A stretch of 64,000 nucleotides of DNA, taken from NCBI RefSeq assembly GCF_001708305.1, contig NZ_CP016953.1:1259501-1323500 (forward strand). Reading direction: 5' to 3'. How positions within the stretch are numbered: position 1 is the first letter of the stretch; each line of letters starts with the position of its first letter. The notes beneath the pieces were generated by a model. The model was given only the letters and a program-made list of their open reading frames with translations. It was not told where the DNA came from and ran no database searches. Shown piece after piece: positions 1 to 64,000 of the stretch. Position numbers and translations under genes: made by a program. The DNA is from Streptococcus himalayensis (GTDB taxonomy: Bacteria; Bacillota; Bacilli; Lactobacillales; Streptococcaceae).

Positions 1-134
1 TGCCTTTGGCTATAGGAACTTTGACAACTTCAAAAAACGCATCTACCTCGCTTTGAACATTACAAAAGAGAAGACGACATTCGTCTCCTCTCGTGCTTAA
101 CGATAAGTCAACCCACTACAGTTGACAAAGAGCC
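1..134 (+). mobile_element. Right end of an ISL3-family insertion sequence (truncated by window edge)
   Basis: The window opens inside a transposase reading frame that stops at 100. Bases 109-134 form the outward-facing terminal repeat: its reverse complement begins GGCTCTTTGTCAACTGTAGT, the typical terminal inverted repeat of streptococcal ISL3 elements such as IS1167. The element therefore ends at about 134, and the following eight bases (135-142) would be one copy of the target duplication. The left end lies outside the window, so intactness cannot be judged. Confidence 0.85.
2..100 (+). CDS. ISL3-family transposase, C-terminal 32 residues only
   Basis: This open frame enters from the left edge and ends with TAA at 98-100. 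The visible residues include FGYRNFDNFKKRI, a motif near the C-terminus of ISL3-family (IS1167-like) DDE transposases, followed by a short basic tail. The IS terminal repeat begins nine bases after the stop, as in this family. The catalytic triad is not visible because the gene is truncated by the window, so activity cannot be assessed. Confidence 0.8.
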   Translation, partial: AFGYRNFDNFKKRIYLALNITKEKTTFVSSRA

Positions 135-640
135 AAAGTTTGGAAATATAGGTTGCTAAATAGGCTTGTATAGACGATTTTTCATACTCGTCAACAGTCA
201 ACATCTAAGGTCGTTCACTCACCTTGCTCCAATAGCTCAGCGGACTGTTGAAGGTTGGAAATAAGGATTATGGTGCCATCCTTCAGAACGTAAAGCAACC
301 CTATTAGAGATAGAAAAATTTTTATTTTTGGGGTTAACTACCAGATAATAGAAACTTTTAGAAATGCTGAGAAAGAGGTATTGTTAAGAGTTTTTAAAAG
401 AAAAAGATTGAAGAAATTGTCAAAAATGGACTTTTTCTTCAATCTGTAAGGATTTTGAAATGATCCTCAGCTAACTTACGTTACCCCTGTGGTTTTTAGG
501 ACACGAGCTAGTCTAGTTTTATCGATTACCTTGACGCTGAGACAAACCTAGTCAGATTTTGATTTTCATAGCGTATCAGTAGAAATTATAGTCGAATGTT
601 TCTAAATTGTCTCATTTTCAAAAATATTCATTATCTTGAA
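135..640. repeat. Intergenic mosaic of dispersed repeat family 2 between the IS end and gapN
   Basis: No credible gene is seen between the IS and gapN. Bases 183-268 (starting CATACTCGTCAACAGTCAAC) resemble copies at 19933-20040, 52839-52954 and 61308-61391 and contain the mini-palindrome around CTCAGCGGACTGTTGAAGG. Bases 463-583 carry the second module (GTTACCCCTGTGGTTTTTAG, then GCTAGTCTAGTTTTATCGAT), also found at 10516-10600, 35260-35330 and, inverted, 61199-61300. The function is unknown. Confidence 0.6.
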
Positions 641-649
641 AAAATGTTC

Positions 650-677
650 TTGAAATTTTCAGAATTTTTGGTAAAAT
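650..677 (+). promoter_or_regulatory. gapN promoter
   Basis: TTGAAA at 650-655 and TAAAAT at 672-677 are separated by 16 bases, a plausible sigma-A promoter about 30 bases before the gapN start. The ribosome-binding site TTGGAGGAA (about 694-702) lies between. Confidence 0.6.
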
Positions 678-708
678 AGAAAAATACTAACTTGTTGGAG
701 GAATTATA

Positions 709-2133
709 GTGACAAACTATCAAAATTATATCAATGGGGAGTGGAAGTCTTCAGAAAAGGAGATTACGATTTCATCTCCTATTGATGGGGAAGTATTAGG
801 AACGATTCCTGCTATGACGCAGGAGGAAGTGGATGTTGCGATGGAGAAAGCTCGCAAAGCCCTTCCTGCTTGGCGTGCGCTCTCTGCTGTGGAAAGAGCT
901 AGCTATCTTCATCGGGTAGCAGATATTTTGGAACGCGACCAAGAAAAAATTGGAGAAATTCTTGCAAAGGAAGTTGCCAAAGGCATTAAGGCTGCCATTG
1001 GCGAGGTGGTCCGGACGGCTGATTTGATTCGTTATGCAGCAGAAGAAGGGATTCGTATCCATGGGCAAGTGATGGAAGGGGGCGGTTTTGAGGCCGCTAG
1101 CAAGAAAAAATTGGCCATGGTTCGTCGTGAACCAATGGGAGTTGTGCTTGCGATTGCTCCATTCAATTATCCGGTCAACCTATCGGCTTCAAAAATTGCT
1201 CCGGCTCTCATCGGAGGAAATGTTGTCCTGTTTAAGCCACCAACGCAAGGTTCGATTTCTGGACTTCTCTTGGCGCAAGCTTTTGCAGAATCTGGTCTGC
1301 CTGCAGGAGTTTTCAATACGATTACAGGTCGTGGTTCCGAGATTGGAGATTATATCATTGAGCATAAAGAAGTCAATTTCATTAACTTCACGGGTTCAAC
1401 GCCGATTGGTGAACGTATTGGGAAGTTAGCAGGTATGCGTCCCATTATGTTGGAATTAGGTGGTAAGGATGCGGCTCTTGTGTTAGAAGATGCAGATTTG
1501 GAACATGCTGCTAAGCAAATCGTTGGAGGGGCTTATAGCTACTCTGGTCAGCGTTGTACAGCGATTAAACGAGTGCTTGTGATGGAGAGTGTAGCGGATA
1601 AACTCGCTAGTCTTATCCAAGCGGAGGTTGAGAAGTTAACAGTCGGTCATCCTTTTGACAATGCAGATATCACCCCCGTGATTGATCATCATTCAGCAGA
1701 TTTTATTTGGGGCTTGATTGAGGATGCAAAAGCCAAAGGGGCGACAGCTTTGACACCTTTGAAACGTGAAGGTAATCTTATTTGGCCAGCCCTTTTTGAC
1801 CATGTAACCTTAGATATGGATTTGGCGTGGGAAGAGCCATTTGGACCAGTTCTTCCAATTATCCGTATTACGTCAGAAGAAGAAGGGATTGCCATTTGTA
1901 ATCAATCAGAGTTTGGACTGCAATCTTCTGTCTTTACCAATGATTTTCCAAAAGCCTTTGAAATCGCAGAGAAGCTAGAAGTCGGAACGGTTCATATCAA
2001 CAATAAGACCCAGCGTGGACCGGACAACTTCCCATTCCTAGGAGTGAAAGGCTCTGGTGCGGGTGTTCAAGGGATCAGATACAGTATTGAAGCGATGACA
2101 CAAGTAAAATCCATTGTATTTGATATAAAATAA
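709..2133 (+). CDS. gapN: Non-phosphorylating NADP-dependent glyceraldehyde-3-phosphate dehydrogenase
   Basis: Oxidises glyceraldehyde-3-phosphate directly to 3-phosphoglycerate with NADP+, bypassing GAPDH/phosphoglycerate kinase and supplying cytosolic NADPH; streptococci use it in place of a complete oxidative pentose-phosphate route. The 474-residue aldehyde dehydrogenase-fold protein closely resembles S. mutans GapN as I recall it. The catalytic Glu249 (in MLELGGKD) and nucleophile Cys283 (in SGQRCTA) are present, as is the PFNYPVN cofactor loop. The start is GTG at 709, behind a strong GGAGGAA ribosome-binding site. It is monocistronic: its own promoter precedes it and a hairpin terminator follows. 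Confidence 0.96.
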   Translation: MTNYQNYINGEWKSSEKEITISSPIDGEVLGTIPAMTQEEVDVAMEKARKALPAWRALSAVERASYLHRVADILERDQEKIGEILAKEVAKGIKAAIGEVVRTADLIRYAAEEGIRIHGQVMEGGGFEAASKKKLAMVRREPMGVVLAIAPFNYPVNLSASKIAPALIGGNVVLFKPPTQGSISGLLLAQAFAESGLPAGVFNTITGRGSEIGDYIIEHKEVNFINFTGSTPIGERIGKLAGMRPIMLELGGKDAALVLEDADLEHAAKQIVGGAYSYSGQRCTAIKRVLVMESVADKLASLIQAEVEKLTVGHPFDNADITPVIDHHSADFIWGLIEDAKAKGATALTPLKREGNLIWPALFDHVTLDMDLAWEEPFGPVLPIIRITSEEEGIAICNQSEFGLQSSVFTNDFPKAFEIAEKLEVGTVHINNKTQRGPDNFPFLGVKGSGAGVQGIRYSIEAMTQVKSIVFDIK

Positions 2134-2140
2134 GGATGAA

Positions 2141-2166
2141 TAAGGCCCTTTTGTGCGGCCTTTTTA
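2141..2166 (+). terminator. Rho-independent terminator of gapN
   Basis: A six-base stem AAGGCC/GGCCTT with a nine-base loop is followed by TTTATT, eight bases after the gapN stop. Confidence 0.75.
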
Positions 2167-2236
2167 TTCACACAAAATGCAAGGAAAAATATAGATATAA
2201 GAACTGAAAATTTCACAAAATATGTAGGAAAAAAAC

Positions 2237-2287
2237 TTGAAAAAAGTTAGGAAAAAGAGTAGAATAGAGATATAGAAAACGCTTACA
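2237..2287 (+). promoter_or_regulatory. glg operon promoter with CcpA cre site
   Basis: TTGAAA (2237-2242), a 17-base spacer and TAGAAT (2260-2265) make a near-consensus promoter. The predicted start point near 2272 is covered by a 14/14 match to the cre consensus WGNAARCGNWWNCA at 2274-2287 (AGAAAACGCTTACA). Binding there should block initiation, so carbon-catabolite repression of glycogen synthesis genes is inferred. Confidence 0.8.
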
Positions 2288-2303
2288 AAAAGCAGGTGAT
2301 AAA

Positions 2304-4241
2304 ATGAATGAATTAGAAGCGTTGCGGACATTTGAAACAGGAGAAAACTTTCATCTCCAACACTATCTAGGCGTTCATCCTAGGGAGCAGGATGGTCGAA
2401 AAGGCTATGTATTTAGAGTCTGGGCTCCCAATGCTCAAGCTGTTCATCTCATCGGTGATTTTACAGCTTGGTATGAGGGACAACTCCCAATGACGAGAAA
2501 TGAAGGGGGTGTTTGGGAGGTCTTTACGGACTTGCCACAAGAGGGGGATATTTATAAGTATAACATCCGCCGAAACAATGGTCAGGAAATTCTAAAGATT
2601 GATCCTTTTGCCATCTCCTTTGAAAAGCGACCGGGTACAGGAGCCTTGGTTCACACGGTTGCTGAAAAGAAATGGCGGGACGGTCTTTGGCTAGCAAGGC
2701 GGAAAAAACTAGGCTTCTTTTCTCGACCAGTCAATATCTATGAGGTTCATGCAGGATCTTGGCGGAGAAATGAAGATGGGACTTCCTATCGTTTTTCTCA
2801 GTTAAAGGAAGAGTTGATTCCTTATCTGGTTGAGATGAACTACACCCACGTTGAATTTATGCCTCTTATGGCTCATCCCTTGGGATTGAGTTGGGGGTAT
2901 CAACTGATGGGCTATTTCGCTTTTGAATCTACCTATGGCACCCCTGAGGAATTTCAGGATTTTGTCGAAGAATGCCATCTGAACAATATCGGAGTTATTG
3001 TGGATTGGGTGCCGGGACATTTTACAATCAATGACGACGCCCTTGCCTACTATGACGGCACACCGACTTTTGAATACCAAGATTATGACCGAGCGCATAA
3101 CTATGGCTGGGGAGCTTTGAATTTTGATTTGGGGAAAAATCAAGTTCAGTCCTTCTTGATTTCTAGTCTGAAGTTCTGGATTGATTTTTATCACTTGGAC
3201 GGTGTACGGGTAGATGCGGTCAGCAATATGCTTTATCTGGATTATGATAGCGGTCCATGGAAACCCAATAAAGATGGTGGCAATCGAAATTACGAAGGGT
3301 ATTATTTCCTTGAACGATTAAATACAGTGATTAAACTAGCTCATCCAGATGTTATGATGATTGCCGAGGAAAGCACCAGCTACACCAAGATTACTGGGCC
3401 AAAAGAACTGGGGGGCTTGGGCTTTGACTACAAGTGGAACATGGGTTGGATGAACGATATCCTACGTTTTTATGAGGAAGATCCGATCTATCGCAAGCAT
3501 GATTTCAATCTCGTGACCTTTAGTTTTATGTATGCTTTTTCCGAAAATTATCTCTTGCCATTTTCGCATGATGAGGTCGTCCATGGAAAGAAAAGTATGA
3601 TGCATAAAATGTGGGGGGATCGTTACAATCAATTTGCAGGACTTCGAAATCTCTATACCTACCAAATTTGTCACCCCGGGAAAAAACTCCTTTTTATGGG
3701 AAGTGAATGGGGGCAATTCTTGGAGTGGAAGTCTGAAGAGGCACTTGAATGGCGTGATTTGGCAGATGATATGAATGCGAAAATGCAACGTTTCACAGCA
3801 GAGCTGAATCAATTTTACAAGACCCATCGTGTCTTGTGGGAGATTGATGATAATTATGATGGCATTGATATTATTGATGCGGATAATCGCGATGAGAGTG
3901 TCCTGTCCTTTGCACGGCAAAATGCGGATGGCGACCTTCTTATCTGCATCTTTAATATGGCCCCTGTTGAGCGACCTGATTTTACTATCGGTGTTCCCGT
4001 AGCAGGGCTTTACGAAGAAATCTGGAATACAGAATTAGAAGAATGGGGAGGAGTTTGGAAAGCCTACAATCAAACAGTACAGACGAAAACGCAGAAATGG
4101 AAAGATTATGAGCAGACCTTGACTTTCACCTTGCCAGCCTTAGGGGCTAGCATTTGGAAAGTTAAGCGACGCACCAAGTCCAACCGTTTTAGCAAACAAA
4201 CAAAAGAAACGCTTGACGCTAGTCGCAAAGAGCAGGCTTAA
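2304..4241 (+). CDS. glgB: 1,4-alpha-glucan branching enzyme
   Basis: Introduces alpha-1,6 branches into glycogen. The 645-residue GH13 enzyme has an N-terminal CBM48-like domain (about residues 20-115, with the [17 protein letters not shown] motif) followed by the catalytic barrel. The nucleophile Asp304 (in GVRVDAVSN), acid/base Glu355 (in IAEEST) and stabilising Asp423 (in FSHDEVVHG) are all present. The C-terminus carries a short basic tail. ATG at 2304 follows AGGTGAT. First gene of the glycogen operon; glgC starts 75 bases after its stop. Confidence 0.96.
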
Positions 4242-4316
4242 GCGTTTAATCGCACTTAGGTAAAGGTGGAGTTTTCTCTCTTTTACCTCGTCCTCATACT
4301 TAGACAGGAGAAATCT

Positions 4317-5459
4317 ATGAAGAATGAAATGTTAGCTTTGATTCTTGCTGGTGGGCAAGGAACACGTCTTGGAAAACTCACGCAGAGTATTGCAAAACCT
4401 GCGGTGCAGTTTGGAGGTCGCTATCGGATTATCGATTTTGCCTTATCTAACTGTGCCAATTCAGGAATTCGAAATGTAGGTGTCATTACCCAGTATCAAC
4501 CCCTAGCGCTAAATAGCCATATAGGAAATGGTTCTAGCTGGGGACTAGATGGGATTAATGCAGGAGTATCGATTTTGCAACCCTATTCTGCTAGTGAGGG
4601 CAATCGTTGGTTTGAAGGAACCAGTCATGCCATTTACCAAAATATTGACTACATTGATAGTATCAATCCCGAGTATGTCCTCATTTTATCAGGGGATCAT
4701 ATTTATAAAATGGATTATGATGAGATGCTTCAATCCCACAAGGACAATGCGGCAAGTTTGACAGTCGCAGTCTTAGATGTTCCGTTGAAAGAAGCTAGCC
4801 GTTTTGGAATCATGAATACCGATGCTAACAATCGGATTGTCGAATTTGAGGAAAAACCTGCCAATCCAAAATCCACAAAAGCTTCTATGGGAATTTATAT
4901 CTTTGATTGGCAACGTCTCCGCAATATGTTGGTTGCTGCTGAGAAAAATGCAGTGGATATGTCTGATTTTGGGAAAAATGTCATTCCAAACTACCTAGAG
5001 TCTGGAGAAAGTGTTTACGCCTATGAATTTAAAGGTTATTGGAAGGACGTGGGTACGATTGAGTCGCTCTGGGAAGCGAATATGGAATATATCGATCCAG
5101 ACAATGCACTAGATAGCCGTAATCGTCAGTGGAAGATTTATTCTCGTAACTTGATTTCGCCACCAAACTTCTTTGGGCCAGATGCTCAGGTGGAAGATTC
5201 TCTCGTGGTGGATGGTTGCTTGGTAGATGGAGTTGTCAAACATTCGATTTTATCAACAGAAGCTCAAGTTCGTAAAGGAGCTTTGGTAGAAGACTCTGTC
5301 ATTATGAGTGGTGCTATTATTGGTCAAGGTGCCAAGATTAAGCGAGCGATTATCGGTGAGGGAGCTGTCATTTCAGAAGGTGTAGAGATTGACGGTACCG
5401 AAGAAGTACAAGTTGTCGGATATAATGAAAGAGTGGGGGTACCAGTAGATGAAGATTGA
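4317..5459 (+). CDS. glgC: Glucose-1-phosphate adenylyltransferase, catalytic subunit
   Basis: Makes ADP-glucose from glucose-1-phosphate and ATP, the committed step of bacterial glycogen synthesis. The N-terminal nucleotidyltransferase motif [13 protein letters not shown] is intact (residues about 9-21) and a left-handed beta-helix-like C-terminal domain follows, for 380 residues in all. I chose ATG 4317 because ACAGGAGAAATCT directly precedes it and the protein then begins [13 protein letters not shown] as in the family; an in-frame upstream ATG at 4266 would add 17 residues without homology. Its last 11 bases overlap glgD, and it probably forms a GlgC-GlgD heterotetramer. Confidence 0.95.
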
Positions 5460-6588
5460 TAAATACTCAGCAATTTTAGGAAACACCGTTGGTTTCCATG
5501 ATATGTCATACCTAACAGCCCATCGTCCTGTGGCCAGCTTGCCATTTGGTGGGAAATATCGCTTGATTGACTTTCCATTGTCCAGTCTTGCAAATGCAGG
5601 GGTTCGAAGCATTTTCGGAATTTTCCAACAGGACAATATCAGCTCTGTCTTTGACCATATTCGGAGTGGTCGTGAATGGGGGCTGTCTACTCTTTTAAGC
5701 CATTATTATTTGGGAATTTATAATACTCGTGTGGAAAGTAGCACGGTTGGAAAAGAGTATTATGAGCAGTTGTTGACCTATCTCAAACGTTCGGGTAGTA
5801 ACCAAACCGTTTCTCTTAACTGTGATGTCTTAACCAATATTGACCTCAATCAAGTTTTTCATTTGCATAATACGACCGACCAACCAATTACGGTTGTGTA
5901 TAAAAAATTACCAAAACAGGATATTTCTGAAGTAAATGCTATTTTGGAGGTAGACGAAACAGACCATGTCAAAGGTCATAAACTGTTCGATCCACGAGTA
6001 GAGCAAGAACTCTACAACATGTCCACAGATATTTTTGTGGTAGATACGCCATGGCTCATTGAGCGTTTGGAATTGGAATTACAAAAAGAACATCCAGAGA
6101 AATTGCGTTATGTGCTCCGTGAATTGGCGGCAGAAGTGGGAGCTTTTGCCTATGAATATACTGGTTATTTAGCCAATATTCACTCGATTCCAACGTATTT
6201 CAAAGCCAATATGGATATGCTTGAGCACCAAAAATTCTATTCACTCTTTACGCCAAATCAAAAGATTTATACCAAGGTCAAGAACGAAGAGCCGACCTAC
6301 TACGCGACTGGCTCACAAGTTTCCGTCTCTCAATTTGCATCTGGTAGCATTGTCGAAGGTCAGGTCGAATACTCAGTTGTATCCAGAAATACGCACTTAA
6401 AAGAAGGCAGTCAAGTGAAACACAGCCTATTGTTCCCTCGTGTAAAAGTCGGAGAGGGAGCGATCGTTGAGTATGCTATTTTGGATAAGGGCGTTGAAAT
6501 TGCACCGGGCGTGAGAGTCTGTGGAACGGCAGAAAAACCACTTGTTATTAAGAAAGGTGAAAAAGTTTTAGAGGATATTATCGGATGA
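5449..6588 (+). CDS. glgD: Glucose-1-phosphate adenylyltransferase, GlgD subunit
   Basis: Homologue of GlgC found in Firmicutes that acts as the non-catalytic, stimulatory partner. The 379-residue protein keeps the fold ([20 protein letters not shown], then hexapeptide-like repeats in the C-terminal third) but the catalytic P-loop GGxGTRL of GlgC is replaced by an [11 protein letters not shown] segment, consistent with loss of catalysis. It overlaps glgC by 11 bases and glgA by 4 (ATGA), which points to translational coupling and a fixed subunit ratio. Confidence 0.94.
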
Positions 6589-8012
6589 AAGTTTTATTTG
6601 TAGCCGCTGAAGGGGCTCCGTTTTCTAAGACTGGAGGTTTGGGAGATGTCATTGGAGCTCTCCCAAAGTCTCTGGTGAAAAAGGGACATGAAGTTGGAGT
6701 GATTTTGCCCTACTATGATATGGTCGATGCCAAATTTGGAGACAAAGTGGAGGATTGCTTCTCTTTTGAGGTGCAGGTCGGCTGGCGACGCCAATATGTT
6801 GGTGTGAAACGTATGGTTTTAGAGGGAGTTACCTTCTACTTTATTGACAATCAATATTATTTCTTCCGAGGCCATGTTTATGGGGATTTTGACGACGGTG
6901 AGCGGTTTGCTTTCTTTCAATTAGCTGCAATTGAGTTGATGGAAAAAGTTGATTTTATCCCTGATGTGCTTCATGTTCATGACTATCATACGGCTATGAT
7001 TCCTTATTTGGTCAAGGAAAAATATCACTGGATTCAAGCTTATCACCAGATGAAATTGGTGTTAACCATCCACAATTTGGAATTCCAAGGGCAGTTTGAT
7101 CCGGGGATGTTGGGGGATTTATTTGGAGTTGGCAGTGAGCGATATGATGATGGAACACTGCGTTTTCATGATTGTCTCAACTGGATGAAGGCAGGCATTC
7201 TTTATGCAGATCGTGTAACGACTGTTTCACCAAGTTATGCGTATGAAATTATGACTCCAGAATTTGGCTGTGGTTTAGACCAAATTCTTCGAATGGAAGC
7301 AGGAAAAGTCCTAGGGATTGTCAATGGGATTGATGCGGATTTGTACAATCCAGAGACAGATTCACTATTGACCTATCATTTTAGCAAGGAAGACTTGACG
7401 GGTAAGGCCTTGAACAAGCAAGCTCTTCAAGAGCGGGTGGGTCTACCTGTTCGTAGCGAGGTGCCTTTAGTGGGAATTGTCTCCCGTTTGACTCGTCAAA
7501 AAGGGTTTGATTTGGTCGTGTCAGAATTGCATCACCTTCTTCAGGAAGATGTTCAGATTGTCTTATTGGGAACAGGGGATCCTGCTTTTGAGCAAGCCTT
7601 TGCATGGTTTGCCCAAGCCTATCCAGAAAAGCTTTCTGCCAATATCACCTTTGATGTAAAATTGGCTCAAGAAATCTATGCAGCCTGTGATTTATTCCTA
7701 ATGCCAAGTCGTTTTGAACCGTGCGGATTGTCGCAAATGATGGCTATGCGGTATGGCACGCTTCCACTTGTGAATGAAGTCGGTGGATTGCGTGATACCG
7801 TAGAGGCTTACAATGCCTTTACAGGTAGCGGTACAGGATTTAGCTTTAACAATTTTTCTGGCTACTGGTTAACAGAGACTTTCAAAACAGCTATTTCTCT
7901 GTATTTTCTAAATCCAGAGAAATGGCAAGCACTCCAAATGCAAGCGATGGAGAGAGATTTCTCTTGGGATACAGCTAGTCAGGCTTACAGCGATTTATAC
8001 CAATCACTCTAA
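6585..8012 (+). CDS. glgA: Glycogen synthase (ADP-glucose dependent)
   Basis: GT5-family glucosyltransferase that extends alpha-1,4 chains using ADP-glucose. The 475-residue protein starts [20 protein letters not shown], with the KTGGL motif that binds ADP-glucose. The second Rossmann domain carries [11 protein letters not shown] and the [10 protein letters not shown] motif with its conserved Glu. The ATG overlaps the glgD stop (ATGA), so translation is coupled. No frameshift or missing segment is seen. Confidence 0.96.
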
Positions 8013-8031
8013 GAAACAGAAAGATAGGAAG

Positions 8032-10428
8032 ATGGAACTTACAAAAGAACAATTTATTCGAGATTTTAAAGATGCCCTGCATGAGGAGCAATTGATTAGG
8101 GTTGCAGATGCAACGCCGACAGAGCTGTTTCAAGCCTTAGCACGTACGATTCGCAAATATATCACCCCTATGTGGCTCAAGCGGCGCAATCAATTGGTAG
8201 AAGATAAGCAAAAAATTGCCTATTATTTTTCTATCGAATTTCTACCAGGGCGGATGCTTGAGACGAATTTGCTGAATTTAGGTATTTTAGAGGTAATCAA
8301 GGATGGCTTTGATGAGCTAGGGATTGACTTTACCTCTGTGAAGCGGGCTGAGCATGACATGGCTTTGGGAAATGGTGGCTTAGGCCGCTTGGCTGCTGCT
8401 TTTATGGACTCTCTTGCTACGACTGGCTATCCAGGTTTTGGAAATGGCATTCGTTACCGCTATGGACTTTTCAAACAAAAGATTGTGGATGGATATCAGA
8501 TTGAATTGCCAGATGATTGGTTTGGAAGCCTGGGAAATGTCTGGGAAATCCGAAAAGATCATGATATTGTCGATGTAAAAATCTTTGGCCATGTCTATCT
8601 CAGTGTCAATGAAGACGGACGTGTGGTTCCTGTCTATGAAAATTCTAAGACCCTTCGTGCGGTTCCCTACGATGTTCCACAAATTGGCTTTGAAAATGGC
8701 ATTGTAAACAATCTTCGGCTTTGGGATGTTGAGATTCCAATCGAGCATGAAATGGGGTATCCAACGATTGAAGAGCGTCGCAAGATTACGGATATTACAG
8801 CGATTTTATACCCAGACGATTCGAGTTATGAGGGCAAGGAACTTCGCCTGATTCAGGAATACTTCATGACCAGTGCTGGATTGCAGACCATCATCAAATC
8901 CTATCTGAAACAAGGTTTGCCTTTGGAACGTATCCATGAAAAGGTGTCCGTGCATATCAATGATACTCATCCAGCCGTTGCACCTGCTGAATTTCTTCGG
9001 ATTTTGATGGATGATTATGGTTTGGAGTGGGCAGATGCGTGGAATGCGACTGTAAAAACTATGAGCTATACCAACCACACGATTTTATCAGAAGCCTTGG
9101 AAAAATGGGATGCCGAGCTCTTTAAATCAGTTCTTCCACGGGTTTATCAAATCATTCTAGAGATTGATCACCGTTATGTTGCTGAAATGGCAGCGCGTGG
9201 TGTGGATGCTTCGATGATTGAGCATACTCGCATTGTAAAAGATGATCAGGTTCACATGGCCCATCTGGCTATTATCGGCGGTCATTCTATCAATGGCGTT
9301 GCCAAACTGCACACTGAATTGCTAAAAGAGGATACGTTGCGTGATTTTTATGCCATTTACCCAGAGAAATTTAATAATAAAACAAATGGGATTGTGCAAC
9401 GCAGATGGCTGCAAATTGCAGATGAACCTCTTTCGAAAGAAATAGATCAGGTGATTGGCACTGGCTGGCGTAAGGATATTCACCAACTCCGAAAATTGCT
9501 GGACTACAAGGATGACCAGCAGGTCTTGGCTGATTTCTATCGTGTCAAGCAAGAAGCCAAGGAACGTTTGGCACGATTTATTGCAGAGACGACAGGAGTA
9601 GAAGTCTCAACAAATGCAATCTTTGATGTGCAAGTTAAGCGTCTCCACGCCTACAAACGCCAGTTGTTGAATCTTCTTCATATCCTGAAACTTTATTGGG
9701 ATTTGAAAGATAATCCAGATAAAGATATGGTTCCACGCGTTTTCATTTTTGGAGCCAAGGCAGCACCAGGTTATCATTTTGCTAAATCAGTTATCAAGCT
9801 CATCAATGAAGTGGCTAATCTGGTCAATCATGATGAAAGCTTGCAAGGGAAGCTAAAGGTTGTCTTTCTTGAAAACTACCGTGTCAGCCTTGCTGAATTG
9901 ATTATTCCAGCAGCAGATGTATCGGAACAAATCTCTCTAGCTTCGAAAGAGGCATCTGGAACGTCGAATATGAAATTCATGATGACAGGAGCGATTACCC
10001 TTGCAACCTTGGACGGAGCCAATATCGAAATTAAAGACGAAGTTGGCGATGAGAATATTGTGATTTTCGGGATGGATAAGGATGAAGTCTATCGCCATTA
10101 TGAGCAGCATGACTACTATTCACGTGCTCTATATGAAGCTAATCCAACAATTCGTCGGGTGGTTGATAGCTTTGTGGATGGTACCATTCCAAACGTTCGG
10201 AATGAAGGTTCTGAGATTTATGAAGCCTTGATAACGCATAATGACGAGTATTTCTTGTTAGAAGACTTTGAATCTTATGTTGCCGCACAAGAGAAGATTG
10301 ATCAGCTCTATCGAGATAAAGAAGTGTGGGCACGCATGAGCCTCATCAATATTGCTACATCTGATAAGTTTACATCCGATGATACTATTGAACAATATGC
10401 CCAAGAGATTTGGAATTTAGAACGTTAA
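8032..10428 (+). CDS. glgP: Glycogen/maltodextrin phosphorylase
   Basis: GT35 phosphorylase that releases glucose-1-phosphate from alpha-1,4 glucan. In the glycogen operon it probably trims and degrades stored polymer; a MalP-like role on maltodextrin is also possible. The 798-residue protein contains the pyridoxal-phosphate site, with Lys648 in SGTSNMKFMMTGA, and the GNGGLGRLAA phosphate-binding loop near residue 115. It starts 19 bases after glgA behind GATAGGAAG. Last gene of glgBCDAP. Confidence 0.94.
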   Translation: MELTKEQFIRDFKDALHEEQLIRVADATPTELFQALARTIRKYITPMWLKRRNQLVEDKQKIAYYFSIEFLPGRMLETNLLNLGILEVIKDGFDELGIDFTSVKRAEHDMALGNGGLGRLAAAFMDSLATTGYPGFGNGIRYRYGLFKQKIVDGYQIELPDDWFGSLGNVWEIRKDHDIVDVKIFGHVYLSVNEDGRVVPVYENSKTLRAVPYDVPQIGFENGIVNNLRLWDVEIPIEHEMGYPTIEERRKITDITAILYPDDSSYEGKELRLIQEYFMTSAGLQTIIKSYLKQGLPLERIHEKVSVHINDTHPAVAPAEFLRILMDDYGLEWADAWNATVKTMSYTNHTILSEALEKWDAELFKSVLPRVYQIILEIDHRYVAEMAARGVDASMIEHTRIVKDDQVHMAHLAIIGGHSINGVAKLHTELLKEDTLRDFYAIYPEKFNNKTNGIVQRRWLQIADEPLSKEIDQVIGTGWRKDIHQLRKLLDYKDDQQVLADFYRVKQEAKERLARFIAETTGVEVSTNAIFDVQVKRLHAYKRQLLNLLHILKLYWDLKDNPDKDMVPRVFIFGAKAAPGYHFAKSVIKLINEVANLVNHDESLQGKLKVVFLENYRVSLAELIIPAADVSEQISLASKEASGTSNMKFMMTGAITLATLDGANIEIKDEVGDENIVIFGMDKDEVYRHYEQHDYYSRALYEANPTIRRVVDSFVDGTIPNVRNEGSEIYEALITHNDEYFLLEDFESYVAAQEKIDQLYRDKEVWARMSLINIATSDKFTSDDTIEQYAQEIWNLER

Positions 10429-10437
10429 TAAACTGAG

Positions 10438-10466
10438 AGGAGCTGGGAGATTTTTTCCGGCTCCTT
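10438..10466 (+). terminator. Hairpin at the end of the glycogen operon
   Basis: A nine-pair stem (AGGAGCTGG with CCGGCTCCT, one G-T pair) lies ten bases after glgP. The trailing T-run is poor, so termination may be partial. Confidence 0.5.
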
Positions 10467-10474
10467 GTCATATG

Positions 10475-10632
10475 CAAGGAAAATCAAAGTTATACTCATC
10501 CAAAATCAAAGTCTGGCTCAGCCTCTCAACTAACCTCCGTTCCCCCTGTGGTTTTTCGAACACAAGCTACGTTAGTTTTATCGATCACCTCCCACTATTC
10601 TCAATTGTGGAATTTAGGCAGATGTTGATTGG
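10475..10632. repeat. Dispersed repeat family 2 copy between glgP and atpE
   Basis: CTCAACTAACCTCCGTTCCC and the following GTGGTTTTTCGAACACAAGC match the module at 463-583, 35260-35330 and (inverted) 61199-61300. No gene is seen here. Confidence 0.6.
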
Positions 10633-10635
10633 TAT

Positions 10636-10812
10636 AGAGTAGTATTTTTACAACTTTCTCAGATGGTTCGGACGTAAATGATTTTTTTCTATTATTGTCC
10701 ATTTCATTCACTGTAAAAGTATCCTATTTGTTTCACTTAATGCTCTATTTTATGGCAAAAAAAATAAATAATGATAGCTAAAATGGCTGTTTTTGAAATT
10801 TGATAGAGATTA
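10636..10812 (+). repeat. MITE-like repeat (family 1), degenerate copy
   Basis: Aligns along its length with the elements at 29843-30016, 35587-35770, 52968-53147 and (inverted) 57507-57696. Landmarks in order are CAACTTTCTCAGATGGTTCG, TTCATTCACTGTAAAAG, a TTTTATGGCAAAAAA stretch and GTTTTTGAAATT. The left terminus is eroded. No coding potential. Confidence 0.65.
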
Positions 10813-10827
10813 GTAGGGAGAGGCCGA

Positions 10828-10976
10828 TGACCAACAGGTGAAACTTTCATTAACTTTCTTCCTATTTAATAGAATTCTTGTTTTAGAATTATTGGTCAGG
10901 GAAAGTGAAACAAAAACTTAAAAAACGCTTTCAAATAGTGAAAACATTTGACAAATAAAAGAATTAGGACTAGAAT
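10828..10976 (+). promoter_or_regulatory. atp operon promoter with cre-like site and upstream inverted repeat
   Basis: TTGACA at 10948-10953 and TAGAAT at 10971-10976 with 17-base spacing are near consensus. Just upstream, 10920-10933 matches the CcpA cre consensus at 13 of 14 positions. Further up, TGACCAA (10828-10834) and TTGGTCA (10892-10898) are a perfect 7-base inverted repeat enclosing AT-rich sequence of unknown use. A cre upstream of -35 would fit activation rather than repression by CcpA (inference). Confidence 0.75.
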
Positions 10977-11011
10977 AGCTTAGTAAATCAAAAAAATGAA
11001 GGAGAATCGTT

Positions 11012-11221
11012 ATGGATTTAACAATTTTAGCACTCGGTCTAGCTGTTATGGGTGTCAGTATCGGAGAAGGTCTTTTGGTCTCTAGTTTTTTACGCTCAGC
11101 AGGTCGTCAGCCAGAAATGTATAATAAATTAAGAACAGGGATGATGCTTGGGGTTGCCTTTATCGAAGGAACATTCTTTGTATTACTTGCTATGGCAATC
11201 TTGTTCAAAATCATTTTCTAA
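11012..11221 (+). CDS. atpE: ATP synthase Fo subunit c
   Basis: Proteolipid of the rotating c-ring, two membrane helices in 69 residues joined by the polar RQP loop (residues 32-34). The ion-binding carboxylate is Glu52, in the GVAFIEGTFF segment of helix 2, as expected for a proton-translocating c subunit. ATG follows GAAGGAGAATCGTT. It is first in the operon, ahead of subunit a, the arrangement known from streptococci and lactococci. In these fermenters the complex mainly pumps protons out at the expense of ATP to hold cytoplasmic pH. Confidence 0.95.
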   Translation: MDLTILALGLAVMGVSIGEGLLVSSFLRSAGRQPEMYNKLRTGMMLGVAFIEGTFFVLLAMAILFKIIF

Positions 11222-11245
11222 TGCTCAGAAAAGAGGTGATTGTTG

Positions 11246-11944
11246 TTGGAAAATAAAACTCCAACCTTAAATCTTGGTCCGATAACCCTCGATTTGACGT
11301 TACTTGCCATGTCTATACTGACAATCGGAATTATTTTTGGGCTTGTCTATTGGGCGAGTCGCAATATGACAGTGAAACCGACAAAAAAACAAAATGTACT
11401 AGAATTTTTTGTTGACTTTGTCAATGGCATTATCAAAGACAATCTAGGCACAGCATCAGAATATACCAAGTCCTACTCTCTCTTCTTATTTGTTATTTTT
11501 TCTTTTGTGCTAGTGGCCAATCAATTGGGGCTATTAGCTCACCTACAAGTAAATGGCTATAGTTTTTGGTCGTCTCCTACCTCAAATATGTTCTATGATA
11601 TGGGCTTATCCTTATTGATTAGCTTATTTGTAAACATTGAGGGAGCTCGTAGACAAGGGTTTAAAGCCTATATTTCAGAATATAAAAATCCAATGAATAT
11701 TTTGGAAGTCTTTACAGATTTTCTTTCTTTGGCTTTGCGTTTATATGGAAATATCTTTGCTGGTGAAATCATTTTAGGGCTATTGGTCCAAATGTCACAA
11801 GCAAGTATCTTTTTATTCCCGTTTGCTTTTATTTTAAATATGGTTTGGACAGCCTTTTCGATGTTTATCGGCTTCTTGCAAGCCTATGTGTTCACGATGT
11901 TGACCACCATGTACTTAGCGAAAAAATCAGGCATTGAGGCGTAA
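11246..11944 (+). CDS. atpB: ATP synthase Fo subunit a
   Basis: Membrane stator subunit forming the proton half-channels, 232 residues with several hydrophobic helices. The essential Arg lies in SLALRLYGNIFAGE. There is no ATG: three TTG codons in a row occur at 11240, 11243 and 11246. I chose 11246 because AGAGGTGAT at 11232-11240 is then at normal spacing and the protein starts MENKTP, like other streptococcal AtpB. The non-ATG start and 18-24 base gap after atpE may tune the a:c ratio. Confidence 0.9.
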   Translation: MENKTPTLNLGPITLDLTLLAMSILTIGIIFGLVYWASRNMTVKPTKKQNVLEFFVDFVNGIIKDNLGTASEYTKSYSLFLFVIFSFVLVANQLGLLAHLQVNGYSFWSSPTSNMFYDMGLSLLISLFVNIEGARRQGFKAYISEYKNPMNILEVFTDFLSLALRLYGNIFAGEIILGLLVQMSQASIFLFPFAFILNMVWTAFSMFIGFLQAYVFTMLTTMYLAKKSGIEA

Positions 11945-11962
11945 TAGAATAGGAGAAGAGAA

Positions 11963-12457
11963 ATGGAAACATCACTAGGAAGCATCATTGGAAATCTTAT
12001 TCTTGTGACCGGTTCAGTGGCAGTTTTATTCTTCCTCATTAAGAAATATGCATGGGGAGATATCACAAAAACCTTTGAAGAACGTTCACAAAAGATTGCT
12101 AACGATATTGACAGTGCAGAACTTGCTCGCCAGAAGGCTGAGGAACTTGCACAAAAAAGAGAAATGGAATTGGCAGGAAGTCGCCAAGAAGCGTCTGACA
12201 TTATCGAAACAGCTAGGGAAACTGCTGAGAAAAATAAGGCAGGTATTCTGTCAGAGGCAGCACTTGAGGCGGGTCGCTTGAAGGAAAAAGCCCATCAAGA
12301 GATTGCACAGACCAAGGCAGAAGCACTCAGTGGCATTAAGGAAGATGTTGCCGATTTGACCATCCGCTTGGCCAGCAAAGTTCTAGTGCAAGAATTAAAT
12401 CAAGAGGCGCATAGCGACTTGATTGATCGTTATATTGACCAGTTGGGAGATGCATAA
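11963..12457 (+). CDS. atpF: ATP synthase Fo subunit b
   Basis: Peripheral stalk of the ATP synthase. One N-terminal membrane helix (about residues 8-27) is followed by a long charged helical region rich in Glu, Lys, Ala and Gln up to residue 164, as usual for the b dimer. ATG follows AGGAGAAGAGAA. The stop overlaps the atpH start by one base (TAATG). Confidence 0.95.
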
Positions 12458-12993
12458 TGGACAAGAAGAGATATGGGGTTGTCGCGACCTATACTGCACC
12501 GTTTGTCCAAGTTGTGATGGAAAAAGGGCAGCAGCAAGAGGTGTTTGAAAAATTGTATGAAATTCGTGCGATTTTTGAGGAGACCCATCTTGCTGGCTTT
12601 TTGTCACATATTGGTGTCGATGGGGCAGAAAAAGAAAAAGCTCTTCGTCTGTTTCAAGGGACAAACCTATCCTTACTGGACCATTTTATAGAAGTGATTC
12701 TCCAAAATCATCGGGAAAGTTATTTCTATGATATGGTGGTTGATAGCCTAGGGCGTTTGGAAAAGATTACCAACGAATTTGATGTGGTAATTAAGTCTGT
12801 TAGTCCCTTATCAAGCGAGCAAAAGGCGAGATTGCGTCCCTTGATTGAGAAAAAGTTCAACTTAAAAGTACGTGCTTTTCAAGAAGAACTCGATCACGAG
12901 CTGATAGGTGGCTTTGTAGTAACAGCAAATAACAAAACAATTGATGCGAGTATTAAACGTCAATTGCAAGCAGTAAAAGAAAAATTGAAATAG
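12457..12993 (+). CDS. atpH: ATP synthase F1 subunit delta
   Basis: Links the b stalk to the top of the alpha-beta hexamer. 178 residues, the usual length, with the C-terminal motif ELIGGFVVTANNKTIDASI typical of OSCP/delta. The start overlaps the atpF stop (TAATG), so translation is coupled. Confidence 0.94.
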   Translation: MDKKRYGVVATYTAPFVQVVMEKGQQQEVFEKLYEIRAIFEETHLAGFLSHIGVDGAEKEKALRLFQGTNLSLLDHFIEVILQNHRESYFYDMVVDSLGRLEKITNEFDVVIKSVSPLSSEQKARLRPLIEKKFNLKVRAFQEELDHELIGGFVVTANNKTIDASIKRQLQAVKEKLK

Positions 12994-13005
12994 AAAGTGG
13001 TGTGA

Positions 13006-14517
<1,512 letters not shown>

Positions 14518-14532
14518 GAATAGGGGTGTCAG

Positions 14533-15408
14533 ATGGCGGTTTCGTTAAATGATATAAAAACTAAAATTGCATCCACTAAGAATACTAGCCAAATCACCAA
14601 TGCCATGCAGATGGTATCCGCTGCAAAACTTGGAAAATCAGAAGAAGCCGCAAAGAATTTTCAGATTTATTCCCAAAAAGTTCGGAAATTGGTCACGGAT
14701 ATCCTGCATGGGGACGTAGTTTTGGATTCGCAAAATCCCATGCTCATCCATCGTCCTGTGAAAAAGACAGGCTATATTGTGATTACATCAGATCGGGGCT
14801 TGGTCGGCGGTTACAATGCGACGATTTTAAAGAGTATGATGGAGTTGCTAGCGGATTACCATGAAAAACATGATTTTGCCATTATCGCCATCGGTGGTAT
14901 CGGGGCCGACTTTTTCAAAGCACGTGGAATTCAGCCAGTCTATGAACTGCGAGGCTTAGCCGATCAGCCAAGTTTTGATGAGGTTCGCAAAATCATCAAT
15001 AAAACGGTTGAAATGTATCAGAGCGAGATTTTTGATGAACTTTACGTCTGTTATAACCATCATATCAATAGCTTGACCAGTCAAATGCGGGTGGAGCAGA
15101 TGCTTCCTATCATTGATCTCGATCCGAATGAAGCCGATGAAGATTATAAGCATACATTCACGCTTGAAACCAATCGGGAGGAATTGCTCGATCAGCTCTT
15201 GCCTCAATTTGCAGAAAGTATGATTTACGGGGCCATTATTGATGCCAAGACTGCTGAAAATGCAGCTGGAATGACGGCTATGCAAACGGCAACAGACAAT
15301 GCTAAGAAGGTCATCAATGACTTGACCATTCAGTACAACCGGGCTCGGCAAGCGGCGATTACGCAGGAAATTACCGAGATTGTCGCAGGAGCTAGTGCTT
15401 TGGAATAA
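14533..15408 (+). CDS. atpG: ATP synthase F1 subunit gamma
   Basis: Central rotating shaft, 291 residues. The N-terminal helix ([20 protein letters not shown], then [13 protein letters not shown]) and the C-terminal helix ending [13 protein letters not shown] are the coiled-coil pair that penetrates the alpha-beta hexamer. [11 protein letters not shown] marks the Rossmann-like middle domain. ATG follows AGGGGTGTCAG, 15 bases after atpA. Confidence 0.95.
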
Positions 15409-15495
15409 TCTCTTGGATGATGCAATCTAAGAAGAATAGAATGAGAATATAGAGTTAAAAGAGATGTCTTTAGACTCTTAGAAATGGAGAAATAG

Positions 15496-16902
<1,407 letters not shown>

Positions 16903-16912
16903 GAGGTGACTG

Positions 16913-17332
16913 ATGGCTCAAATGACAGTACAAATCGTGACGCCAGATGGTCTGATTTATGATCACCATGCGAGCTTTGTGTCCGTAAGAACAAATAACG
17001 GAGAATTGGGAATTTTACCTCATCATGAAAATATGATTGCTGTATTAGCTGTGGATGAGGTAAAGGTCAAACGAATAGATGATGATAGCCATGTCAATTG
17101 GATTGCTGTAAATGGAGGAATTATCGAAGTAGCCGATAATCTTATTACCATTGTGGCGGACTCAGCAGAGCGGGCACGAGATATTGATATTAGCCGTGCC
17201 GAGCGTGCCAAACGCCGTGCCGAGTTGGCCCTTGAAGAAGCTCAAGACAAGCATTTGATAGACCAAGAACGTCGGGCAAAAATCGCCTTGCAACGAGCGA
17301 TTAACCGAATCAATGTCGGCAGTCGTCTATAA
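16913..17332 (+). CDS. atpC: ATP synthase F1 subunit epsilon
   Basis: Regulatory subunit of the central stalk, 139 residues: an N-terminal beta-sandwich ([17 protein letters not shown], then [16 protein letters not shown]) and two C-terminal helices rich in Arg, Glu and Ala that can inhibit ATP hydrolysis. ATG follows AGAGGTGACTG. Last gene of the operon, followed by a strong terminator. Confidence 0.95.
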
Positions 17333-17417
17333 ACATGAAAAATCTAATCTCAAAAGATGTTGATGCTTGAAATTTTTGATCATCAAATATTAAAGTTGAT
17401 AAATGAAGCATAAAAAA

Positions 17418-17468
17418 CGAACAAGACAGGATTCTGAGAGTCAGAAAACTAGTCTTGTTCGCTTTTTT
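17418..17468 (+). terminator. Rho-independent terminator of the atp operon
   Basis: A perfect ten-pair stem CGAACAAGAC/GTCTTGTTCG is followed by CTTTTTTAT. It sits 85 bases after the atpC stop. Confidence 0.9.
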
Positions 17469-17574
17469 ATATGTAGGGGTGAACTTTTTGTTTCAGCCTC
17501 TTTTTCTGTATTCAGCAGAAGGGGGGTGACACGCTATAACAATCACAATCTGCCTAGGCAACAAAACTAAAGTT

Positions 17575-17625
17575 CAGCAAGATGAGTATAAAGACGTCAG
17601 ATTTTGATGTTTGACGAGTATGAGG
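17575..17625 (-). repeat. Dispersed repeat family 2, short inverted copy
   Basis: Reads on the minus strand as CATACTCGTCAAACATCAAA and continues through the CTGACGTCTTTATACTCATC segment, nearly the same as 19933-19980 in front of galK. The rest of the 17469-17804 gap shows only a very short reading frame. Confidence 0.65.
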
Positions 17626-17668
17626 GGAAATCTCAAAATATTGCTTACCTGTCTTGGGGAGAGGTCAA

Positions 17669-17764
17669 ATGTTCGAAGTTGTTAACGTTGGTGGACGCAA
17701 TAGTTTTGAAAGGGATGCTTCTGTGCGAATGCATAGAGTGGATTATGCAGTGCTGAAGCGTTAG
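17669..17764 (+). CDS. Possible 31-residue peptide between atpC and birA
   Basis: An ATG at 17669 is preceded by GGGGAGAGGTCAA, a good ribosome-binding site, and reads MFEVVNVGGRNSFERDASVR before ending with a basic ...AVLKR tail. I do not recognise it. It could be a real small protein, or a remnant of a decayed gene, since neighbouring sequence has no other coding signal. There is no obvious promoter. Low confidence. Confidence 0.2.
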   Translation: MFEVVNVGGRNSFERDASVRMHRVDYAVLKR

Positions 17765-17804
17765 TAGGACTGATAAGGGGAACAGAGGGTAGCATTTCGT
17801 CGTT

Positions 17805-18740
17805 TTACCAACTTTGCAGAGAAATTTCGCCACTGGATAGCCAGATTTCAGTCCCTGTATCGAGTTTAACGAGGAGTTTTCCTTGGTCGGAGATGTCTTT
17901 TGCCTGTCCTGTTTGGAGCTGGCCGTTTTGTTCAAAGGAAATTTTTTGCCCTAAAACAAGGGATTGCTTGCGGTAGAGGTAGATGAGTTCTTCTGGGCTT
18001 GAATGGAAAAACTGATTCCAAATCGCTGCGATTAGTTCATTACGGGTAATCGGACAGCGATCGGGGAACAGGGACGTAGCCTTGTCTTTTAATTCTTCTG
18101 GAAAGTGTGAAATAGATAGGTTCAATCCTACACCGATGATGACATCGGTTACCAAGCCTGTTTCGACAGAAGTGACAGCCTCCGTGAGAATACCCGCAAC
18201 CTTCTTTTTGTGGTAATAGAGGTCATTGACCCATTTGATGTCTAAATCAATCAGGGTTAACTCTTTAACAGCCTTGTAAATAGCAGCAGCAACTAAAATA
18301 GTATAAGTCGGAAGTTGCTCAAAAGGGAGTTGCGGTTTGAGATGAAGGGACATATAAATTCCCCCTTGGTTGGGCGAATAATAGTCTCGACCAAATCGAC
18401 CTCGCCCAGCTTCTTGATAGGGAGCAAGGTAGAGGGTGTTGGGCTGTTCTCCATTTTCGATTCCTGCTTTGGCATCGAGCTGTGTGGACTGACAGCTGGG
18501 ATTGAGACGGACCTTAACAGGGCAATGATGTTGGATAGCTGCTGGTAGGAGTAAGTCACCAGCTATCCATTTATACCCCTTATTTTTGACAGATTCAATC
18601 GTAATTCCTTTTTTTTCCAATCGTTGAATAGCCTTCCAAATAGATGTTCTGGAGACACCAAGTTGGGTGGCTAAGCTTTCTCCGCTGAGGTAATCTTGGG
18701 CATCATAAAGCAATTGAAAAAGGGTTTCATAGGTTTTCAT
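17805..18740 (-). CDS. birA: Bifunctional biotin-protein ligase / biotin operon repressor
   Basis: Attaches biotin to the carrier domain of acetyl-CoA carboxylase and similar enzymes, and can act as a biotin-sensing repressor. 311 residues: an N-terminal winged helix (about 1-65, with SGESLATQLGVSRTSIWKAI), the catalytic domain with the biotinyl-AMP loop AGRGRFGRDYYSP near residue 113 and KWVNDLYY near 168, and a small SH3-like C-terminal domain. The HTH makes this the class II form. Its start lies 14 bases inside the upstream regulator gene on the same strand and shows no good ribosome-binding site, so translation is probably coupled. Confidence 0.92.
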   Translation of the reverse strand: MKTYETLFQLLYDAQDYLSGESLATQLGVSRTSIWKAIQRLEKKGITIESVKNKGYKWIAGDLLLPAAIQHHCPVKVRLNPSCQSTQLDAKAGIENGEQPNTLYLAPYQEAGRGRFGRDYYSPNQGGIYMSLHLKPQLPFEQLPTYTILVAAAIYKAVKELTLIDLDIKWVNDLYYHKKKVAGILTEAVTSVETGLVTDVIIGVGLNLSISHFPEELKDKATSLFPDRCPITRNELIAAIWNQFFHSSPEELIYLYRKQSLVLGQKISFEQNGQLQTGQAKDISDQGKLLVKLDTGTEIWLSSGEISLQSW

Positions 18741-19746
18741 AGGGACAGCTACTTTCTCGAATGGTTAGGCTTGTAGATAAGGTCATCATTTGTGGAATGC
18801 TCTCTCCCTCTTTTTCTAGCTCTTGGTGGAGAAGTTCTAGGGCTGCTTTCCCCATCTCTTCTGTGTAGACTGTGACAGAGCTGAGAGGCGGGTAGACATA
18901 TTTGGAAATAGAGGTGTCGTTAAAGGCAACAAGGCTGATTTGAGTAGGGACGGCAATGCTGGCTTCTTGGAGGGCACGAAGGGCTCCGAGAGCGAGGGTG
19001 TCGTTGGCTAAAAAGAGAGCAGAAGGAAGGTGTTTCGGATGTTCACGGAGTAATTCTGCCATCATTTGGTAGCCAGCTTCAGCTGTAAAGAAGCCAATCT
19101 TAATCCAGTCTTCTTGGAGCAATCCCTTTTGGCTGAGATAGTTCCGAAATGTGGATAAACGGCTATCCAGCAAAAGAGTAGTGTCATCAGACGTACATTC
19201 TTGACCAGCTAGCATCCCAATTTTTACATGTCCATGTTTTAGAAAATAATCCAAGACAGCAATGACAGAGTTTTCAAAGTCAGTCGTCACACAGCTATGG
19301 CCGTAGCGAAGAGTATTGCTGTCTATGAATACAATCTGCTTAGAGTAGGTTTCTAGCTCCTGAATCTTTTGACTGCTAAATTTACCAATGGCAACAATGC
19401 CCTTGATGCCTGATAGGGTATGAAAACTATCATTGTTAAAAATCCGAACAAGGCTGTAACCCATCTCCTGAGCTCTTTTTTCAACCCCTATTCGGATAGA
19501 ATAATAATAGAGATCATCCAGTTCTTGGGCTTTTGTGTACCATTCAACGATGGCAATGGTCCCTATTTGAGACTTTTTAGGAGGTGTTTTCTTTCCTCTT
19601 TTTTCATATCCTAACTCTTGGGCGGTTTGAAAGATTAGCTGTCTAGTCGTCTGCGTTACTGAGAGATTGGGATCGTGATTTAAGACCCGCGATACCGTAG
19701 CAGACGAGACACCAGCCTTCTCTGCGATGTCTTTGATTCTGACCAT
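18727..19746 (-). CDS. galR: LacI-family transcriptional regulator, probable GalR
   Basis: Probable galactose-responsive repressor of the divergent galKTE operon. 339 residues: an N-terminal LacI HTH (VRIKDIAEKAGVSSATVSRV, residues 2-21) followed by a periplasmic-binding-protein-like effector domain. ATG at 19746 follows AAAGGAAATGCT on the minus strand, and a TATAAT (19784-19789, minus) lies upstream. The assignment as GalR rests on position: it is divergent from galK with palindromic sites between them. The effector is not visible from sequence. Confidence 0.85.
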   Translation of the reverse strand: MVRIKDIAEKAGVSSATVSRVLNHDPNLSVTQTTRQLIFQTAQELGYEKRGKKTPPKKSQIGTIAIVEWYTKAQELDDLYYYSIRIGVEKRAQEMGYSLVRIFNNDSFHTLSGIKGIVAIGKFSSQKIQELETYSKQIVFIDSNTLRYGHSCVTTDFENSVIAVLDYFLKHGHVKIGMLAGQECTSDDTTLLLDSRLSTFRNYLSQKGLLQEDWIKIGFFTAEAGYQMMAELLREHPKHLPSALFLANDTLALGALRALQEASIAVPTQISLVAFNDTSISKYVYPPLSSVTVYTEEMGKAALELLHQELEKEGESIPQMMTLSTSLTIRESSCPYENL

Positions 19747-19815
19747 AGCATTTCCTTTGGAGGTATGTTTTCTTGATGTTTCTATTATACGCTACTTTAG
19801 GACAAATGAAAAGAA

Positions 19816-19830
19816 AAATTTAGTAAATTT
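19816..19830. promoter_or_regulatory. Probable GalR operator 1
   Basis: AAATTTAGTAAATTT is a perfect palindrome around a central G, as LacI-family operators often are. It lies between galR and galK, and a related half-conserved copy lies at 19872-19882. Confidence 0.5.
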
Positions 19831-19871
19831 TTATTAGAAATCAGCTATTTTGTAAGATAGATGTAAGAAAA

Positions 19872-19882
19872 ATTTACTAAAT
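19872..19882. promoter_or_regulatory. Probable GalR operator 2
   Basis: ATTTACTAAAT is a perfect 5+1+5 palindrome closely related to 19816-19830 and ends five bases before the galK -35 box. Centre-to-centre spacing to operator 1 is 54 bases, about five helical turns, which would permit looping. Confidence 0.45.
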
Positions 19883-19887
19883 AAAGT

Positions 19888-19934
19888 TTGAAAAGTTCCT
19901 AAATATTGGATATAATAAAGAAAAAACGTTTTCA
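19888..19934 (+). promoter_or_regulatory. galKTE promoter with cre site
   Basis: TTGAAA (19888-19893), a 17-base spacer and TATAAT (19911-19916) form a near-perfect promoter. The cre-like AAAAAACGTTTTCA at 19921-19934 matches the consensus at 13 of 14 positions and covers the predicted transcription start, so CcpA repression is likely. Confidence 0.8.
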
Positions 19935-20040
19935 TACTCGTCAAACATCAAAATCTGACATCGTTAACTCACCTTGCTGAACCCGAGTTCTACCTGAGGT
20001 TTCGTTGCCTAGTCTGATTTTGATTGTTATAGGGTATCAA
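19933..20040 (+). repeat. Dispersed repeat family 2 forming the gal mRNA leader
   Basis: CATACTCGTCAAACATCAAA and the following CTGACATCGTTAACTCACCT match copies at 183-268, 17575-17622 (inverted) and 52900-52954 (inverted). Because the promoter lies directly upstream, most of the predicted 5' leader of galK consists of this repeat. Confidence 0.65.
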
Positions 20041-20065
20041 CAGAAAATGGGAAATGAGGACAATT

Positions 20066-21241
20066 ATGGATATGCATGTAGCAGATTTGAAAAAGGATTT
20101 CTTAGAAGTATTTGGCGTGGAAGCTGACCAGACCTTCTTTTCTCCTGGGCGGATTAACTTAATTGGAGAGCACACGGACTACAATGGAGGACACGTTTTC
20201 CCAGCGGCGATTAGTTTGGGAACTTACGGTGCTGCAAAAAAGCGGACGGATCAACTATTGCGTTTTTATTCCGCTAATTTTGCTGACAAGGGGATTATTG
20301 AGGTAGAGCTTGAACATCTTGTCTTTGATAAGGAGGATCATTGGGCCAATTATCCAAAAGGAGTTCTTCATTTTTTGAAGGAAGCAGGGCACATCATCGA
20401 CCAAGGGATGGATGTTTATGTCTATGGCAATCTTCCCAATGGCTCTGGGCTGTCATCGTCTGCGTCCTTGGAGCTTTTGATTGGGGTGATGGCAGAACAT
20501 CTTTTTGGACTAGAAGTGGAACGCTTGGATTTGGTCAAAATTGGCAAGTTGACAGAAAATCAATTCATCGGGGTGAATTCAGGGATTATGGACCAATTTG
20601 CCATCGGAATGGGAGCAGATGAGCGAGCGATTTATCTGGATACCAATACCCTAGCTTACGAACTGGTACCACTTGATTTGAAGGATAAGGTCATTGTCAT
20701 CATGAATACCAATAAACGGCGGGAATTGGCGGATTCCAAGTACAATGAACGACGTGCTGAGTGCGAAGAAGCGGTTGTTGAATTGAGAGCTGCATTAGAC
20801 ATTCAGACGTTGGGAGAATTGGACGCTCAAACCTTTGATGAATACAGCTATTTGATTAAAGATGACAATCGTCTCAAACGTGCCCGCCACGCAGTTTTAG
20901 AAAATCAGCGAACCTTACAGGCTCAGCAGGCTTTACAGGCGGGAGACTTGGAGCGTTTTGGCCGTCTCATGAATGCTTCTCATGTATCCTTGGAGTACGA
21001 TTACGAGGTAACTGGTCTTGAGTTGGATACCTTGGTTCATGCTGCTTGGGCACAAAAAGGAGTGCTTGGAGCACGAATGACTGGAGCAGGATTTGGTGGC
21101 TGTGCCATTGCCCTTGTAGAAAGAGCCTGTGTGGAAGACTTTATCGAAGCTGTCGGCCAGTCTTACACAGCTACTGTGGGATATGAACCAAGTTTTTATA
21201 TGGCAGAGATTGCAGGAGGAACAAGAATTTTTCATGAATAG
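20066..21241 (+). CDS. galK: Galactokinase
   Basis: Phosphorylates alpha-galactose to galactose-1-phosphate, the first step of the Leloir pathway. GHMP-kinase fold, about 391 residues. The galactokinase signature [17 protein letters not shown] is near residue 26 and the ATP loop [15 protein letters not shown] near 123. I prefer ATG 20066 because TGAGGA lies five bases before it; ATG 20054 would add four residues and overlap that site. The stop overlaps galT by eight bases. Confidence 0.94.
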
Positions 21242-22739
21242 AAGGCAAAACAGGAGTGAATCGCTAGTCGAATCCTTTGTTGCACAGGTCATTCACTTTG
21301 GTCCCTATGAGGAGCTGGATCGGCTTTACGTGAACAACCGAGTGCTAGCCTTGGTAGGAGACGAAGCCTTGGATGTTGAGACGTTGGCTACCGACTTGCT
21401 CGATTTGAAGGAAGAATTGGTGGCAGTCGCAGTGGTTAATGGTCAGATAGGAGATAGTCAGTCTGAAAAAGAAATCTTGGGAGCTAGCCTGATGGACTTA
21501 TTGACACCAAGTCCAAGTCAGCTGAACCGGCAATTTTGGGAAGATTATGCAGTCTCTCCCCATCAAGCGATTGCAGATTTCTATGCTCTCAGTCAGCGAA
21601 ATGATTATATTAAGGTGAGAGACATCGCTAAAAACATCGTCTACACCAGTCCGACCAGCTACGGAGATTTAGAAATTACGATCAATTTATCAAAGCCAGA
21701 AAAAGATCCGAAAGAAATCGCAGCGGCACGAGAGCAAGCAGTCAGTCATTACCCTGTTTGCCAGTTATGCTTTGAGAATGAAGGCTACCACGGGCGGTTG
21801 AACCATCCTGCGCGTGCCAATCACCGCATGATTCGTTTTGATTTGGACGGAAAAGAGTGGGGCTTTCAGTATTCTCCCTATGCTTATTTTAAGGAGCACT
21901 GTATCTTTTTAGATAAGGAGCACCGTCCGATGGAGATTTCTCGGAGCACCTTTGAGCGTTTGTTTGGGATTGTGGAGCGTTTTTCAGATTATTTTGCAGG
22001 CTCTAATGCCGACTTGCCGATTGTAGGGGGCTCTATCTTGACCCACGAACATTATCAGGGAGGACGACATACGTTTCCCATGGAAATAGCAGAGCTGGAG
22101 AGCCGATTTACTTTCAGAGGATTTGAGACGGTAGAGGCGGGGATTGTCAAGTGGCCGATGTCGGTCATTCGCTTGCGTTCTCAAGATAAATCTGCTATGC
22201 TAGAACTTGCAGATCGCATCTTACAGAAGTGGAAAGGCTATTCTGATCCAGAGCATCACATTTTAGCTTATACGGGACGGGAAAGTCATCATACGATTAC
22301 CCCAATCGCACGCTTGAAACAGGGTTTGTATGAGTTGGATCTCGTTTTGAGGGACAATCAAACATCAGAAGAATTCCCTGATGGCATTTACCATCCACAT
22401 CCAGATGTGCAGCATATCAAAAAAGAAAATATCGGCTTGATTGAAGTCATGGGCTTAGCGATTTTACCGCCGCGTCTCAAGGATGAATTGGCAGAAGTAG
22501 AGAAGTTTTTGCTAGGAAAAGAAGCACGAGTGGCTCCTTATCACAAGGACTGGGCCAATCGTCTCAAACAAGAATTTCCAGATGTCTATGAGGATACCGT
22601 TGTAGACATTGTCCGTCAGTCAGTTGGACAAATCTTCTGTCGAGTACTAGAAGACGCTGGGGTCTATAAGCGTCATCAAGAGGGACAAAAAGCCTTTTTA
22701 GAGTTTATCAAGACGGTCGGTATCAAGGAGAAACTATGA
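21234..22739 (+). CDS. galT: Galactose-1-phosphate uridylyltransferase (type 2)
   Basis: Exchanges UMP between UDP-glucose and galactose-1-phosphate. This is the long, Firmicutes-type GalT of about 500 residues, not the HIT-fold E. coli length. [15 protein letters not shown] and [13 protein letters not shown] are conserved stretches of this family. The frame stays open far upstream inside galK, but that extension has no family similarity; ATG 21234, overlapping the galK stop, is the natural start. The stop overlaps the galE start (ATGA). Confidence 0.93.
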
Positions 22740-23737
22740 CAGTTTTAGTATTGGGAGGGGCAGGCTATATCGGCTCTCACATGGTGGATCGCCTCATTGC
22801 AACAGGAAAAGAAGAGGTTGTTGTAGTGGACAATCTCGTCACAGGGCACAAGAAAGCTCTGCACCCTGACGCTGTATTTTACCAAGGGGACTTGGCAGAC
22901 AAGTCTTTTATGCGCCAGGTCTTTGAACAGCATCAAGAGATTGATGCTGTGATTCACTTTGCAGCTTACATTCAAGTGGCTGAATCCATGGCTGATCCCT
23001 TGAAATATTTTCAGAATAATACAGCAGGACTGGTCAACTTGCTAGAAGTGATGAGGGAATATGGGGTGAAACATATTGTCTTTTCATCTACGGCAGCGAC
23101 TTATGGTATTCCAAAAGAAATTCCAATTGTGGAAACGACGCCCCAAAAGCCCATCAATCCTTACGGTGAAAGCAAACTGATGATGGAAACCATCATGCGT
23201 TGGGCAGATGAGGCCTACGGTATGACCTTTGTCGCTCTGCGTTATTTCAATGTGGCAGGGGCAAAACCAGACGGCAGTATTGGAGAGGATCATGGTCCTG
23301 AAACCCATCTTTTACCGATTGTCTTGCAAGTAGCGCAAGGCAAGCGAGATAAGATTATGATTTTTGGGGACGATTACCAGACACCAGATGGAACCAATGT
23401 TCGTGACTACGTCCATCCCTTTGATTTGGCAGATGCTCACCTACTAGCGGTCGAGTATTTACGGGCTGGAAATCCTTCTGAGGCCTTTAATCTCGGTTCT
23501 TCTACTGGATTTTCAAATTTGGAAATCGTAGAAGCAGCCCGCAAAGTCACTGGACATCCGATTCCGCTTGAAATTGCCGATAGACGCCCGGGCGATCCAG
23601 ATACGTTGATTGCCTCTTCTGAAAAGGCCCGCCAGGTACTGGGCTGGACACCAAAATTTGACGATATAGAGCGGATTATCGAGACCGCTTGGAAATGGCA
23701 TGCTAGCCATCCAAATGGCTACGATGACCGAGGATAA
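22736..23737 (+). CDS. galE: UDP-glucose 4-epimerase
   Basis: Interconverts UDP-galactose and UDP-glucose, closing the Leloir cycle and supplying UDP-Gal for surface polysaccharides. 333 residues of extended-SDR fold: NAD-binding GGAGYIGSH at residues 7-15, catalytic Ser/Tyr-x3-Lys with SSTAATYG and PYGESK, and the sugar-binding RYFNVAGA region. The start overlaps the galT stop by four bases. Confidence 0.95.
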
Positions 23738-23784
23738 AGTGGCAATCGAGGAAGTCTGAGAGCAGATTGCTAAAATTATTCAAA

Positions 23785-23827
23785 AGAGAGGCAGGAAAAT
23801 CATGATTTTTATCCCACTGCCTCTTTA
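23785..23827 (+). terminator. Terminator of the gal operon
   Basis: An eight-pair stem AGAGGCAG/CTGCCTCT with a longer inner AT-rich loop is followed by TTATG. Confidence 0.65.
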
Positions 23828-23894
23828 TGATTTGAAAATCTTTGCCGTTCATGGTAGAATAAAAGAAAAACTTAAGAGATATTGAGGTAACATC

Positions 23895-24029
23895 GTGGCT
23901 TTTGGAGATAATGGACAACGAAAAAAAACAGCATTTGAAAAATTAACCCTGCTGGTCGTAATTATCATGTTGCTCGTGACGGTTGGAGCTATTTTTGCAA
24001 GTGCCTTGGGAGCTTTGAGTGCTTCTTAA
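23895..24029 (+). CDS. DUF4044 small membrane protein
   Basis: A 44-residue protein starting at GTG 23895 behind TTGAGGTAACATC. It begins MAFGDNGQRKKTAFEKLTLL and continues into one hydrophobic helix (about residues 18-40) ending GALSAS. This fits the DUF4044 family of streptococcal single-pass peptides, whose function is not known. It is monocistronic, between galE and obgE, and is followed by a hairpin. Confidence 0.8.
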   Translation: MAFGDNGQRKKTAFEKLTLLVVIIMLLVTVGAIFASALGALSAS

Positions 24030-24052
24030 TCACACGAGACTATAAGAAAAAG

Positions 24053-24105
24053 TGAGTGAGATAAACCTCCTCTGTGCGAGTTGGAGTTTGTCTTGCTCCT
24101 TTTTA
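24053..24105 (+). terminator. Hairpin terminator after the DUF4044 gene
   Basis: GAGTGAGATAAAC pairs imperfectly with GTTTGTCTTGCTC, with an inner CTCC/GGAG stem, followed by CTTTTTAC. Confidence 0.6.
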
Positions 24106-24128
24106 CGGAAATTAGAAAGTAGTAAAAA

Positions 24129-25439
24129 ATGAGTATGTTTTTAGATACAGCCAAGATCAAGGTCAAGGCTGGTAATGGTGGAGATGGCATGGTCGCTTTT
24201 CGCCGTGAAAAATACGTTCCCAATGGCGGACCTTGGGGCGGTGATGGCGGTCGTGGTGGCAATGTTGTCTTTGTTGTAGACGAAGGCTTGCGGACCCTGA
24301 TGGATTTTCGCTACAATCGGCATTTTAAGGCCCCATCTGGTGAAAAAGGCATGACCAAAGGCATGCACGGTCGTGGAGCAGAAGACTTGTATGTTCGAGT
24401 ACCGCAGGGAACGACCGTCAGAGATGCTGAGACAGGAAAAGTATTGACAGACTTGATTGAGGATGGGCAAGAATTTGTCGTGGCACGCGGGGGTCGTGGG
24501 GGTCGTGGAAATATTCGTTTTGCCACACCGAAAAATCCAGCACCCGAGATTTCAGAAAATGGAGAGCCAGGGCAAGAGCGGGAATTGCAGTTGGAGTTGA
24601 AGATATTAGCAGATGTGGGCTTGGTTGGTTTTCCATCAGTTGGTAAATCAACCCTGCTCAGTGTGATTACAGCTGCCAAGCCTAAAATTGGGGCTTATCA
24701 TTTCACTACCATCGTGCCTAATTTAGGGATGGTTCGGACCCAGTCTGGCGATTCCTTTGCGGTGGCAGATTTGCCAGGTTTGATCGAGGGAGCCAGTCAA
24801 GGAGTTGGACTTGGAACCCAGTTTCTTCGCCATATTGAGCGGACGCGGGTCATCCTGCATGTGATTGATATGTCAGCTAGTGAAGGACGCGATCCTTACG
24901 AAGACTACCTCGCCATTAACAAGGAGCTAGAGTCTTACAATCTTCGCTTGATGGAACGTCCACAGATTATCGTGGCAAATAAGATGGACATGCCAGATAG
25001 TGCTGAAAATCTGAATGTTTTCAAAGAAAAATTAGCTGCAACTTATGATGAATTCGATGAATTACCGCAGATTTTCCCGATTTCGAGTCTGACAAAGCAA
25101 GGCTTAGGGACGCTTTTAGATGCGACGGCTGAATTGCTAGCGAAAACGCCAGAATTTCTCCTTTATGATGAGTCGGATATGGAAGATGAAGCCTATTATG
25201 GCTTCCATGAGGACGAGCCAGCCTTTGTTATTGATCGTGATGACGATGCGACTTGGGTCTTATCTGGGGATAAATTGGAGAAACTCTTTAGCATGACGAA
25301 TTTTGACCGTGACGAATCTATCATGAAATTTGCCCGTCAACTTCGGGGAATGGGGGTCGATGAGGCCCTTCGTGCACGAGGTGCCAAAGATGCTGATTTG
25401 GTCCGCATTGGTAATTTTGAATTTGAATTTGTGGATTAG
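24129..25439 (+). CDS. obgE: GTPase Obg, ribosome assembly and stress
   Basis: Essential GTPase involved in late 50S maturation and (p)ppGpp-linked stress control. 436 residues: a glycine-rich Obg fold (1-158, many GGxGG repeats), a G domain with G1 [10 protein letters not shown]2/G3 around TTIVPNLG and DLPGLIEGA, and G4 NKMD, then a C-terminal OCT domain beginning near residue 355. ATG at 24129 is preceded by TAGAAAGTAGTAAAA, a weak ribosome-binding site. Confidence 0.96.
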
Positions 25440-25481
25440 GAGAATGTAGCCCCTAGACTAGACATGAAGTGGAGGTTTACC

Positions 25482-25637
25482 ATGGGAGATAAACCCATAT
25501 CTTTCCGAGACAAGGATGGTAATTTTGTATCAGCCGCAGATATTTGGAATGCTGAAAAGTTAGAAGAACTCTTTAATCGGCTCAATCCCAATCGGAAACT
25601 CCGCTTGGAGCGAGAACGATTGGGAAAGGAAGACTAA
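25482..25637 (+). CDS. Conserved small streptococcal protein (51 aa)
   Basis: ATG 25482 follows a strong GTGGAGGTTTACC site 42 bases after obgE. The product starts MGDKPISFRDKDGNFVSAAD, then an amphipathic helix and a basic tail RKLRLERERLGKED. It resembles the short uncharacterised protein that follows obgE in other streptococci (from memory of the genus; not checked). No enzyme motif is visible; the charge pattern would suit an RNA- or ribosome-associated peptide, which is speculation. Confidence 0.75.
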   Translation: MGDKPISFRDKDGNFVSAADIWNAEKLEELFNRLNPNRKLRLERERLGKED

Positions 25638-25711
25638 CAAGTCGTCTAAGGCCCTTTTCTTACAAGGGAGATGTCCAGACAGACTAGCAGTGAGCGATTC
25701 AATTTTTGAAG

Positions 25712-25753
25712 AAAGATTGGTTTTTTGTAGGATGCAGATACCAGTCTTTTTTA
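25712..25753 (+). terminator. Terminator after the obgE unit
   Basis: AAGATTGG pairs with CCAGTCTT (one G-T pair) and is followed by TTTTATT. Confidence 0.7.
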
Positions 25754-25849
25754 TTGGTCTTGAAAGGATGGGTAATCATAGTATGAGCGAAGTCTAGTAG
25801 GAGTTCTTTGATGCTTTATTTTCCCTTTATTCCCAAATGTAGCTTTTTT

Positions 25850-25858
25850 TGTTACAAT
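25850..25858 (+). promoter_or_regulatory. Extended -10 promoter of queG, nearly leaderless
   Basis: TGTTACAAT (TG-N-TACAAT) ends eight bases before the queG ATG, so the predicted start point is at about 25865. No Shine-Dalgarno fits in between, so the mRNA would be leaderless. Confidence 0.5.
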
Positions 25859-25865
25859 AAAAGAA

Positions 25866-26993
25866 ATGAATCTAAAAGAACAAATCATCTCCTTATCGAA
25901 GGAAATTGGTATTTCGAAGATTGGCTTTACAACAGCTGACGATTTTGCCTATTTGGAGAAATCCTTGCGGGCTGCAGTCGAAGAAGGGCGTACATCAGGC
26001 TTTGAACATAAAAACATTGAAGAACGCATCCAGCCCAAATTGAGCCTAGCCTCTGCTAAGACCATTATCTCGATTGCCGTTGCTTACCCAAGAAGGCTAC
26101 CGCAAAAACCGCAGAAAACCCAGTATAAACGTGGCAAGATTACGCCCAATTCTTGGGGTCTAGATTACCACTATATTTTACAGGACAAGTTGGAACGCTT
26201 GGCACGTGGCATTGAAGAATTGACAGCTGATTTTGAATACAAGGGCATGGTCGATACCGGTTCACTTGTTGATACAGCAGTCGCAAGACGGGCAGGAATT
26301 GGCTTTATTGGTAAAAATGGTCTGGTCATTTCAAAGGAATTTGGTTCCTACATGTTTTTGGGTGAACTCATTACCAATTTAGAAATTGAGCCTGATCAGC
26401 CGGTGGACTATGACTGTGGGGACTGCAATCGTTGTGTGACGTCCTGCCCCACCTCTTGCTTGATTGGGGATGGCACCATGAATGCTAGGCGTTGTCTGTC
26501 CTTTCAGACCCAAGATAAGGGGATGATGGACCTTGAATTTCGTAAGAAAATCAAAACAGTCATCTATGGCTGTGATATTTGTCAGATTTGCTGCCCCTAT
26601 AATAAGGGGATTGACAGCCCACCGGTTGTGGACATTGACCCTGATTTGGCTGAGCCAGAACTCATTCCCTTTTTGGACTTGTCAAATGCTCAGTTCAAGG
26701 GAAAATTTGGCATGATTGCGGGTAGCTGGCGAGGAAAAAATATTCTCCAGCGAAATGCCATTATCGCACTTGCCAATGCAAATGACAAATCGAGCATCCC
26801 AAAACTCTTAGAAATCATTGATAAAAAGCAAAATCCGATTCACATGGCAACGGCCATCTGGGCACTTAGTCAGCTGGTCAAAGAGCCCAATGAGGAGCTG
26901 ATTGACTTTATTGAGCAAGTAAAGAGCGACCATCCAGATGTCCTAGCTGAGCAGGCCGAATTTTTAAAATTCGCCAAACAGGCTCAGATATGA
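25866..26993 (+). CDS. queG: Epoxyqueuosine reductase
   Basis: Cobalamin-dependent iron-sulfur enzyme that reduces epoxyqueuosine to queuosine in tRNA anticodons, the last step of the pathway. 375 residues: an N-terminal reductive-dehalogenase-like domain, two 4Fe-4S motifs in CGDCNRCVTSCPTSC and CDICQICCPYN, and a C-terminal HEAT-like segment (about 285-360). Complete, with all eight cluster cysteines. The start has no clear ribosome-binding site. Its stop is followed immediately by the prfB promoter. Confidence 0.93.
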   Translation: MNLKEQIISLSKEIGISKIGFTTADDFAYLEKSLRAAVEEGRTSGFEHKNIEERIQPKLSLASAKTIISIAVAYPRRLPQKPQKTQYKRGKITPNSWGLDYHYILQDKLERLARGIEELTADFEYKGMVDTGSLVDTAVARRAGIGFIGKNGLVISKEFGSYMFLGELITNLEIEPDQPVDYDCGDCNRCVTSCPTSCLIGDGTMNARRCLSFQTQDKGMMDLEFRKKIKTVIYGCDICQICCPYNKGIDSPPVVDIDPDLAEPELIPFLDLSNAQFKGKFGMIAGSWRGKNILQRNAIIALANANDKSSIPKLLEIIDKKQNPIHMATAIWALSQLVKEPNEELIDFIEQVKSDHPDVLAEQAEFLKFAKQAQI

Positions 26994-26999
26994 TATAAT
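26991..26999 (+). promoter_or_regulatory. Extended -10 promoter of prfB
   Basis: TGATATAAT overlaps the queG stop codon. The same TG-A-TATAAT signature recurs before dinG, nth and metG. Confidence 0.6.
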
Positions 27000-27025
27000 G
27001 AAAAGGATATAGAAAAGAGGTAACT

Positions 27026-28121
27026 ATGGATATTGCAGAAATTCGTCAAAAAATTGACGCGAATCGTGAAAAATTAAACTCTTTCAGGGGGTCTCTTTGA
27101 CTTAGAAGGTCTGGAAGAGGAAATTGCCATCTTAGAAAATAAGATGACGGAACCTGATTTTTGGGATGACAATCTGGCAGCACAGAAAACATCTCAAGAG
27201 TTGAACGAACGAAAAGAAACCTATAATAACTTCCATCACATGACAGATTTATTTGATGAATCGGAGATTCTCCTTGATTTTCTCGCAGAAGATGAATCTG
27301 TTCAGGAGGAGCTGGAAGAAAAACTACGAGAGTTAGAAAAGAGAATGACGGCCTATGAGATGACCCTTCTCTTGTCTGAGCCTTATGACAATAACAATGC
27401 CATTTTGGAAATTCATCCAGGTTCTGGCGGAACAGAGGCCCAGGACTGGGGGGACATGCTACTTCGCATGTACACACGCTTTGGCAATGCTCGTGGCTTT
27501 AAGGTGGAGGTGTTGGACTACCAAGCAGGGGATGAGGCAGGGATTAAGTCTGTGACCCTTTCTTTTGAAGGTCCGCATGCCTATGGTCTTCTCAAGTCTG
27601 AAATGGGCGTTCACCGCTTGGTGCGGATTTCGCCTTTTGACTCAGCGAAACGTCGTCATACCTCCTTTACATCAGTGGAAGTCATGCCAGAGTTGGACGA
27701 TACGATTGAAATTGAGATTCGAGATGACGAGATTAAGATGGATACCTTCCGCAGTGGCGGTGCTGGTGGACAAAACGTCAATAAGGTCTCAACAGGGGTT
27801 CGTTTGACCCATATTCCGACAGGCATTGTTGCCCAATCAACGGTCGATCGAACTCAGTACGGCAACCGTGATCGTGCGATGAAAATGCTTCAAGCCAAGC
27901 TCTATCAGATTGAGCAAGAGAAAAAAGCAGCTGAAGTTGATTCCTTAAAAGGAGACAAGAAAGAAATTTCTTGGGGGAGCCAGATTCGCTCCTATGTCTT
28001 TACGCCATATACCATGGTAAAAGATCACCGCACAGGCCATGAAGTCGCTCAGGTGGATAAGGTTATGGATGGAGACTTGGACGGCTTTATCGATGCCTAT
28101 CTCAAGTGGCGGTTAAATTAG
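27026..28121 (+). CDS. prfB: Peptide chain release factor 2, with programmed +1 frameshift
   Basis: Releases the nascent chain at UGA and UAA. Translation starts at ATG 27026 and meets an in-frame UGA at 27098-27100, in the classic site CTT-TGA-C preceded by the SD-like AGGGGG (27086-27091). Ribosomes skip base 27098 and continue GAC TTA GAA, giving join(27026..27097, 27099..28121), 364 residues. When RF2 is scarce the shift is favoured, so the protein regulates itself. The SPF anticodon tripeptide (RISPFDS) and catalytic GGQ ([10 protein letters not shown]) are intact. A plain ORF search misses the first 39 codons. Confidence 0.96.
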
Positions 28122-28142
28122 AAGAAAGGACTTGTAGCTGAC

Positions 28143-28835
28143 ATGTCAATAATCGAGATGAAAGACGTTGTCAAAAAGTACGACAACGGAACGACAGCAC
28201 TCCGTGGAGTATCTGTCACGATAGCGCCAGGGGAGTTTACCTATATTGTAGGTCCTTCTGGGGCTGGGAAGTCAACCTTTATTCGCTTGCTTTACCGTGA
28301 AGTCAAGGTCGATAAAGGCAGTTTGAAAGTGGCAGATTTTGATCTGACCAAGATTAAAAAGAGAGATGTCCCCTTGCTTCGTCGCAATGTCGGCGTGGTC
28401 TTTCAAGACTATAAACTCTTGCCCAAGAAAACAGTCTATGAAAACATTGCCTATGCGATGGAAGTGATCGGCGAGCGCCGCAGACATATCAAAAAACGGG
28501 TCATGGAAGTCCTTGACTTGGTGGGATTAAAGCACAAGGTTCGTTCCTTTCCAAATGAGTTGTCAGGTGGGGAGCAGCAGCGGATTGCGATTGCACGTGC
28601 GATTGTGAATAATCCTAAGGTGCTGATTGCAGATGAGCCAACGGGAAATCTGGATCCCGATAATTCTTGGGAAATCATGAATCTTTTGGAGCGTATCAAT
28701 CTCCAAGGAACAACGGTTCTCATGGCCACCCATAATAGCCAGATTGTTAATACCCTTCGCCACCGCGTTATTGCTATTGAAAATGGTCGTGTGGTGCGTG
28801 ATGAGGCGAAAGGAGAGTACGGATACGATGATTAG
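28143..28835 (+). CDS. ftsE: Cell division ATP-binding protein FtsE
   Basis: ATPase half of the FtsEX complex, which couples septum position to activation of the peptidoglycan hydrolase PcsB in streptococci. 230 residues with Walker A GPSGAGKST, Q-loop FQDYKLL, signature LSGGEQQR and Walker B VLIADEPT. It lies 21 bases after prfB and overlaps ftsX by eight bases, so the two subunits are co-translated. Confidence 0.95.
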   Translation: MSIIEMKDVVKKYDNGTTALRGVSVTIAPGEFTYIVGPSGAGKSTFIRLLYREVKVDKGSLKVADFDLTKIKKRDVPLLRRNVGVVFQDYKLLPKKTVYENIAYAMEVIGERRRHIKKRVMEVLDLVGLKHKVRSFPNELSGGEQQRIAIARAIVNNPKVLIADEPTGNLDPDNSWEIMNLLERINLQGTTVLMATHNSQIVNTLRHRVIAIENGRVVRDEAKGEYGYDD

Positions 28836-29754
28836 TAGATTTTTCCGTCATTTAATAGAATCGCTGAAAAGTTTAAAGCGTAATGGCTGGATGACCGTTG
28901 CTGCGGTCAGTACGGTGATGATTACCCTCAGTTTGATGGCGATTTTCATCTCTGTGATTTTAAATACCGCAAAACTAGCGACAGATATTGAAAACAATGT
29001 CCGAGTGACGGTGTATTTGCGTAAAGATACAGCGGATAATAGTGAGCGGGTTATCCAAGAAGGCCAAGAAGTCCAAAACGAGAATTACCACAAGGTGTAC
29101 AATGCTCTGACCAACCTATCCAATGTTAAGTCTGTGACCTTCTCCAGCAAGGAAGAGCAATTGGATAAATTGGTTGAGGTGATGGGAAGCGATTGGAAAT
29201 TGTACCAAGGAGATGCCAATCCCTTATACGATGCCTATGTCGTAGATACCACTGCTCCTGAGTATGTCACCAGTGTGGCAGATGGAGCCAAGTCTATCGA
29301 GGAAGTTTCCGAAGTAGAATACGGTGGAGCCAACACCAAGAGAATCTTTGCCCTTGCCAATATCATTCGAACTTGGGGGCTAGTCGGAGCGGGCTTGCTG
29401 GTCTTTATTGCGATTTTCCTCATTTCTAATACCATTCGGATTACCATTATTTCTCGAAGCCGCGAAATTCAAATCATGCGTTTGGTGGGAGCTAAAAATG
29501 GTTATATCCGTGGTCCCTTCTTACTGGAAGGAGCTTGGATTGGCTTGATTGCAGCGATTATTCCAGCGGGCTTGGTTTATGTTTTGTATGACATGGCTTA
29601 TCAAGCCTTTAATCCAGCTCTTGCCAAGCAAAATCTCTCGATGATTGTGCCAGATACCTTTGTACCGATGATGATTGCCTTTATCTTTGTAGTCGGTATC
29701 ATCATTGGTTCGATCGGATCCGGCATTTCGATGAGACGCTATTTAAAGATTTAA
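28828..29754 (+). CDS. ftsX: Cell division membrane protein FtsX
   Basis: Permease-like partner of FtsE: N-terminal membrane helix (about 22-44), a large extracellular loop (about 45-175), then three helices; 308 residues. The extracellular loop is where PcsB binds in pneumococcus (family knowledge). I chose ATG 28828, preceded by AAAGGAGAGTACGGATACG, because the longer in-frame start lies inside ftsE. A terminator hairpin follows. Confidence 0.94.
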   Translation: MISRFFRHLIESLKSLKRNGWMTVAAVSTVMITLSLMAIFISVILNTAKLATDIENNVRVTVYLRKDTADNSERVIQEGQEVQNENYHKVYNALTNLSNVKSVTFSSKEEQLDKLVEVMGSDWKLYQGDANPLYDAYVVDTTAPEYVTSVADGAKSIEEVSEVEYGGANTKRIFALANIIRTWGLVGAGLLVFIAIFLISNTIRITIISRSREIQIMRLVGAKNGYIRGPFLLEGAWIGLIAAIIPAGLVYVLYDMAYQAFNPALAKQNLSMIVPDTFVPMMIAFIFVVGIIIGSIGSGISMRRYLKI

Positions 29755-29779
29755 GAGCGGGAGCTAGAAACCTTGTTAG

Positions 29780-29803
29780 CCATCAGCTTAGCTGGTGGTT
29801 TTC
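29780..29803 (+). terminator. Terminator after ftsX
   Basis: CCATCAGC/GCTGGTGG (one G-T pair) with a three-base loop, then TTTTCT. A second stem GTTTTCTC/GAGAAAAAC follows directly (about 29796-29826). Confidence 0.7.
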
Positions 29804-29842
29804 TCATTTTTCTCTCCGAGAAAAACTGGCTGGAAGCTATAA

Positions 29843-30016
29843 TACTCAATGAAAATCAAAGGTAGCGATTTTGCGACTTTTTTAGATGTTTCCTACCTCT
29901 TTTTATCACTGTCTTTTTCATTTACTGAAAAAGCGTCCTATTTGATTGACTTAGCCCATTTCATAGCAAAAAATAAATTTTTATATATGGTGACTATTTT
30001 TGAAATTAAATGAGTA
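29843..30016 (+). repeat. MITE-like repeat (family 1), well-preserved copy
   Basis: 174 bp starting TACTCAATGAAAATCAAAG and ending AAATGAGTA, so the ends are short inverted repeats (TACTCA/TGAGTA). Very similar to 52968-53147. No reading frame of note; it fills the gap between ftsX and the MBL gene. Confidence 0.75.
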
Positions 30017-30021
30017 TAACG

Positions 30022-30054
30022 AAAAAAACGTTGAAAGATTATCAACGTTTTTTT
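30022..30054. terminator. Bidirectional terminator between ftsX and the MBL gene
   Basis: AAAAAACGTTGA pairs perfectly with TCAACGTTTTTT around a seven-base loop. T-runs on both strands suit termination of the minus-strand MBL gene and of read-through from ftsX. Confidence 0.85.
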
Positions 30055-30058
30055 GTGA

Positions 30059-30688
30059 CTAAAAGAAAGGATTAAACAGCTTTTCATGAGAAATGGTGGT
30101 AGCAGGGCCGTGACCGGGATAGACATCATAGTTGGGCAGGGTGAAGAGCTGGGTTTTGATACTGGTTAAGAGAGTGTCCTTGTCTCCGGTATAAAGATCA
30201 AATCGCCCAATGGCTTCGAAAAAGAGAGCATCGCCACTGAGAACCATTCGATCATCTGGAAAGACAAGGGAGACACTGCCGATCGAGTGCCCTGGTGTTT
30301 CCAGAACATAGAAATGAAAACCATCAAGATGATACGGAGTCTGAATGGCAAAGAAGTGCTCAGCTGGTTGTAAGATGACATCAGGGATATCATCGTGCAT
30401 GGGAAGACCTGAGCGGTTATAGGTTGGCGTGTAGAGCCAGTCCCCTTCTTTTTCAGAGATGTAGACAGGCGGTGCCCCAAACTGCTTTCGAACCAAGTCC
30501 AGACTCATAATATGGTCATAATGGGCATGGGTCAATAAAATCGCTGAAATGGGTTTGTTTATCTCTTCAATCTTACTACGGATGACCTCCCAGTCACTAC
30601 CAGGGTCAATGATGAGAAGATGGGTCTCATTTTCTAGGTAGTAGGTGTTTTGATAAGCTTGAGTATTTAGGGTTGTATGAATCTTCAT
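30059..30688 (-). CDS. MBL-fold metallo-hydrolase (glyoxalase II-like)
   Basis: A 209-residue metallo-beta-lactamase-fold hydrolase. The dinuclear metal motif THAHYDH (HxHxDH), the later His in ETPGHSIGS, the bridging Asp in LSGDALFF and the final His in YPGHGP are present. Similar small proteins are annotated as hydroxyacylglutathione hydrolase-like, but the substrate here is unknown. Start at 30688 is preceded on the minus strand by CGGAGGAAACACG; the longer open frame upstream overlaps dinG antisense and is not credible. Confidence 0.88.
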   Translation of the reverse strand: MKIHTTLNTQAYQNTYYLENETHLLIIDPGSDWEVIRSKIEEINKPISAILLTHAHYDHIMSLDLVRKQFGAPPVYISEKEGDWLYTPTYNRSGLPMHDDIPDVILQPAEHFFAIQTPYHLDGFHFYVLETPGHSIGSVSLVFPDDRMVLSGDALFFEAIGRFDLYTGDKDTLLTSIKTQLFTLPNYDVYPGHGPATTISHEKLFNPFF

Positions 30689-30775
30689 CGTGTTTCCTCC
30701 GCTTCTAGTGTAGCAAAAAAGAGAAAAATTGACTAGAGAGAGGTCAGCTTTTCCTCCCCAAATCTTAGTAGAATA

Positions 30776-30784
30776 TGATATAAT
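30776..30784 (+). promoter_or_regulatory. Extended -10 promoter of dinG, nearly leaderless
   Basis: TGATATAAT ends nine bases before the ATG at 30794. The predicted start point is about 30791, leaving at most a three-base leader and no Shine-Dalgarno. Confidence 0.55.
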
Positions 30785-30793
30785 TTGAGTATT

Positions 30794-33244
30794 ATGGCAC
30801 AAGAAAAGACGAAGTATGCGGTTGTTGATCTGGAGGCAACGAGCGCAAATAGCAATGCAAAGATTATCCAAGTGGGCATTGTTCTCATTGAAGACGGCAA
30901 CATTACCCAGACCTATGAAACGGATGTCAATCCTCACCAAGCTTTAGATAGTCATATCAAGGAGTTAACAGGGTTGACGGATGAACGCTTGAGACAAGCT
31001 CCAGATTTTTCTCAAGTAGCAGGAGAGATCTATGAACGGATCCACGATGCCATTTTTGTGGCTCACAATGTACAGTTTGATGCGAATCTCTTGGCAGAAA
31101 GTCTCTTTTGGGAGGGATTTGATTTACTGACGCCGCGGATTGATACGGTTGAGTTGGCACAGATTTTTTTTCCGACTTTTGATAAGTATAATCTCGGTGT
31201 CTTGAGCCAATATCTGGACATTCCTTTAGAACACGCGCATACTGCTCTTTCAGACGCTTATGCGACCGCTCTGCTCTTTCTTAAAATTCAAGAAAAGATA
31301 AAAATGCTCCCCAAAACATTGGTGGAAGAACTACTGGAGCGTGGGGACTGTCTTTTGTACGAGTCTAAGTTAGCCATTCAGGCTGTTTTTGAAGAGATGC
31401 CTGATGTCGCAAGCCACGATTTTATAGAACGCCACGGTCTCTTTTTTAAAAAGCCAGAGGAAAAGACCTCCGCATTAAAATTATCACAGGATTTTAGCCA
31501 TAATATCCATCTGCTGGGATTAGAAGAGCGTGGGGAGCAGGCTATTTTTGCCCAGCTTGTTGAACAAGCACTCAAAGAAGAAAAACCTAGTTTTTTAGAG
31601 GGAAGAACAGGGATTGGTAAAACCTATGGCTATCTCTTGCCCCTCTTAGCAAAAACCAATCAAAAAATCATCGTAAGTGTGCCGACTAAGCTCTTGCAAG
31701 ACCAGTTGATGAGACAAGAAGGAAACCGTCTAGCCTCGACCTTTCACATTTCCTTTCATAGTTTGAAAAGTCCGAGGAACTATCTTCATCTGGATCGTTT
31801 TTATGAGACCTTGGCAGAAGAGGACAATCGCTTAATCAGTCGCTGCAAGTTGCAGCTTTTGGTCTGGCTAACGGAGACATCTACGGGAGATTTGGATGAA
31901 ATCCCGCAAAATTATCGTTACCAGCCTTATTTTGAGAGAATTGCTCATTGTGGAGGAGTTGCGGAGACGTCCCTCTTTTCAGATGTGGATTTTTGGGAGC
32001 GCGGGCAACGATTGGCCGCAACCAGCCGAGTTTTAGTGACCAATCATGCCTATTTGCTGACGCGATTAGAGGATGACAAGAGCTTGGTTGACAATCGCTT
32101 TTTAGTGGTGGATGAGGCACAAAAACTCTTTTTAACCATGGAACAGGTGATGCGTTCAAGTCTGAGTGTGACCAAGCTCCTGCAAGAAATCCAGCAAGCC
32201 TTGCAAGGGAAAATAAATATTTTGGAACAACGCCTGCTGGAAAGTCTGCAATTTGAATGTGTTCAGTTGGCAAATTCCATTGGTAAAAAAGGCCAGAGAG
32301 AGATTCCCCTGCAAAAGATTGAGAAAATCCGCCAAGATTTGGCAGAATTGCCGATGGACTTACTGACCGATGTTCGGGCAGCCTTTGAAGAACCCTTTGA
32401 TTTGTTTTGGCTGGAAGAGGAGATTTTCAGCAGCCATCGTCAAAAATGGCTCAAATCAGCACGGTTGGCTGCTCCAGCATTTGCAGATTTATTGCCGAAA
32501 GACCAATCCTTTTTAGCGACATCAGCAACCCTAGAGATTAGTAAGCGCGTGAATCTCCCTAGCCTACTAGGCTTTAAGGAGGCAACCCTCTATCGTCTGC
32601 CCCAGTCTAGGACTCAGCAGCAGCGAGTGTGGGTAGATTTGACAGCTCCTCTGGTGACTGAGTTATCCCTAGAGGCCTATGCAGCTCTCATCGTGGAGAG
32701 ACTAGAGATTTTAGCATGTCTTTCAAGGCCGATTTTGGTCTTGTTTACCTCAAAAGACTTGCTATTAGCGGTGTCAGAAGCTCTTTCTCTCCCCCATCTA
32801 GCCCAGTATAAGAATGGTGACGCTAGTAACATCAAACGTCGCTTTGATCGAGGAGAGAGTTCGATTTTACTGGGAGCAGGGAGTTTTTGGGAAGGAGCGG
32901 ACTTTATTCGATTTGACCAAATGCTGGTTGTGATTACCCGTTTGCCTTTTGACAATCCTAGTGATCATCTGACCCAAAAGCTCAACCGAAATTTGAAGCT
33001 AGAAGGAAAAAATCCTTTTTATGATTATCACTTGCCGCTGGCTATTTTAAGGCTCAAGCAGGCCTTGGGACGAACTGTTCGACGTAAAGACCAGAAATCT
33101 GCTGTGCTCTTGCTTGATCAGCGGATTAAAACCAAAAATTATGGTCCTCAAATAGTCAAGTCCCTCGAAGAGCTCGTCGCATTTTCCTTTTCAGAGAAGG
33201 AAGAGTGGCAAGAGGAGATGGCAGGCTTTTTACAAGATAAATAA
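30794..33244 (+). CDS. dinG: DinG-type helicase fused to a DEDD exonuclease domain
   Basis: 816 residues. The N-terminal third (about 1-165) is a DnaQ-like 3'-5' exonuclease with VVDLEATS (ExoI), AHNVQFDANLL (ExoII) and HTALSDAYAT (ExoIII). The rest is an XPD/DinG-type superfamily 2 helicase with Walker A GRTGIGKT, the DEAH-box variant DEAQ in FLVVDEAQKLF, and motif VI QALGRTVRR. This fusion is usual in Firmicutes, where the protein has been studied mainly as a nuclease. I see no obvious cysteine cluster of the kind that holds 4Fe-4S in E. coli DinG. ATG 30794 is preferred over an upstream TTG. Confidence 0.92.
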   Translation: MAQEKTKYAVVDLEATSANSNAKIIQVGIVLIEDGNITQTYETDVNPHQALDSHIKELTGLTDERLRQAPDFSQVAGEIYERIHDAIFVAHNVQFDANLLAESLFWEGFDLLTPRIDTVELAQIFFPTFDKYNLGVLSQYLDIPLEHAHTALSDAYATALLFLKIQEKIKMLPKTLVEELLERGDCLLYESKLAIQAVFEEMPDVASHDFIERHGLFFKKPEEKTSALKLSQDFSHNIHLLGLEERGEQAIFAQLVEQALKEEKPSFLEGRTGIGKTYGYLLPLLAKTNQKIIVSVPTKLLQDQLMRQEGNRLASTFHISFHSLKSPRNYLHLDRFYETLAEEDNRLISRCKLQLLVWLTETSTGDLDEIPQNYRYQPYFERIAHCGGVAETSLFSDVDFWERGQRLAATSRVLVTNHAYLLTRLEDDKSLVDNRFLVVDEAQKLFLTMEQVMRSSLSVTKLLQEIQQALQGKINILEQRLLESLQFECVQLANSIGKKGQREIPLQKIEKIRQDLAELPMDLLTDVRAAFEEPFDLFWLEEEIFSSHRQKWLKSARLAAPAFADLLPKDQSFLATSATLEISKRVNLPSLLGFKEATLYRLPQSRTQQQRVWVDLTAPLVTELSLEAYAALIVERLEILACLSRPILVLFTSKDLLLAVSEALSLPHLAQYKNGDASNIKRRFDRGESSILLGAGSFWEGADFIRFDQMLVVITRLPFDNPSDHLTQKLNRNLKLEGKNPFYDYHLPLAILRLKQALGRTVRRKDQKSAVLLLDQRIKTKNYGPQIVKSLEELVAFSFSEKEEWQEEMAGFLQDK

Positions 33245-33293
33245 GGAGAGAAGATAGTGAGAGCAACGTCTTATAAGTGTGAAAGGAGGATTT

Positions 33294-34526
33294 ATGTCGA
33301 ATAGTCGACGATCGATTGATTCCAGAGTGGATTATAGTTTAATTTTACCTGTTTTTTTCTTACTGCTACTTGGGATTGTAGCGATTTATATTGCTGTTAG
33401 CCATGATTATCCCAGTGCAGTTTGGAGCATATTGGGGCAGCAGTTAGCCTGGATAGCACTGGGCGTGGTCATTAGTTTTATTGTCATGTTTTTTAATACT
33501 AAATTTCTATGGCAGATGACCCCTGTTTTATACGTCTTTGGCTTAGGCTTGATGGTGCTTCCACTCTTTCTATACAGCCCTGCTCTTGTCGCGTCAACTG
33601 GAGCGAAAAACTGGGTGACAATTGGTGGAGTAACCCTCTTTCAGCCCTCGGAATTTATGAAAATTTCTTATATTCTGATGCTGTCGCATGCCATTGTCCG
33701 ATTTTACCAGCGGCATCGGAACAAAGAACGGACGATTCAACTGGATTTTCTCCTGATTTTAGAATTGCTGGCCTATACCCTTCCTGTGTTGGTCTTGTTA
33801 ACTTTTCAGAAGGATTTAGGAACAGCTCTGGTCTTTGTAGCGATTTTCTCAGGCCTCGTTCTCCTGTCTGGCGTTTCTTGGAAAATCATTGTCCCAACAG
33901 TGCTCATCCTAGCCTTGTTACTGGCTAGCTTTATGCTTATTTTTCTATCTAAAGATGGGAGGGCCTTCCTCCATCAGCTAGGAATGCCGACCTATCAAAT
34001 CAATCGCATCTTGGCCTGGCTTAATCCCTTTGACTATGCCCAGACCACGACTTATCAGCAGGCTCAAGGCCAGATTGCCATTGGGAGTGGTGGGCTTTGG
34101 GGACAGGGCTTTAATGTATCCAATCTCCTCATTCCAGTGCGAGAGAGCGATATGATTTTCACAGTGATTGCAGAGGATTTTGGTTTTGTGGGCTCAACAG
34201 GCTTGATTTTGCTTTATTTGCTGTTGATTTATCGCATGCTGAAAATTACCCTACAATCCAACAATCAGTTTTATACCTATATTTCCACAGGATTTATCAT
34301 GATGTTGCTCTTTCATATTTTTGAAAATATTGGAGCTGTGACGGGAATTCTGCCCTTGACAGGGATTCCACTCCCCTTCATTTCCCAAGGAGGGTCGTCT
34401 ATCATCAGTAATCTTATCGGTGTGGGCTTGCTTCTTTCGATGAGCTATCAAAATCAGGTAGCAGCAGAAAAAGAGGGCAAGGTTCCAAAAAAACGCAAGA
34501 AAATTATTTTACAACAATTAAAATAA
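33294..34526 (+). CDS. rodA: SEDS peptidoglycan glycosyltransferase RodA
   Basis: Membrane glycan polymerase for peripheral (elongation) cell-wall growth, working with a class B PBP. About 410 residues and ten hydrophobic helices; the long extracellular loop and the stretch PLTGIPLPFISQGGSS are SEDS hallmarks. The N-terminus RSIDSRVDYSLILPVFFLLL resembles pneumococcal RodA rather than FtsW as I remember them. ATG 33294 sits behind AAAGGAGGATTT; the in-frame GTG 33279 would swallow that site. The DJ-1 gene follows after 11 bases. Confidence 0.92.
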   Translation: MSNSRRSIDSRVDYSLILPVFFLLLLGIVAIYIAVSHDYPSAVWSILGQQLAWIALGVVISFIVMFFNTKFLWQMTPVLYVFGLGLMVLPLFLYSPALVASTGAKNWVTIGGVTLFQPSEFMKISYILMLSHAIVRFYQRHRNKERTIQLDFLLILELLAYTLPVLVLLTFQKDLGTALVFVAIFSGLVLLSGVSWKIIVPTVLILALLLASFMLIFLSKDGRAFLHQLGMPTYQINRILAWLNPFDYAQTTTYQQAQGQIAIGSGGLWGQGFNVSNLLIPVRESDMIFTVIAEDFGFVGSTGLILLYLLLIYRMLKITLQSNNQFYTYISTGFIMMLLFHIFENIGAVTGILPLTGIPLPFISQGGSSIISNLIGVGLLLSMSYQNQVAAEKEGKVPKKRKKIILQQLK

Positions 34527-34537
34527 AGGAGAAAAAC

Positions 34538-35086
34538 ATGGCAAAAGTTGCTGTTATATTAGCCAACGGCTTTGAAGAAATCGAGGCTCTTACAGTGGTA
34601 GATGTGCTGCGCAGAGGAGATATTACCTGCGATATGCTGAGTGTTGAGAGCGAGGTGACAGGTTCCCATGGAATTACAGTTAAAGGTGACCGGCTTTGGG
34701 ATGGAAGTTTGGAAGGCTACGACATGGTTGTTCTCCCTGGGGGGATGCCAGGGGCTGCTAATCTCCGTGATGATGAGACCTTGATGGCGGCTTTGCAAAA
34801 CATGAAGGAGCAAGAAAAGTGGATTGCTGCCATTTGTGCGGCTCCTATCGCGCTTGAGAGAGCTGGAATTCTTGAGGGGAAAAGCTTTACCTGCTACGAT
34901 GGGGTGGAAAAAGAGATTGCTTCAGGTCGTTATCTCAAAGAGACGGTAGTGGTCGATGGAAAACTTATCACCAGCCGAGGTCCGTCAACAGCCCTCGCCT
35001 TTGCTTATGAATTACTTCATCAATTAGGCGGTGACAGTGATAAACTAGCAACTGCTATGCTTTATAAAGATGTATTTGGTGTCTAA
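34538..35086 (+). CDS. DJ-1/PfpI/ThiJ family protein
   Basis: 182 residues with the DJ-1 core: conserved Glu in NGFEEIEALT (residues 13-14) and the nucleophile Cys100 in the elbow AAICAAPIAL. Homologues are described as stress chaperones, protein deglycases or glyoxalases, and the exact activity is disputed. It is in an operon with rodA (11-base gap, AAAGGAGAAAAAC site). A terminator follows nine bases after the stop. Confidence 0.88.
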   Translation: MAKVAVILANGFEEIEALTVVDVLRRGDITCDMLSVESEVTGSHGITVKGDRLWDGSLEGYDMVVLPGGMPGAANLRDDETLMAALQNMKEQEKWIAAICAAPIALERAGILEGKSFTCYDGVEKEIASGRYLKETVVVDGKLITSRGPSTALAFAYELLHQLGGDSDKLATAMLYKDVFGV

Positions 35087-35094
35087 GAACAAAG

Positions 35095-35137
35095 ACGCTT
35101 CTACCCATCTGAAAGAGGGAAAGAAGCGTTTTTTTTA
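35095..35137 (+). terminator. Terminator after the DJ-1 gene
   Basis: ACGCTTC/GAAGCGT stem followed by eight T residues. Confidence 0.85.
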
Positions 35138-35204
35138 TGTGAAATCCGTTTAGAAATCATCAAATTTGAACTACAAGTCGTTTAAAGTTCCATCTATATT
35201 TCGG

Positions 35205-35585
35205 TTTATACTCGGAAAAAATTAAAATCTGACGTTGGTAACTAATCTTGCTGAACCATAGTTCTACTTACGGTTTTTAGGACACAAGCTACGCTAGTTT
35301 TATCTATCATCTTCTACAATTCTCAATTGCAAGGGGCGAGCTACGCTCGTTCTATTTCCACCCTTTCACAATTCCTAATTGTGGAAGCTAGTCAACTTGC
35401 GGGGGTAGGGCTAAACTAATCCAGTGGATTAGTTTAGCCCGAACCTAAAAATAAAGGAGTGAGGATAATCGATTTGTGCGAAATACTGATTTTTGCTCCA
35501 CTCCCCCTAGTCAGATGTTGATTTTAAAATAAACTCATCAAGTTTTCGAGCCATTTTATGGAAATAACTGGTGATAGGGGGATGT
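35205..35585. repeat. Mosaic of family 2 repeat and two stem-loop elements
   Basis: No gene is seen. 35205-35345 is a family 2 copy (AATCTGACGTTGG and CTTGCTGAACCATAGTTCTA, then GGTTTTTAGGACACAAGC). 35407-35439 is a near-perfect hairpin, GGGCTAAACTAATCC/GGATTAGTTTAGCCC with a three-base loop. 35452-35513 is an imperfect palindrome framed by GGAGTGAGGA and CCACTCCCCC. Counterparts of both hairpins occur, inverted or with altered stem, at 52515-52690. Confidence 0.65.
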
Positions 35586-35586
35586 T

Positions 35587-35770
35587 CCATGAAAATCAAA
35601 ACTAGCACTTTTGCGATTTTCTTAGATGGTTCGGACGTACCTGCCTTTTTTAGTACTCTTCATTTCAGTCACTAAAAAAGCATTCTATCTGCTTCATCTG
35701 ACTAACTTTATTTTATGGCAAAAAACAACAACGATAAATAAAAATGTTGTTTTTGGAATTTTATCAGGAT
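35587..35770 (+). repeat. MITE-like repeat (family 1), diverged copy
   Basis: Begins CCATGAAAATCAAAACTAGC and passes through TTCTTAGATGGTTCGGACGT, a CACTAAAAAAGCATTCT segment, and ATGTTGTTTTTGGAATTTTA at the end. It is closest to the copy at 10636-10812. It lies about 125 bases before the island's left attachment site. Confidence 0.65.
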
Positions 35771-35894
35771 TGGAACCATGGGAGGTAAGAAGCGGTGAAG
35801 GGTATCAATGAATAAGGGGGATTGTGGTACTTTGTAGGATTTGCCTGCACCATTGTTCGTGAATAGGGATGGTTTCACATGGGAAAGCGAAATT

Positions 35895-35916
35895 TATAGC
35901 AATTTTCTGAAGATTA
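35895..35916 (+). other. attL of the island
   Basis: TATAGCAATTTTCTGAA (17 bases) is repeated exactly at 46418-46434; with one mismatch the match extends to 22 bases. It is the left junction between chromosome and island. Confidence 0.8.
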
Positions 35917-36059
35917 GGTTTCGGTATTGAATAATCAATACTATACTTTCAAAATACCTTTAAACCAATGATTTGGAAGAATTTAATAGCTAATATACAT
36001 AAATAGAAAATAGTGGAGAGTGAACAAAAAGTCCACAAAAGTTACAGAGAAATGAGTTC

Positions 36060-36083
36060 AGCAGGCAAGAGAAAGGAGTATCT
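36060..36083 (-). repeat. Degenerate inverted copy of the 25-base island element
   Basis: Plus-strand AGCAGGCAAG (36060-36069) and GTATCT (36078-36083) match the reverse complement of the element at 44035-44059 and 45131-45155; the middle differs. It lies about 150 bases inside attL. Confidence 0.5.
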
Positions 36084-36187
36084 ATAGTGATGCTCTTTTC
36101 TTTTATCAAAAGGACGAGAAAAATCTTTAGATTGAAGAAAAACATTTTGTATCATTTTCTTAAATCTTTTATTTGCTTCTCCAATAG

Positions 36188-36230
36188 AAAAACTCTTAGA
36201 AGCAATACAAAATAAGCTTTTCTAAGAGTT
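36188..36230. terminator. Hairpin in the left arm of the island
   Basis: Perfect 12-pair stem AAACTCTTAGAA/TTCTAAGAGTTT with an AT-rich loop. Short T- or A-rich tracts flank it on both sides, so it could terminate on either strand, but the gene it would serve is unclear. Confidence 0.4.
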
Positions 36231-36475
36231 TAATCAATGTCTGAGCTTGTTCCTAATATTTAGATTTTTTATTATCTTAGAGGTCTTGTTCTAGATTTCT
36301 TTGGATAAGATGTTTATGATTGTTGATTGGTATAGGAGATATGTATCAAGAAGCGCGTGATTAAAAAAGGCGATTAAAAAATGAAATAGGCGTATGCGAA
36401 TGCAAAATAGTCTATTCATCGTTGAACTTTATTTATAAAAGCCTATTGATTTATCGCTATTTTTTTAGAGAGTAT

Positions 36476-36802
36476 CTATTTAGACTTTGCGACTTTTGCA
36501 ATATCTAGGAAAATCTTGATTAGCTCTTCAGGATTGTCACTTTGTTGAATTTCAAGGAGTAATTTAGTGATTTGGGTATCAGTGGTACTTGCAAAGGGTT
36601 GGAAAAAATCTCCTAGTGAAACTTCTAGCACATCTAGGATTGTGATTAATGTATTTAAAGCGACTGTACGTCGTCCATTTTCTACAAAATTTATGTATGG
36701 TAGGCTTAAATCGCATTGTTCAGCTAACTCTTGCTGGGTCATTCCTTTTTGTTTACGATAATACTTGATTTGAGTTCCGATACTAGTCATAATATCCGTC
36801 AT
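36476..36802 (-). CDS. XRE-family transcriptional regulator
   Basis: 108 residues: HTH_3 domain at about 9-62 (IKYYRKQKGMTQQELAEQCD, then SLPYINFVENGRRTVALNTL) and a short helical C-terminus. ATG 36802 is preceded by AGAAGGAGGAAGAT on the minus strand. It is divergent from the four-gene envelope module, with about 200 bases between them that include a TATAAT-like box (36879-36884), so it is the natural candidate regulator of that module. It is distinct from the island's second XRE protein near the integrase. Confidence 0.85.
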   Translation of the reverse strand: MTDIMTSIGTQIKYYRKQKGMTQQELAEQCDLSLPYINFVENGRRTVALNTLITILDVLEVSLGDFFQPFASTTDTQITKLLLEIQQSDNPEELIKIFLDIAKVAKSK

Positions 36803-37005
36803 ATCTTCCTCCTTCTGTGGCTATTATCATTTTATAATCTAGGGGAAGAAAATTATATATTCTGTGAGTTTTTGTTTGTATAATATATTTACTAAAAAGA
36901 TAAATTGAGGTAAAATTATAAATGAATAGTCTAAAAAAGTTAAACAATTAATTAGATTTGTATTCTAAAGTTATACCAATAGAAAAGTTGGTGATGGAGG
37001 CAGAA

Positions 37006-38361
37006 ATGATACTAGGATGGATTTGTTTGTTATTATTAATAGCTTTGGATATATATTATTATATATATGGTTTTGATTCTAATATATTAGATTTTTTAAG
37101 AAATAAATTTAACTCATTATCATTGCGTTCTTGGTCATATATAGCAGCTACTATCTCTCTTTTAATTGTTTTTACAGTTTTTATTAATATTCCGAAAGCC
37201 ACAGTACCTAATTCTTCGTCTTATTTTATTGGGAAGACTTTGGATGAAGTAAAGGAGGAATTTGAAAAAGAAGGTTTTTATAATATTGTTTCTGTTCCTG
37301 TAAGAGATTTACAATCAGGCAAAGATAAAGATAAAACTGTCAGAGGAGTTGAAATAGCTGGAGATATTTCTTTTAAGAAAGGGGAAAAATATTGGCAATC
37401 TACTGAAATTAAGATAAAACATCATGACTTTCCAGAAGATTATGCAAAATTATCCATTGATACAAACAAAAATTTGGAGGAAATAGCAGAGAATCTACGT
37501 TCAAATGGTTTTACTAGAGTATCTATTGAGACAGTTCCGTTAAAATTAAAAAATAATGGAGAAGAAGTTTCATTCCAAGAAATGAGAGTTAGTGGAAAAG
37601 TATACAAAGGAGTTCAATTGGAAAAAATAAAATCTGCTTATTTTCCGAAATCTTCTGATTTGGTGCTAATAAAATATGAATCAAGTATTCCTTTAATTCC
37701 GCTACCTAGTTTTTACAATGGTTTGACGGATGTAGAAAAGGTAAAAAAAGCTTTAGAATCATTGGATTTTTCAAATATTAAAGAAACTCCTATTCCTACT
37801 GAAGATGATGTTCTCCACAATAAGATGTATAGTATTGACGTAGAGGACGAAAATTTCCAAGAAATAAATGGTAATATCGAAGCTTCTTCTGATGCACAGA
37901 TTGTTCTTCATTTTTACCATTCAAAAAAGGCTGCTCAAAAAATAGAAGAAGAAAAGAGAAGAGAAGAAGAAAAAATACAAAAGAAAGCCGAAGAAAAACA
38001 AAAGGAGGAACAAGAAAGAAAAGATGAGGAAGAAAAAGCTTTAGATTATTTAGAGAAGATGGAAATTGCAGCAAATTTTGTAAACGCTACTTCAGGAACG
38101 GACATTGTTTCCAAGGTTACACTAAGTACCAGTAAACAAGCAGGAGCATTAATCATCAATTTAAATCCTAATATTTTATACGCTGGAGCATTAGAGATTA
38201 AAGCTGCCATTCAATCGCTTAATGAATCACTTGTTATTAGTTCTACGCAATATGGATATGAGAAACCTATTCTCCATTATTATTTGAATGGAAATGAGGT
38301 TGCAGTGAATCGCTACATTCTTAACCCACCAGAAGTTAAATTTAGAGGAATATTAAAATAG
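37006..38361 (+). CDS. Membrane protein with three PASTA-like units and a coiled coil
   Basis: Unrecognised 451-residue protein. Two hydrophobic helices at the N-terminus (about 2-21 and 44-61) are followed by three tandem units of about 75 residues (66-141, 147-225, 230-305), each with a helix of type ..G.TLDEVKEEFEKEGF.NI.. and ending in ..EIKIKHHDF-like strands, as in PASTA domains. Residues 306-350 are almost only Glu, Lys, Arg and Gln (coiled coil); a globular C-terminal domain of about 100 residues follows. ATG 37006 was chosen because GATGGAGG lies five bases before it; the frame opens earlier at TTG 36958 without a site. First gene of a four-gene operon. Confidence 0.8.
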   Translation: MILGWICLLLLIALDIYYYIYGFDSNILDFLRNKFNSLSLRSWSYIAATISLLIVFTVFINIPKATVPNSSSYFIGKTLDEVKEEFEKEGFYNIVSVPVRDLQSGKDKDKTVRGVEIAGDISFKKGEKYWQSTEIKIKHHDFPEDYAKLSIDTNKNLEEIAENLRSNGFTRVSIETVPLKLKNNGEEVSFQEMRVSGKVYKGVQLEKIKSAYFPKSSDLVLIKYESSIPLIPLPSFYNGLTDVEKVKKALESLDFSNIKETPIPTEDDVLHNKMYSIDVEDENFQEINGNIEASSDAQIVLHFYHSKKAAQKIEEEKRREEEKIQKKAEEKQKEEQERKDEEEKALDYLEKMEIAANFVNATSGTDIVSKVTLSTSKQAGALIINLNPNILYAGALEIKAAIQSLNESLVISSTQYGYEKPILHYYLNGNEVAVNRYILNPPEVKFRGILK

Positions 38362-38380
38362 TTATGTTAAGGAGAACATC

Positions 38381-39367
38381 ATGTTATTCATGTGTATATT
38401 ATTTGGTATTATCGTAGTTATTTATGGGATTATTTTTCATTCTCGGTATTTAATGCATAAGTCTGAACAATGGAAATTCTATACATTTCTGAGTTCGCTT
38501 GCTGTCTTGACCTTACTGTCTGTAGTTGGTTTACTTTCGACCTTTGCCCCTATAAATAAGAATATGGCTATGACGTCCAGTTCTTCTACAATATCAGAGG
38601 TTTCAAGCAGTTCTTATGTAAGTAGTTCAAGTCAGAGAATCAGTAGCTATAGTAGTTCTAGCAGGAGAGATTTCACTGTTGATTCATCTTCAAAGAATAT
38701 CGACAGTAACACTAAAGAAACAGGAAGTACCACTACTTCAGCCAGAGGTACGTGGACACCCACAGCTAACTATACAGTTAATGAGTATTTGAATAAACCA
38801 AATACGAATATTGTTCTACGCGCAAAGGTTATCAATAGTTTCCCTGATTACCTTATTCAAGGTGATAATTTACTGGAAGTTGAAACAGAGGTTATGGGTA
38901 TCTATGAGCCAGATGCGTATCGGGAATATTCCATCAATGGTGACAGACTGTTTATAAGAGTTCCGTCTTCACAAGATGTGCGTGTTGGTGAAAGAAAGGT
39001 TTTCACAGGAGAAATTACTAAATTAGAAGACTATGGTCGTATGGGTGTAGGAGCTATCAAGATAAGCAGTATGCGAAAACCAGCTGATGAAAATAGTCCT
39101 GTGTCTGCACCTAAAAAAGAAGAACCAGCATCACAATCAGCACCAACTTCACCTGCTCCAGAACCCGCTCCAGTTCAACCAAGCCCGCAACCACAGAGTC
39201 CAGCACCAATTCAACCAAGCCCGCAGCCATCTCCTAACCAAGGATTAAGACCTTTCAGAAATTGTACAGAAGCAAGACGAGCAGGCAGAGTAAATATTCC
39301 TGCTAGTGACCCACAGTATGGGCCGTGGTTAGATAGAGATAAGGATGGTTTTGGTTGTGATGAGTAA
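38381..39367 (+). CDS. Membrane-anchored Excalibur-domain protein with Ser-rich and Pro-rich linkers
   Basis: 328 residues. Two N-terminal membrane helices (about 4-20 and 35-55), a serine-rich stalk (about 65-120), a globular beta-rich, OB-like region (about 124-232), a Pro/Gln/Ala-rich linker with PVQPSPQPQSPAPIQPSPQP (about 233-287), and a C-terminal Excalibur domain (290-328) containing FRNCTEARRAG and the DRDKDGFGCD calcium loop. Excalibur is a small extracellular Ca-binding module often joined to secreted nucleases. Exposure outside the membrane is inferred. ATG follows AAGGAGAACATC, 19 bases after the first gene. Confidence 0.8.
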   Translation: MLFMCILFGIIVVIYGIIFHSRYLMHKSEQWKFYTFLSSLAVLTLLSVVGLLSTFAPINKNMAMTSSSSTISEVSSSSYVSSSSQRISSYSSSSRRDFTVDSSSKNIDSNTKETGSTTTSARGTWTPTANYTVNEYLNKPNTNIVLRAKVINSFPDYLIQGDNLLEVETEVMGIYEPDAYREYSINGDRLFIRVPSSQDVRVGERKVFTGEITKLEDYGRMGVGAIKISSMRKPADENSPVSAPKKEEPASQSAPTSPAPEPAPVQPSPQPQSPAPIQPSPQPSPNQGLRPFRNCTEARRAGRVNIPASDPQYGPWLDRDKDGFGCDE

Positions 39368-39803
39368 GTATAAGATAATGATTTTATGTATTAGCTTATC
39401 TTTTTTAATAGTATGCTGTGTTTTAGTTATTTTTCTAAAAAGTTCTTCACTAACCGATTATCAAAAAGCGGTACAAGCGTATCGTAGAATAAATATGGAG
39501 GAACTAGAAGCTAGGTTAGAAAAAAATGAATCAATTTATTTATACATAGGAAGAGAGAGTTGTCCCTATTGTCGAGAATTTGTGCCTAAACTTACACAGG
39601 CTGTCTCAGAAAAAAATAGTATTGTATACTATCTGGATAGTGAAGGAAATGATAAAGAGGCTATAAAACAATTTAGAAAGCTTCAGGGAATTAAGACAGT
39701 TCCTAGTTTGGGGTATTATAATCATCGTGGCTTGGTTAGAAAATTAGAAAAAGGTAGTCAAGCTAGTATAGAAGAAATAAAGGAATTTTTAAGGAGAAGG
39801 TAA
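39360..39803 (+). CDS. Membrane-anchored thioredoxin-like protein
   Basis: About 147 residues: one N-terminal membrane helix (about 6-26), then a thioredoxin fold with active site CPYC at residues 68-71 (in GRESCPYCREF) and the cis-proline before Ser in KTVPSLGYY (P115). It resembles bacteriocin-transport accessory (Bta) type proteins. It overlaps the preceding gene by eight bases (ATGAGTAA), suggesting coupled translation. A role in making or reducing disulfides outside the membrane is plausible, for instance the cysteines of the Excalibur protein (inference). ATG 39345 is an alternative start. Confidence 0.85.
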   Translation: MSKYKIMILCISLSFLIVCCVLVIFLKSSSLTDYQKAVQAYRRINMEELEARLEKNESIYLYIGRESCPYCREFVPKLTQAVSEKNSIVYYLDSEGNDKEAIKQFRKLQGIKTVPSLGYYNHRGLVRKLEKGSQASIEEIKEFLRRR

Positions 39804-39804
39804 A

Positions 39805-41070
39805 ATGGTTGTGCTATTTCAAATTTTACGATTTGTTGGTTTAATAGGAATAGTTATATTTATATGGTTATTGATTCGTTATAAAAAGCTAGGTAATCGA
39901 AAGTATATTAAGTTGGCAGGTATTGGTGAGGTAATTAGTTGTACATTATTTTTCTCATCGCTATTCTTTTATTCTAATTTTATTACAGAAATCCCGTACT
40001 CGTCTGAACAATTTGTAGGACGGCACAAAGATGAAGTAGTCAAGGAGTTAGAAAAGGCAGGATTTACAAACATCAAGTTAAAACCAGATAAATCTCTCAA
40101 AAAAGATTCTGATGAAAAGAGAACAGTTAGCAGCGTTGTTGTGGGTAATCAGGAAAAATATCAGGATAAAGCAAATTTTGATAAAAATATAAAAATCGTC
40201 ATTGCTTATCATGAATTTCTTGACTCGTATGCTAAGATAGGAAAAATCTCTGAAAATGTTTCTGTGAAAGAATTAGAAGGTAGATTAAAATCTTTAGGAT
40301 TTAATGAAATTACACTGATGCAAGAAATTGTAAAAACAGGAGACAACTCAAGAAATGGCTCAGTGAAAGAAGTTTCGATTAATGGACAGGAATATTATTC
40401 TGTTTACCACAAATCAAACTATTTTCCAAAAGATTCTAAAATTAACATCACTTACTATGAAAAAGATAAGGATGCAATTACTGTACCTGAACTCAAGATT
40501 TCTGGTCCCTATACAGAGTTAGAGAATAAGTTAAAGGAGCTAGGTTTCACGAATATCAAGTTAGAGCCAATTGAAATTATAACAGATATCAATGATTATG
40601 AAGTAAAATATGTGACGATTGAAGGACACAAATACGAATCAGAGACATTGTCTAATCATTTCTATACTAAGGACACAGAGATTGTGATTGGGTACAATGA
40701 TTATTCTTTTTATCAAGAAAAGAAACGAACTGCCGAGAAAGAAAAACTAGAACCATCTAGCTATGGTACAGTGAGCTATGATGCATGGAATCATGATGAA
40801 GTGGCAAAGGGAACAAAAGTCCAAGTCGCTGGAGAGATTGTACAGGTGTCGAGAGGTTTAGTTGATGTAACACTACGTATCCGTGTCGATGATTCATGGA
40901 ATATTATTTATGCAACAGTCCCTAGAGGTTATTTTGATAGTAATATTCTAGCAGAAGATGACAAGGTTACTGTTTATGGTACAGCGACAGGTTTAACGAC
41001 CTATGAAACTATTTTTGGTGCAGAAAAGACTCTTCCTTCGATGACTATTGTCTTTTATACGCGACACTAA
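39805..41070 (+). CDS. Membrane protein with three PASTA-like units and a C-terminal OB-like domain
   Basis: 421 residues and a paralogue of the first gene of this operon. Two N-terminal membrane helices (about 5-24 and 38-57), then three tandem PASTA-like units (63-137, 143-219, 227-299), each with a KELEKAGFTNIKL-like helix-strand core, a V..V.I.G..Y stretch, and a closing strand such as KIVIAYHEF or EIVIGYNDY. The C-terminal 100 residues (about 318-421, with GTKVQVAGEIVQV and DDKVTVYGTATG) look like an OB fold. There is no coiled coil, unlike the paralogue. ATG 39805 lies one base after the previous stop, behind AAGGAGAAGG. Function unknown. Confidence 0.8.
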   Translation: MVVLFQILRFVGLIGIVIFIWLLIRYKKLGNRKYIKLAGIGEVISCTLFFSSLFFYSNFITEIPYSSEQFVGRHKDEVVKELEKAGFTNIKLKPDKSLKKDSDEKRTVSSVVVGNQEKYQDKANFDKNIKIVIAYHEFLDSYAKIGKISENVSVKELEGRLKSLGFNEITLMQEIVKTGDNSRNGSVKEVSINGQEYYSVYHKSNYFPKDSKINITYYEKDKDAITVPELKISGPYTELENKLKELGFTNIKLEPIEIITDINDYEVKYVTIEGHKYESETLSNHFYTKDTEIVIGYNDYSFYQEKKRTAEKEKLEPSSYGTVSYDAWNHDEVAKGTKVQVAGEIVQVSRGLVDVTLRIRVDDSWNIIYATVPRGYFDSNILAEDDKVTVYGTATGLTTYETIFGAEKTLPSMTIVFYTRH

Positions 41071-41080
41071 GATAGACACA

Positions 41081-41108
41081 AAGGGGCTAGAAGTAGCCTC
41101 TTTTTTGA
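41081..41108 (+). terminator. Terminator of the envelope module
   Basis: AAGGGGCT/AGCCTCTT (one G-T pair) with a six-base loop, followed by TTTTTTG, directly after the fourth gene. Confidence 0.8.
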
Positions 41109-41640
41109 TAAACTATACCATGAACCAAATATGATGATAGATAAACACAGAAAAAATTAGGAAAAGGAATCGATTGTAAGGTGTAATATTTAATAATTAA
41201 TCAGATATTTTTAGAATTATATTGTAATTTATATCTCAAAATATTTGGAGATAATTAGAGAGTTTTAATCTCATGCTTTTAGAGAGTGGATTGTGCTTCA
41301 CTCATTAAATTTGTATGATAATATCCTTCTTTTTATCATGTGGAATAAGCTTTATAAAAACGGATTTATGGGAGGTTATAGCACCATCTTCTAAATCTGG
41401 ACTATGGACAATAAGGATAGTGATAAAGTCGGATACGCCCGCCTGTATCAACAATTTGAATGAATAGAAATCATTAATTGTATTAGGCTTAATAACCATT
41501 TGTCCCAGATATATTCAATAGCTTTCTAAGTACATAAGTAACTAATTTACAATGTCACAGTTAGCTATACTTGTTAAAAAAGGCTTTATATCAGCTTCTG
41601 TGGCATTTTCTCAAAAAATTATAAATCTTACACAGAGGGG
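41109..41640. other. AT-rich gap with no convincing gene
   Basis: About 530 bases between the module terminator and the hairpin array. A 64-codon frame on the minus strand (41305-41499) lacks a ribosome-binding site and recognisable similarity. I see nothing else. Confidence 0.4.
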
Positions 41641-41670
41641 AGTTTAAAAGAGTTGTATGAGGCTGTTAAT

Positions 41671-41819
41671 GGCTCTTGTGACGTACTACGGACTTTGGGG
41701 GTCCTTCGTACTACAAGAGCCTATGAAGTGGGGAGAAAATGGCATATTTTCTCCCTTGTGAGTTTTAAAAGTATAAAAATACTGTGCTGGGAGCCCCTGA
41801 AGGCGGACAGCACGGTATT
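41671..41819 (+). ncRNA. Array of three consecutive stem-loops in the island
   Basis: Hairpin 1 (41671-41721): GGCTCTTGT/ACAAGAGCC with inner GTAC/GTAC and GGAC/GTCC stems. Hairpin 2 (41731-41755): GGGAGAAAAT/ATTTTCTCCC with a five-base loop. Hairpin 3 (41778-41819): AATACTGTGCT/AGCACGGTATT (one G-T pair) enclosing a GC-rich loop. This GC-rich block stands out in an AT-rich gap. It could be a structured RNA or a single-stranded-DNA replication structure for the adjacent primase. No certain promoter is visible. Confidence 0.45.
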
Positions 41820-41879
41820 GATGATTTCATATACACTATATACACTAAATGACTAACTTATAGGTAGAAAAATAAAAAA

Positions 41880-41912
41880 ACAACAAACATGAATATAAAT
41901 GTTTGTTGGAAA
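41880..41912 (-). terminator. Minus-strand terminator
   Basis: CAACAAACAT/ATGTTTGTTG perfect ten-pair stem; on the minus strand it is followed by TTTTTTTATT. Confidence 0.7.
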
Positions 41913-41982
41913 TGTGTATTTGCTGTATTTAACTGAAAAATCATTTTATATGATGATTGAAAGTAATGTATAAAATAAAAGA

Positions 41983-42035
41983 GAACAACGTTGAAATTCT
42001 GACGATCAGAAATAAACGATTGTTCCCTTTTTTAT
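41983..42035. terminator. Long bidirectional hairpin terminator beside the primase gene
   Basis: GAACAACGTT...AACGATTGTTC encloses TTCTGA/TCAGAA; CCCTTTTTTATTTT follows on the plus strand and a T-rich stretch on the minus. It can end the primase transcript and any plus-strand transcript from the hairpin array. Confidence 0.75.
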
Positions 42036-42053
42036 TTTGAGATTGGACTCTTA

Positions 42054-43586
42054 TTATTTAGTGATTCTCTTGTATCCTCTATAGCTAGATGAGCTGTTCA
42101 GTTCAAAAGGATTATCTGAAAAGAATTTAGAATCCTCTTTGTTAAATTTAGAAAGCTTCTGAGGCCCACTACTTTGCCATTGATTGGAGAGTGTTTTCTT
42201 GAACTCCCTAAAAAATTGTTCTGGTGATAGCGGAGTTATTCCTTGTTTATCACAGAAGGAGTTATATGCCCAAAGTACAAACTGATTAGGTAAAAAATCA
42301 GATTCACATTTTGAGAATAAATCATCCGAAAAAATGTCTAAGTCGGTTATCTCTCCGTACATTTTTTTGACAAGTACGGAATCTTCTAAATCTGTAAATT
42401 TTTTAAACCCTAGATGAAGGGCTTTTTGAAGAACGTATTCCAGAAGCTTAGAATTGTTAATATGTTTATCCTTAATGTCTCTATCGTAATTATCTTTATT
42501 GAACTGAGCATCAAAGATTAATGAAATTCTTCGTCTACTAATTGCCGTAGAATCTCCTTGTATAGTAGGAAATTTATTGGCAGATTGGAGGATAACAGGT
42601 CGCATCCACATGGTGTAGGGTGTTTGGTTTTTAAATTCTACAGATACAGGGTCACCTGTGGTTAGAGAAAAGATAATAGAAGGGTCCTTGATATTAATAT
42701 TAATAGGGTTATCGTCGCCAATAATCAGTCGTTTCCCTATTAGCTTACTTGTAAAGAATCGATTTTCAAACTCATTGAGTTTTGCAGAAGCTATATTACT
42801 TCTACCTATTAGATTCGTGATTAACTGCTGGAAAGTTCCTTTTCCGGTTCCTCCTTCTCCAAGTAACCAAATAATTCGCTCATCAGAATATCCGATAATA
42901 CATGCTGTAAGGATTTCCCAAGCAAGCTTAATTCTATCTGTGTCTCCTGAAAATAGAGTATGTAACCAATTATTAAATTCAAAATTCTCCAATTTAGGAG
43001 AATCCAAATCCTCTGTAATATAGTCTATAGAATTTTTTGAGGTAAATACAATTGAATGACTAAAAGGATATGATGTTTTATTAACTGTATCAAATATACA
43101 ATTATTACACGCTACATATCTTGTCTCTTTATAAGATTGGACTGTTTCTATATTAGATAGAAAATATAGACTTTTTAGACATTCTTTTACTTCTCTGTTA
43201 GTGTACGAGGGTTCAGTATATCTTATTATCTTTTCAAGACGATTTTGATCGTGTCTGTATATACCCATTTTAGGGTCGTAGATAAATAACATTGAATCTT
43301 CTCTATCAGAGTTATCACTTATTTTACGTAGTATTAGAAAGCTCTCAAGGAATTCAGCCATTTCATGGTGAGGTATTTTTTTTCTTAATTCCTTTCTGAT
43401 AAAGGAATCACTTTCCCCAGAATACTCTGTGGTTAGCTTCTGTTTTCGCTTCTCTTTGAACTCTGTTATTTTCCTATCCAACTCACTATACTCTGATAGG
43501 TCGGATAGTTTGTTTTCAGGTATAGGGAGGAAAAGTAATTCTTGTTCTTCTCTGTGAACCTCAGTTGTCTTTATAACTTTCATCAT
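42054..43586 (-). CDS. P4-type phage/plasmid primase-helicase (SF3)
   Basis: 510 residues. The C-terminal half is a superfamily 3 helicase: Walker A GEGGTGKGTF, Walker B-like RLIIGDDNP, and motif C region MRPVILQSANKFP with the sensor Asn. The N-terminal part matches the D5/P4 N-terminal region seen ahead of such helicases. It should drive replication of the excised element. ATG 43586 follows AAAGGAAGAATT on the minus strand and overlaps the upstream HTH gene by 26 bases. Typical of satellites and integrative elements. Confidence 0.88.
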   Translation of the reverse strand: MMKVIKTTEVHREEQELLFLPIPENKLSDLSEYSELDRKITEFKEKRKQKLTTEYSGESDSFIRKELRKKIPHHEMAEFLESFLILRKISDNSDREDSMLFIYDPKMGIYRHDQNRLEKIIRYTEPSYTNREVKECLKSLYFLSNIETVQSYKETRYVACNNCIFDTVNKTSYPFSHSIVFTSKNSIDYITEDLDSPKLENFEFNNWLHTLFSGDTDRIKLAWEILTACIIGYSDERIIWLLGEGGTGKGTFQQLITNLIGRSNIASAKLNEFENRFFTSKLIGKRLIIGDDNPININIKDPSIIFSLTTGDPVSVEFKNQTPYTMWMRPVILQSANKFPTIQGDSTAISRRRISLIFDAQFNKDNYDRDIKDKHINNSKLLEYVLQKALHLGFKKFTDLEDSVLVKKMYGEITDLDIFSDDLFSKCESDFLPNQFVLWAYNSFCDKQGITPLSPEQFFREFKKTLSNQWQSSGPQKLSKFNKEDSKFFSDNPFELNSSSSYRGYKRITK

Positions 43587-43893
43587 AATTCTTCCTTTCG
43601 GTATTATTACTATATGTTAGGAACTTCATAACGTCTATTTTCCTATAATAGACTTTTCTAGTTCCTTCAATGGGTGGGCAATAACGATTAAGTCCTAGAC
43701 TCTCCCACTCATGCAGAGTTGCTAGGCTAATTCCTAATTCTTTGATTAGGTCTTTTTGTTGGATGAGACCAAATGAGTCTCGTTTAAAATTATCTGTTAG
43801 TAATGATAGGTAATTTTCTATCATTTTTTGAATCCCATCTAGTAGGCTTAATTCAGCTTGTGTAGATAGTAATCCTTGTGAATCAATCTTCAC
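43561..43893 (-). CDS. Small HTH protein, excisionase/MerR-like
   Basis: 110 residues starting at GTG 43893 behind GGGCGGAGGACAATTAT. The middle (about 42-92) carries a winged-HTH signature: LIQQKDLIKELGISLATLHE and, after it, the wing GTRKVYYRKIDVMKFL, as in excisionase and MerR-like domains. It is directly upstream of and overlaps the primase gene and is divergent from the repressor and integrase, the position of xis or an early regulator. Which of the two it is cannot be told. Confidence 0.75.
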   Translation of the reverse strand: MKIDSQGLLSTQAELSLLDGIQKMIENYLSLLTDNFKRDSFGLIQQKDLIKELGISLATLHEWESLGLNRYCPPIEGTRKVYYRKIDVMKFLTYSNNTERKNYDESYKDN

Positions 43894-43934
43894 ATAATTG
43901 TCCTCCGCCCTATATTTATATAGGTAGCAGGTTG

Positions 43935-43963
43935 TTGAAATATACCATTGTGTATGGTATAAT
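43935..43963 (+). promoter_or_regulatory. Promoter of the small RNA with palindromic operator
   Basis: TTGAAA (43935-43940), 17 bases, TATAAT (43958-43963). The spacer and -10 are covered by a perfect inverted repeat TATACCAT-N5-ATGGTATA (43941-43961), a likely binding site for the island's XRE repressor or the HTH protein. Confidence 0.75.
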
Positions 43964-44034
43964 AGAAGAAATCAGCATAGAAAAGGGCTTAGAAGAAAAT
44001 TGTATTTTCCTCTAACTATCTCTATTCTATGTTT

Positions 44035-44059
44035 TTAGATACCTTCAAGCTTGCCTGCT
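44035..44059 (+). repeat. 25-base island element, copy 1
   Basis: Exact match to 45131-45155; begins TTAGATACCTTCAAGCTTGC and ends CTGCT. Contains a HindIII-type palindrome at its centre. Inside the predicted small RNA. Confidence 0.8.
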
Positions 44060-44082
44060 ACTTGGTATTTATATCTGTTTAT

Positions 44083-44123
44083 GACTCTTATCCTATGTTT
44101 GGCGACATGTAAGAGTCTTTTTT
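44083..44123 (+). terminator. Terminator of the small RNA
   Basis: GACTCTTA/TAAGAGTC stem with nested ATGT/ACAT, followed by TTTTTTA. Confidence 0.8.
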
Positions 44124-44253
44124 ATACTTCCAAGATTCATCACCTCCAATTTGAATAAAAGTTATTCTACACCAATTTATAGACTTTGTCAACTATCAAT
44201 TGCATAATTTTGTCAGCTTTTTAAAGAAACATCTTAAAAAATCTCTTTTTCTA

Positions 44254-44282
44254 TTGATTTTCTAGGTGTTAACATGTATAAT
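44254..44282 (+). promoter_or_regulatory. Promoter of the repressor-integrase unit
   Basis: TTGATT (44254-44259), 17 bases, TATAAT (44277-44282), 26 bases before the ATG of the XRE gene. The spacer contains the palindrome TGTTAACA. Confidence 0.7.
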
Positions 44283-44308
44283 GGAAATATAGAGAACAGA
44301 GGTGTACT

Positions 44309-45118
44309 ATGATTGGAAAAAAACTAAAAAATATAAGGAATGAACTATCTATTTCCTTGTCTCAGATTTCTAAAGAGATAGATGTTTCTAGGTCTTATAT
44401 TTCAGACGTAGAGAATGAAAAGAAGATTTCTTCTTATCCTGTCTTCATAAAGGTAATAGATTTCTTATCTAAGGTGTCTCCTATTAATGAGAAAAATAAA
44501 GATCTATTTCTCACAGAAAAACTATATAATGAGTGGAAAGAGAATTGTCAATTCAATTTATCTGATGATAGTAATTTTGAGGGCTACTATGAATTGTGGG
44601 CACCAGATGGTTTTATTATCACAATGTTGTCGGACACAGATAAAGAAGATGAACAGTTGATAGATGAGAAGAAAAGAGATTTCTTCTTTCAAAAAAGTTT
44701 TTTACCAGATGGAAGAGATGGAGACTATAAAAATACGAATGAGAGATATATTCCCATCTATCAAGCTATTGACGGTATGGATTATCAAGTTCAGCAATGG
44801 TGGAAAATGCACTACTTCCAAGATATGGTATTGTCTGTGTTAGATAGTAACGAGACACTCGGCGATAAAGAAGCTAGATTATTTGCGATTATTCAAAATG
44901 AATTAGCATCGTTGAATAGTGGGAGTAGACAGGGAGAATTTTTATCATTTACTCACTCAATTTCCCCAAACAAGGAGTATTCTCTTGATTTATCTAGTTT
45001 ATTAAGTTCTAATATGAAATTGACACTTCGAGGAAGTTACCTGTCGGATGAGGAACATACTTTTCTTAAAACAGTTGTTGAAGGAATGATTGCTAGGAGA
45101 AAGGAACTAGATAAATAA
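44309..45118 (+). CDS. XRE-family regulator, probable island repressor
   Basis: 269 residues. The N-terminal HTH_3 domain (about 4-60: LKNIRNELSISLSQISKEID, then VSRSYISDVENEKK) is followed by a roughly 200-residue C-terminal region with no motif I recognise; I do not see the Ser-Lys peptidase pair of LexA/CI-type repressors. ATG follows AGAGGTGTACT. Its place between the divergent early region and the integrase is that of a satellite master repressor, which in known elements is released by a helper-phage protein. Confidence 0.8.
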   Translation: MIGKKLKNIRNELSISLSQISKEIDVSRSYISDVENEKKISSYPVFIKVIDFLSKVSPINEKNKDLFLTEKLYNEWKENCQFNLSDDSNFEGYYELWAPDGFIITMLSDTDKEDEQLIDEKKRDFFFQKSFLPDGRDGDYKNTNERYIPIYQAIDGMDYQVQQWWKMHYFQDMVLSVLDSNETLGDKEARLFAIIQNELASLNSGSRQGEFLSFTHSISPNKEYSLDLSSLLSSNMKLTLRGSYLSDEEHTFLKTVVEGMIARRKELDK

Positions 45119-45130
45119 TATATCATTCTG

Positions 45131-45155
45131 TTAGATACCTTCAAGCTTGCCTGCT
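45131..45155 (+). repeat. 25-base island element, copy 2
   Basis: Identical to 44035-44059. It lies in the leader just before the integrase ribosome-binding site. Confidence 0.8.
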
Positions 45156-45178
45156 GATGAAGGAAGGAAGCTAATGGA

Positions 45179-46324
45179 ATGAAAATAAACGAAATCAAAA
45201 AGAAAAATGGTACAACAGTCTTTCGTGCTAATATTTATCTAGGCGTGGATAGAAGTACAGGAAAAAAAGTAAAGACTAATGTTACGGCACGAACTAAAAC
45301 AGAATTGCGTAAAGCAATTAAACAAAGACAGGTTGAGTTTGAAAAGAATGGCTCAACTGTTCAAAAAAAGGTAAGTGTTAAAACTTTTAAAGAATTGACA
45401 AGTCTATGGCTTGATAGTTACAAATTAACAGTTAAGTTACAGACTTATAAAGGCACAGTGTCACAGCTTAATTGTCATGTACTACCAGTTATCGGAGATA
45501 GGAAAGTAGATAAGATAACTTCTAGTGATATTCAAGTTTTGATAAATGAGTTGTCAACCTATTTTGAAAACTACAAAGCTGTCCGTTCAGCAATTCGTAG
45601 GATTTTTCAATATGGGATATTGCTAGGTATTATTACTTTGAATCCAGCTAGAGATATTATCTTGCCACGCTCTAAACCCAAAGACACTTCCAAAGTAAAA
45701 TTCATTGAGCCAGAGCATTTAAAGGATTTTTTGGATAATATAGAGAAAATCCAGTATAGGCGGTATGGATTGTATTTTGAGTATGTTCTCTATAATTTGT
45801 TGCTTTCTACGGGATTACGAATAAGTGAAGCATGTGCTCTGGAATGGTCAGATATTGACCTAGAAGAAGGCACTATATCAGTCAGTAAGACTTTTAGTAG
45901 GGCTACACAGTTGATTGATACAACCAAAACTAATGCAGGAAATAGAACGATAAGCATTGATGGAAAAACAAAAAATACGCTACGATTGTATCAGGTTAGA
46001 CAAAGACAGGTGTTTTTTGAGCATGGTGCGCGTGCATCATCGGTTGTCTTTGCTACTCCAACAAGAAAGTACTTTGACACAGCGATTAGGCAGCATTCCT
46101 TAGATACTCGTTGTAAAGAGGCAGGTGTCCCGCGTTTCACCTTTCATGCTTTTCGCCATACTCACGCTAGCTTATTATTGAATGCTGGTATCAGCTACAA
46201 AGAGCTACAGTATCGTCTAGGACATGCTAACATCTCCATGACATTAGATGTCTATTCTCACCTATCCAAAGATAAAGAAAAAGAAGCTGTCTCATACTTC
46301 GAAAAAGCAATCAGCTCTCTTTAG
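45179..46324 (+). CDS. int: Tyrosine-type site-specific integrase
   Basis: 381 residues. An N-terminal AP2-like arm-binding domain (about 1-50), a core-binding domain (about 60-165), and a catalytic domain with Arg214 (TGLRISEA), the H-x-x-R box His323/Arg326 (FHAFRHTH), His349 (LGHANIS) and nucleophile Tyr359 (DVYSHL). All active-site residues are present, so it is probably functional. ATG 45179 follows AAGGAAGGAAGC. It is adjacent to attR, as usual. It belongs to the Tn916/phage Int family of Gram-positive elements. Confidence 0.93.
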   Translation: MKINEIKKKNGTTVFRANIYLGVDRSTGKKVKTNVTARTKTELRKAIKQRQVEFEKNGSTVQKKVSVKTFKELTSLWLDSYKLTVKLQTYKGTVSQLNCHVLPVIGDRKVDKITSSDIQVLINELSTYFENYKAVRSAIRRIFQYGILLGIITLNPARDIILPRSKPKDTSKVKFIEPEHLKDFLDNIEKIQYRRYGLYFEYVLYNLLLSTGLRISEACALEWSDIDLEEGTISVSKTFSRATQLIDTTKTNAGNRTISIDGKTKNTLRLYQVRQRQVFFEHGARASSVVFATPTRKYFDTAIRQHSLDTRCKEAGVPRFTFHAFRHTHASLLLNAGISYKELQYRLGHANISMTLDVYSHLSKDKEKEAVSYFEKAISSL

Positions 46325-46417
46325 TCCACAAAAAGGTGAACAAATTGGTAGAAGGTTAGATATAGACTCATCAAAAAGCTTATTTTATCAGTCTTTAGAA
46401 AGGACGATGATAAAAAC

Positions 46418-46439
46418 TATAGCAATTTTCTGAAAATTA
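46418..46439 (+). other. attR of the island, within the serC promoter region
   Basis: Right copy of the attachment repeat (see 35895-35916). A -10-like TATGAT (46443-46448) follows four bases later, and the serC ribosome-binding site starts at 46461. Confidence 0.8.
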
Positions 46440-46473
46440 TGCTATGATAGAAAAAATAGCAAGGAGGTCGGAT

Positions 46474-47565
46474 ATGACGATTTACAATTTTTCTGCAGGT
46501 CCTGCAGTATTGCCTAAAGAAGTGTTGGAAAAAGCCCAAGCTGAATTTTTGGACTATGCAACGAGTGGCATGAGTGTGATGGAGCTATCCCACCGATCCA
46601 AAGAGTTTGATGAGATTATCAAAGGGGCAGAGAGCTTGTTGAGAGAGCTGATGCAGATTCCAGATACCTATCGAGTGTTGTTTTTACAAGGAGGAGCCTC
46701 AACTCAGTTTTCGATGATTCCTTTAAATCTCGCTCAAGGCCGAAAAGCCTATTATGTGGTAGCTGGTTCTTGGGGGAAAAAAGCCTATACAGAGGCTGTC
46801 AAACTCTCAAAAACCATTCCTTTTGAGCCAATTTGCCTGGCTAGCTCAGAGCCGCAAAATTATGTGGAAATTCCATCTTTTGACGCTGGAGCCATTGATC
46901 CACAGGCAGCCTATGTCCATGTGACGACCAACAATACTATTGAAGGAACAGCCTTGTATCAAGTGCCAGATACCAATGGTGTCCCAGTGATTGCGGATAT
47001 GTCATCGAATATCCTAGCAGCAGACTATCAGGTTGAAGATTTTGGGATGATTTATGCAGGGGCACAGAAAAATATCGGTCCAGCTGGCGTGACGGTGGTC
47101 ATCATCCGAGAGGACTTGTTAAATCAAGAGCCAGTGCTTTCAAGTATGCTAGATTACCGCATTCAGGCGGAGAATAACTCTCTTTATAATACCCCACCAA
47201 CCTTTGGAATTTATATGGCTAAACTGGTCTTTGAATGGGTCAAGGACTTGGGAGGCGTGGCAGAAATGGAAAAACGCAACCGTGAAAAATCAGATCTCTT
47301 GTATGATTATATCGAGCAGTCGAGCTTTTACACGAGTCCAGTCCTCCATAAGAAGCAGCGCTCCGTGGCCAACATTCCTTTTGTATCGCCAAGTGCTGAG
47401 CTAGATGTAAAATTCAACAAGGAAGCCGATGCGGCAGGTTTTAAAAATATTAAAGGTCACCGTTCGGTCGGCGGTATGCGAGCGAGTCTGTACAACGCCT
47501 TTCCCCGCCAAGGAGTGGTTGATTTGATTGCCTTTATGAAGAAATTTGAAGAGGAGAATGCCTAA
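46474..47565 (+). CDS. serC: Phosphoserine aminotransferase
   Basis: Converts 3-phosphohydroxypyruvate and glutamate to phosphoserine, the second step of serine synthesis. 363 residues, class V aminotransferase fold: [17 protein letters not shown] at the N-terminus and the pyridoxal-phosphate Lys in [12 protein letters not shown] (near residue 198). ATG 46474 sits behind AAGGAGGTCGGAT; earlier in-frame codons lie in the promoter. It overlaps the GNAT gene by one base. First gene of a serC-GNAT-serA operon. Confidence 0.95.
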
Positions 47566-48125
47566 TGGAAATTCGACTTGCTCACCCCAATGAAGTGACT
47601 GCGATTTGTCAAATTTTTCAAGATGCTCGTGAGTTTTTAGCCCAATCGGGCAGTAGCCAGTGGCAAGGAGCCTATCCAAGTCAGGAGGATATCTTTGAGG
47701 ATATTTTATCCGGTCGTGGCTATGTGGCAATTGTAGAGGGACAGGTAGCAGCCTATACAGCTGTCCAAGTCGGTAATGAACCAGCCTATAACGAGATTTA
47801 TGACGGAAAATGGCAGCACAATAATTTTATCTACACCACTTTTCACCGCATAGCAGTTGCTGCAGCTTTTCGTGGGCAACAAATCATTCAGACCTTTTTA
47901 CAGGGCTTAATTGAAGGACAAAAGGGGCCAGATTTTCGGTGCGACACCCACGAAAAAAATCTGCCCATGCAGCATATCTTGGAAAAATTAGGCTTTGTTT
48001 ATTGTGGGAAAGTCCCGATTGATGGGGAGCGTCTGGCCTATCAGAAAATCAAAAGCAAGCAAGAAACCAGTTTGTATCAGGAAATTGCAGAAGATGACCG
48101 CTGGTTGCTAGGTCGAAATGACTAA
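47565..48125 (+). CDS. GNAT-family N-acetyltransferase
   Basis: 186 residues with the GNAT core: substrate side [20 protein letters not shown] and the acetyl-CoA region around FHRIAVAAAFRGQQIIQTFL, followed by DTHEKNLPMQHILEKLGFVY. It starts inside the serC stop (TAATG) and lies between serC and serA, so it is co-expressed with serine synthesis. The substrate is unknown. Confidence 0.85.
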   Translation: MEIRLAHPNEVTAICQIFQDAREFLAQSGSSQWQGAYPSQEDIFEDILSGRGYVAIVEGQVAAYTAVQVGNEPAYNEIYDGKWQHNNFIYTTFHRIAVAAAFRGQQIIQTFLQGLIEGQKGPDFRCDTHEKNLPMQHILEKLGFVYCGKVPIDGERLAYQKIKSKQETSLYQEIAEDDRWLLGRND

Positions 48126-48140
48126 AAAAGAATAGAAAGA

Positions 48141-48170
48141 GAAGGGAATGGAGAACAACCACTCCCTTTT
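48141..48170 (+). promoter_or_regulatory. Hairpin in front of serA
   Basis: AAGGGAATGG pairs with CCACTCCCTT (one mismatch) around AGAACAA, then TTTAGG. It ends about ten bases before the serA start and could act as a weak terminator or mask the ribosome-binding site. Confidence 0.35.
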
Positions 48171-48180
48171 AGGAAATAAC

Positions 48181-49356
48181 ATGGTATTTAGTGTACGAAC
48201 CTTTAACAATATTAATCAAATTGGCTTGAAAGAATTGGGCAATCATTTTCAGATTGATGGGGATAAGGCGGATAATCCAGATGCCTATATCTTGCGAAGC
48301 CAAAATTTACACGGAGAGGTTTTTCCAGAAAATCTGAAGGCTATTGCCCGTGCAGGTGCAGGGACGAATAATATCCCAGTAGATGCGGCAACAGCCCAAG
48401 GAATTGTCGTGTTTAACACGCCAGGAGCCAATGCTAATGCGGTGAAAGAAGCTGTCCTGGCCTCTATTTTACTCTCTGCACGTGACTATATTGGTGCCAC
48501 TGCTTGGGCCAACACCCTATCGGGCGATGATGTGCCAAAGCAGATTGAAGCTGGGAAAAAGGCCTTTGCAGGAACAGAAATTACAGGGAAAACTCTTGGT
48601 GTCATTGGACTAGGTGCCATTGGAGCCAGAATAGCAAATGATGCTCGCCGTCTAGGCATGAATGTTCTAGGTTATGATCCTTATGTTTCTATTGAAACAG
48701 CTTGGAACATCTCCAGCCATGTTAAGCGTGTAGGAGATATCAAGGATATCTTTGCAGCGGCTGATTACATCACGATTCATGTTCCCTTGACTCCAGATAC
48801 CAAAGACACCTTTAACAAGGAGAGCTTTGACCTCATGCAAAAAGGGGTAACTATCCTAAACTTTGCTCGTGGAGAATTGGTCAACCACGCTGACTTATTT
48901 GAAGCCATTGAAGCAGGTGTCGTTCGTAACTACATCACAGACTTTGGGACTGAAGACTTACTCAACAAGCCCCATATCACTGTCTTTCCTCACTTGGGTG
49001 GCTCGACCGAAGAAGCGGAGCTTAATTGTGCGATTATGGCTGGTCAGACTTTACGTCGCTTCATGGAAACAGGTGAGATTGTCAATTCGGTCAATTTCCC
49101 TACTGTCGTACAAAATCTATCTGCTCCCTATCGGATTACCTTGATTAATAAAAATATTCCAAATATGGTGGCTAAGATTTCCACAGCTGTCAGCCATCTC
49201 AATATCAATATTGACAATATCATCAACAAATCCAAAGGAGACTATGCCTATACTTTGTTAGATTTGGATGAGTCGGATGCTGAAAAGGTGGCAAATCTAG
49301 TGGCAAATTTTGAAGCAGATGAAAACATCGTCCGTGTCCGTGTGATTAAAAAGTAG
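48181..49356 (+). CDS. serA: D-3-phosphoglycerate dehydrogenase
   Basis: First enzyme of serine synthesis, oxidising 3-phosphoglycerate, which gapN supplies. 391 residues: catalytic and NAD-binding domains (GVIGLGAIGARIAND near 141-156, ARGELVN, and the His in FPHLGGST) plus a C-terminal ACT-like domain (about 318-391) that may bind serine. I chose ATG 48181, giving MVFSVRTFNNINQIG as in other streptococci and preceded by AGGAAATAAC; the frame opens earlier at 48148 inside a hairpin. Confidence 0.94.
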   Translation: MVFSVRTFNNINQIGLKELGNHFQIDGDKADNPDAYILRSQNLHGEVFPENLKAIARAGAGTNNIPVDAATAQGIVVFNTPGANANAVKEAVLASILLSARDYIGATAWANTLSGDDVPKQIEAGKKAFAGTEITGKTLGVIGLGAIGARIANDARRLGMNVLGYDPYVSIETAWNISSHVKRVGDIKDIFAAADYITIHVPLTPDTKDTFNKESFDLMQKGVTILNFARGELVNHADLFEAIEAGVVRNYITDFGTEDLLNKPHITVFPHLGGSTEEAELNCAIMAGQTLRRFMETGEIVNSVNFPTVVQNLSAPYRITLINKNIPNMVAKISTAVSHLNINIDNIINKSKGDYAYTLLDLDESDAEKVANLVANFEADENIVRVRVIKK

Positions 49357-49363
49357 GTGAAAG

Positions 49364-49567
49364 ATGAAGAAACAGGTGCATCAGCAACACGCGAAAGACC
49401 TCGTAGATGGATTTGAGGTATTTGATGTCAGTGCAGGCTTTCCGCTGGTCATTGATAAAGAAACGGGGCTTGAGTATCTGGGAACTTCAAAAGGTGGTTT
49501 CACTGCCTTGCTCAATCCAGACGGAACTCCTAAAATTAGTCAGGTTTACCAAGATGGTCTACTATAA
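49364..49567 (+). CDS. Small conserved protein, DUF6440-like
   Basis: 67 residues starting seven bases after serA behind AGTAGGTGAAAG. Reads MKKQVHQQHAKDLVDGFEVF, then a beta-rich stretch with VIDKETGLEYLGTSKGG and ALLNPDGTPKI, resembling the short DUF6440 proteins of Firmicutes (recognised by pattern, not verified). Function unknown. Its end overlaps the ogt start by 14 bases. Confidence 0.7.
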   Translation: MKKQVHQQHAKDLVDGFEVFDVSAGFPLVIDKETGLEYLGTSKGGFTALLNPDGTPKISQVYQDGLL

Positions 49568-50057
49568 GCAACTCTATTCTTCTCCGATAGGGGAGATGTC
49601 TTTGGTAGCAGATAACAAGGGGCTTGTTGGCATTTGGTTTGTAAAGCAAAAGTATGCTGAAAAAGGAGTGGAAGAGCCTGTTTTCCTATCTTCGCATGCG
49701 ATTTTAACCCAAACCAAAGAAGCTCTGGATGCCTATTTTGCAGGCCGAAATCCTCATTTTGAGAGGATTCCCTTATCCATGAAAGCAACAGCGTTTCAAG
49801 AGCGAGTATGGCGCTATTTAACCACGATTCCTTATGGACAAGTAGTCACCTATGGGGAAATTGGAAAAGTCTTGGGAGTTCGCTCTGCCCAGGCTGTTGG
49901 AGGAGCCGTAGGGCGAAATCCTTACTCCATTCTCATCCCCTGTCACCGCGTGATCGGAAAAAATGGCCAACTGACAGGCTACGCAGCTGGCTTGGATAAA
50001 AAAGATTGGCTACTCGCCCATGAATTATCAATGAAAAAAGAGGACAAAACATGTTAA
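49554..50057 (+). CDS. ogt: Methylated-DNA--protein-cysteine methyltransferase
   Basis: Suicide repair of O6-methylguanine. 167 residues with the acceptor Cys in IPCHRVIG and the helix-turn-helix region TIPYGQVVTYGEIGKVLG. ATG 49554 overlaps the preceding small gene; upstream codons in this frame run antiphase through that gene and are not conserved. It overlaps the next gene by seven bases. Confidence 0.92.
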   Translation: MVYYKQLYSSPIGEMSLVADNKGLVGIWFVKQKYAEKGVEEPVFLSSHAILTQTKEALDAYFAGRNPHFERIPLSMKATAFQERVWRYLTTIPYGQVVTYGEIGKVLGVRSAQAVGGAVGRNPYSILIPCHRVIGKNGQLTGYAAGLDKKDWLLAHELSMKKEDKTC

Positions 50058-50404
50058 CATTTTATGAATACCCAAAATGCTCAACCTGTCGAGCAGCCAA
50101 GGCTGAGTTACAAGATCTGGGACTTGAATTTGAGGCGATTGATATTAAAACCGATCCACCCAAAGCGAGTCAGTTAAAAGAGTGGATGGAAGCGACAGGG
50201 CTTGAGCTCAAGAAATATTTCAATACCTCTGGCAATAGCTATCGTGCCCTTGGTTTAAAAGACAAATTTGACCAGTTGACGGTGGATCAAGCCTTGGATC
50301 TACTAGCAAATGACGGTATGCTCATCAAACGCCCTCTGCTCATTCAGGACGGCAAAATCTTGCAGATTGGCTACCGAACAAAGTATAAAGAATTAGAGGT
50401 GTAG
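50051..50404 (+). CDS. Spx/MgsR (ArsC-like) family protein
   Basis: 117 residues with the ArsC/Spx thioredoxin-like fold and the CSTC (CxxC) motif at residues 10-13 (YPKCSTCRAA). The RPLL element near residue 95 (IKRPLLIQDG) is typical of the family. It could be an arsenate-reductase-like enzyme or an RNA-polymerase-binding Spx paralogue; the short length and YusI/YffB-like sequence favour an uncharacterised reductase. It is coupled to ogt by a seven-base overlap. Confidence 0.82.
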   Translation: MLTFYEYPKCSTCRAAKAELQDLGLEFEAIDIKTDPPKASQLKEWMEATGLELKKYFNTSGNSYRALGLKDKFDQLTVDQALDLLANDGMLIKRPLLIQDGKILQIGYRTKYKELEV

Positions 50405-50468
50405 AGATGTACCGCAAGCAAGGCTATGAGGAAGTCGCTTCTTATAGTGAGTGTTACCAATCTTAACA

Positions 50469-50529
50469 GAAAAACCACAGAGATTGTTTTCGCCCAATTG
50501 TTTGGGGAAACGATTTCTGTGGTTTTTTC
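50469..50529 (+). terminator. Terminator of the serC-to-Spx-like operon
   Basis: AAAACCACAGA.../TCTGTGGTTTT long stem with an inner CCCAATTGTTTGGGG hairpin, followed by TTCT; A- and T-runs on both sides make it usable from either strand. Confidence 0.85.
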
Positions 50530-50567
50530 TATGTAGAGTTGGGCTGTTGTTCCAAGCTCTTTATTTT

Positions 50568-51698
50568 TTATCCCCAAACCTCATCAATGACTTCTTTGAC
50601 GAGGGCAAGTTTTTTCCATTGGTCATCTGCAGTGAGGATATTTCCTTCTTCCGTTGAAGCAAATCCGCACTGAGTGGAGAGCCAAAGTTGGTCAAGAGGC
50701 ACAACTTTTTCCGCTTCGCGAATGCGATGGATAATTGTTTCTTTGTCCTCTAATTCTCCATTTTTGCTAGTGATAAGGCCTAGTACGGCTACTTTATTAT
50801 CTGTCAGTGCTGCAAGGGGTTCAAATCCACCTGCGCGCTCTGTGTCAAATTCTAAGAAGTATTCTGCAACGGCTTCTTTTTCAAAGAGTTCTTTGGCAAT
50901 AGGATCATAACCTCCAGCTGTCGCCCAAGTCGAGTGGAAGTTTCCACGGCAGACATGGGTGTTGACCAAGAGACCATCTGGAACAGCTTGATAGACATCA
51001 TTATTAAAGGTCAAGAAGAGATGAGAGAGCTCATCACGGACTTGTTCAGGAGTTTTTCCTTGAGGTCTTCCCCAAAGAGTGAGGAAGTTTTCATCGACCA
51101 GAGTTCCCCATGTACAGTCATCGACTTGCAAGGTTTTGAGTCCAGCCTCTACGAGATCTGCAATGACTTGTAGGTAAGCAGCTTTGATGTCTTGGCGGAG
51201 TTCATCAAAATCAGGATAAATCTCAGCTAATTTTTCGACATGTTCTTGGTCACGGATCAATTCAAAATAGAACTGAGCAGGAGCTGGGATCGTGATTTTA
51301 GCCTCGACTGCTGCATTTTTGCTATCTACATAATCTTTTAGGAAGCGATAAGCAGCTACAAAAGGATGGTTGTCGCCAGTGATTTTTCCAGCAATCAAAG
51401 CAGAGTCGGCTTTTGTAGTTTCATCATGGAAATGGTAGCCTTCAGCTGCCTGCACGTGGTCAACTCCTCCAAATCCCCAGAAGAAGTCCAAGTGCCAGTA
51501 ACTCCGACGGAATTCACCATCGGTCACTTTCTCAAGACCTGCAGCAATCTGCTGATCAACCAATTCGCGAATGGCTTGATCCTCAACAGCTGTTAATTCT
51601 TCAAAAGAAACGGTTTTCGCTTCAAATTGCTTGCGAGCTTCTTGCAGAGCTGCAGGGCGTAAAAAACTACCAACGTGTTCAAATGCTTTTTTTGTCAT
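50568..51698 (-). CDS. MetE-like cobalamin-independent methionine synthase family protein
   Basis: 376 residues corresponding to the C-terminal catalytic barrel of MetE, as in B. subtilis YxjG/YxjH. Candidate zinc ligands are His and Cys in VNTHVCRGNFHS, Glu in EYFLEFD, and Cys in STQCGFAST. It probably transfers a methyl group to homocysteine, but the donor is not certain for this short class. A MET-box palindrome lies upstream, linking it to methionine control. ATG 51698 follows AAAGAGGACATAAG on the minus strand. Confidence 0.85.
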   Translation of the reverse strand: MTKKAFEHVGSFLRPAALQEARKQFEAKTVSFEELTAVEDQAIRELVDQQIAAGLEKVTDGEFRRSYWHLDFFWGFGGVDHVQAAEGYHFHDETTKADSALIAGKITGDNHPFVAAYRFLKDYVDSKNAAVEAKITIPAPAQFYFELIRDQEHVEKLAEIYPDFDELRQDIKAAYLQVIADLVEAGLKTLQVDDCTWGTLVDENFLTLWGRPQGKTPEQVRDELSHLFLTFNNDVYQAVPDGLLVNTHVCRGNFHSTWATAGGYDPIAKELFEKEAVAEYFLEFDTERAGGFEPLAALTDNKVAVLGLITSKNGELEDKETIIHRIREAEKVVPLDQLWLSTQCGFASTEEGNILTADDQWKKLALVKEVIDEVWG

Positions 51699-51780
51699 CT
51701 TATGTCCTCTTTCTTTCGATTATAGCCTTATTCTAGCACATTCTTATATAGCTGTAAAATATAGTTTTATTATGATTTTC

Positions 51781-51797
51781 TATAGTTTAAAACTATA
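51781..51797. promoter_or_regulatory. MET-box (MetR/MtaR operator)
   Basis: TATAGTTTAAAACTATA is a perfect 8+1+8 palindrome identical to the streptococcal MET-box TATAGTTTNAAACTATA described for the LysR regulator MtaR/MetR. It lies 83 bases upstream of the MetE-like gene, with a partial copy (ATATAGTTTTATTAT) nearer to it around 51758-51772. Confidence 0.85.
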
Positions 51798-51830
51798 GGT
51801 CGAGAGAATAGTCACTTTCTCTGATTTTCA

Positions 51831-51839
51831 TGATATAAT
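51831..51839 (+). promoter_or_regulatory. Extended -10 promoter of nth
   Basis: TGATATAAT, followed by AAGAGGAGAAAGGAATTGTT before the ATG. Confidence 0.6.
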
Positions 51840-51860
51840 TAAGAGGAGAAAGGAATTGTT

Positions 51861-52490
51861 ATGGTTTTATCAAAGAAACGTGCGAGAAAAGTATTAGAAG
51901 AAATCATTGCCCTGTATCCAGATGCAAAACCAAGTCTTGATTTTCGAAATCATTTTGAGCTCTTGGTTGCCGTCATGCTGTCTGCTCAAACGACAGATGC
52001 AGCGGTCAACAAATCTACCCCTGCTTTGTTTGAAGCCTTCCCGACACCGGAGAAGATGGCAACAGCCTCCGAATCAGAAATTGCAGCCTACATCTCAAGG
52101 CTAGGTCTCTACCGTAACAAGGCTAAATTTTTGAAAAAATGTGCTCAACAGCTTCTTGATGATTTTGATGGCCAAGTGCCGCAGACACGAGAAGAGTTGG
52201 AAAGTTTGGCTGGCGTGGGAAGAAAGACAGCCAATGTGGTCATGAGTGTTGGATTTGGCATTCCGGCTTTTGCTGTCGATACCCATGTGGAGCGCATTTG
52301 TAAGCACCATGAAATTGTCAAAAAATCAGCCACTCCATTAGAGGTCGAAAAAAGAGTCATGGAAATTCTAGCACCAGAGCGTTGGCTACCAGCCCATCAA
52401 GCCTTGATTTATTTTGGACGTGCGGTTTGTCATCCTCGAAATCCTGAGTGTGACCAGTATCCCCAACTTTATGATTTTTCTGATTTGTAA
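51861..52490 (+). CDS. nth: Endonuclease III with incomplete iron-sulfur motif
   Basis: DNA glycosylase/AP lyase for oxidised pyrimidines. 209 residues with the HhH motif LESLAGVGRKTANVV, catalytic Lys122 and Asp140 (FAVDTHVER). The 4Fe-4S loop should read C-x6-C-x2-C-x5-C: Cys190 and Cys197 are present but positions 200 and 206 are Tyr and Phe (CHPRNPECDQYPQLYDF), so a standard cluster cannot be built. I recall a similar tail in other streptococcal Nth proteins, so this is probably a lineage trait, not a defect. Confidence 0.92.
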   Translation: MVLSKKRARKVLEEIIALYPDAKPSLDFRNHFELLVAVMLSAQTTDAAVNKSTPALFEAFPTPEKMATASESEIAAYISRLGLYRNKAKFLKKCAQQLLDDFDGQVPQTREELESLAGVGRKTANVVMSVGFGIPAFAVDTHVERICKHHEIVKKSATPLEVEKRVMEILAPERWLPAHQALIYFGRAVCHPRNPECDQYPQLYDFSDL

Positions 52491-52499
52491 ATGAAAGAT

Positions 52500-52967
52500 T
52501 GGTTTGTGTAGATTGAAGAAGGGAGTGGGACTTAATCGTGATTTCGAAGAAATCGATTTTCCTCACTCCTTTATTTCTGGTTTCGTTTACTCCCACCCCG
52601 CATGTTGACTAGCTTTCACAACTCTTAATTGTGAAAGGTTAGAAATAGGGCTAGCGAAGAAATATTCGCTAGCCTCTTCTATTAGAATGTTGATTTATCA
52701 GTGTTCTATAAAGCAGACAATTACTGCGTCAGACTGTTAAGCTAGAAAAAAGCGAGGTTGGATACTGTTACCTCGGCTTTTTTCATAAATAGGGATAATC
52801 TGTAAAACAGGATAGGGGCAACCGTTGAAAAGTTTATTTCATACTCAAATCCGACTAGGCAACGAAATCGCTTATTTCCAACCTTCAACAGTCTGCTGAA
52901 CTGTTGAAGCAAGGGGAGTTAACGCTGTCAGATGTTGATTTTTGACGAGTATCAGGTTTTGTGTTTA
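52500..52967. repeat. Intergenic stem-loop and family 2 repeat cluster after nth
   Basis: No gene is seen. 52515-52575 is an imperfect palindrome (GGGAGTGGGACTTAATCGTG to TCCTCACTCCTTTATTTC), the inverted counterpart of 35452-35513, and may end nth transcription. 52649-52674 is a perfect ten-pair hairpin GGCTAGCGAA/TTCGCTAGCC. 52750-52787 is a further small stem ending in TTTTTTC. 52839-52954 is a family 2 copy with TTTCCAACCTTCAACAGTCT and, at its end, GATTTTTGACGAGTAT. Confidence 0.6.
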
Positions 52968-53147
52968 TACTCAATGAAAATCAAAGTTAGCAATTTTGCG
53001 AGTTTCTTAGATGTTTCCTACCTCTTTTTTTGTCACTGTCCTTTTTATTTACTGAAAAAGCATCATGTTTGACTTACTTAGCCCACTTCATTTCATAGAA
53101 AATAAATTTTTATATATGGTATAGCTATTTTTGAAATTAAATGAGTA
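52968..53147 (+). repeat. MITE-like repeat (family 1), best-preserved copy
   Basis: 180 bp starting TACTCAATGAAAATCAAAG and ending AAATGAGTA; the central GATGTTTCCTACCTCTTTTT and TTTTTATATATGG segments match 29843-30016 almost base for base. Confidence 0.75.
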
Positions 53148-53180
53148 TTAGAAAGAGGGGGTGTTCGGCCTTCTTTTTTG

Positions 53181-53216
53181 TAAAAAAACCATGTTGGAAA
53201 GATTTCCTACATGGTT
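53181..53216 (-). terminator. Terminator of the glutathione S-transferase gene
   Basis: On the minus strand AACCATGT/ACATGGTT with GG/CC extension, followed by TTTTTTTA. Confidence 0.75.
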
Positions 53217-53223
53217 GGGGTTC

Positions 53224-54021
53224 TTAGTGGATAGATTGGTAGTCAGCGGCAAGTCCACGTTTGACAGCAGGACGAGCTGCGATTTTCTCCGTCCAGGCTT
53301 GTAAGTGAGGGTATTCTTTGACATTGAGGAATACCCCTGCCTTGTCCCACAGCTTGTCTTGGGATAATTGGCCGTACCAAGACCAAATCGCAATATCTGC
53401 GATAGTATAGTCATTGCCTGCGATATAGGGTTTGGTTGCAAGTTCCTTGTCAAGAAGATCAAGCTGGCGCTTAGCTTCCATGGCAAAGCGATGGATAGCG
53501 TATTCGATGCTTTCAGGTGCATAATGGAAGAAATGGCCAAATCCTCCTCCGAGAAACGGTGCAGCACCTGTTTGCCAAAAGAGCCAGTTGAGCACCTCTG
53601 TTCGCTCAATCGAATTGCTCGGCAGAAGGGTTTCAAATTTTTCTGCTAAATAGAGCAAAATGGCAGCTGATTCAAAGACGCGAACAGGCTTGTCGCCTGA
53701 TAAATCTAAGAGTGCAGGAATTTTGGAATTGGGGTTAATAGCCACAAAATCAGAGCCAAATTGGTCACCCTCGCCGATAGCGATGCGGTAGAGGTCATAA
53801 TCAGCCCCCGTCAGCCCTAGTTCTTTCAACTCCTCAAACATAATGGTGACTTTTACACCATTTGGTGTGCCCAAGGAATAGAGTTGGAAAGGTTTTTCAC
53901 CGACAGGAAGTGTTTGTTCAAATCGGCTTCCTGCGGTTGGACGATTGAGGCCGCCCCATTTTCCATCCATGCTCTCAGGTGCTTCCCATACTTCTGGTAG
54001 TTTGTAATCAGTCATATTCAA
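53224..54021 (-). CDS. Glutathione S-transferase family protein, YghU-like
   Basis: 265 residues: an N-terminal thioredoxin-like domain (about 45-130, with LYSLGTPNGVKVTIMFEELK and PALLDLSGDKPVRVFESAAI) and an all-helical C-terminal domain ending near AARPAVKRGL. The N-terminal extension and GTPNG motif match the YghU/YfcG-type disulfide-bond oxidoreductases that use glutathione. Monocistronic, with its own terminator. The substrate is unknown. Confidence 0.87.
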   Translation of the reverse strand: MNMTDYKLPEVWEAPESMDGKWGGLNRPTAGSRFEQTLPVGEKPFQLYSLGTPNGVKVTIMFEELKELGLTGADYDLYRIAIGEGDQFGSDFVAINPNSKIPALLDLSGDKPVRVFESAAILLYLAEKFETLLPSNSIERTEVLNWLFWQTGAAPFLGGGFGHFFHYAPESIEYAIHRFAMEAKRQLDLLDKELATKPYIAGNDYTIADIAIWSWYGQLSQDKLWDKAGVFLNVKEYPHLQAWTEKIAARPAVKRGLAADYQSIH

Positions 54022-54143
54022 TCCTCTTTCTCGTTTTCTTTCATCCTATCAAAAATACCAAGAAAATTCAAAAATCCACTACGATTAGGGAAATTGGAAT
54101 ATTCCGAATTTTACATATGTTTTATTTGTTTACTACCTTTATT

Positions 54144-54171
54144 TGTAAGCGCTTTTTGTTTTTGTTATAAT
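54144..54171 (+). promoter_or_regulatory. Promoter region of the M14 carboxypeptidase with cre-like site
   Basis: TATAAT at 54166-54171. TTGTAAGCGCTTTT at 54144-54157 matches cre at 12 of 14 positions and overlaps the -35 region, so CcpA control is possible. Confidence 0.5.
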
Positions 54172-54204
54172 AAAATTATAAATTATTTACAAAGGAGATG
54201 TGCC

Positions 54205-57200
54205 ATGAAAAAAACATCTAAACATCTATTATTAAAACAGTTGACGATAACCTCTGCTGTTTTAACGGCTTTTCTTCTTAGTCAGGGTCAGGGAGTATTG
54301 GCAGATGAAAGAACTTCTCAGGAAAGTTCATCTGGTACAGTTATCTCGAGAGTTGCAAGAAATGAAGAGATAGTGCCGGAACTTGTTGCTGAGTCGTTCG
54401 AATCAGTTCTTCCATCTTCTCAACCTCAAGCTCCCATGCTTGAGGAAACGCATCAACATAAGGGAACTGTATCCGGAGAAGTGACACAGAAGTCAAATCA
54501 AGATGATTCGATTGTAACTCTACCATCAACACAGGTCTACATGTCTGAAGCAGGAAGTTTTTCCGATACAATAAAACAAAAGATAGATAATCTTTCGAGT
54601 TTGACATGGACTTTGGATGATAAGCCAATTGAGGATTGGAAAACATGCTCTTTGAAAGCAGGGGATTTTTCAGGGGATTCCTTGATGACAATAGCAAGTA
54701 GTGAGCAAGGAGATACTCAAACAATTTCAGCTACATTCAATCCGCTATTTGGAAAAGACTTAAGCTTAAGAAGTCCTAGTAATATCCGACGTACGTATCG
54801 AAGTTTTATTGGGGAACATATTTTAAAAGGGATGGCAAGTGATGGAACGGTGTCTGTTGTCAAACCATTGCTATTTCGGCCTTATAAGGATTTCCATACA
54901 CACGATGAAATGCTAGCTGCTATTGGAAAAGCTCAAACAGAAGCTGCACAAAATCGTTTTGTAAATATTGAGACAATCGGTATAAGTGCACAAAATAGAG
55001 CGATTAAAATGGGGATTATCGCAAAAGATCAAGAAAGTGTAGAGGATTATCTATCTCGTGTAACCCCGCTGATGTTAACAAAACCAGACAAAATGTTAGA
55101 GCTTCTCAAAAAAGGAGAATTCGACTATAAACTTCCTGTTCTAATAAACAATACTCATGCTGATGAGCAACCAGGAATTGATATCATCACTGGATTGTTT
55201 AAAGCGTTTGCAAGTCAAGATATTTTTGATTATTCAACGACGGATGAACAAGGCAATCTAAAACAGGTTCATATGGATGTGAATGAACTTTTAAAAAAAT
55301 TTATTTTTTTATTTGATTTCACCGAAAACCCAGATGGAGATGTCTTAAATACTCGAACTCTAGCCAATGGTCTGGATCCTAATCGCGATACTGGTTACCA
55401 AAACAATCCAGAAACGAGAGCTATTGTTGCTCAAATGAATAAGTGGAATCCAATTGCAGTCTATGATGTTCATGGATTTGTCAAGGAATTTCTAATTGAA
55501 CCTGCTACTCCGCCTCATGATCCAAACTTTGAATATGATTTGCTTGCGGATTTAATGCTTGAAAATGCGCGTGAGATGGGAAGAACTGGGGTCGCTAATT
55601 CCAGCTATGAATCGTTTATCATTCCTAAACTAGATTGGGGATCCGGTTGGGACGATTCTTTCTCAGGCTATACAGCAGTGTATGCTATGTATCATGGCAT
55701 ACTCGGACATACCATTGAAATTCCTCAAGGGAATCAGGATTCTTATGATGCTGGTTATCATGCTGTTTTAGGAGGTATCCATTTCCTTTCAGAACGTCCA
55801 GATCAACTGATGGAAACACGGTTGAAGTTCTATTCTCGAGGAGTAAATAAAGTAGAATCTCCTGAAGCAGAAAAAGAGCTAGTTGGACCAGACGGTGAAG
55901 TTGTGGGACGTTTGAAACAAGGGGCGCCGAAATTCTTTCCAGATTACTATGTGATTCCGATGGGATTGGGGAAAGAAGTTGATTCCCAAGAAGCATTTAA
56001 TATGATTGACTACTTTAAACGAAATGGTGTGGAAGTAAAAGAATTGTTACAAGATACCGCTTCCTTTAAAAAAGGAGATCTGGTAGTGGATATGGCGCAA
56101 GCGAAACGAGGATTTGCTAATCATGTGCTATACTCAGGCTCGAATGAATCTGCCTGGGAAGCGATGTATGCTGAGTTAGTTGTTAATTTCCCAAATATGC
56201 GTGGGTTTAAAGCAACGGCCGTTTTTCAGGATAAATTATTTGAGAATCAATTAAAAGAGGTAAGTTGGACTAAAGCACCTCGTACTACTATGGTTGATGA
56301 TGAGGCTCCTTACTATGTGATTGCGAATACTTCCAAGGAATCTGTGAAAGCAGTGAATCAAGTAATCAAAGCAGGTGGCAAGGTTTATTTGACAGAGGAT
56401 GGCTATATCGTTGATACCAATACCTTTGCCAAGTTGTTGACTGATTATGCTATTTATGGAGAAGCTCTGTATAAGAAGCCAGTTGGAACACCATTATCAA
56501 TGATCAAGGTTTATTCACCTTCTCATCATTTTACCTGGGCTGGAGATTTTCCGATTACTTCAAATTCAGCCTTAGCTTTGAAGGATATGGGCTTTACTAT
56601 TGTTGAAACAGCAGATGAATCAGATGCGATTGTTTTGGAAGATGGCAAGTTTTCAGCCGATATTCTGGGGAAGAAACCGACGATTATTCTAGGTGGAGAA
56701 GCGATGCAACGTCTGGAGGAGTTAGGTGTTTTAGAGGGCTTTAATGCAGAGCAATTTGAATATGGAGATAGCTATGAAGGATTACTGCGGGCAATTGTTG
56801 ACGACAAGAGTCCGATTGCAAGTGGATATGCAAAACACGACTTCTTCTACTCAAATTCAGGGAATTGGATTGAAGAAACACCGAAGGGTTTCCAACCAAT
56901 TGTGACAGTTGCAGATAAAGATTTTTATGTTGCTGGTTGGTGGCCAGGGAATGAACAATTAGCTAATAAAGTGATGGCTATTTATGGACAGTATCAAGAG
57001 AATCCATTGTTTATCTATGCAGGGAATCCAACCAATCGATTGCATCCTGTACATTTGTATAGATGGGTTTCGAATGCTTTGTTTGGTTTGCAGCTAGCTA
57101 GTTTGGAAGAATTACCGATAAAAGGAATCATGATTCCGCCTGTGTATCAATCAACTCCTTCACAAAATTGGAACATGGCGAAGCCAATCATTCACCAAGA

Positions 57201-57393
57201 AGTTATTCAGACAGCGGTTGTCTACCATCAAACAGAGAAACAGCCTATATTGACCAGTACTCAGGAGACAATGGTAATGCAAGAAGAACTTCCAAATACA
57301 TCTAGTAAAGAAAGTTCAAAAATGACTATTTTGGGTTTGCTCGTTTCTATCAGTAGTTGTATGTTTGTTCTCAAGCGTAAAGAAGAAAAATAA
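54205..57393 (+). CDS. Cell-wall-anchored M14-family zinc carboxypeptidase
   Basis: 1062 residues. A signal peptide (about 1-33, cleaved after VLA) is followed by a disordered region, then an M14 peptidase domain (about 230-560) with zinc ligands His318 and Glu321 (NNTHADEQPG) and His423 (YDVHGF), and general base Glu505 (GHTIEIPQG). About 450 further residues of unknown fold follow. The C-terminus has a sorting signal with LPNTS at 1029-1033 (not LPxTG), a hydrophobic helix and KRKEEK. ATG 54205 follows AAAGGAGATGTGCC. Monocistronic, with a strong terminator. A surface peptidase acting on host or dietary peptides is inferred. Confidence 0.9.
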   Translation: MKKTSKHLLLKQLTITSAVLTAFLLSQGQGVLADERTSQESSSGTVISRVARNEEIVPELVAESFESVLPSSQPQAPMLEETHQHKGTVSGEVTQKSNQDDSIVTLPSTQVYMSEAGSFSDTIKQKIDNLSSLTWTLDDKPIEDWKTCSLKAGDFSGDSLMTIASSEQGDTQTISATFNPLFGKDLSLRSPSNIRRTYRSFIGEHILKGMASDGTVSVVKPLLFRPYKDFHTHDEMLAAIGKAQTEAAQNRFVNIETIGISAQNRAIKMGIIAKDQESVEDYLSRVTPLMLTKPDKMLELLKKGEFDYKLPVLINNTHADEQPGIDIITGLFKAFASQDIFDYSTTDEQGNLKQVHMDVNELLKKFIFLFDFTENPDGDVLNTRTLANGLDPNRDTGYQNNPETRAIVAQMNKWNPIAVYDVHGFVKEFLIEPATPPHDPNFEYDLLADLMLENAREMGRTGVANSSYESFIIPKLDWGSGWDDSFSGYTAVYAMYHGILGHTIEIPQGNQDSYDAGYHAVLGGIHFLSERPDQLMETRLKFYSRGVNKVESPEAEKELVGPDGEVVGRLKQGAPKFFPDYYVIPMGLGKEVDSQEAFNMIDYFKRNGVEVKELLQDTASFKKGDLVVDMAQAKRGFANHVLYSGSNESAWEAMYAELVVNFPNMRGFKATAVFQDKLFENQLKEVSWTKAPRTTMVDDEAPYYVIANTSKESVKAVNQVIKAGGKVYLTEDGYIVDTNTFAKLLTDYAIYGEALYKKPVGTPLSMIKVYSPSHHFTWAGDFPITSNSALALKDMGFTIVETADESDAIVLEDGKFSADILGKKPTIILGGEAMQRLEELGVLEGFNAEQFEYGDSYEGLLRAIVDDKSPIASGYAKHDFFYSNSGNWIEETPKGFQPIVTVADKDFYVAGWWPGNEQLANKVMAIYGQYQENPLFIYAGNPTNRLHPVHLYRWVSNALFGLQLASLEELPIKGIMIPPVYQSTPSQNWNMAKPIIHQEVIQTAVVYHQTEKQPILTSTQETMVMQEELPNTSSKESSKMTILGLLVSISSCMFVLKRKEEK

Positions 57394-57424
57394 GAAGAAT
57401 TTACTTTATTGCAACTAAAAAATA

Positions 57425-57467
57425 CGGGAGTTAGACATGCGGGACCTTGTCTGACTCCTGTTTTTAT
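57425..57467 (+). terminator. Terminator of the M14 carboxypeptidase gene
   Basis: CGGGAGTTAGACA pairs with TGTCTGACTCCTG (G-T pairs allowed), followed by TTTTTAT. Confidence 0.85.
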
Positions 57468-57506
57468 AGAGTATGAAACCTGAAAAATGAGTTGACAGGA
57501 AGTTGA

Positions 57507-57696
57507 TACTCATTTCATTTCAAATATAGCCTTTTTATCTAGATATATTTATTTTAGGTTTAAAATGTAGAGAACTAAATGAGTTAAACAGGATACTTTT
57601 CCAGTAAATAAGATGAATAGTCATAGAACACAGGTAGTTTACATCCAAACCATCTAAGAAAGCATCAAGATGCTAATGTTGATTTTCATTGGGTAT
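57507..57696 (-). repeat. MITE-like repeat (family 1), inverted diverged copy
   Basis: On the minus strand it starts TACCCAATGAAAATCAACAT and ends in AAATGAAATGAGTA. Order of landmarks is as in 29843-30016. It sits between the M14 gene and the VOC gene. Confidence 0.65.
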
Positions 57697-57700
57697 AAAT

Positions 57701-57732
57701 AAAAAGGCAAGAGCGAACTCTTTTGCCTTTTT
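57701..57732. terminator. Terminator of the exoA-VOC unit
   Basis: AAAAAGGCAA...TTGCCTTTTT with GAG/CTC inside; it terminates the minus-strand genes and works on both strands. Confidence 0.8.
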
Positions 57733-57735
57733 GCA

Positions 57736-58116
57736 TTATTTGGCGGTGCTTTCTCGTACTGCGATGTAGTGTCCTTCGTTGTCAGCAAAGGTGAAATGAA
57801 CCATCCCTTGGTATTCCATGATGGGATTGGTGGAAACGCCTGCTTGTGTCAAACGTTCGTACTCAGATTTCAAATCTTCTGTGTCAAACAACAGACTTGG
57901 ATAGCTGAGAGTCATACCAGGATTTGCTTTTGCAACCCACTCCTTATCATGAATGCCAAATTTGGTCGTAGCCTCAAGCGACGGTGCAATTTCATAGGAA
58001 ATAGCGTCTCCGTGGTCAGCTGTATCTAAGAGAACAAAGCCCATTTTTTCGGTCCAAAATTCCATAGCGGCTGTTGTATCCTCTACATAGAGCATAGTGG
58101 TTGATGCTGTAATCAT
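57736..58116 (-). CDS. VOC-family (glyoxalase/bleomycin-resistance fold) protein
   Basis: 126 residues with paired beta-alpha-beta-beta-beta modules: STTMLYVEDTTAAMEFWTEK at the start and MVHFTFADNEGHYIAVRE at the end. It is the family of glyoxalase I and antibiotic-binding proteins; the substrate cannot be named. It is nine bases downstream of exoA on the same strand, so they are co-transcribed. Confidence 0.85.
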   Translation of the reverse strand: MITASTTMLYVEDTTAAMEFWTEKMGFVLLDTADHGDAISYEIAPSLEATTKFGIHDKEWVAKANPGMTLSYPSLLFDTEDLKSEYERLTQAGVSTNPIMEYQGMVHFTFADNEGHYIAVRESTAK

Positions 58117-58125
58117 CGTTTCTCC

Positions 58126-58953
58126 TTATAAATCAATTTCCATCACGATTGGGGTGTGGTCTTGGCGGGCACCTGAGTCAATCATCTCAGACTTGGTGAC
58201 CTTATCAGCTACACGATTGCTGGTAAGCCAGTAGTCAATTCTCCAGCCGGTGTTGTTGATTTTGCTGGTCTTGCTGCGTTGCGCCCACCAAGTGTATTGA
58301 TGGGGAAGCTCACCATGCAAGTGGCGGAAGGTATCAGTGAATCCCTTGGCAAGTAGATTGGTAAATCCTGCACGTTCTTCATCAGTAAATCCAGGTGATT
58401 GGCGGTTGCTAGCAGGATTTGCAAGGTCGATTTCGTGGTGGGCAACGTTATAGTCACCTGTTGCCAGAACAGGCTTTTCCTGGTCTAATGTTGCTAGGTA
58501 TTCTGCATATTTTTGATCCCAAATTTGGCGATCGCTGAGGCGTTTCAAACCGTCTCCCGCATTTGGTGTGTAGACCTGGGTCACAAAGAAATGTTCGAAT
58601 TCTAGGGTGATGATTCTCCCTTCCAAGTCCATGGTCGTTGGTGCTCCAATTTCTGGGAAGGTAATAGTTGGGGTCAAGTCTTTTTTATAGAGAAACATGG
58701 TTCCTGCATAGCCCTTACGAGCTGGCTCGACAGATGAACGCCATGTGTGTTCATAATCAGGAAAGAGTTGCTCTAAAATCTCCAAATGCTTTTTAGTAGG
58801 TCCTTTGGCTGACAATTTTGTTTCCTGAATGGCGATAATATCCGCGTCTTCTGTAACGAGGGTTTGCAAGACAGCTTGTGACAATTGTGCACGGGCAGAA
58901 TCACTGGTCAAGGCTGCATTGAGAGAATCAATATTCCATGAGATGAGTTTCAT
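58126..58953 (-). CDS. exoA: Exodeoxyribonuclease III / AP endonuclease
   Basis: Cuts 5' to abasic sites and degrades DNA 3'-5' in base-excision repair. 275 residues: SWNIDSLNAAL (Asn), IQETKLS (metal-binding Glu), VYTPNAGDGL, TGDYNVAHHEIDL (Asp/Asn pair) and terminal ARQDHTPIVMEI (Asp-His). All catalytic positions of the ExoA/Xth family are in place. ATG 58953 is preceded by AAAAGGATAGATT on the minus strand. Confidence 0.94.
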   Translation of the reverse strand: MKLISWNIDSLNAALTSDSARAQLSQAVLQTLVTEDADIIAIQETKLSAKGPTKKHLEILEQLFPDYEHTWRSSVEPARKGYAGTMFLYKKDLTPTITFPEIGAPTTMDLEGRIITLEFEHFFVTQVYTPNAGDGLKRLSDRQIWDQKYAEYLATLDQEKPVLATGDYNVAHHEIDLANPASNRQSPGFTDEERAGFTNLLAKGFTDTFRHLHGELPHQYTWWAQRSKTSKINNTGWRIDYWLTSNRVADKVTKSEMIDSGARQDHTPIVMEIDL

Positions 58954-59098
58954 AATCTATCCTTTTCTTTTTGTTCTTCTTGTATTATATCAAAAAGTGA
59001 GAGAAGTAGGCTTCTTTTGTGCTCAATCTTCTGTGGTCATTTCTACACATAGGGAAGTAGAGTACGTGATATTTTGTATGTTATCAGTTCCTTTTTTA

Positions 59099-59107
59099 TG
59101 ATATAAT
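59099..59107 (+). promoter_or_regulatory. Extended -10 promoter of metG
   Basis: TGATATAAT, 43 bases before the metG ATG; ribosome-binding site GAAAGGAAAAGTT. Confidence 0.55.
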
Positions 59108-59150
59108 GAAGAAATAGAACTGGGTTTCATTTGCCCTGAAAGGAAAAGTT

Positions 59151-61145
59151 ATGACAGAAAAGAATTTTTACATTACGACCCCCATTTATTACCCTTCTGG
59201 GAAGCTCCATATTGGTTCTGCCTATACAACGATTGCCTGCGATGTTTTAGCGCGCTACAAGCGCCTTATGGGCTATGATGTCTTTTATTTAACAGGATTG
59301 GATGAGCATGGTCAAAAGATTCAGACCAAGGCAGCTGAAGCTGGTATTACTCCGCAAGAATATGTGGACGGTATGGCCGATGAGGTCAAAAAATTGTGGG
59401 AACTCTTGGACATTTCCTATGATAAATTTATCCGCACGACAGACGACTATCATGAAACGGTAGTCGCAGAAGTGTTTGAACGTTTGCTGGCACAAGACGA
59501 TATTTATCTAGGAGAATATTCTGGCTGGTATTCTGTGTCTGATGAGGAATTTTTCACCGAAAGCCAGTTAGAAGAAGTTTTTCGAGATGAAGCAGGCAAG
59601 GTGACTGGGGGAATTGCTCCTTCTGGTCATGAGGTGGAATGGGTATCAGAAGAATCCTACTTCCTTCGTTTGAGCAAATATGCGAATCGCTTGGTAGCCT
59701 TCTTTAAAGAACGTCCTGATTTCATCCAACCAGATGGGCGGATGAATGAAATCGTGAAAAACTTTATTGAACCAGGACTTGAGGATTTGGCAGTCAGCCG
59801 GACTTCCTTTACCTGGGGAGTTCCAGTACCGTCCAATCCAAAACATGTTGTCTATGTCTGGATTGATGCCCTCTTGAACTATGCAACAGCTCTTGGCTAT
59901 GGTCAAGTAAATCATGCAAATTTTGATAAATTCTGGAACGGAACGGTTTTCCACATGGTTGGAAAAGATATTTTACGTTTCCACTCGATTTACTGGCCAA
60001 TCCTCCTCATGATGCTCGATTTACCATTACCAGAACGCTTGATTGCTCACGGTTGGTTTGTCATGAAAGACGGCAAAATGTCTAAGTCTAAAGGAAATGT
60101 TGTCTATCCAGATATGCTGGTGGAGCGCTATGGACTCGATCCTTTGCGTTACTACCTCATGAGAAGTTTACCGGTCGGTTCAGATGGGACCTTTACACCA
60201 GAGGATTATGTAGGACGGATTAACTACGAACTCGCCAATGACCTTGGAAACCTCCTCAACCGTACGGTGGCTATGGTGAATAAATACTTTGATGGACAAG
60301 TGCCTACCTATGCAGAAAATGTGACAGCCTTTGATGCGGATTTGGCACAGGTAGCAGCAGAAGCAATCGCAGAATACCATAAGCAAATGGATGCGGTGGA
60401 TTATCCACGTGCCCTAGAAGCGGTCTGGACCTTGATTGCCCGTACTAACAAGTATATCGATGAAACGGCTCCATGGCTGTTAGCAAAAGACGAAGACAAA
60501 CGAAGCGAACTGGCTGCTGTGATGAGCCACTTAGTAGCAAGTCTTCGTGTGGTGGCTCATTTGATTGAGCCATTCATGATGACGACAAGTGCTGCAATCT
60601 TAGAGCAGTTGGGAATGGAAAAGGCAAATAGCTTAGAGAATTTAGCACTGGCAGATTTACCAGCAGATTTGCGAGTGGTTACAAAAGGTCAGCCAATCTT
60701 CCCACGTCTTGAAATGGACGAGGAAATTGCCTACATCAAGGAACAGATGGCAGCTGGTAAACCAGTTGTGGAAAAAGAATGGAAACCAGAAGAGGTTGAA
60801 TTGACCCTCAACCGCAAGGAAATCAAGTTTGATGATTTTGAAAAGGTTGAAATCCGTGTGGCGGAAGTCAAAGAAGTAAAAAAAGTTGAAGGTAGTGATA
60901 AATTACTTCAATTCCGCCTAGATGCAGGTGACAAGGAGGACCGCCAAATTCTCTCTGGAATTGCCAAATATTATCCAAATGAGCAAGAATTGGTCGGCAA
61001 AAAAGTTCAAATTGTAGCCAACCTCAAGCCGCGTAAGATGATGGGACACATCAGTCAGGGGATGATTCTATCTGCTGAACATGGGGATAGCGTGACCCTC
61101 TTGACAGTTGATGCCAGTGTGCCAAATGGAAGTGTGATTGGCTAA
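59151..61145 (+). CDS. metG: Methionyl-tRNA synthetase
   Basis: Charges tRNA-Met. 664 residues: class I signature HIGH as LHIGSAY near residue 21, KMSKS as [10 protein letters not shown] near residue 309, anticodon-binding helices (about 370-520), and a C-terminal EMAP/Trbp111-like tRNA-binding domain (about 560-664, [15 protein letters not shown]). This is the long, dimeric form. There is no T-box upstream. Confidence 0.96.
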
Positions 61146-61604
61146 GGTTTTTACAGCTGTCTCAGCAGGGAGATCATACTCTATGAACATCAAGATTTGA
61201 TTAGCTTTCACAATTGAGAATTGTGGAAGGTGATAGATAAAACTAGCCTAACTTGTGTCCTAAAAAACATAGGGTTAACGGAGGTTAGCTGAGGATTATG
61301 TCATAATGCTTATTTCCAACCTTCAACAGTCCGCTGGACTGTTGAAGCAAGGTGAGATCACAACACCAGATTTTGATTTTTAATGAGTATAAATCAGATT
61401 TTCAGACGAATATCTATCGATAATTGCTGGGTCAATGGCCTCGAAGAGGAAAACTTCACTCTAAAGACGAAGTTTTCCTCTCGTTGCTGTTAAACAGGGG
61501 AAGTCCTTGTCCAGATGAGCGATGAAAATTAGGCTGAAACCTGCTAAGGGAGTTTTTGCTCAGCCAAATAGGAAAGTGGCTCTATGAAAAGAGAAGGAGA
61601 GAAA
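61146..61604. repeat. Intergenic family 2 repeat region after metG
   Basis: 61199-61300 is an inverted copy of the 463-583 module (AGATAAAACTAGCCTAACTT, then AAAAAACATAGGGTTAACGG), and 61308-61391 a copy of the mini-palindrome module (AACCTTCAACAGTCCGCTGG). 61446-61480 is a perfect 12-pair hairpin GAGGAAAACTTC/GAAGTTTTCCTC. No gene is seen. Confidence 0.6.
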
Positions 61605-61859
61605 ATGACCTACGAACAAGAATTTTTAAAGGATTTGGAAGAATGGCTCAAGACCCAAGTCATGATTAACGACATGGCGCTCCAAGAAAGTCAGGCTGTT
61701 TTTGAGGCTGATGGTGATGAACGAGCCAAAGAAGCCGCAGTACGCTACGAAAGTCGTCTGGATGCCTATCAATTTTTAGCAGGGAAATTTGACAATTACC
61801 ATGCTGGTAAATCCTTCCATGATTTGCCAGAAGATTTATTTGGAACGCGGGGCTATTAA
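61605..61859 (+). CDS. DUF1912 family protein
   Basis: 84 residues, acidic and helical: MTYEQEFLKDLEEWLKTQ at the start, AAVRYESRLDAYQFLAGKF in the middle and FHDLPEDLFG near the end. This is the lactobacillales DUF1912 family, function unknown. ATG 61605 follows GAAGGAGAGAAA; an earlier in-frame ATG (61584) would include that site. A small membrane-protein gene follows 17 bases later. Confidence 0.85.
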   Translation: MTYEQEFLKDLEEWLKTQVMINDMALQESQAVFEADGDERAKEAAVRYESRLDAYQFLAGKFDNYHAGKSFHDLPEDLFGTRGY

Positions 61860-61876
61860 GCAAGGAGGGTTCTACC

Positions 61877-62167
61877 ATGTGGGAGTTGCTACTAGAAGGG
61901 ATCATAGAGTTTATCTTGAACTTTCGAGTAGAGGAGTGTCAGACAAAAAAACGCTTGCTTGTTATCACCCTAGTGAGAAATCTAGTCTCCCTGTCTCTAT
62001 GCACGCTTTTGGCTTTTATTTGCTATGTGAGTTTACCGCAAAGTCATTGGAAATCGTGGTGGATTTTCCTGTTACTCTTTCCTTTTTTACTGTTTCATCT
62101 GTATTGGTGGTTTTCCTGGAATGTGAAGAGTTATCATCGTTTCAAACAGCTTCATCACAAGGAGTGA
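61877..62167 (+). CDS. Small membrane protein, unknown
   Basis: 96 residues behind AAGGAGGGTTCTACC. Two hydrophobic helices (about 31-50 and 57-77) are joined by a short SLPQSHWKS turn, with aromatic LYWWFSWN and a basic/His-rich tail. I do not recognise a family. Probably co-transcribed with the DUF1912 gene. An overlapping frame (61789-62223) is an out-of-phase shadow. Confidence 0.65.
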   Translation: MWELLLEGIIEFILNFRVEECQTKKRLLVITLVRNLVSLSLCTLLAFICYVSLPQSHWKSWWIFLLLFPFLLFHLYWWFSWNVKSYHRFKQLHHKE

Positions 62168-62429
62168 GACAAAAAAATTGGATTTTTGAGCATTTTCGAA
62201 AGAAAACCCAGACCTGTCTTTAAACATTCATGCCAACTGCATGAAAAATTCGTTTTCGGATAACTATAGTTATAAATAGTATCTATTTTGTTACAATGCA
62301 GATGAAGACGATGATGAAGCAGTGTAGATATGTAAAGATGTTAAAAATATTTGAGGAAATTGCATGTAGCTAGAAAATAGTTACATATATTTTCTTCATG
62401 CGTTTCTCCTGTGAAACAGTCAGAAGCAG
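62168..62429. other. AT-rich gap before the T-box
   Basis: No gene is seen. A TTACAATG box near 62290 and a weak stem around GCATG...CATGC (62363-62400) are the only notable strings. Confidence 0.3.
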
Positions 62430-62458
62430 TTGCAATTTCTCAGAAAATCTGCTACAAT
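62430..62458 (+). promoter_or_regulatory. Promoter of the T-box transcript
   Basis: TTGCAA (62430-62435), 17 bases, TACAAT (62453-62458); predicted start near 62465. Confidence 0.75.
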
Positions 62459-62464
62459 AAAGCC

Positions 62465-62656
62465 AATCAGAGGGATAGTGAGTTTGTCTGTTACAGAAAG
62501 CGGTGGTGTTGAGAAATCCGCACAGATGTCAGTATGGGTTGCTGAGGATTGAGAATAGAGATAAGATCAAGAGCGGGCATTTGCCCGAATTTGGGTGGTA
62601 CCGCGGAAATTAGCACTAACTTTCGTCCCTGTCGTATGGCAGGGGCGTTTTTGTGT
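62465..62656 (+). promoter_or_regulatory. T-box riboswitch, valine type
   Basis: Stem I region (about 62490-62560) has GTCTG/CAGAT and GCGG/CCGC stems and, on the 3' side, a GTA triplet in TCAGTATGGG that fits a Val specifier. A GGGC/GCCC stem (62576-62586) follows, then the T-box core GGGTGGTACCGCGG (62593-62606) and the terminator CCCTG...CAGGGGCGTTTTT (about 62626-62654). Uncharged tRNA-Val should stabilise the antiterminator and allow transcription of the GNAT gene and valS. Confidence 0.88.
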
Positions 62657-62681
62657 TAGATGAGAGAAAGTGAGGAAAGCT

Positions 62682-63260
62682 ATGGTAAACATCTTAGAGG
62701 ACTATGATGGCCAATTCTTGCCTAAAGTGGAAACCGAGCGTCTGATACTGCGCCAGCGAACTGTGGAGGATGTCGAAGACTTATTTTCCTATGCGAGCTT
62801 GCCTGAGGTGTGCTTGCCAGCGGGTTTTCCACCGATAGCGACGCTTGAGGAAGAACAGGAGTATTTTGAAAATAAGTATTTCCAAAATCTAGCAGAAAAA
62901 GACCTGCCGTCTGGCTACGGCATTACCGTCAAGGGGAGCAATCGTATCATAGGCTCTTGTGATTTTAACCACCGCCGAGCTGATGCTGTCTTTGAGATTG
63001 GCTATTTGCTTCATCCAGACTTTTGGGGCAAGGGCTATATGCCAGAAGCGGTTGCGGCATTGATTGAAGTCGCTTTTACTCTTCTTCATCTCCACAAGGT
63101 CGAAATCAGATGTTACAGCTCTAACCAGCCGAGCAGACGAGTTGCTGAAAAACTCGGTTTTACCTTAGAAGCGACGATTCGTGACTATAAAGACTTAGAA
63201 GGAAATCGAGTAGACGAATTGGTTTACGGATTGTTGAAGAGAGAGTGGGAGGAGAGATGA
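62682..63260 (+). CDS. GNAT-family acetyltransferase (RimJ/RimL-like)
   Basis: About 192 residues of the RimJ/RimL type: ETERLILRQRTVEDVEDLF near the start, FEIGYLLHPDFWGKGYMPEA with the acetyl-CoA loop, and NQPSRRVAEKLGF. It may acetylate a ribosomal protein N-terminus or a small molecule; the substrate is unknown. ATG 62682 lies behind GAGGAAAGCT; an upstream GTG is possible. It is the first gene after the valine T-box, ahead of valS. Confidence 0.85.
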   Translation: MVNILEDYDGQFLPKVETERLILRQRTVEDVEDLFSYASLPEVCLPAGFPPIATLEEEQEYFENKYFQNLAEKDLPSGYGITVKGSNRIIGSCDFNHRRADAVFEIGYLLHPDFWGKGYMPEAVAALIEVAFTLLHLHKVEIRCYSSNQPSRRVAEKLGFTLEATIRDYKDLEGNRVDELVYGLLKREWEER

Positions 63261-63488
63261 ATATGCGAGCGCCTCTCAGAGAAATAGTGGTGTTTGTCCT
63301 TAAACAGAAGATAACCATAAAATGACACGTTTTTCATCCAATTATATCTAAGTCGTTTCCTTGAACAAAGGAAAAACTCTCTAAAATACGCTCTTATGTC
63401 TATCGCTTTAATCATAAATTCTGAGAAAGAGAATGGTATATTCAATCTTTCTCATTTACCGAAACTCTATAAAAAGAAAGGACAAGAT

Positions 63489-64000
63489 ATGTCAAAAGAA
63501 CTATCACCAAAATACAATCCAGCCGAGGTTGAGGCTGGTCGTTATGCGAAATGGCTGGAGGCAGATGTCTTTAAGCCCTCAGGAGACGAGAAGGCTAAGC
63601 CTTACTCTATCGTGATTCCACCTCCGAACGTGACGGGAAAACTTCACCTTGGACACGCCTGGGACACGACCTTGCAGGATATTATCATTCGTCAAAAACG
63701 CATGCAGGGCTTTGATACCTTGTGGTTGCCAGGGATGGACCATGCAGGGATTGCCACTCAAGCCAAGGTTGAGGAGCGTCTCCGCGAGCAAGGCATTACC
63801 CGCTATGACCTCGGTCGTGAGAAATTCCTAGAGAAAGTCTGGGAATGGAAAGACGAGTACGCTGCAACGATTAAGGAGCAGTGGGGCAAGATGGGTTTGT
63901 CGCTTGACTACTCGCGTGAGCGATTCACCCTTGACGAGGGTTTGTCAAAGGCTGTTCGTAAGGTCTTTGTTGATTTGTATCAAAAGGGCTGGATTTACCG
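63489..64000 (+). CDS. valS: Valyl-tRNA synthetase, N-terminal part (runs off window)
   Basis: 170 complete codons are visible. The protein opens [20 protein letters not shown] and contains the class I HIGH motif as [15 protein letters not shown] and the conserved [12 protein letters not shown]. This is the N-terminal catalytic part of ValRS; the remaining roughly 700 residues lie beyond 64000. ATG 63489 follows AGAAAGGACAAGAT. The 228-base gap after the GNAT gene has no clear terminator or promoter, so valS is probably under the T-box. Confidence 0.95.

Follow-up and report, generated by a model that had tools for sequence, protein, structure and literature searches.

Phage satellites are known for packaging interference and for intracellular defence cargo. 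Temperate phages, in turn, are known to carry exclusion genes in the slot between regulator and integrase. A described protein of this kind is Ltp; its gene is located in the lysogeny module and the protein blocks injection (PMC3952083). For the pneumococcal surface protein CbpL, a disulfide in the Excalibur domain and calcium-dependent folding are reported (PMC5137146). We describe here a four-gene operon (g1-g4) of Streptococcus himalayensis, located in a window of 64,000 nucleotides, by which we mean the whole stretch of DNA that was analysed. Tentatively, and with a little less than even confidence, we read it as a cargo operon with which a PICI-like satellite alters the envelope of its host, most likely via superinfection exclusion. 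Superinfection exclusion is our best guess at the function; it is unproven and is suggested by position and analogy. The features are as follows.

35895..35911, + strand: left att repeat TATAGCAATTTTCTGAA, an exact pair with 46418-46434
36476..36802, - strand: XRE-family regulator of 108 aa, divergent from the operon (HTH_3, E 3e-15)
36803..37005, no strand: XRE-g1 intergenic region, presumed shared control region (from the sequence)
37006..38361, + strand: g1, two membrane helices, three PASTA-fold units, charged helix and small C-terminal domain g1C (hydropathy, HHalign, predicted structure)
38381..39367, + strand: g2, two membrane helices, Ser-rich linker, OB-fold, Pro-rich linker and Excalibur tail (hydropathy, Pfam, predicted structure)
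39360..39803, + strand: g3, membrane-anchored CPYC thioredoxin, Bta-like (PDB 1zma, E 5.9e-12; PHROG 29958, E 2e-11; TIGR01295 under cut-off)
39805..41070, + strand: g4, two membrane helices, three PASTA-like units and C-terminal g4C (g1 paralogue; PHROG 25932, E 2.9e-19)
42054..43586, - strand: P4-family primase (TIGR01613, 182.1 bits, cut-off 108.7)
43561..43893, - strand: MerR/excisionase-like protein (PHROG 10458, E 9.6e-16; MerR_1 20.7 bits, just under the cut-off of 21.6)
44309..45118, + strand: cI-like XRE repressor (HTH_3 33.2 bits, cut-off 23; PHROG repressor families)
45179..46324, + strand: tyrosine integrase, 63.8% identical to the integrase of satellite Javan398
46418..46434, + strand: right att repeat TATAGCAATTTTCTGAA, directly upstream of a class-V aminotransferase gene at 46444

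The first-pass annotation had called the operon island-borne, and this is borne out. A 10.5-kb element encloses it, the ends of which are formed by the 17-nt repeat; within the window, the repeat has just two matches at up to two mismatches, where 0.02 are expected. G+C content is 0.329 within the island and 0.430 and 0.421 in the flanks. At the aminotransferase locus, which we take to be serC, homology to 16 matched relatives begins at window positions 46409-46428 (seven), 46473-46475 (eight) or 46381 (one), and the left flank gave a single short match to relatives. Integrase, repressor, excisionase-like protein, primase and att repeats are present; virion structural genes were not named among the scanned ORFs between the repeats, nor did scans of the island ORFs name terS or packaging-interference genes. 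By gene content and att-like repeats, the element is a PICI-like phage satellite.

The four genes are tightly packed, and the gaps given earlier (19, -8 and 1 nucleotides) are exact with a g3 start at 39360; the first ATG of the g3 frame lies at 39345. The open frame of g1 runs from 36958 (ORF 36958-38361), with ATG 37006 behind GGAGG as the likely start, and the span from 36803 assigned to the module by the first-pass annotation takes in the XRE-g1 intergenic region. No operator was identified in 36803..37005, and XRE intergenic regions compared by eye gave no clear shared one. The divergent XRE regulator itself was correctly recognized. Hydropathy likewise confirms membrane helices in all four proteins, two each in g1, g2 and g4 and one in g3. 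Of 18 hand-picked proteins, 12, including g2 and g4, have two helices forming a hairpin whose loop carries a net charge of at least +2; the loop of g1 has zero net charge, and the g4C proteins of Javan414 and Javan207 have a single helix only. Neither an LPXTG-type nor a choline-binding anchor was seen in g1-g4.

The description of g1 and g4 as triple PASTA-like paralogues holds for the three units, which align with HHalign probability 100 and 29% identity, and for the predicted fold of g1, but both sequences stay under the curated Pfam cut-off (PF03793, 19.9 bits for g1 and 16.8 for g4 against 23.2). The predicted structure of g1 is that of a tandem PASTA array, all seven of its Foldseek matches at E <= 0.001 being PASTA arrays; the mean pLDDT of the two predicted models, 58.6 and 61.7, corresponds to modest confidence. 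A PASTA profile gave no match to PDB sequences. The C-terminal domains g1C and g4C differ from each other, and neither protein contains a kinase or other output domain. A protein search with g1 listed only g1 itself; its scoring was confined to the 7991 candidates with the most shared words, and it overlooked relatives seen by another search. For g4 there was no match in viral contigs. PASTA units are found fused to Excalibur (five genomes), to g1C (the window and genome G052) and to g4C (the window). A literature search on PASTA domains in the context of streptococcal prophages and superinfection found nothing.

The middle of g2 is an OB-fold (about residues 127-235), and the tail (292-326) is a clear Excalibur domain (PF05901, 40.2 bits against 22) with both conserved cysteines, C295 and C326. 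The Ser-rich linker has low confidence in the predicted structure. As to the calcium binding ascribed to the tail, the family assignment stands but the strict DxDxDGxxCE motif is absent: g2 ends DRDKDGFGCDE, Asp replacing Glu after the second cysteine as in all 17 alignment rows. The best solved match to the tail is 5j8t, the Excalibur domain of CbpL (E 0.033). Little speaks for the earlier idea of nuclease display, since the Pfam scan found no nuclease domain, the PHROG named nuclease matches the Excalibur end only and the middle domain is the OB-fold.

For g3, described previously as a CPYC membrane thioredoxin, the motif, the single helix and the match to 1zma agree, but Pfam thioredoxin models remain under cut-off; it had no match in viral contigs. 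The first-pass annotation would have given up the module on a match to a conjugation or bacteriocin-export set, and none was found. Such a set is out, because g3 scores only 51.8 bits against the PedC/BrcD equivalog TIGR01295 (cut-off 120) and the scans named no partner genes, that is, no transporter, bacteriocin or conjugation genes among the scanned island ORFs. As the only cysteines of g1-g4 outside the membrane are the Excalibur pair in g2 and C73 and C76 of CPYC in g3 (counted from ATG 39345), g3 is probably the oxidoreductase of Excalibur. This link has moderate support, and the redox helper proposed earlier is sharpened to a recurrent pair of an Excalibur gene followed by a thioredoxin gene. 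Among the matches listed, such a thioredoxin directly follows an Excalibur gene in 18 of 65 Excalibur-bearing genomes, these genus counts resting on a sample of 147 genomes from a larger group, in which related genomes are not independent. In 12 of the 18 the Excalibur protein is of other kinds, and the pair occurs in at least three chromosomal contexts besides the satellite module, adjoining genes that we read as typA, pepF or uvrA. Pairing is not obligatory, because the other 47 of the 65 have no adjacent thioredoxin among the matches listed, which reach down to about E 3e-12 so that weak neighbours could be missed; these include G106 and G120, whose gene occupies a chromosomal site at which other genomes have the pair. 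A CbpL-like gene in genome G007 has no thioredoxin among its two neighbours on each side. The thioredoxin of Javan598 is doubtful as satellite cargo: it is the last gene of its record and the nearest chromosomal thioredoxins lie, on our reading, next to or within 1.6 kb of rpsD, so that it probably belongs to the flanking chromosome.

The survey of co-occurrence that had been called for shows that the module recurs in S. mitis-group elements, where homologues of the divergent XRE, the Excalibur-OB protein, the thioredoxin, g1C and g4C are found together. Our table holds 19 rows with an Excalibur-OB gene outside the window, four of them (L102, L103, L105, L106) from one draft genome; it omits loci L001-L063 and L073-L096, which are short or repeat genomes seen elsewhere. 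A homologous XRE is divergent in all 19, and a thioredoxin comes next in 17, the contigs of the remaining two ending at that point; in L098/L135, from one genome, it is present as partial frames only. Within 6 kb, g4C is seen in 16 rows and g1C in 12, and all four domain classes occur in 12 of the 19 (10 of 17 once two rows repeating a record already counted are dropped). In 10 rows, genes for a MerR-like protein, a repressor and an integrase stand downstream, each from the same family as its counterpart in the window. The order XRE, Excalibur-OB gene, thioredoxin is kept in 17 of the 17 rows long enough, with neighbours overlapping or abutting, and the placement of g1C and g4C differs between loci. 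The XRE of the window shares 40.6-41.5% identity with its counterparts in the S. mitis-group loci under comparison; with the XRE adjoining a g1 relative in G052 the figure is 43.6%. A recurrent envelope module thus has strong support for the core of the operon; the PASTA arrays, however, are missing from all 19 rows, and what the S. mitis-group rows have of g1 and g4 is just their end domains.

These end domains also occur in phages without the rest of the module. Directly before the integrase, between it and the regulator, lies a g4C gene in each of the five temperate phages opened (in one of them the regulator has no annotation beyond hypothetical protein), and in ul36 a g1C-bearing gene stands between repressor and integrase. 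A g4C gene far from the integrase is the arrangement in satellites Javan305, Javan398 and Javan619; at four other g4C loci an integrase is alongside in two and absent alongside in two.

The roles considered here for g1-g4, from binding of peptidoglycan and adhesion to sensing of the wall and superinfection exclusion, are all inferred. In the exclusion reading, the four proteins would occupy the space that separates membrane from wall. Both g1 and g4 may be held close to peptidoglycan by their PASTA arrays, in the manner of PASTA kinases, g2 would expose its OB-fold and a calcium-folded Excalibur tail, and g3 could form or repair the single Excalibur disulfide after export. Jointly they would alter the envelope such that DNA entry of competing phages is hindered, similar to Ltp-type proteins. 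We know of no phage phenotype for any of these proteins. In PADLOC-DB 2.0.0, no defence model matched g1, g2 or g4 at E up to 0.01, and g3 matched only JetD (E 0.007). The same protein anatomy would suit adhesion.

It seems unlikely, though deserving of serious attention, that the operon is host-interaction cargo without direct antiphage role, its anchored Excalibur, PASTA and OB domains acting as adhesins or matrix/biofilm factors and g3 maturing the Excalibur protein. Excalibur-thioredoxin pairs are also ordinary chromosomal genes, where phage exclusion is less natural; relatives of g1C and g4C, by contrast, lie in phage lysogeny regions (in a search covering phage records only), and proteins tethered to the membrane, lacking the two anchor types sought, may not reach past the wall. 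We hold it to be rather improbable that surface-protein genes of mixed origin have collected at the cargo end of the satellite and share no function except within the Excalibur-thioredoxin pair. Extensive shuffling of PASTA with Excalibur, g1C or g4C, the solitary end domains in phages, their variable placement and the G+C of g2 (0.398, against 0.301-0.330 in g1, g3 and g4) fit mixed origin, but the constant order of XRE, Excalibur-OB gene and thioredoxin argues against it. We assign a low probability to sensing of wall or envelope stress, in which the PASTA arrays would compete with or feed the host PASTA kinase and division machinery and shift wall growth or lysis timing for the satellite; the lack of an output domain, the PASTA-free rows and the weak PASTA signature all speak against this. 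Very improbable, finally, is a composite DNA-entry barrier of novel design, in which wall-docked PASTA towers and SSB/RPA-like OB-fold heads outside the membrane catch or obstruct incoming DNA, with a calcium-folded Excalibur latch maintained by the thioredoxin; such DNA would be injected by phage or be transformation single strands that could delete the satellite.

A conserved extracytoplasmic module that brings its own folding enzyme would add the cell envelope to the known reach of satellite cargo. Through the Excalibur-thioredoxin pair, a streptococcal thiol-disulfide enzyme gains a candidate substrate, and the pair would help to clarify the role of extracytoplasmic disulfide enzymes in Gram-positives with few exported cysteines. 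Compared with described systems, the Ltp/Sie exclusion proteins of lactic-acid-bacterial phages are tethered outside the membrane, as g1-g4 would be, and ltp shares the lysogeny region of temperate phages with the relatives of g1C and g4C. However, g1-g4 do not match PF07553, the family of Ltp repeats, at E up to 1, Ltp has a lipoprotein anchor in place of membrane helices, and the operon lies behind its own XRE at the far end of the satellite, outside the repressor-integrase slot. CbpL is, like g2, a surface protein with an Excalibur domain and two disulfide cysteines, and carries an Ltp domain as well; unlike g2, it has choline-binding wall anchoring and an N-terminal Excalibur domain. The kinases PrkC, StkP and PknB share with g1 and g4 a membrane-anchored extracytoplasmic PASTA array, whereas g1 and g4 have no kinase domain, stay below the Pfam PASTA cut-off and carry extra C-terminal domains. 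The pneumococcal bacteriocin transport accessory protein Bta (PDB 1zma) and the PedC/BrcD oxidoreductases have the thioredoxin fold and CPYC of g3, which differs in its membrane helix, in an Excalibur neighbour in place of a bacteriocin set and in its low PedC/BrcD score. In the satellites Javan305, Javan323 and Javan398, integrase and MerR-like protein match those of the window, in Javan305 also the cI-like repressor and primase. No PASTA arrays were found in the three, and homologous proteins are about 40-47% identical; Javan398 has only g4C of the four module classes, but Javan305 and Javan323 carry XRE, Excalibur-OB, thioredoxin and g4C, and Javan305 also g1C.

The packed genes g1-g4 lie where the first-pass annotation had placed them, and the gaps of 19, -8 and 1 bases were confirmed from the open reading frames and the sequence. 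They encode two PASTA-like paralogues (g1 and g4, with C-terminal domains g1C and g4C), an Excalibur-OB protein (g2) and a CPYC thioredoxin (g3). Judged from the sequence, the most likely starts are ATG 37006 for g1, with GGAGG ahead of it, and ATG 39360 for g3. Operon and divergent XRE regulator gene are both part of a repeat-bounded element in a genome that consists of one contig of 2.28 Mb (G000):

35895-35911 and 46418-46434, exact 17-nt repeat forming the element ends (0.02 matches expected)
36476-36802, XRE regulator gene, divergent from the operon
37006-41070, four-gene operon g1-g4

The element encodes an integrase, a cI-like repressor, a MerR-like protein and a P4-type primase, no structural gene was recognised in it by profile scans, and its G+C content is 0.329 versus 0.430 and 0.421 in the flanks. 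Together with the repeat pair, these features give it the build of a PICI-like phage satellite. A search at the flanks among relatives demonstrated no empty site. The region 35100-36475, about 1.4 kb before XRE and containing the left att repeat, has a single ORF of at least 60 aa, of 61 aa.

Our survey beyond the window covered 19 rows with a gene for an Excalibur-OB protein; L110 and L135 repeat the loci L065 and L098, and one draft genome supplies four rows. All 19 have a homologous XRE gene in divergent orientation, and a thioredoxin gene follows the Excalibur-OB gene in 17, the contig ending there in the other two; in L098/L135 the thioredoxin is present in partial frames only. In 16 rows g4C is found within 6 kb, and g1C in 12. 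All four classes occur together in 12/19 rows, or 10/17 without the repeats. MerR-like, repressor and integrase genes of the window's families lie downstream in ten rows (L064-L067, L100, L101, L104, L105, L107, L110), and thus eight four-class rows, or nine with the repeat L110, are in satellites; a matching primase was seen in six rows. Where carriers have names, these are S. mitis, S. pseudopneumoniae and relatives, at 14 loci, plus two satellites, Javan305 and Javan323; the Javan satellites are deposited records. One module g4C protein was found on 250 contigs, with an S. pneumoniae record among the names. The draft assembly G088 holds four Excalibur-OB copies of equal score (contigs C6, C7, C8 and C92), three of which lie at the start of their contig and the fourth some 500 bases short of the end of one; they are either repeated elements or an assembly effect.

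Hence, the idea of an envelope module holds for XRE, Excalibur-OB, thioredoxin, g1C and g4C, which recur together, but not for the PASTA arrays, which were matched in none of the 19 rows. In five genomes (G022, G109, G116, G119, G125), such an array and an Excalibur tail form one fused frame, and in G052 an array with g1C adjoins an XRE gene of the same family. The window operon is therefore a variant in which PASTA arrays have joined the module, and the recurrent satellite cargo module, with this PASTA-bearing variant, is real. Of the titles and abstract openings listed by literature searches, none joins Excalibur to thioredoxin, to satellites or to this gene layout; the main text of an article describing S. 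thermophilus satellites (PMC13376191) does not contain the words thioredoxin, transmembrane, membrane protein or superinfection.

Related domains were seen in further arrangements. In G074 (L123:5644-6894) array and Excalibur remnant lie in separate frames, the counterpart of the one fused gene of the five genomes. The window's genome encodes a predicted lipoprotein whose single PASTA-like unit matches g1 and g4 and whose gene has ordinary chromosomal neighbours (L126:7158-8036), and a second g4C protein of 352 aa (contig C1, about 901.1-902.1 kb; L125:7078-8136). The latter has a small N-terminal domain ahead of its membrane helix, by eye has transposase-like genes nearby, and is followed, about 3 kb beyond its gene, by a g4C fragment that contains two stops. 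By eye, a small N-terminal domain of similar look, presumably cytoplasmic, and one helix replace the two-helix anchor in several module proteins (L064:5178-7001, P0122-P0124); this head is found attached to g4C, a DUF6287 protein and Excalibur-OB proteins. DUF6287 (PF19804) is in the fifth gene of an S. mitis-group module (L064:5922-7001), and lipoproteins near a chromosomal Excalibur-thioredoxin pair (L111:7143-8411, L113:2186-3511) end similarly by eye.

Excalibur is present in 65 of 147 genus genomes and, among the matches listed and with coordinates combined, is followed directly by a g3-type thioredoxin in 18. Six of these carry the module Excalibur-OB gene (G000, G075, G088, G091, G092, G107) and twelve other Excalibur proteins. 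Surroundings were read for ten of the twelve (leaving out G090 and G137), with genes named by eye: the pair adjoins typA and/or asnA in G006, G013, G016, G063, G111 and G123, pepF in G030 and G038, and a pepP-like gene or uvrA in G033 and G051. To the eye, the Excalibur proteins seem to vary with context outside the tail. Outside predicted membrane helices, the only cysteines of g1-g4 are the Excalibur and CPYC pairs. The paper on CbpL reports a disulfide between both Excalibur cysteines and folding of this domain that depends on calcium (PMC5137146). From adjacency, cysteines and CbpL we infer, with moderate support, that g3 oxidises or repairs Excalibur. Points against this link are the 47/65 Excalibur genomes without an adjacent thioredoxin among the matches listed, its absence in G106 and G120 despite the same typA site, and the Asp that replaces the last Glu of the g2 calcium motif. 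The terminal thioredoxin of Javan598 (L068:11368-11817) is probably a flanking chromosomal gene, not cargo.

By position and build, phage exclusion would be the most likely surface function of the operon. Two helices around a loop of net charge at least +2 form the anchor in 12 of 18 hand-picked proteins. A positively charged loop stays inside (positive-inside rule), and the C-terminal domains should therefore lie outside. The g1 loop has no net charge, and helix counts depart from this pattern in Javan414 and Javan207 (one) and in ul36, G070 and G038 (three). Adhesion or wall modulation would fit the same anatomy. Superinfection exclusion is favoured because, besides the shared build, g4C and g1C relatives occupy phage lysogeny positions. 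In all five temperate phages compared (Javan271, 68, 414, 207 and 411; Javan400, which equals Javan411 in length and match, was left out), g4C relatives with membrane helices lie directly before the integrase and have a regulator on their other side, with one extra gene between regulator and g4C in Javan414 and Javan207 and a regulator annotated only as hypothetical in Javan411; in satellites, g4C is away from the integrase. In Lactococcus phage ul36, the g1C domain is carried by ORF355, which is likewise situated between the genes for repressor and integrase. These positions resemble that of ltp of S. thermophilus phage TP-J34, an exclusion lipoprotein of the lysogeny module that blocks DNA injection (PMC3952083).
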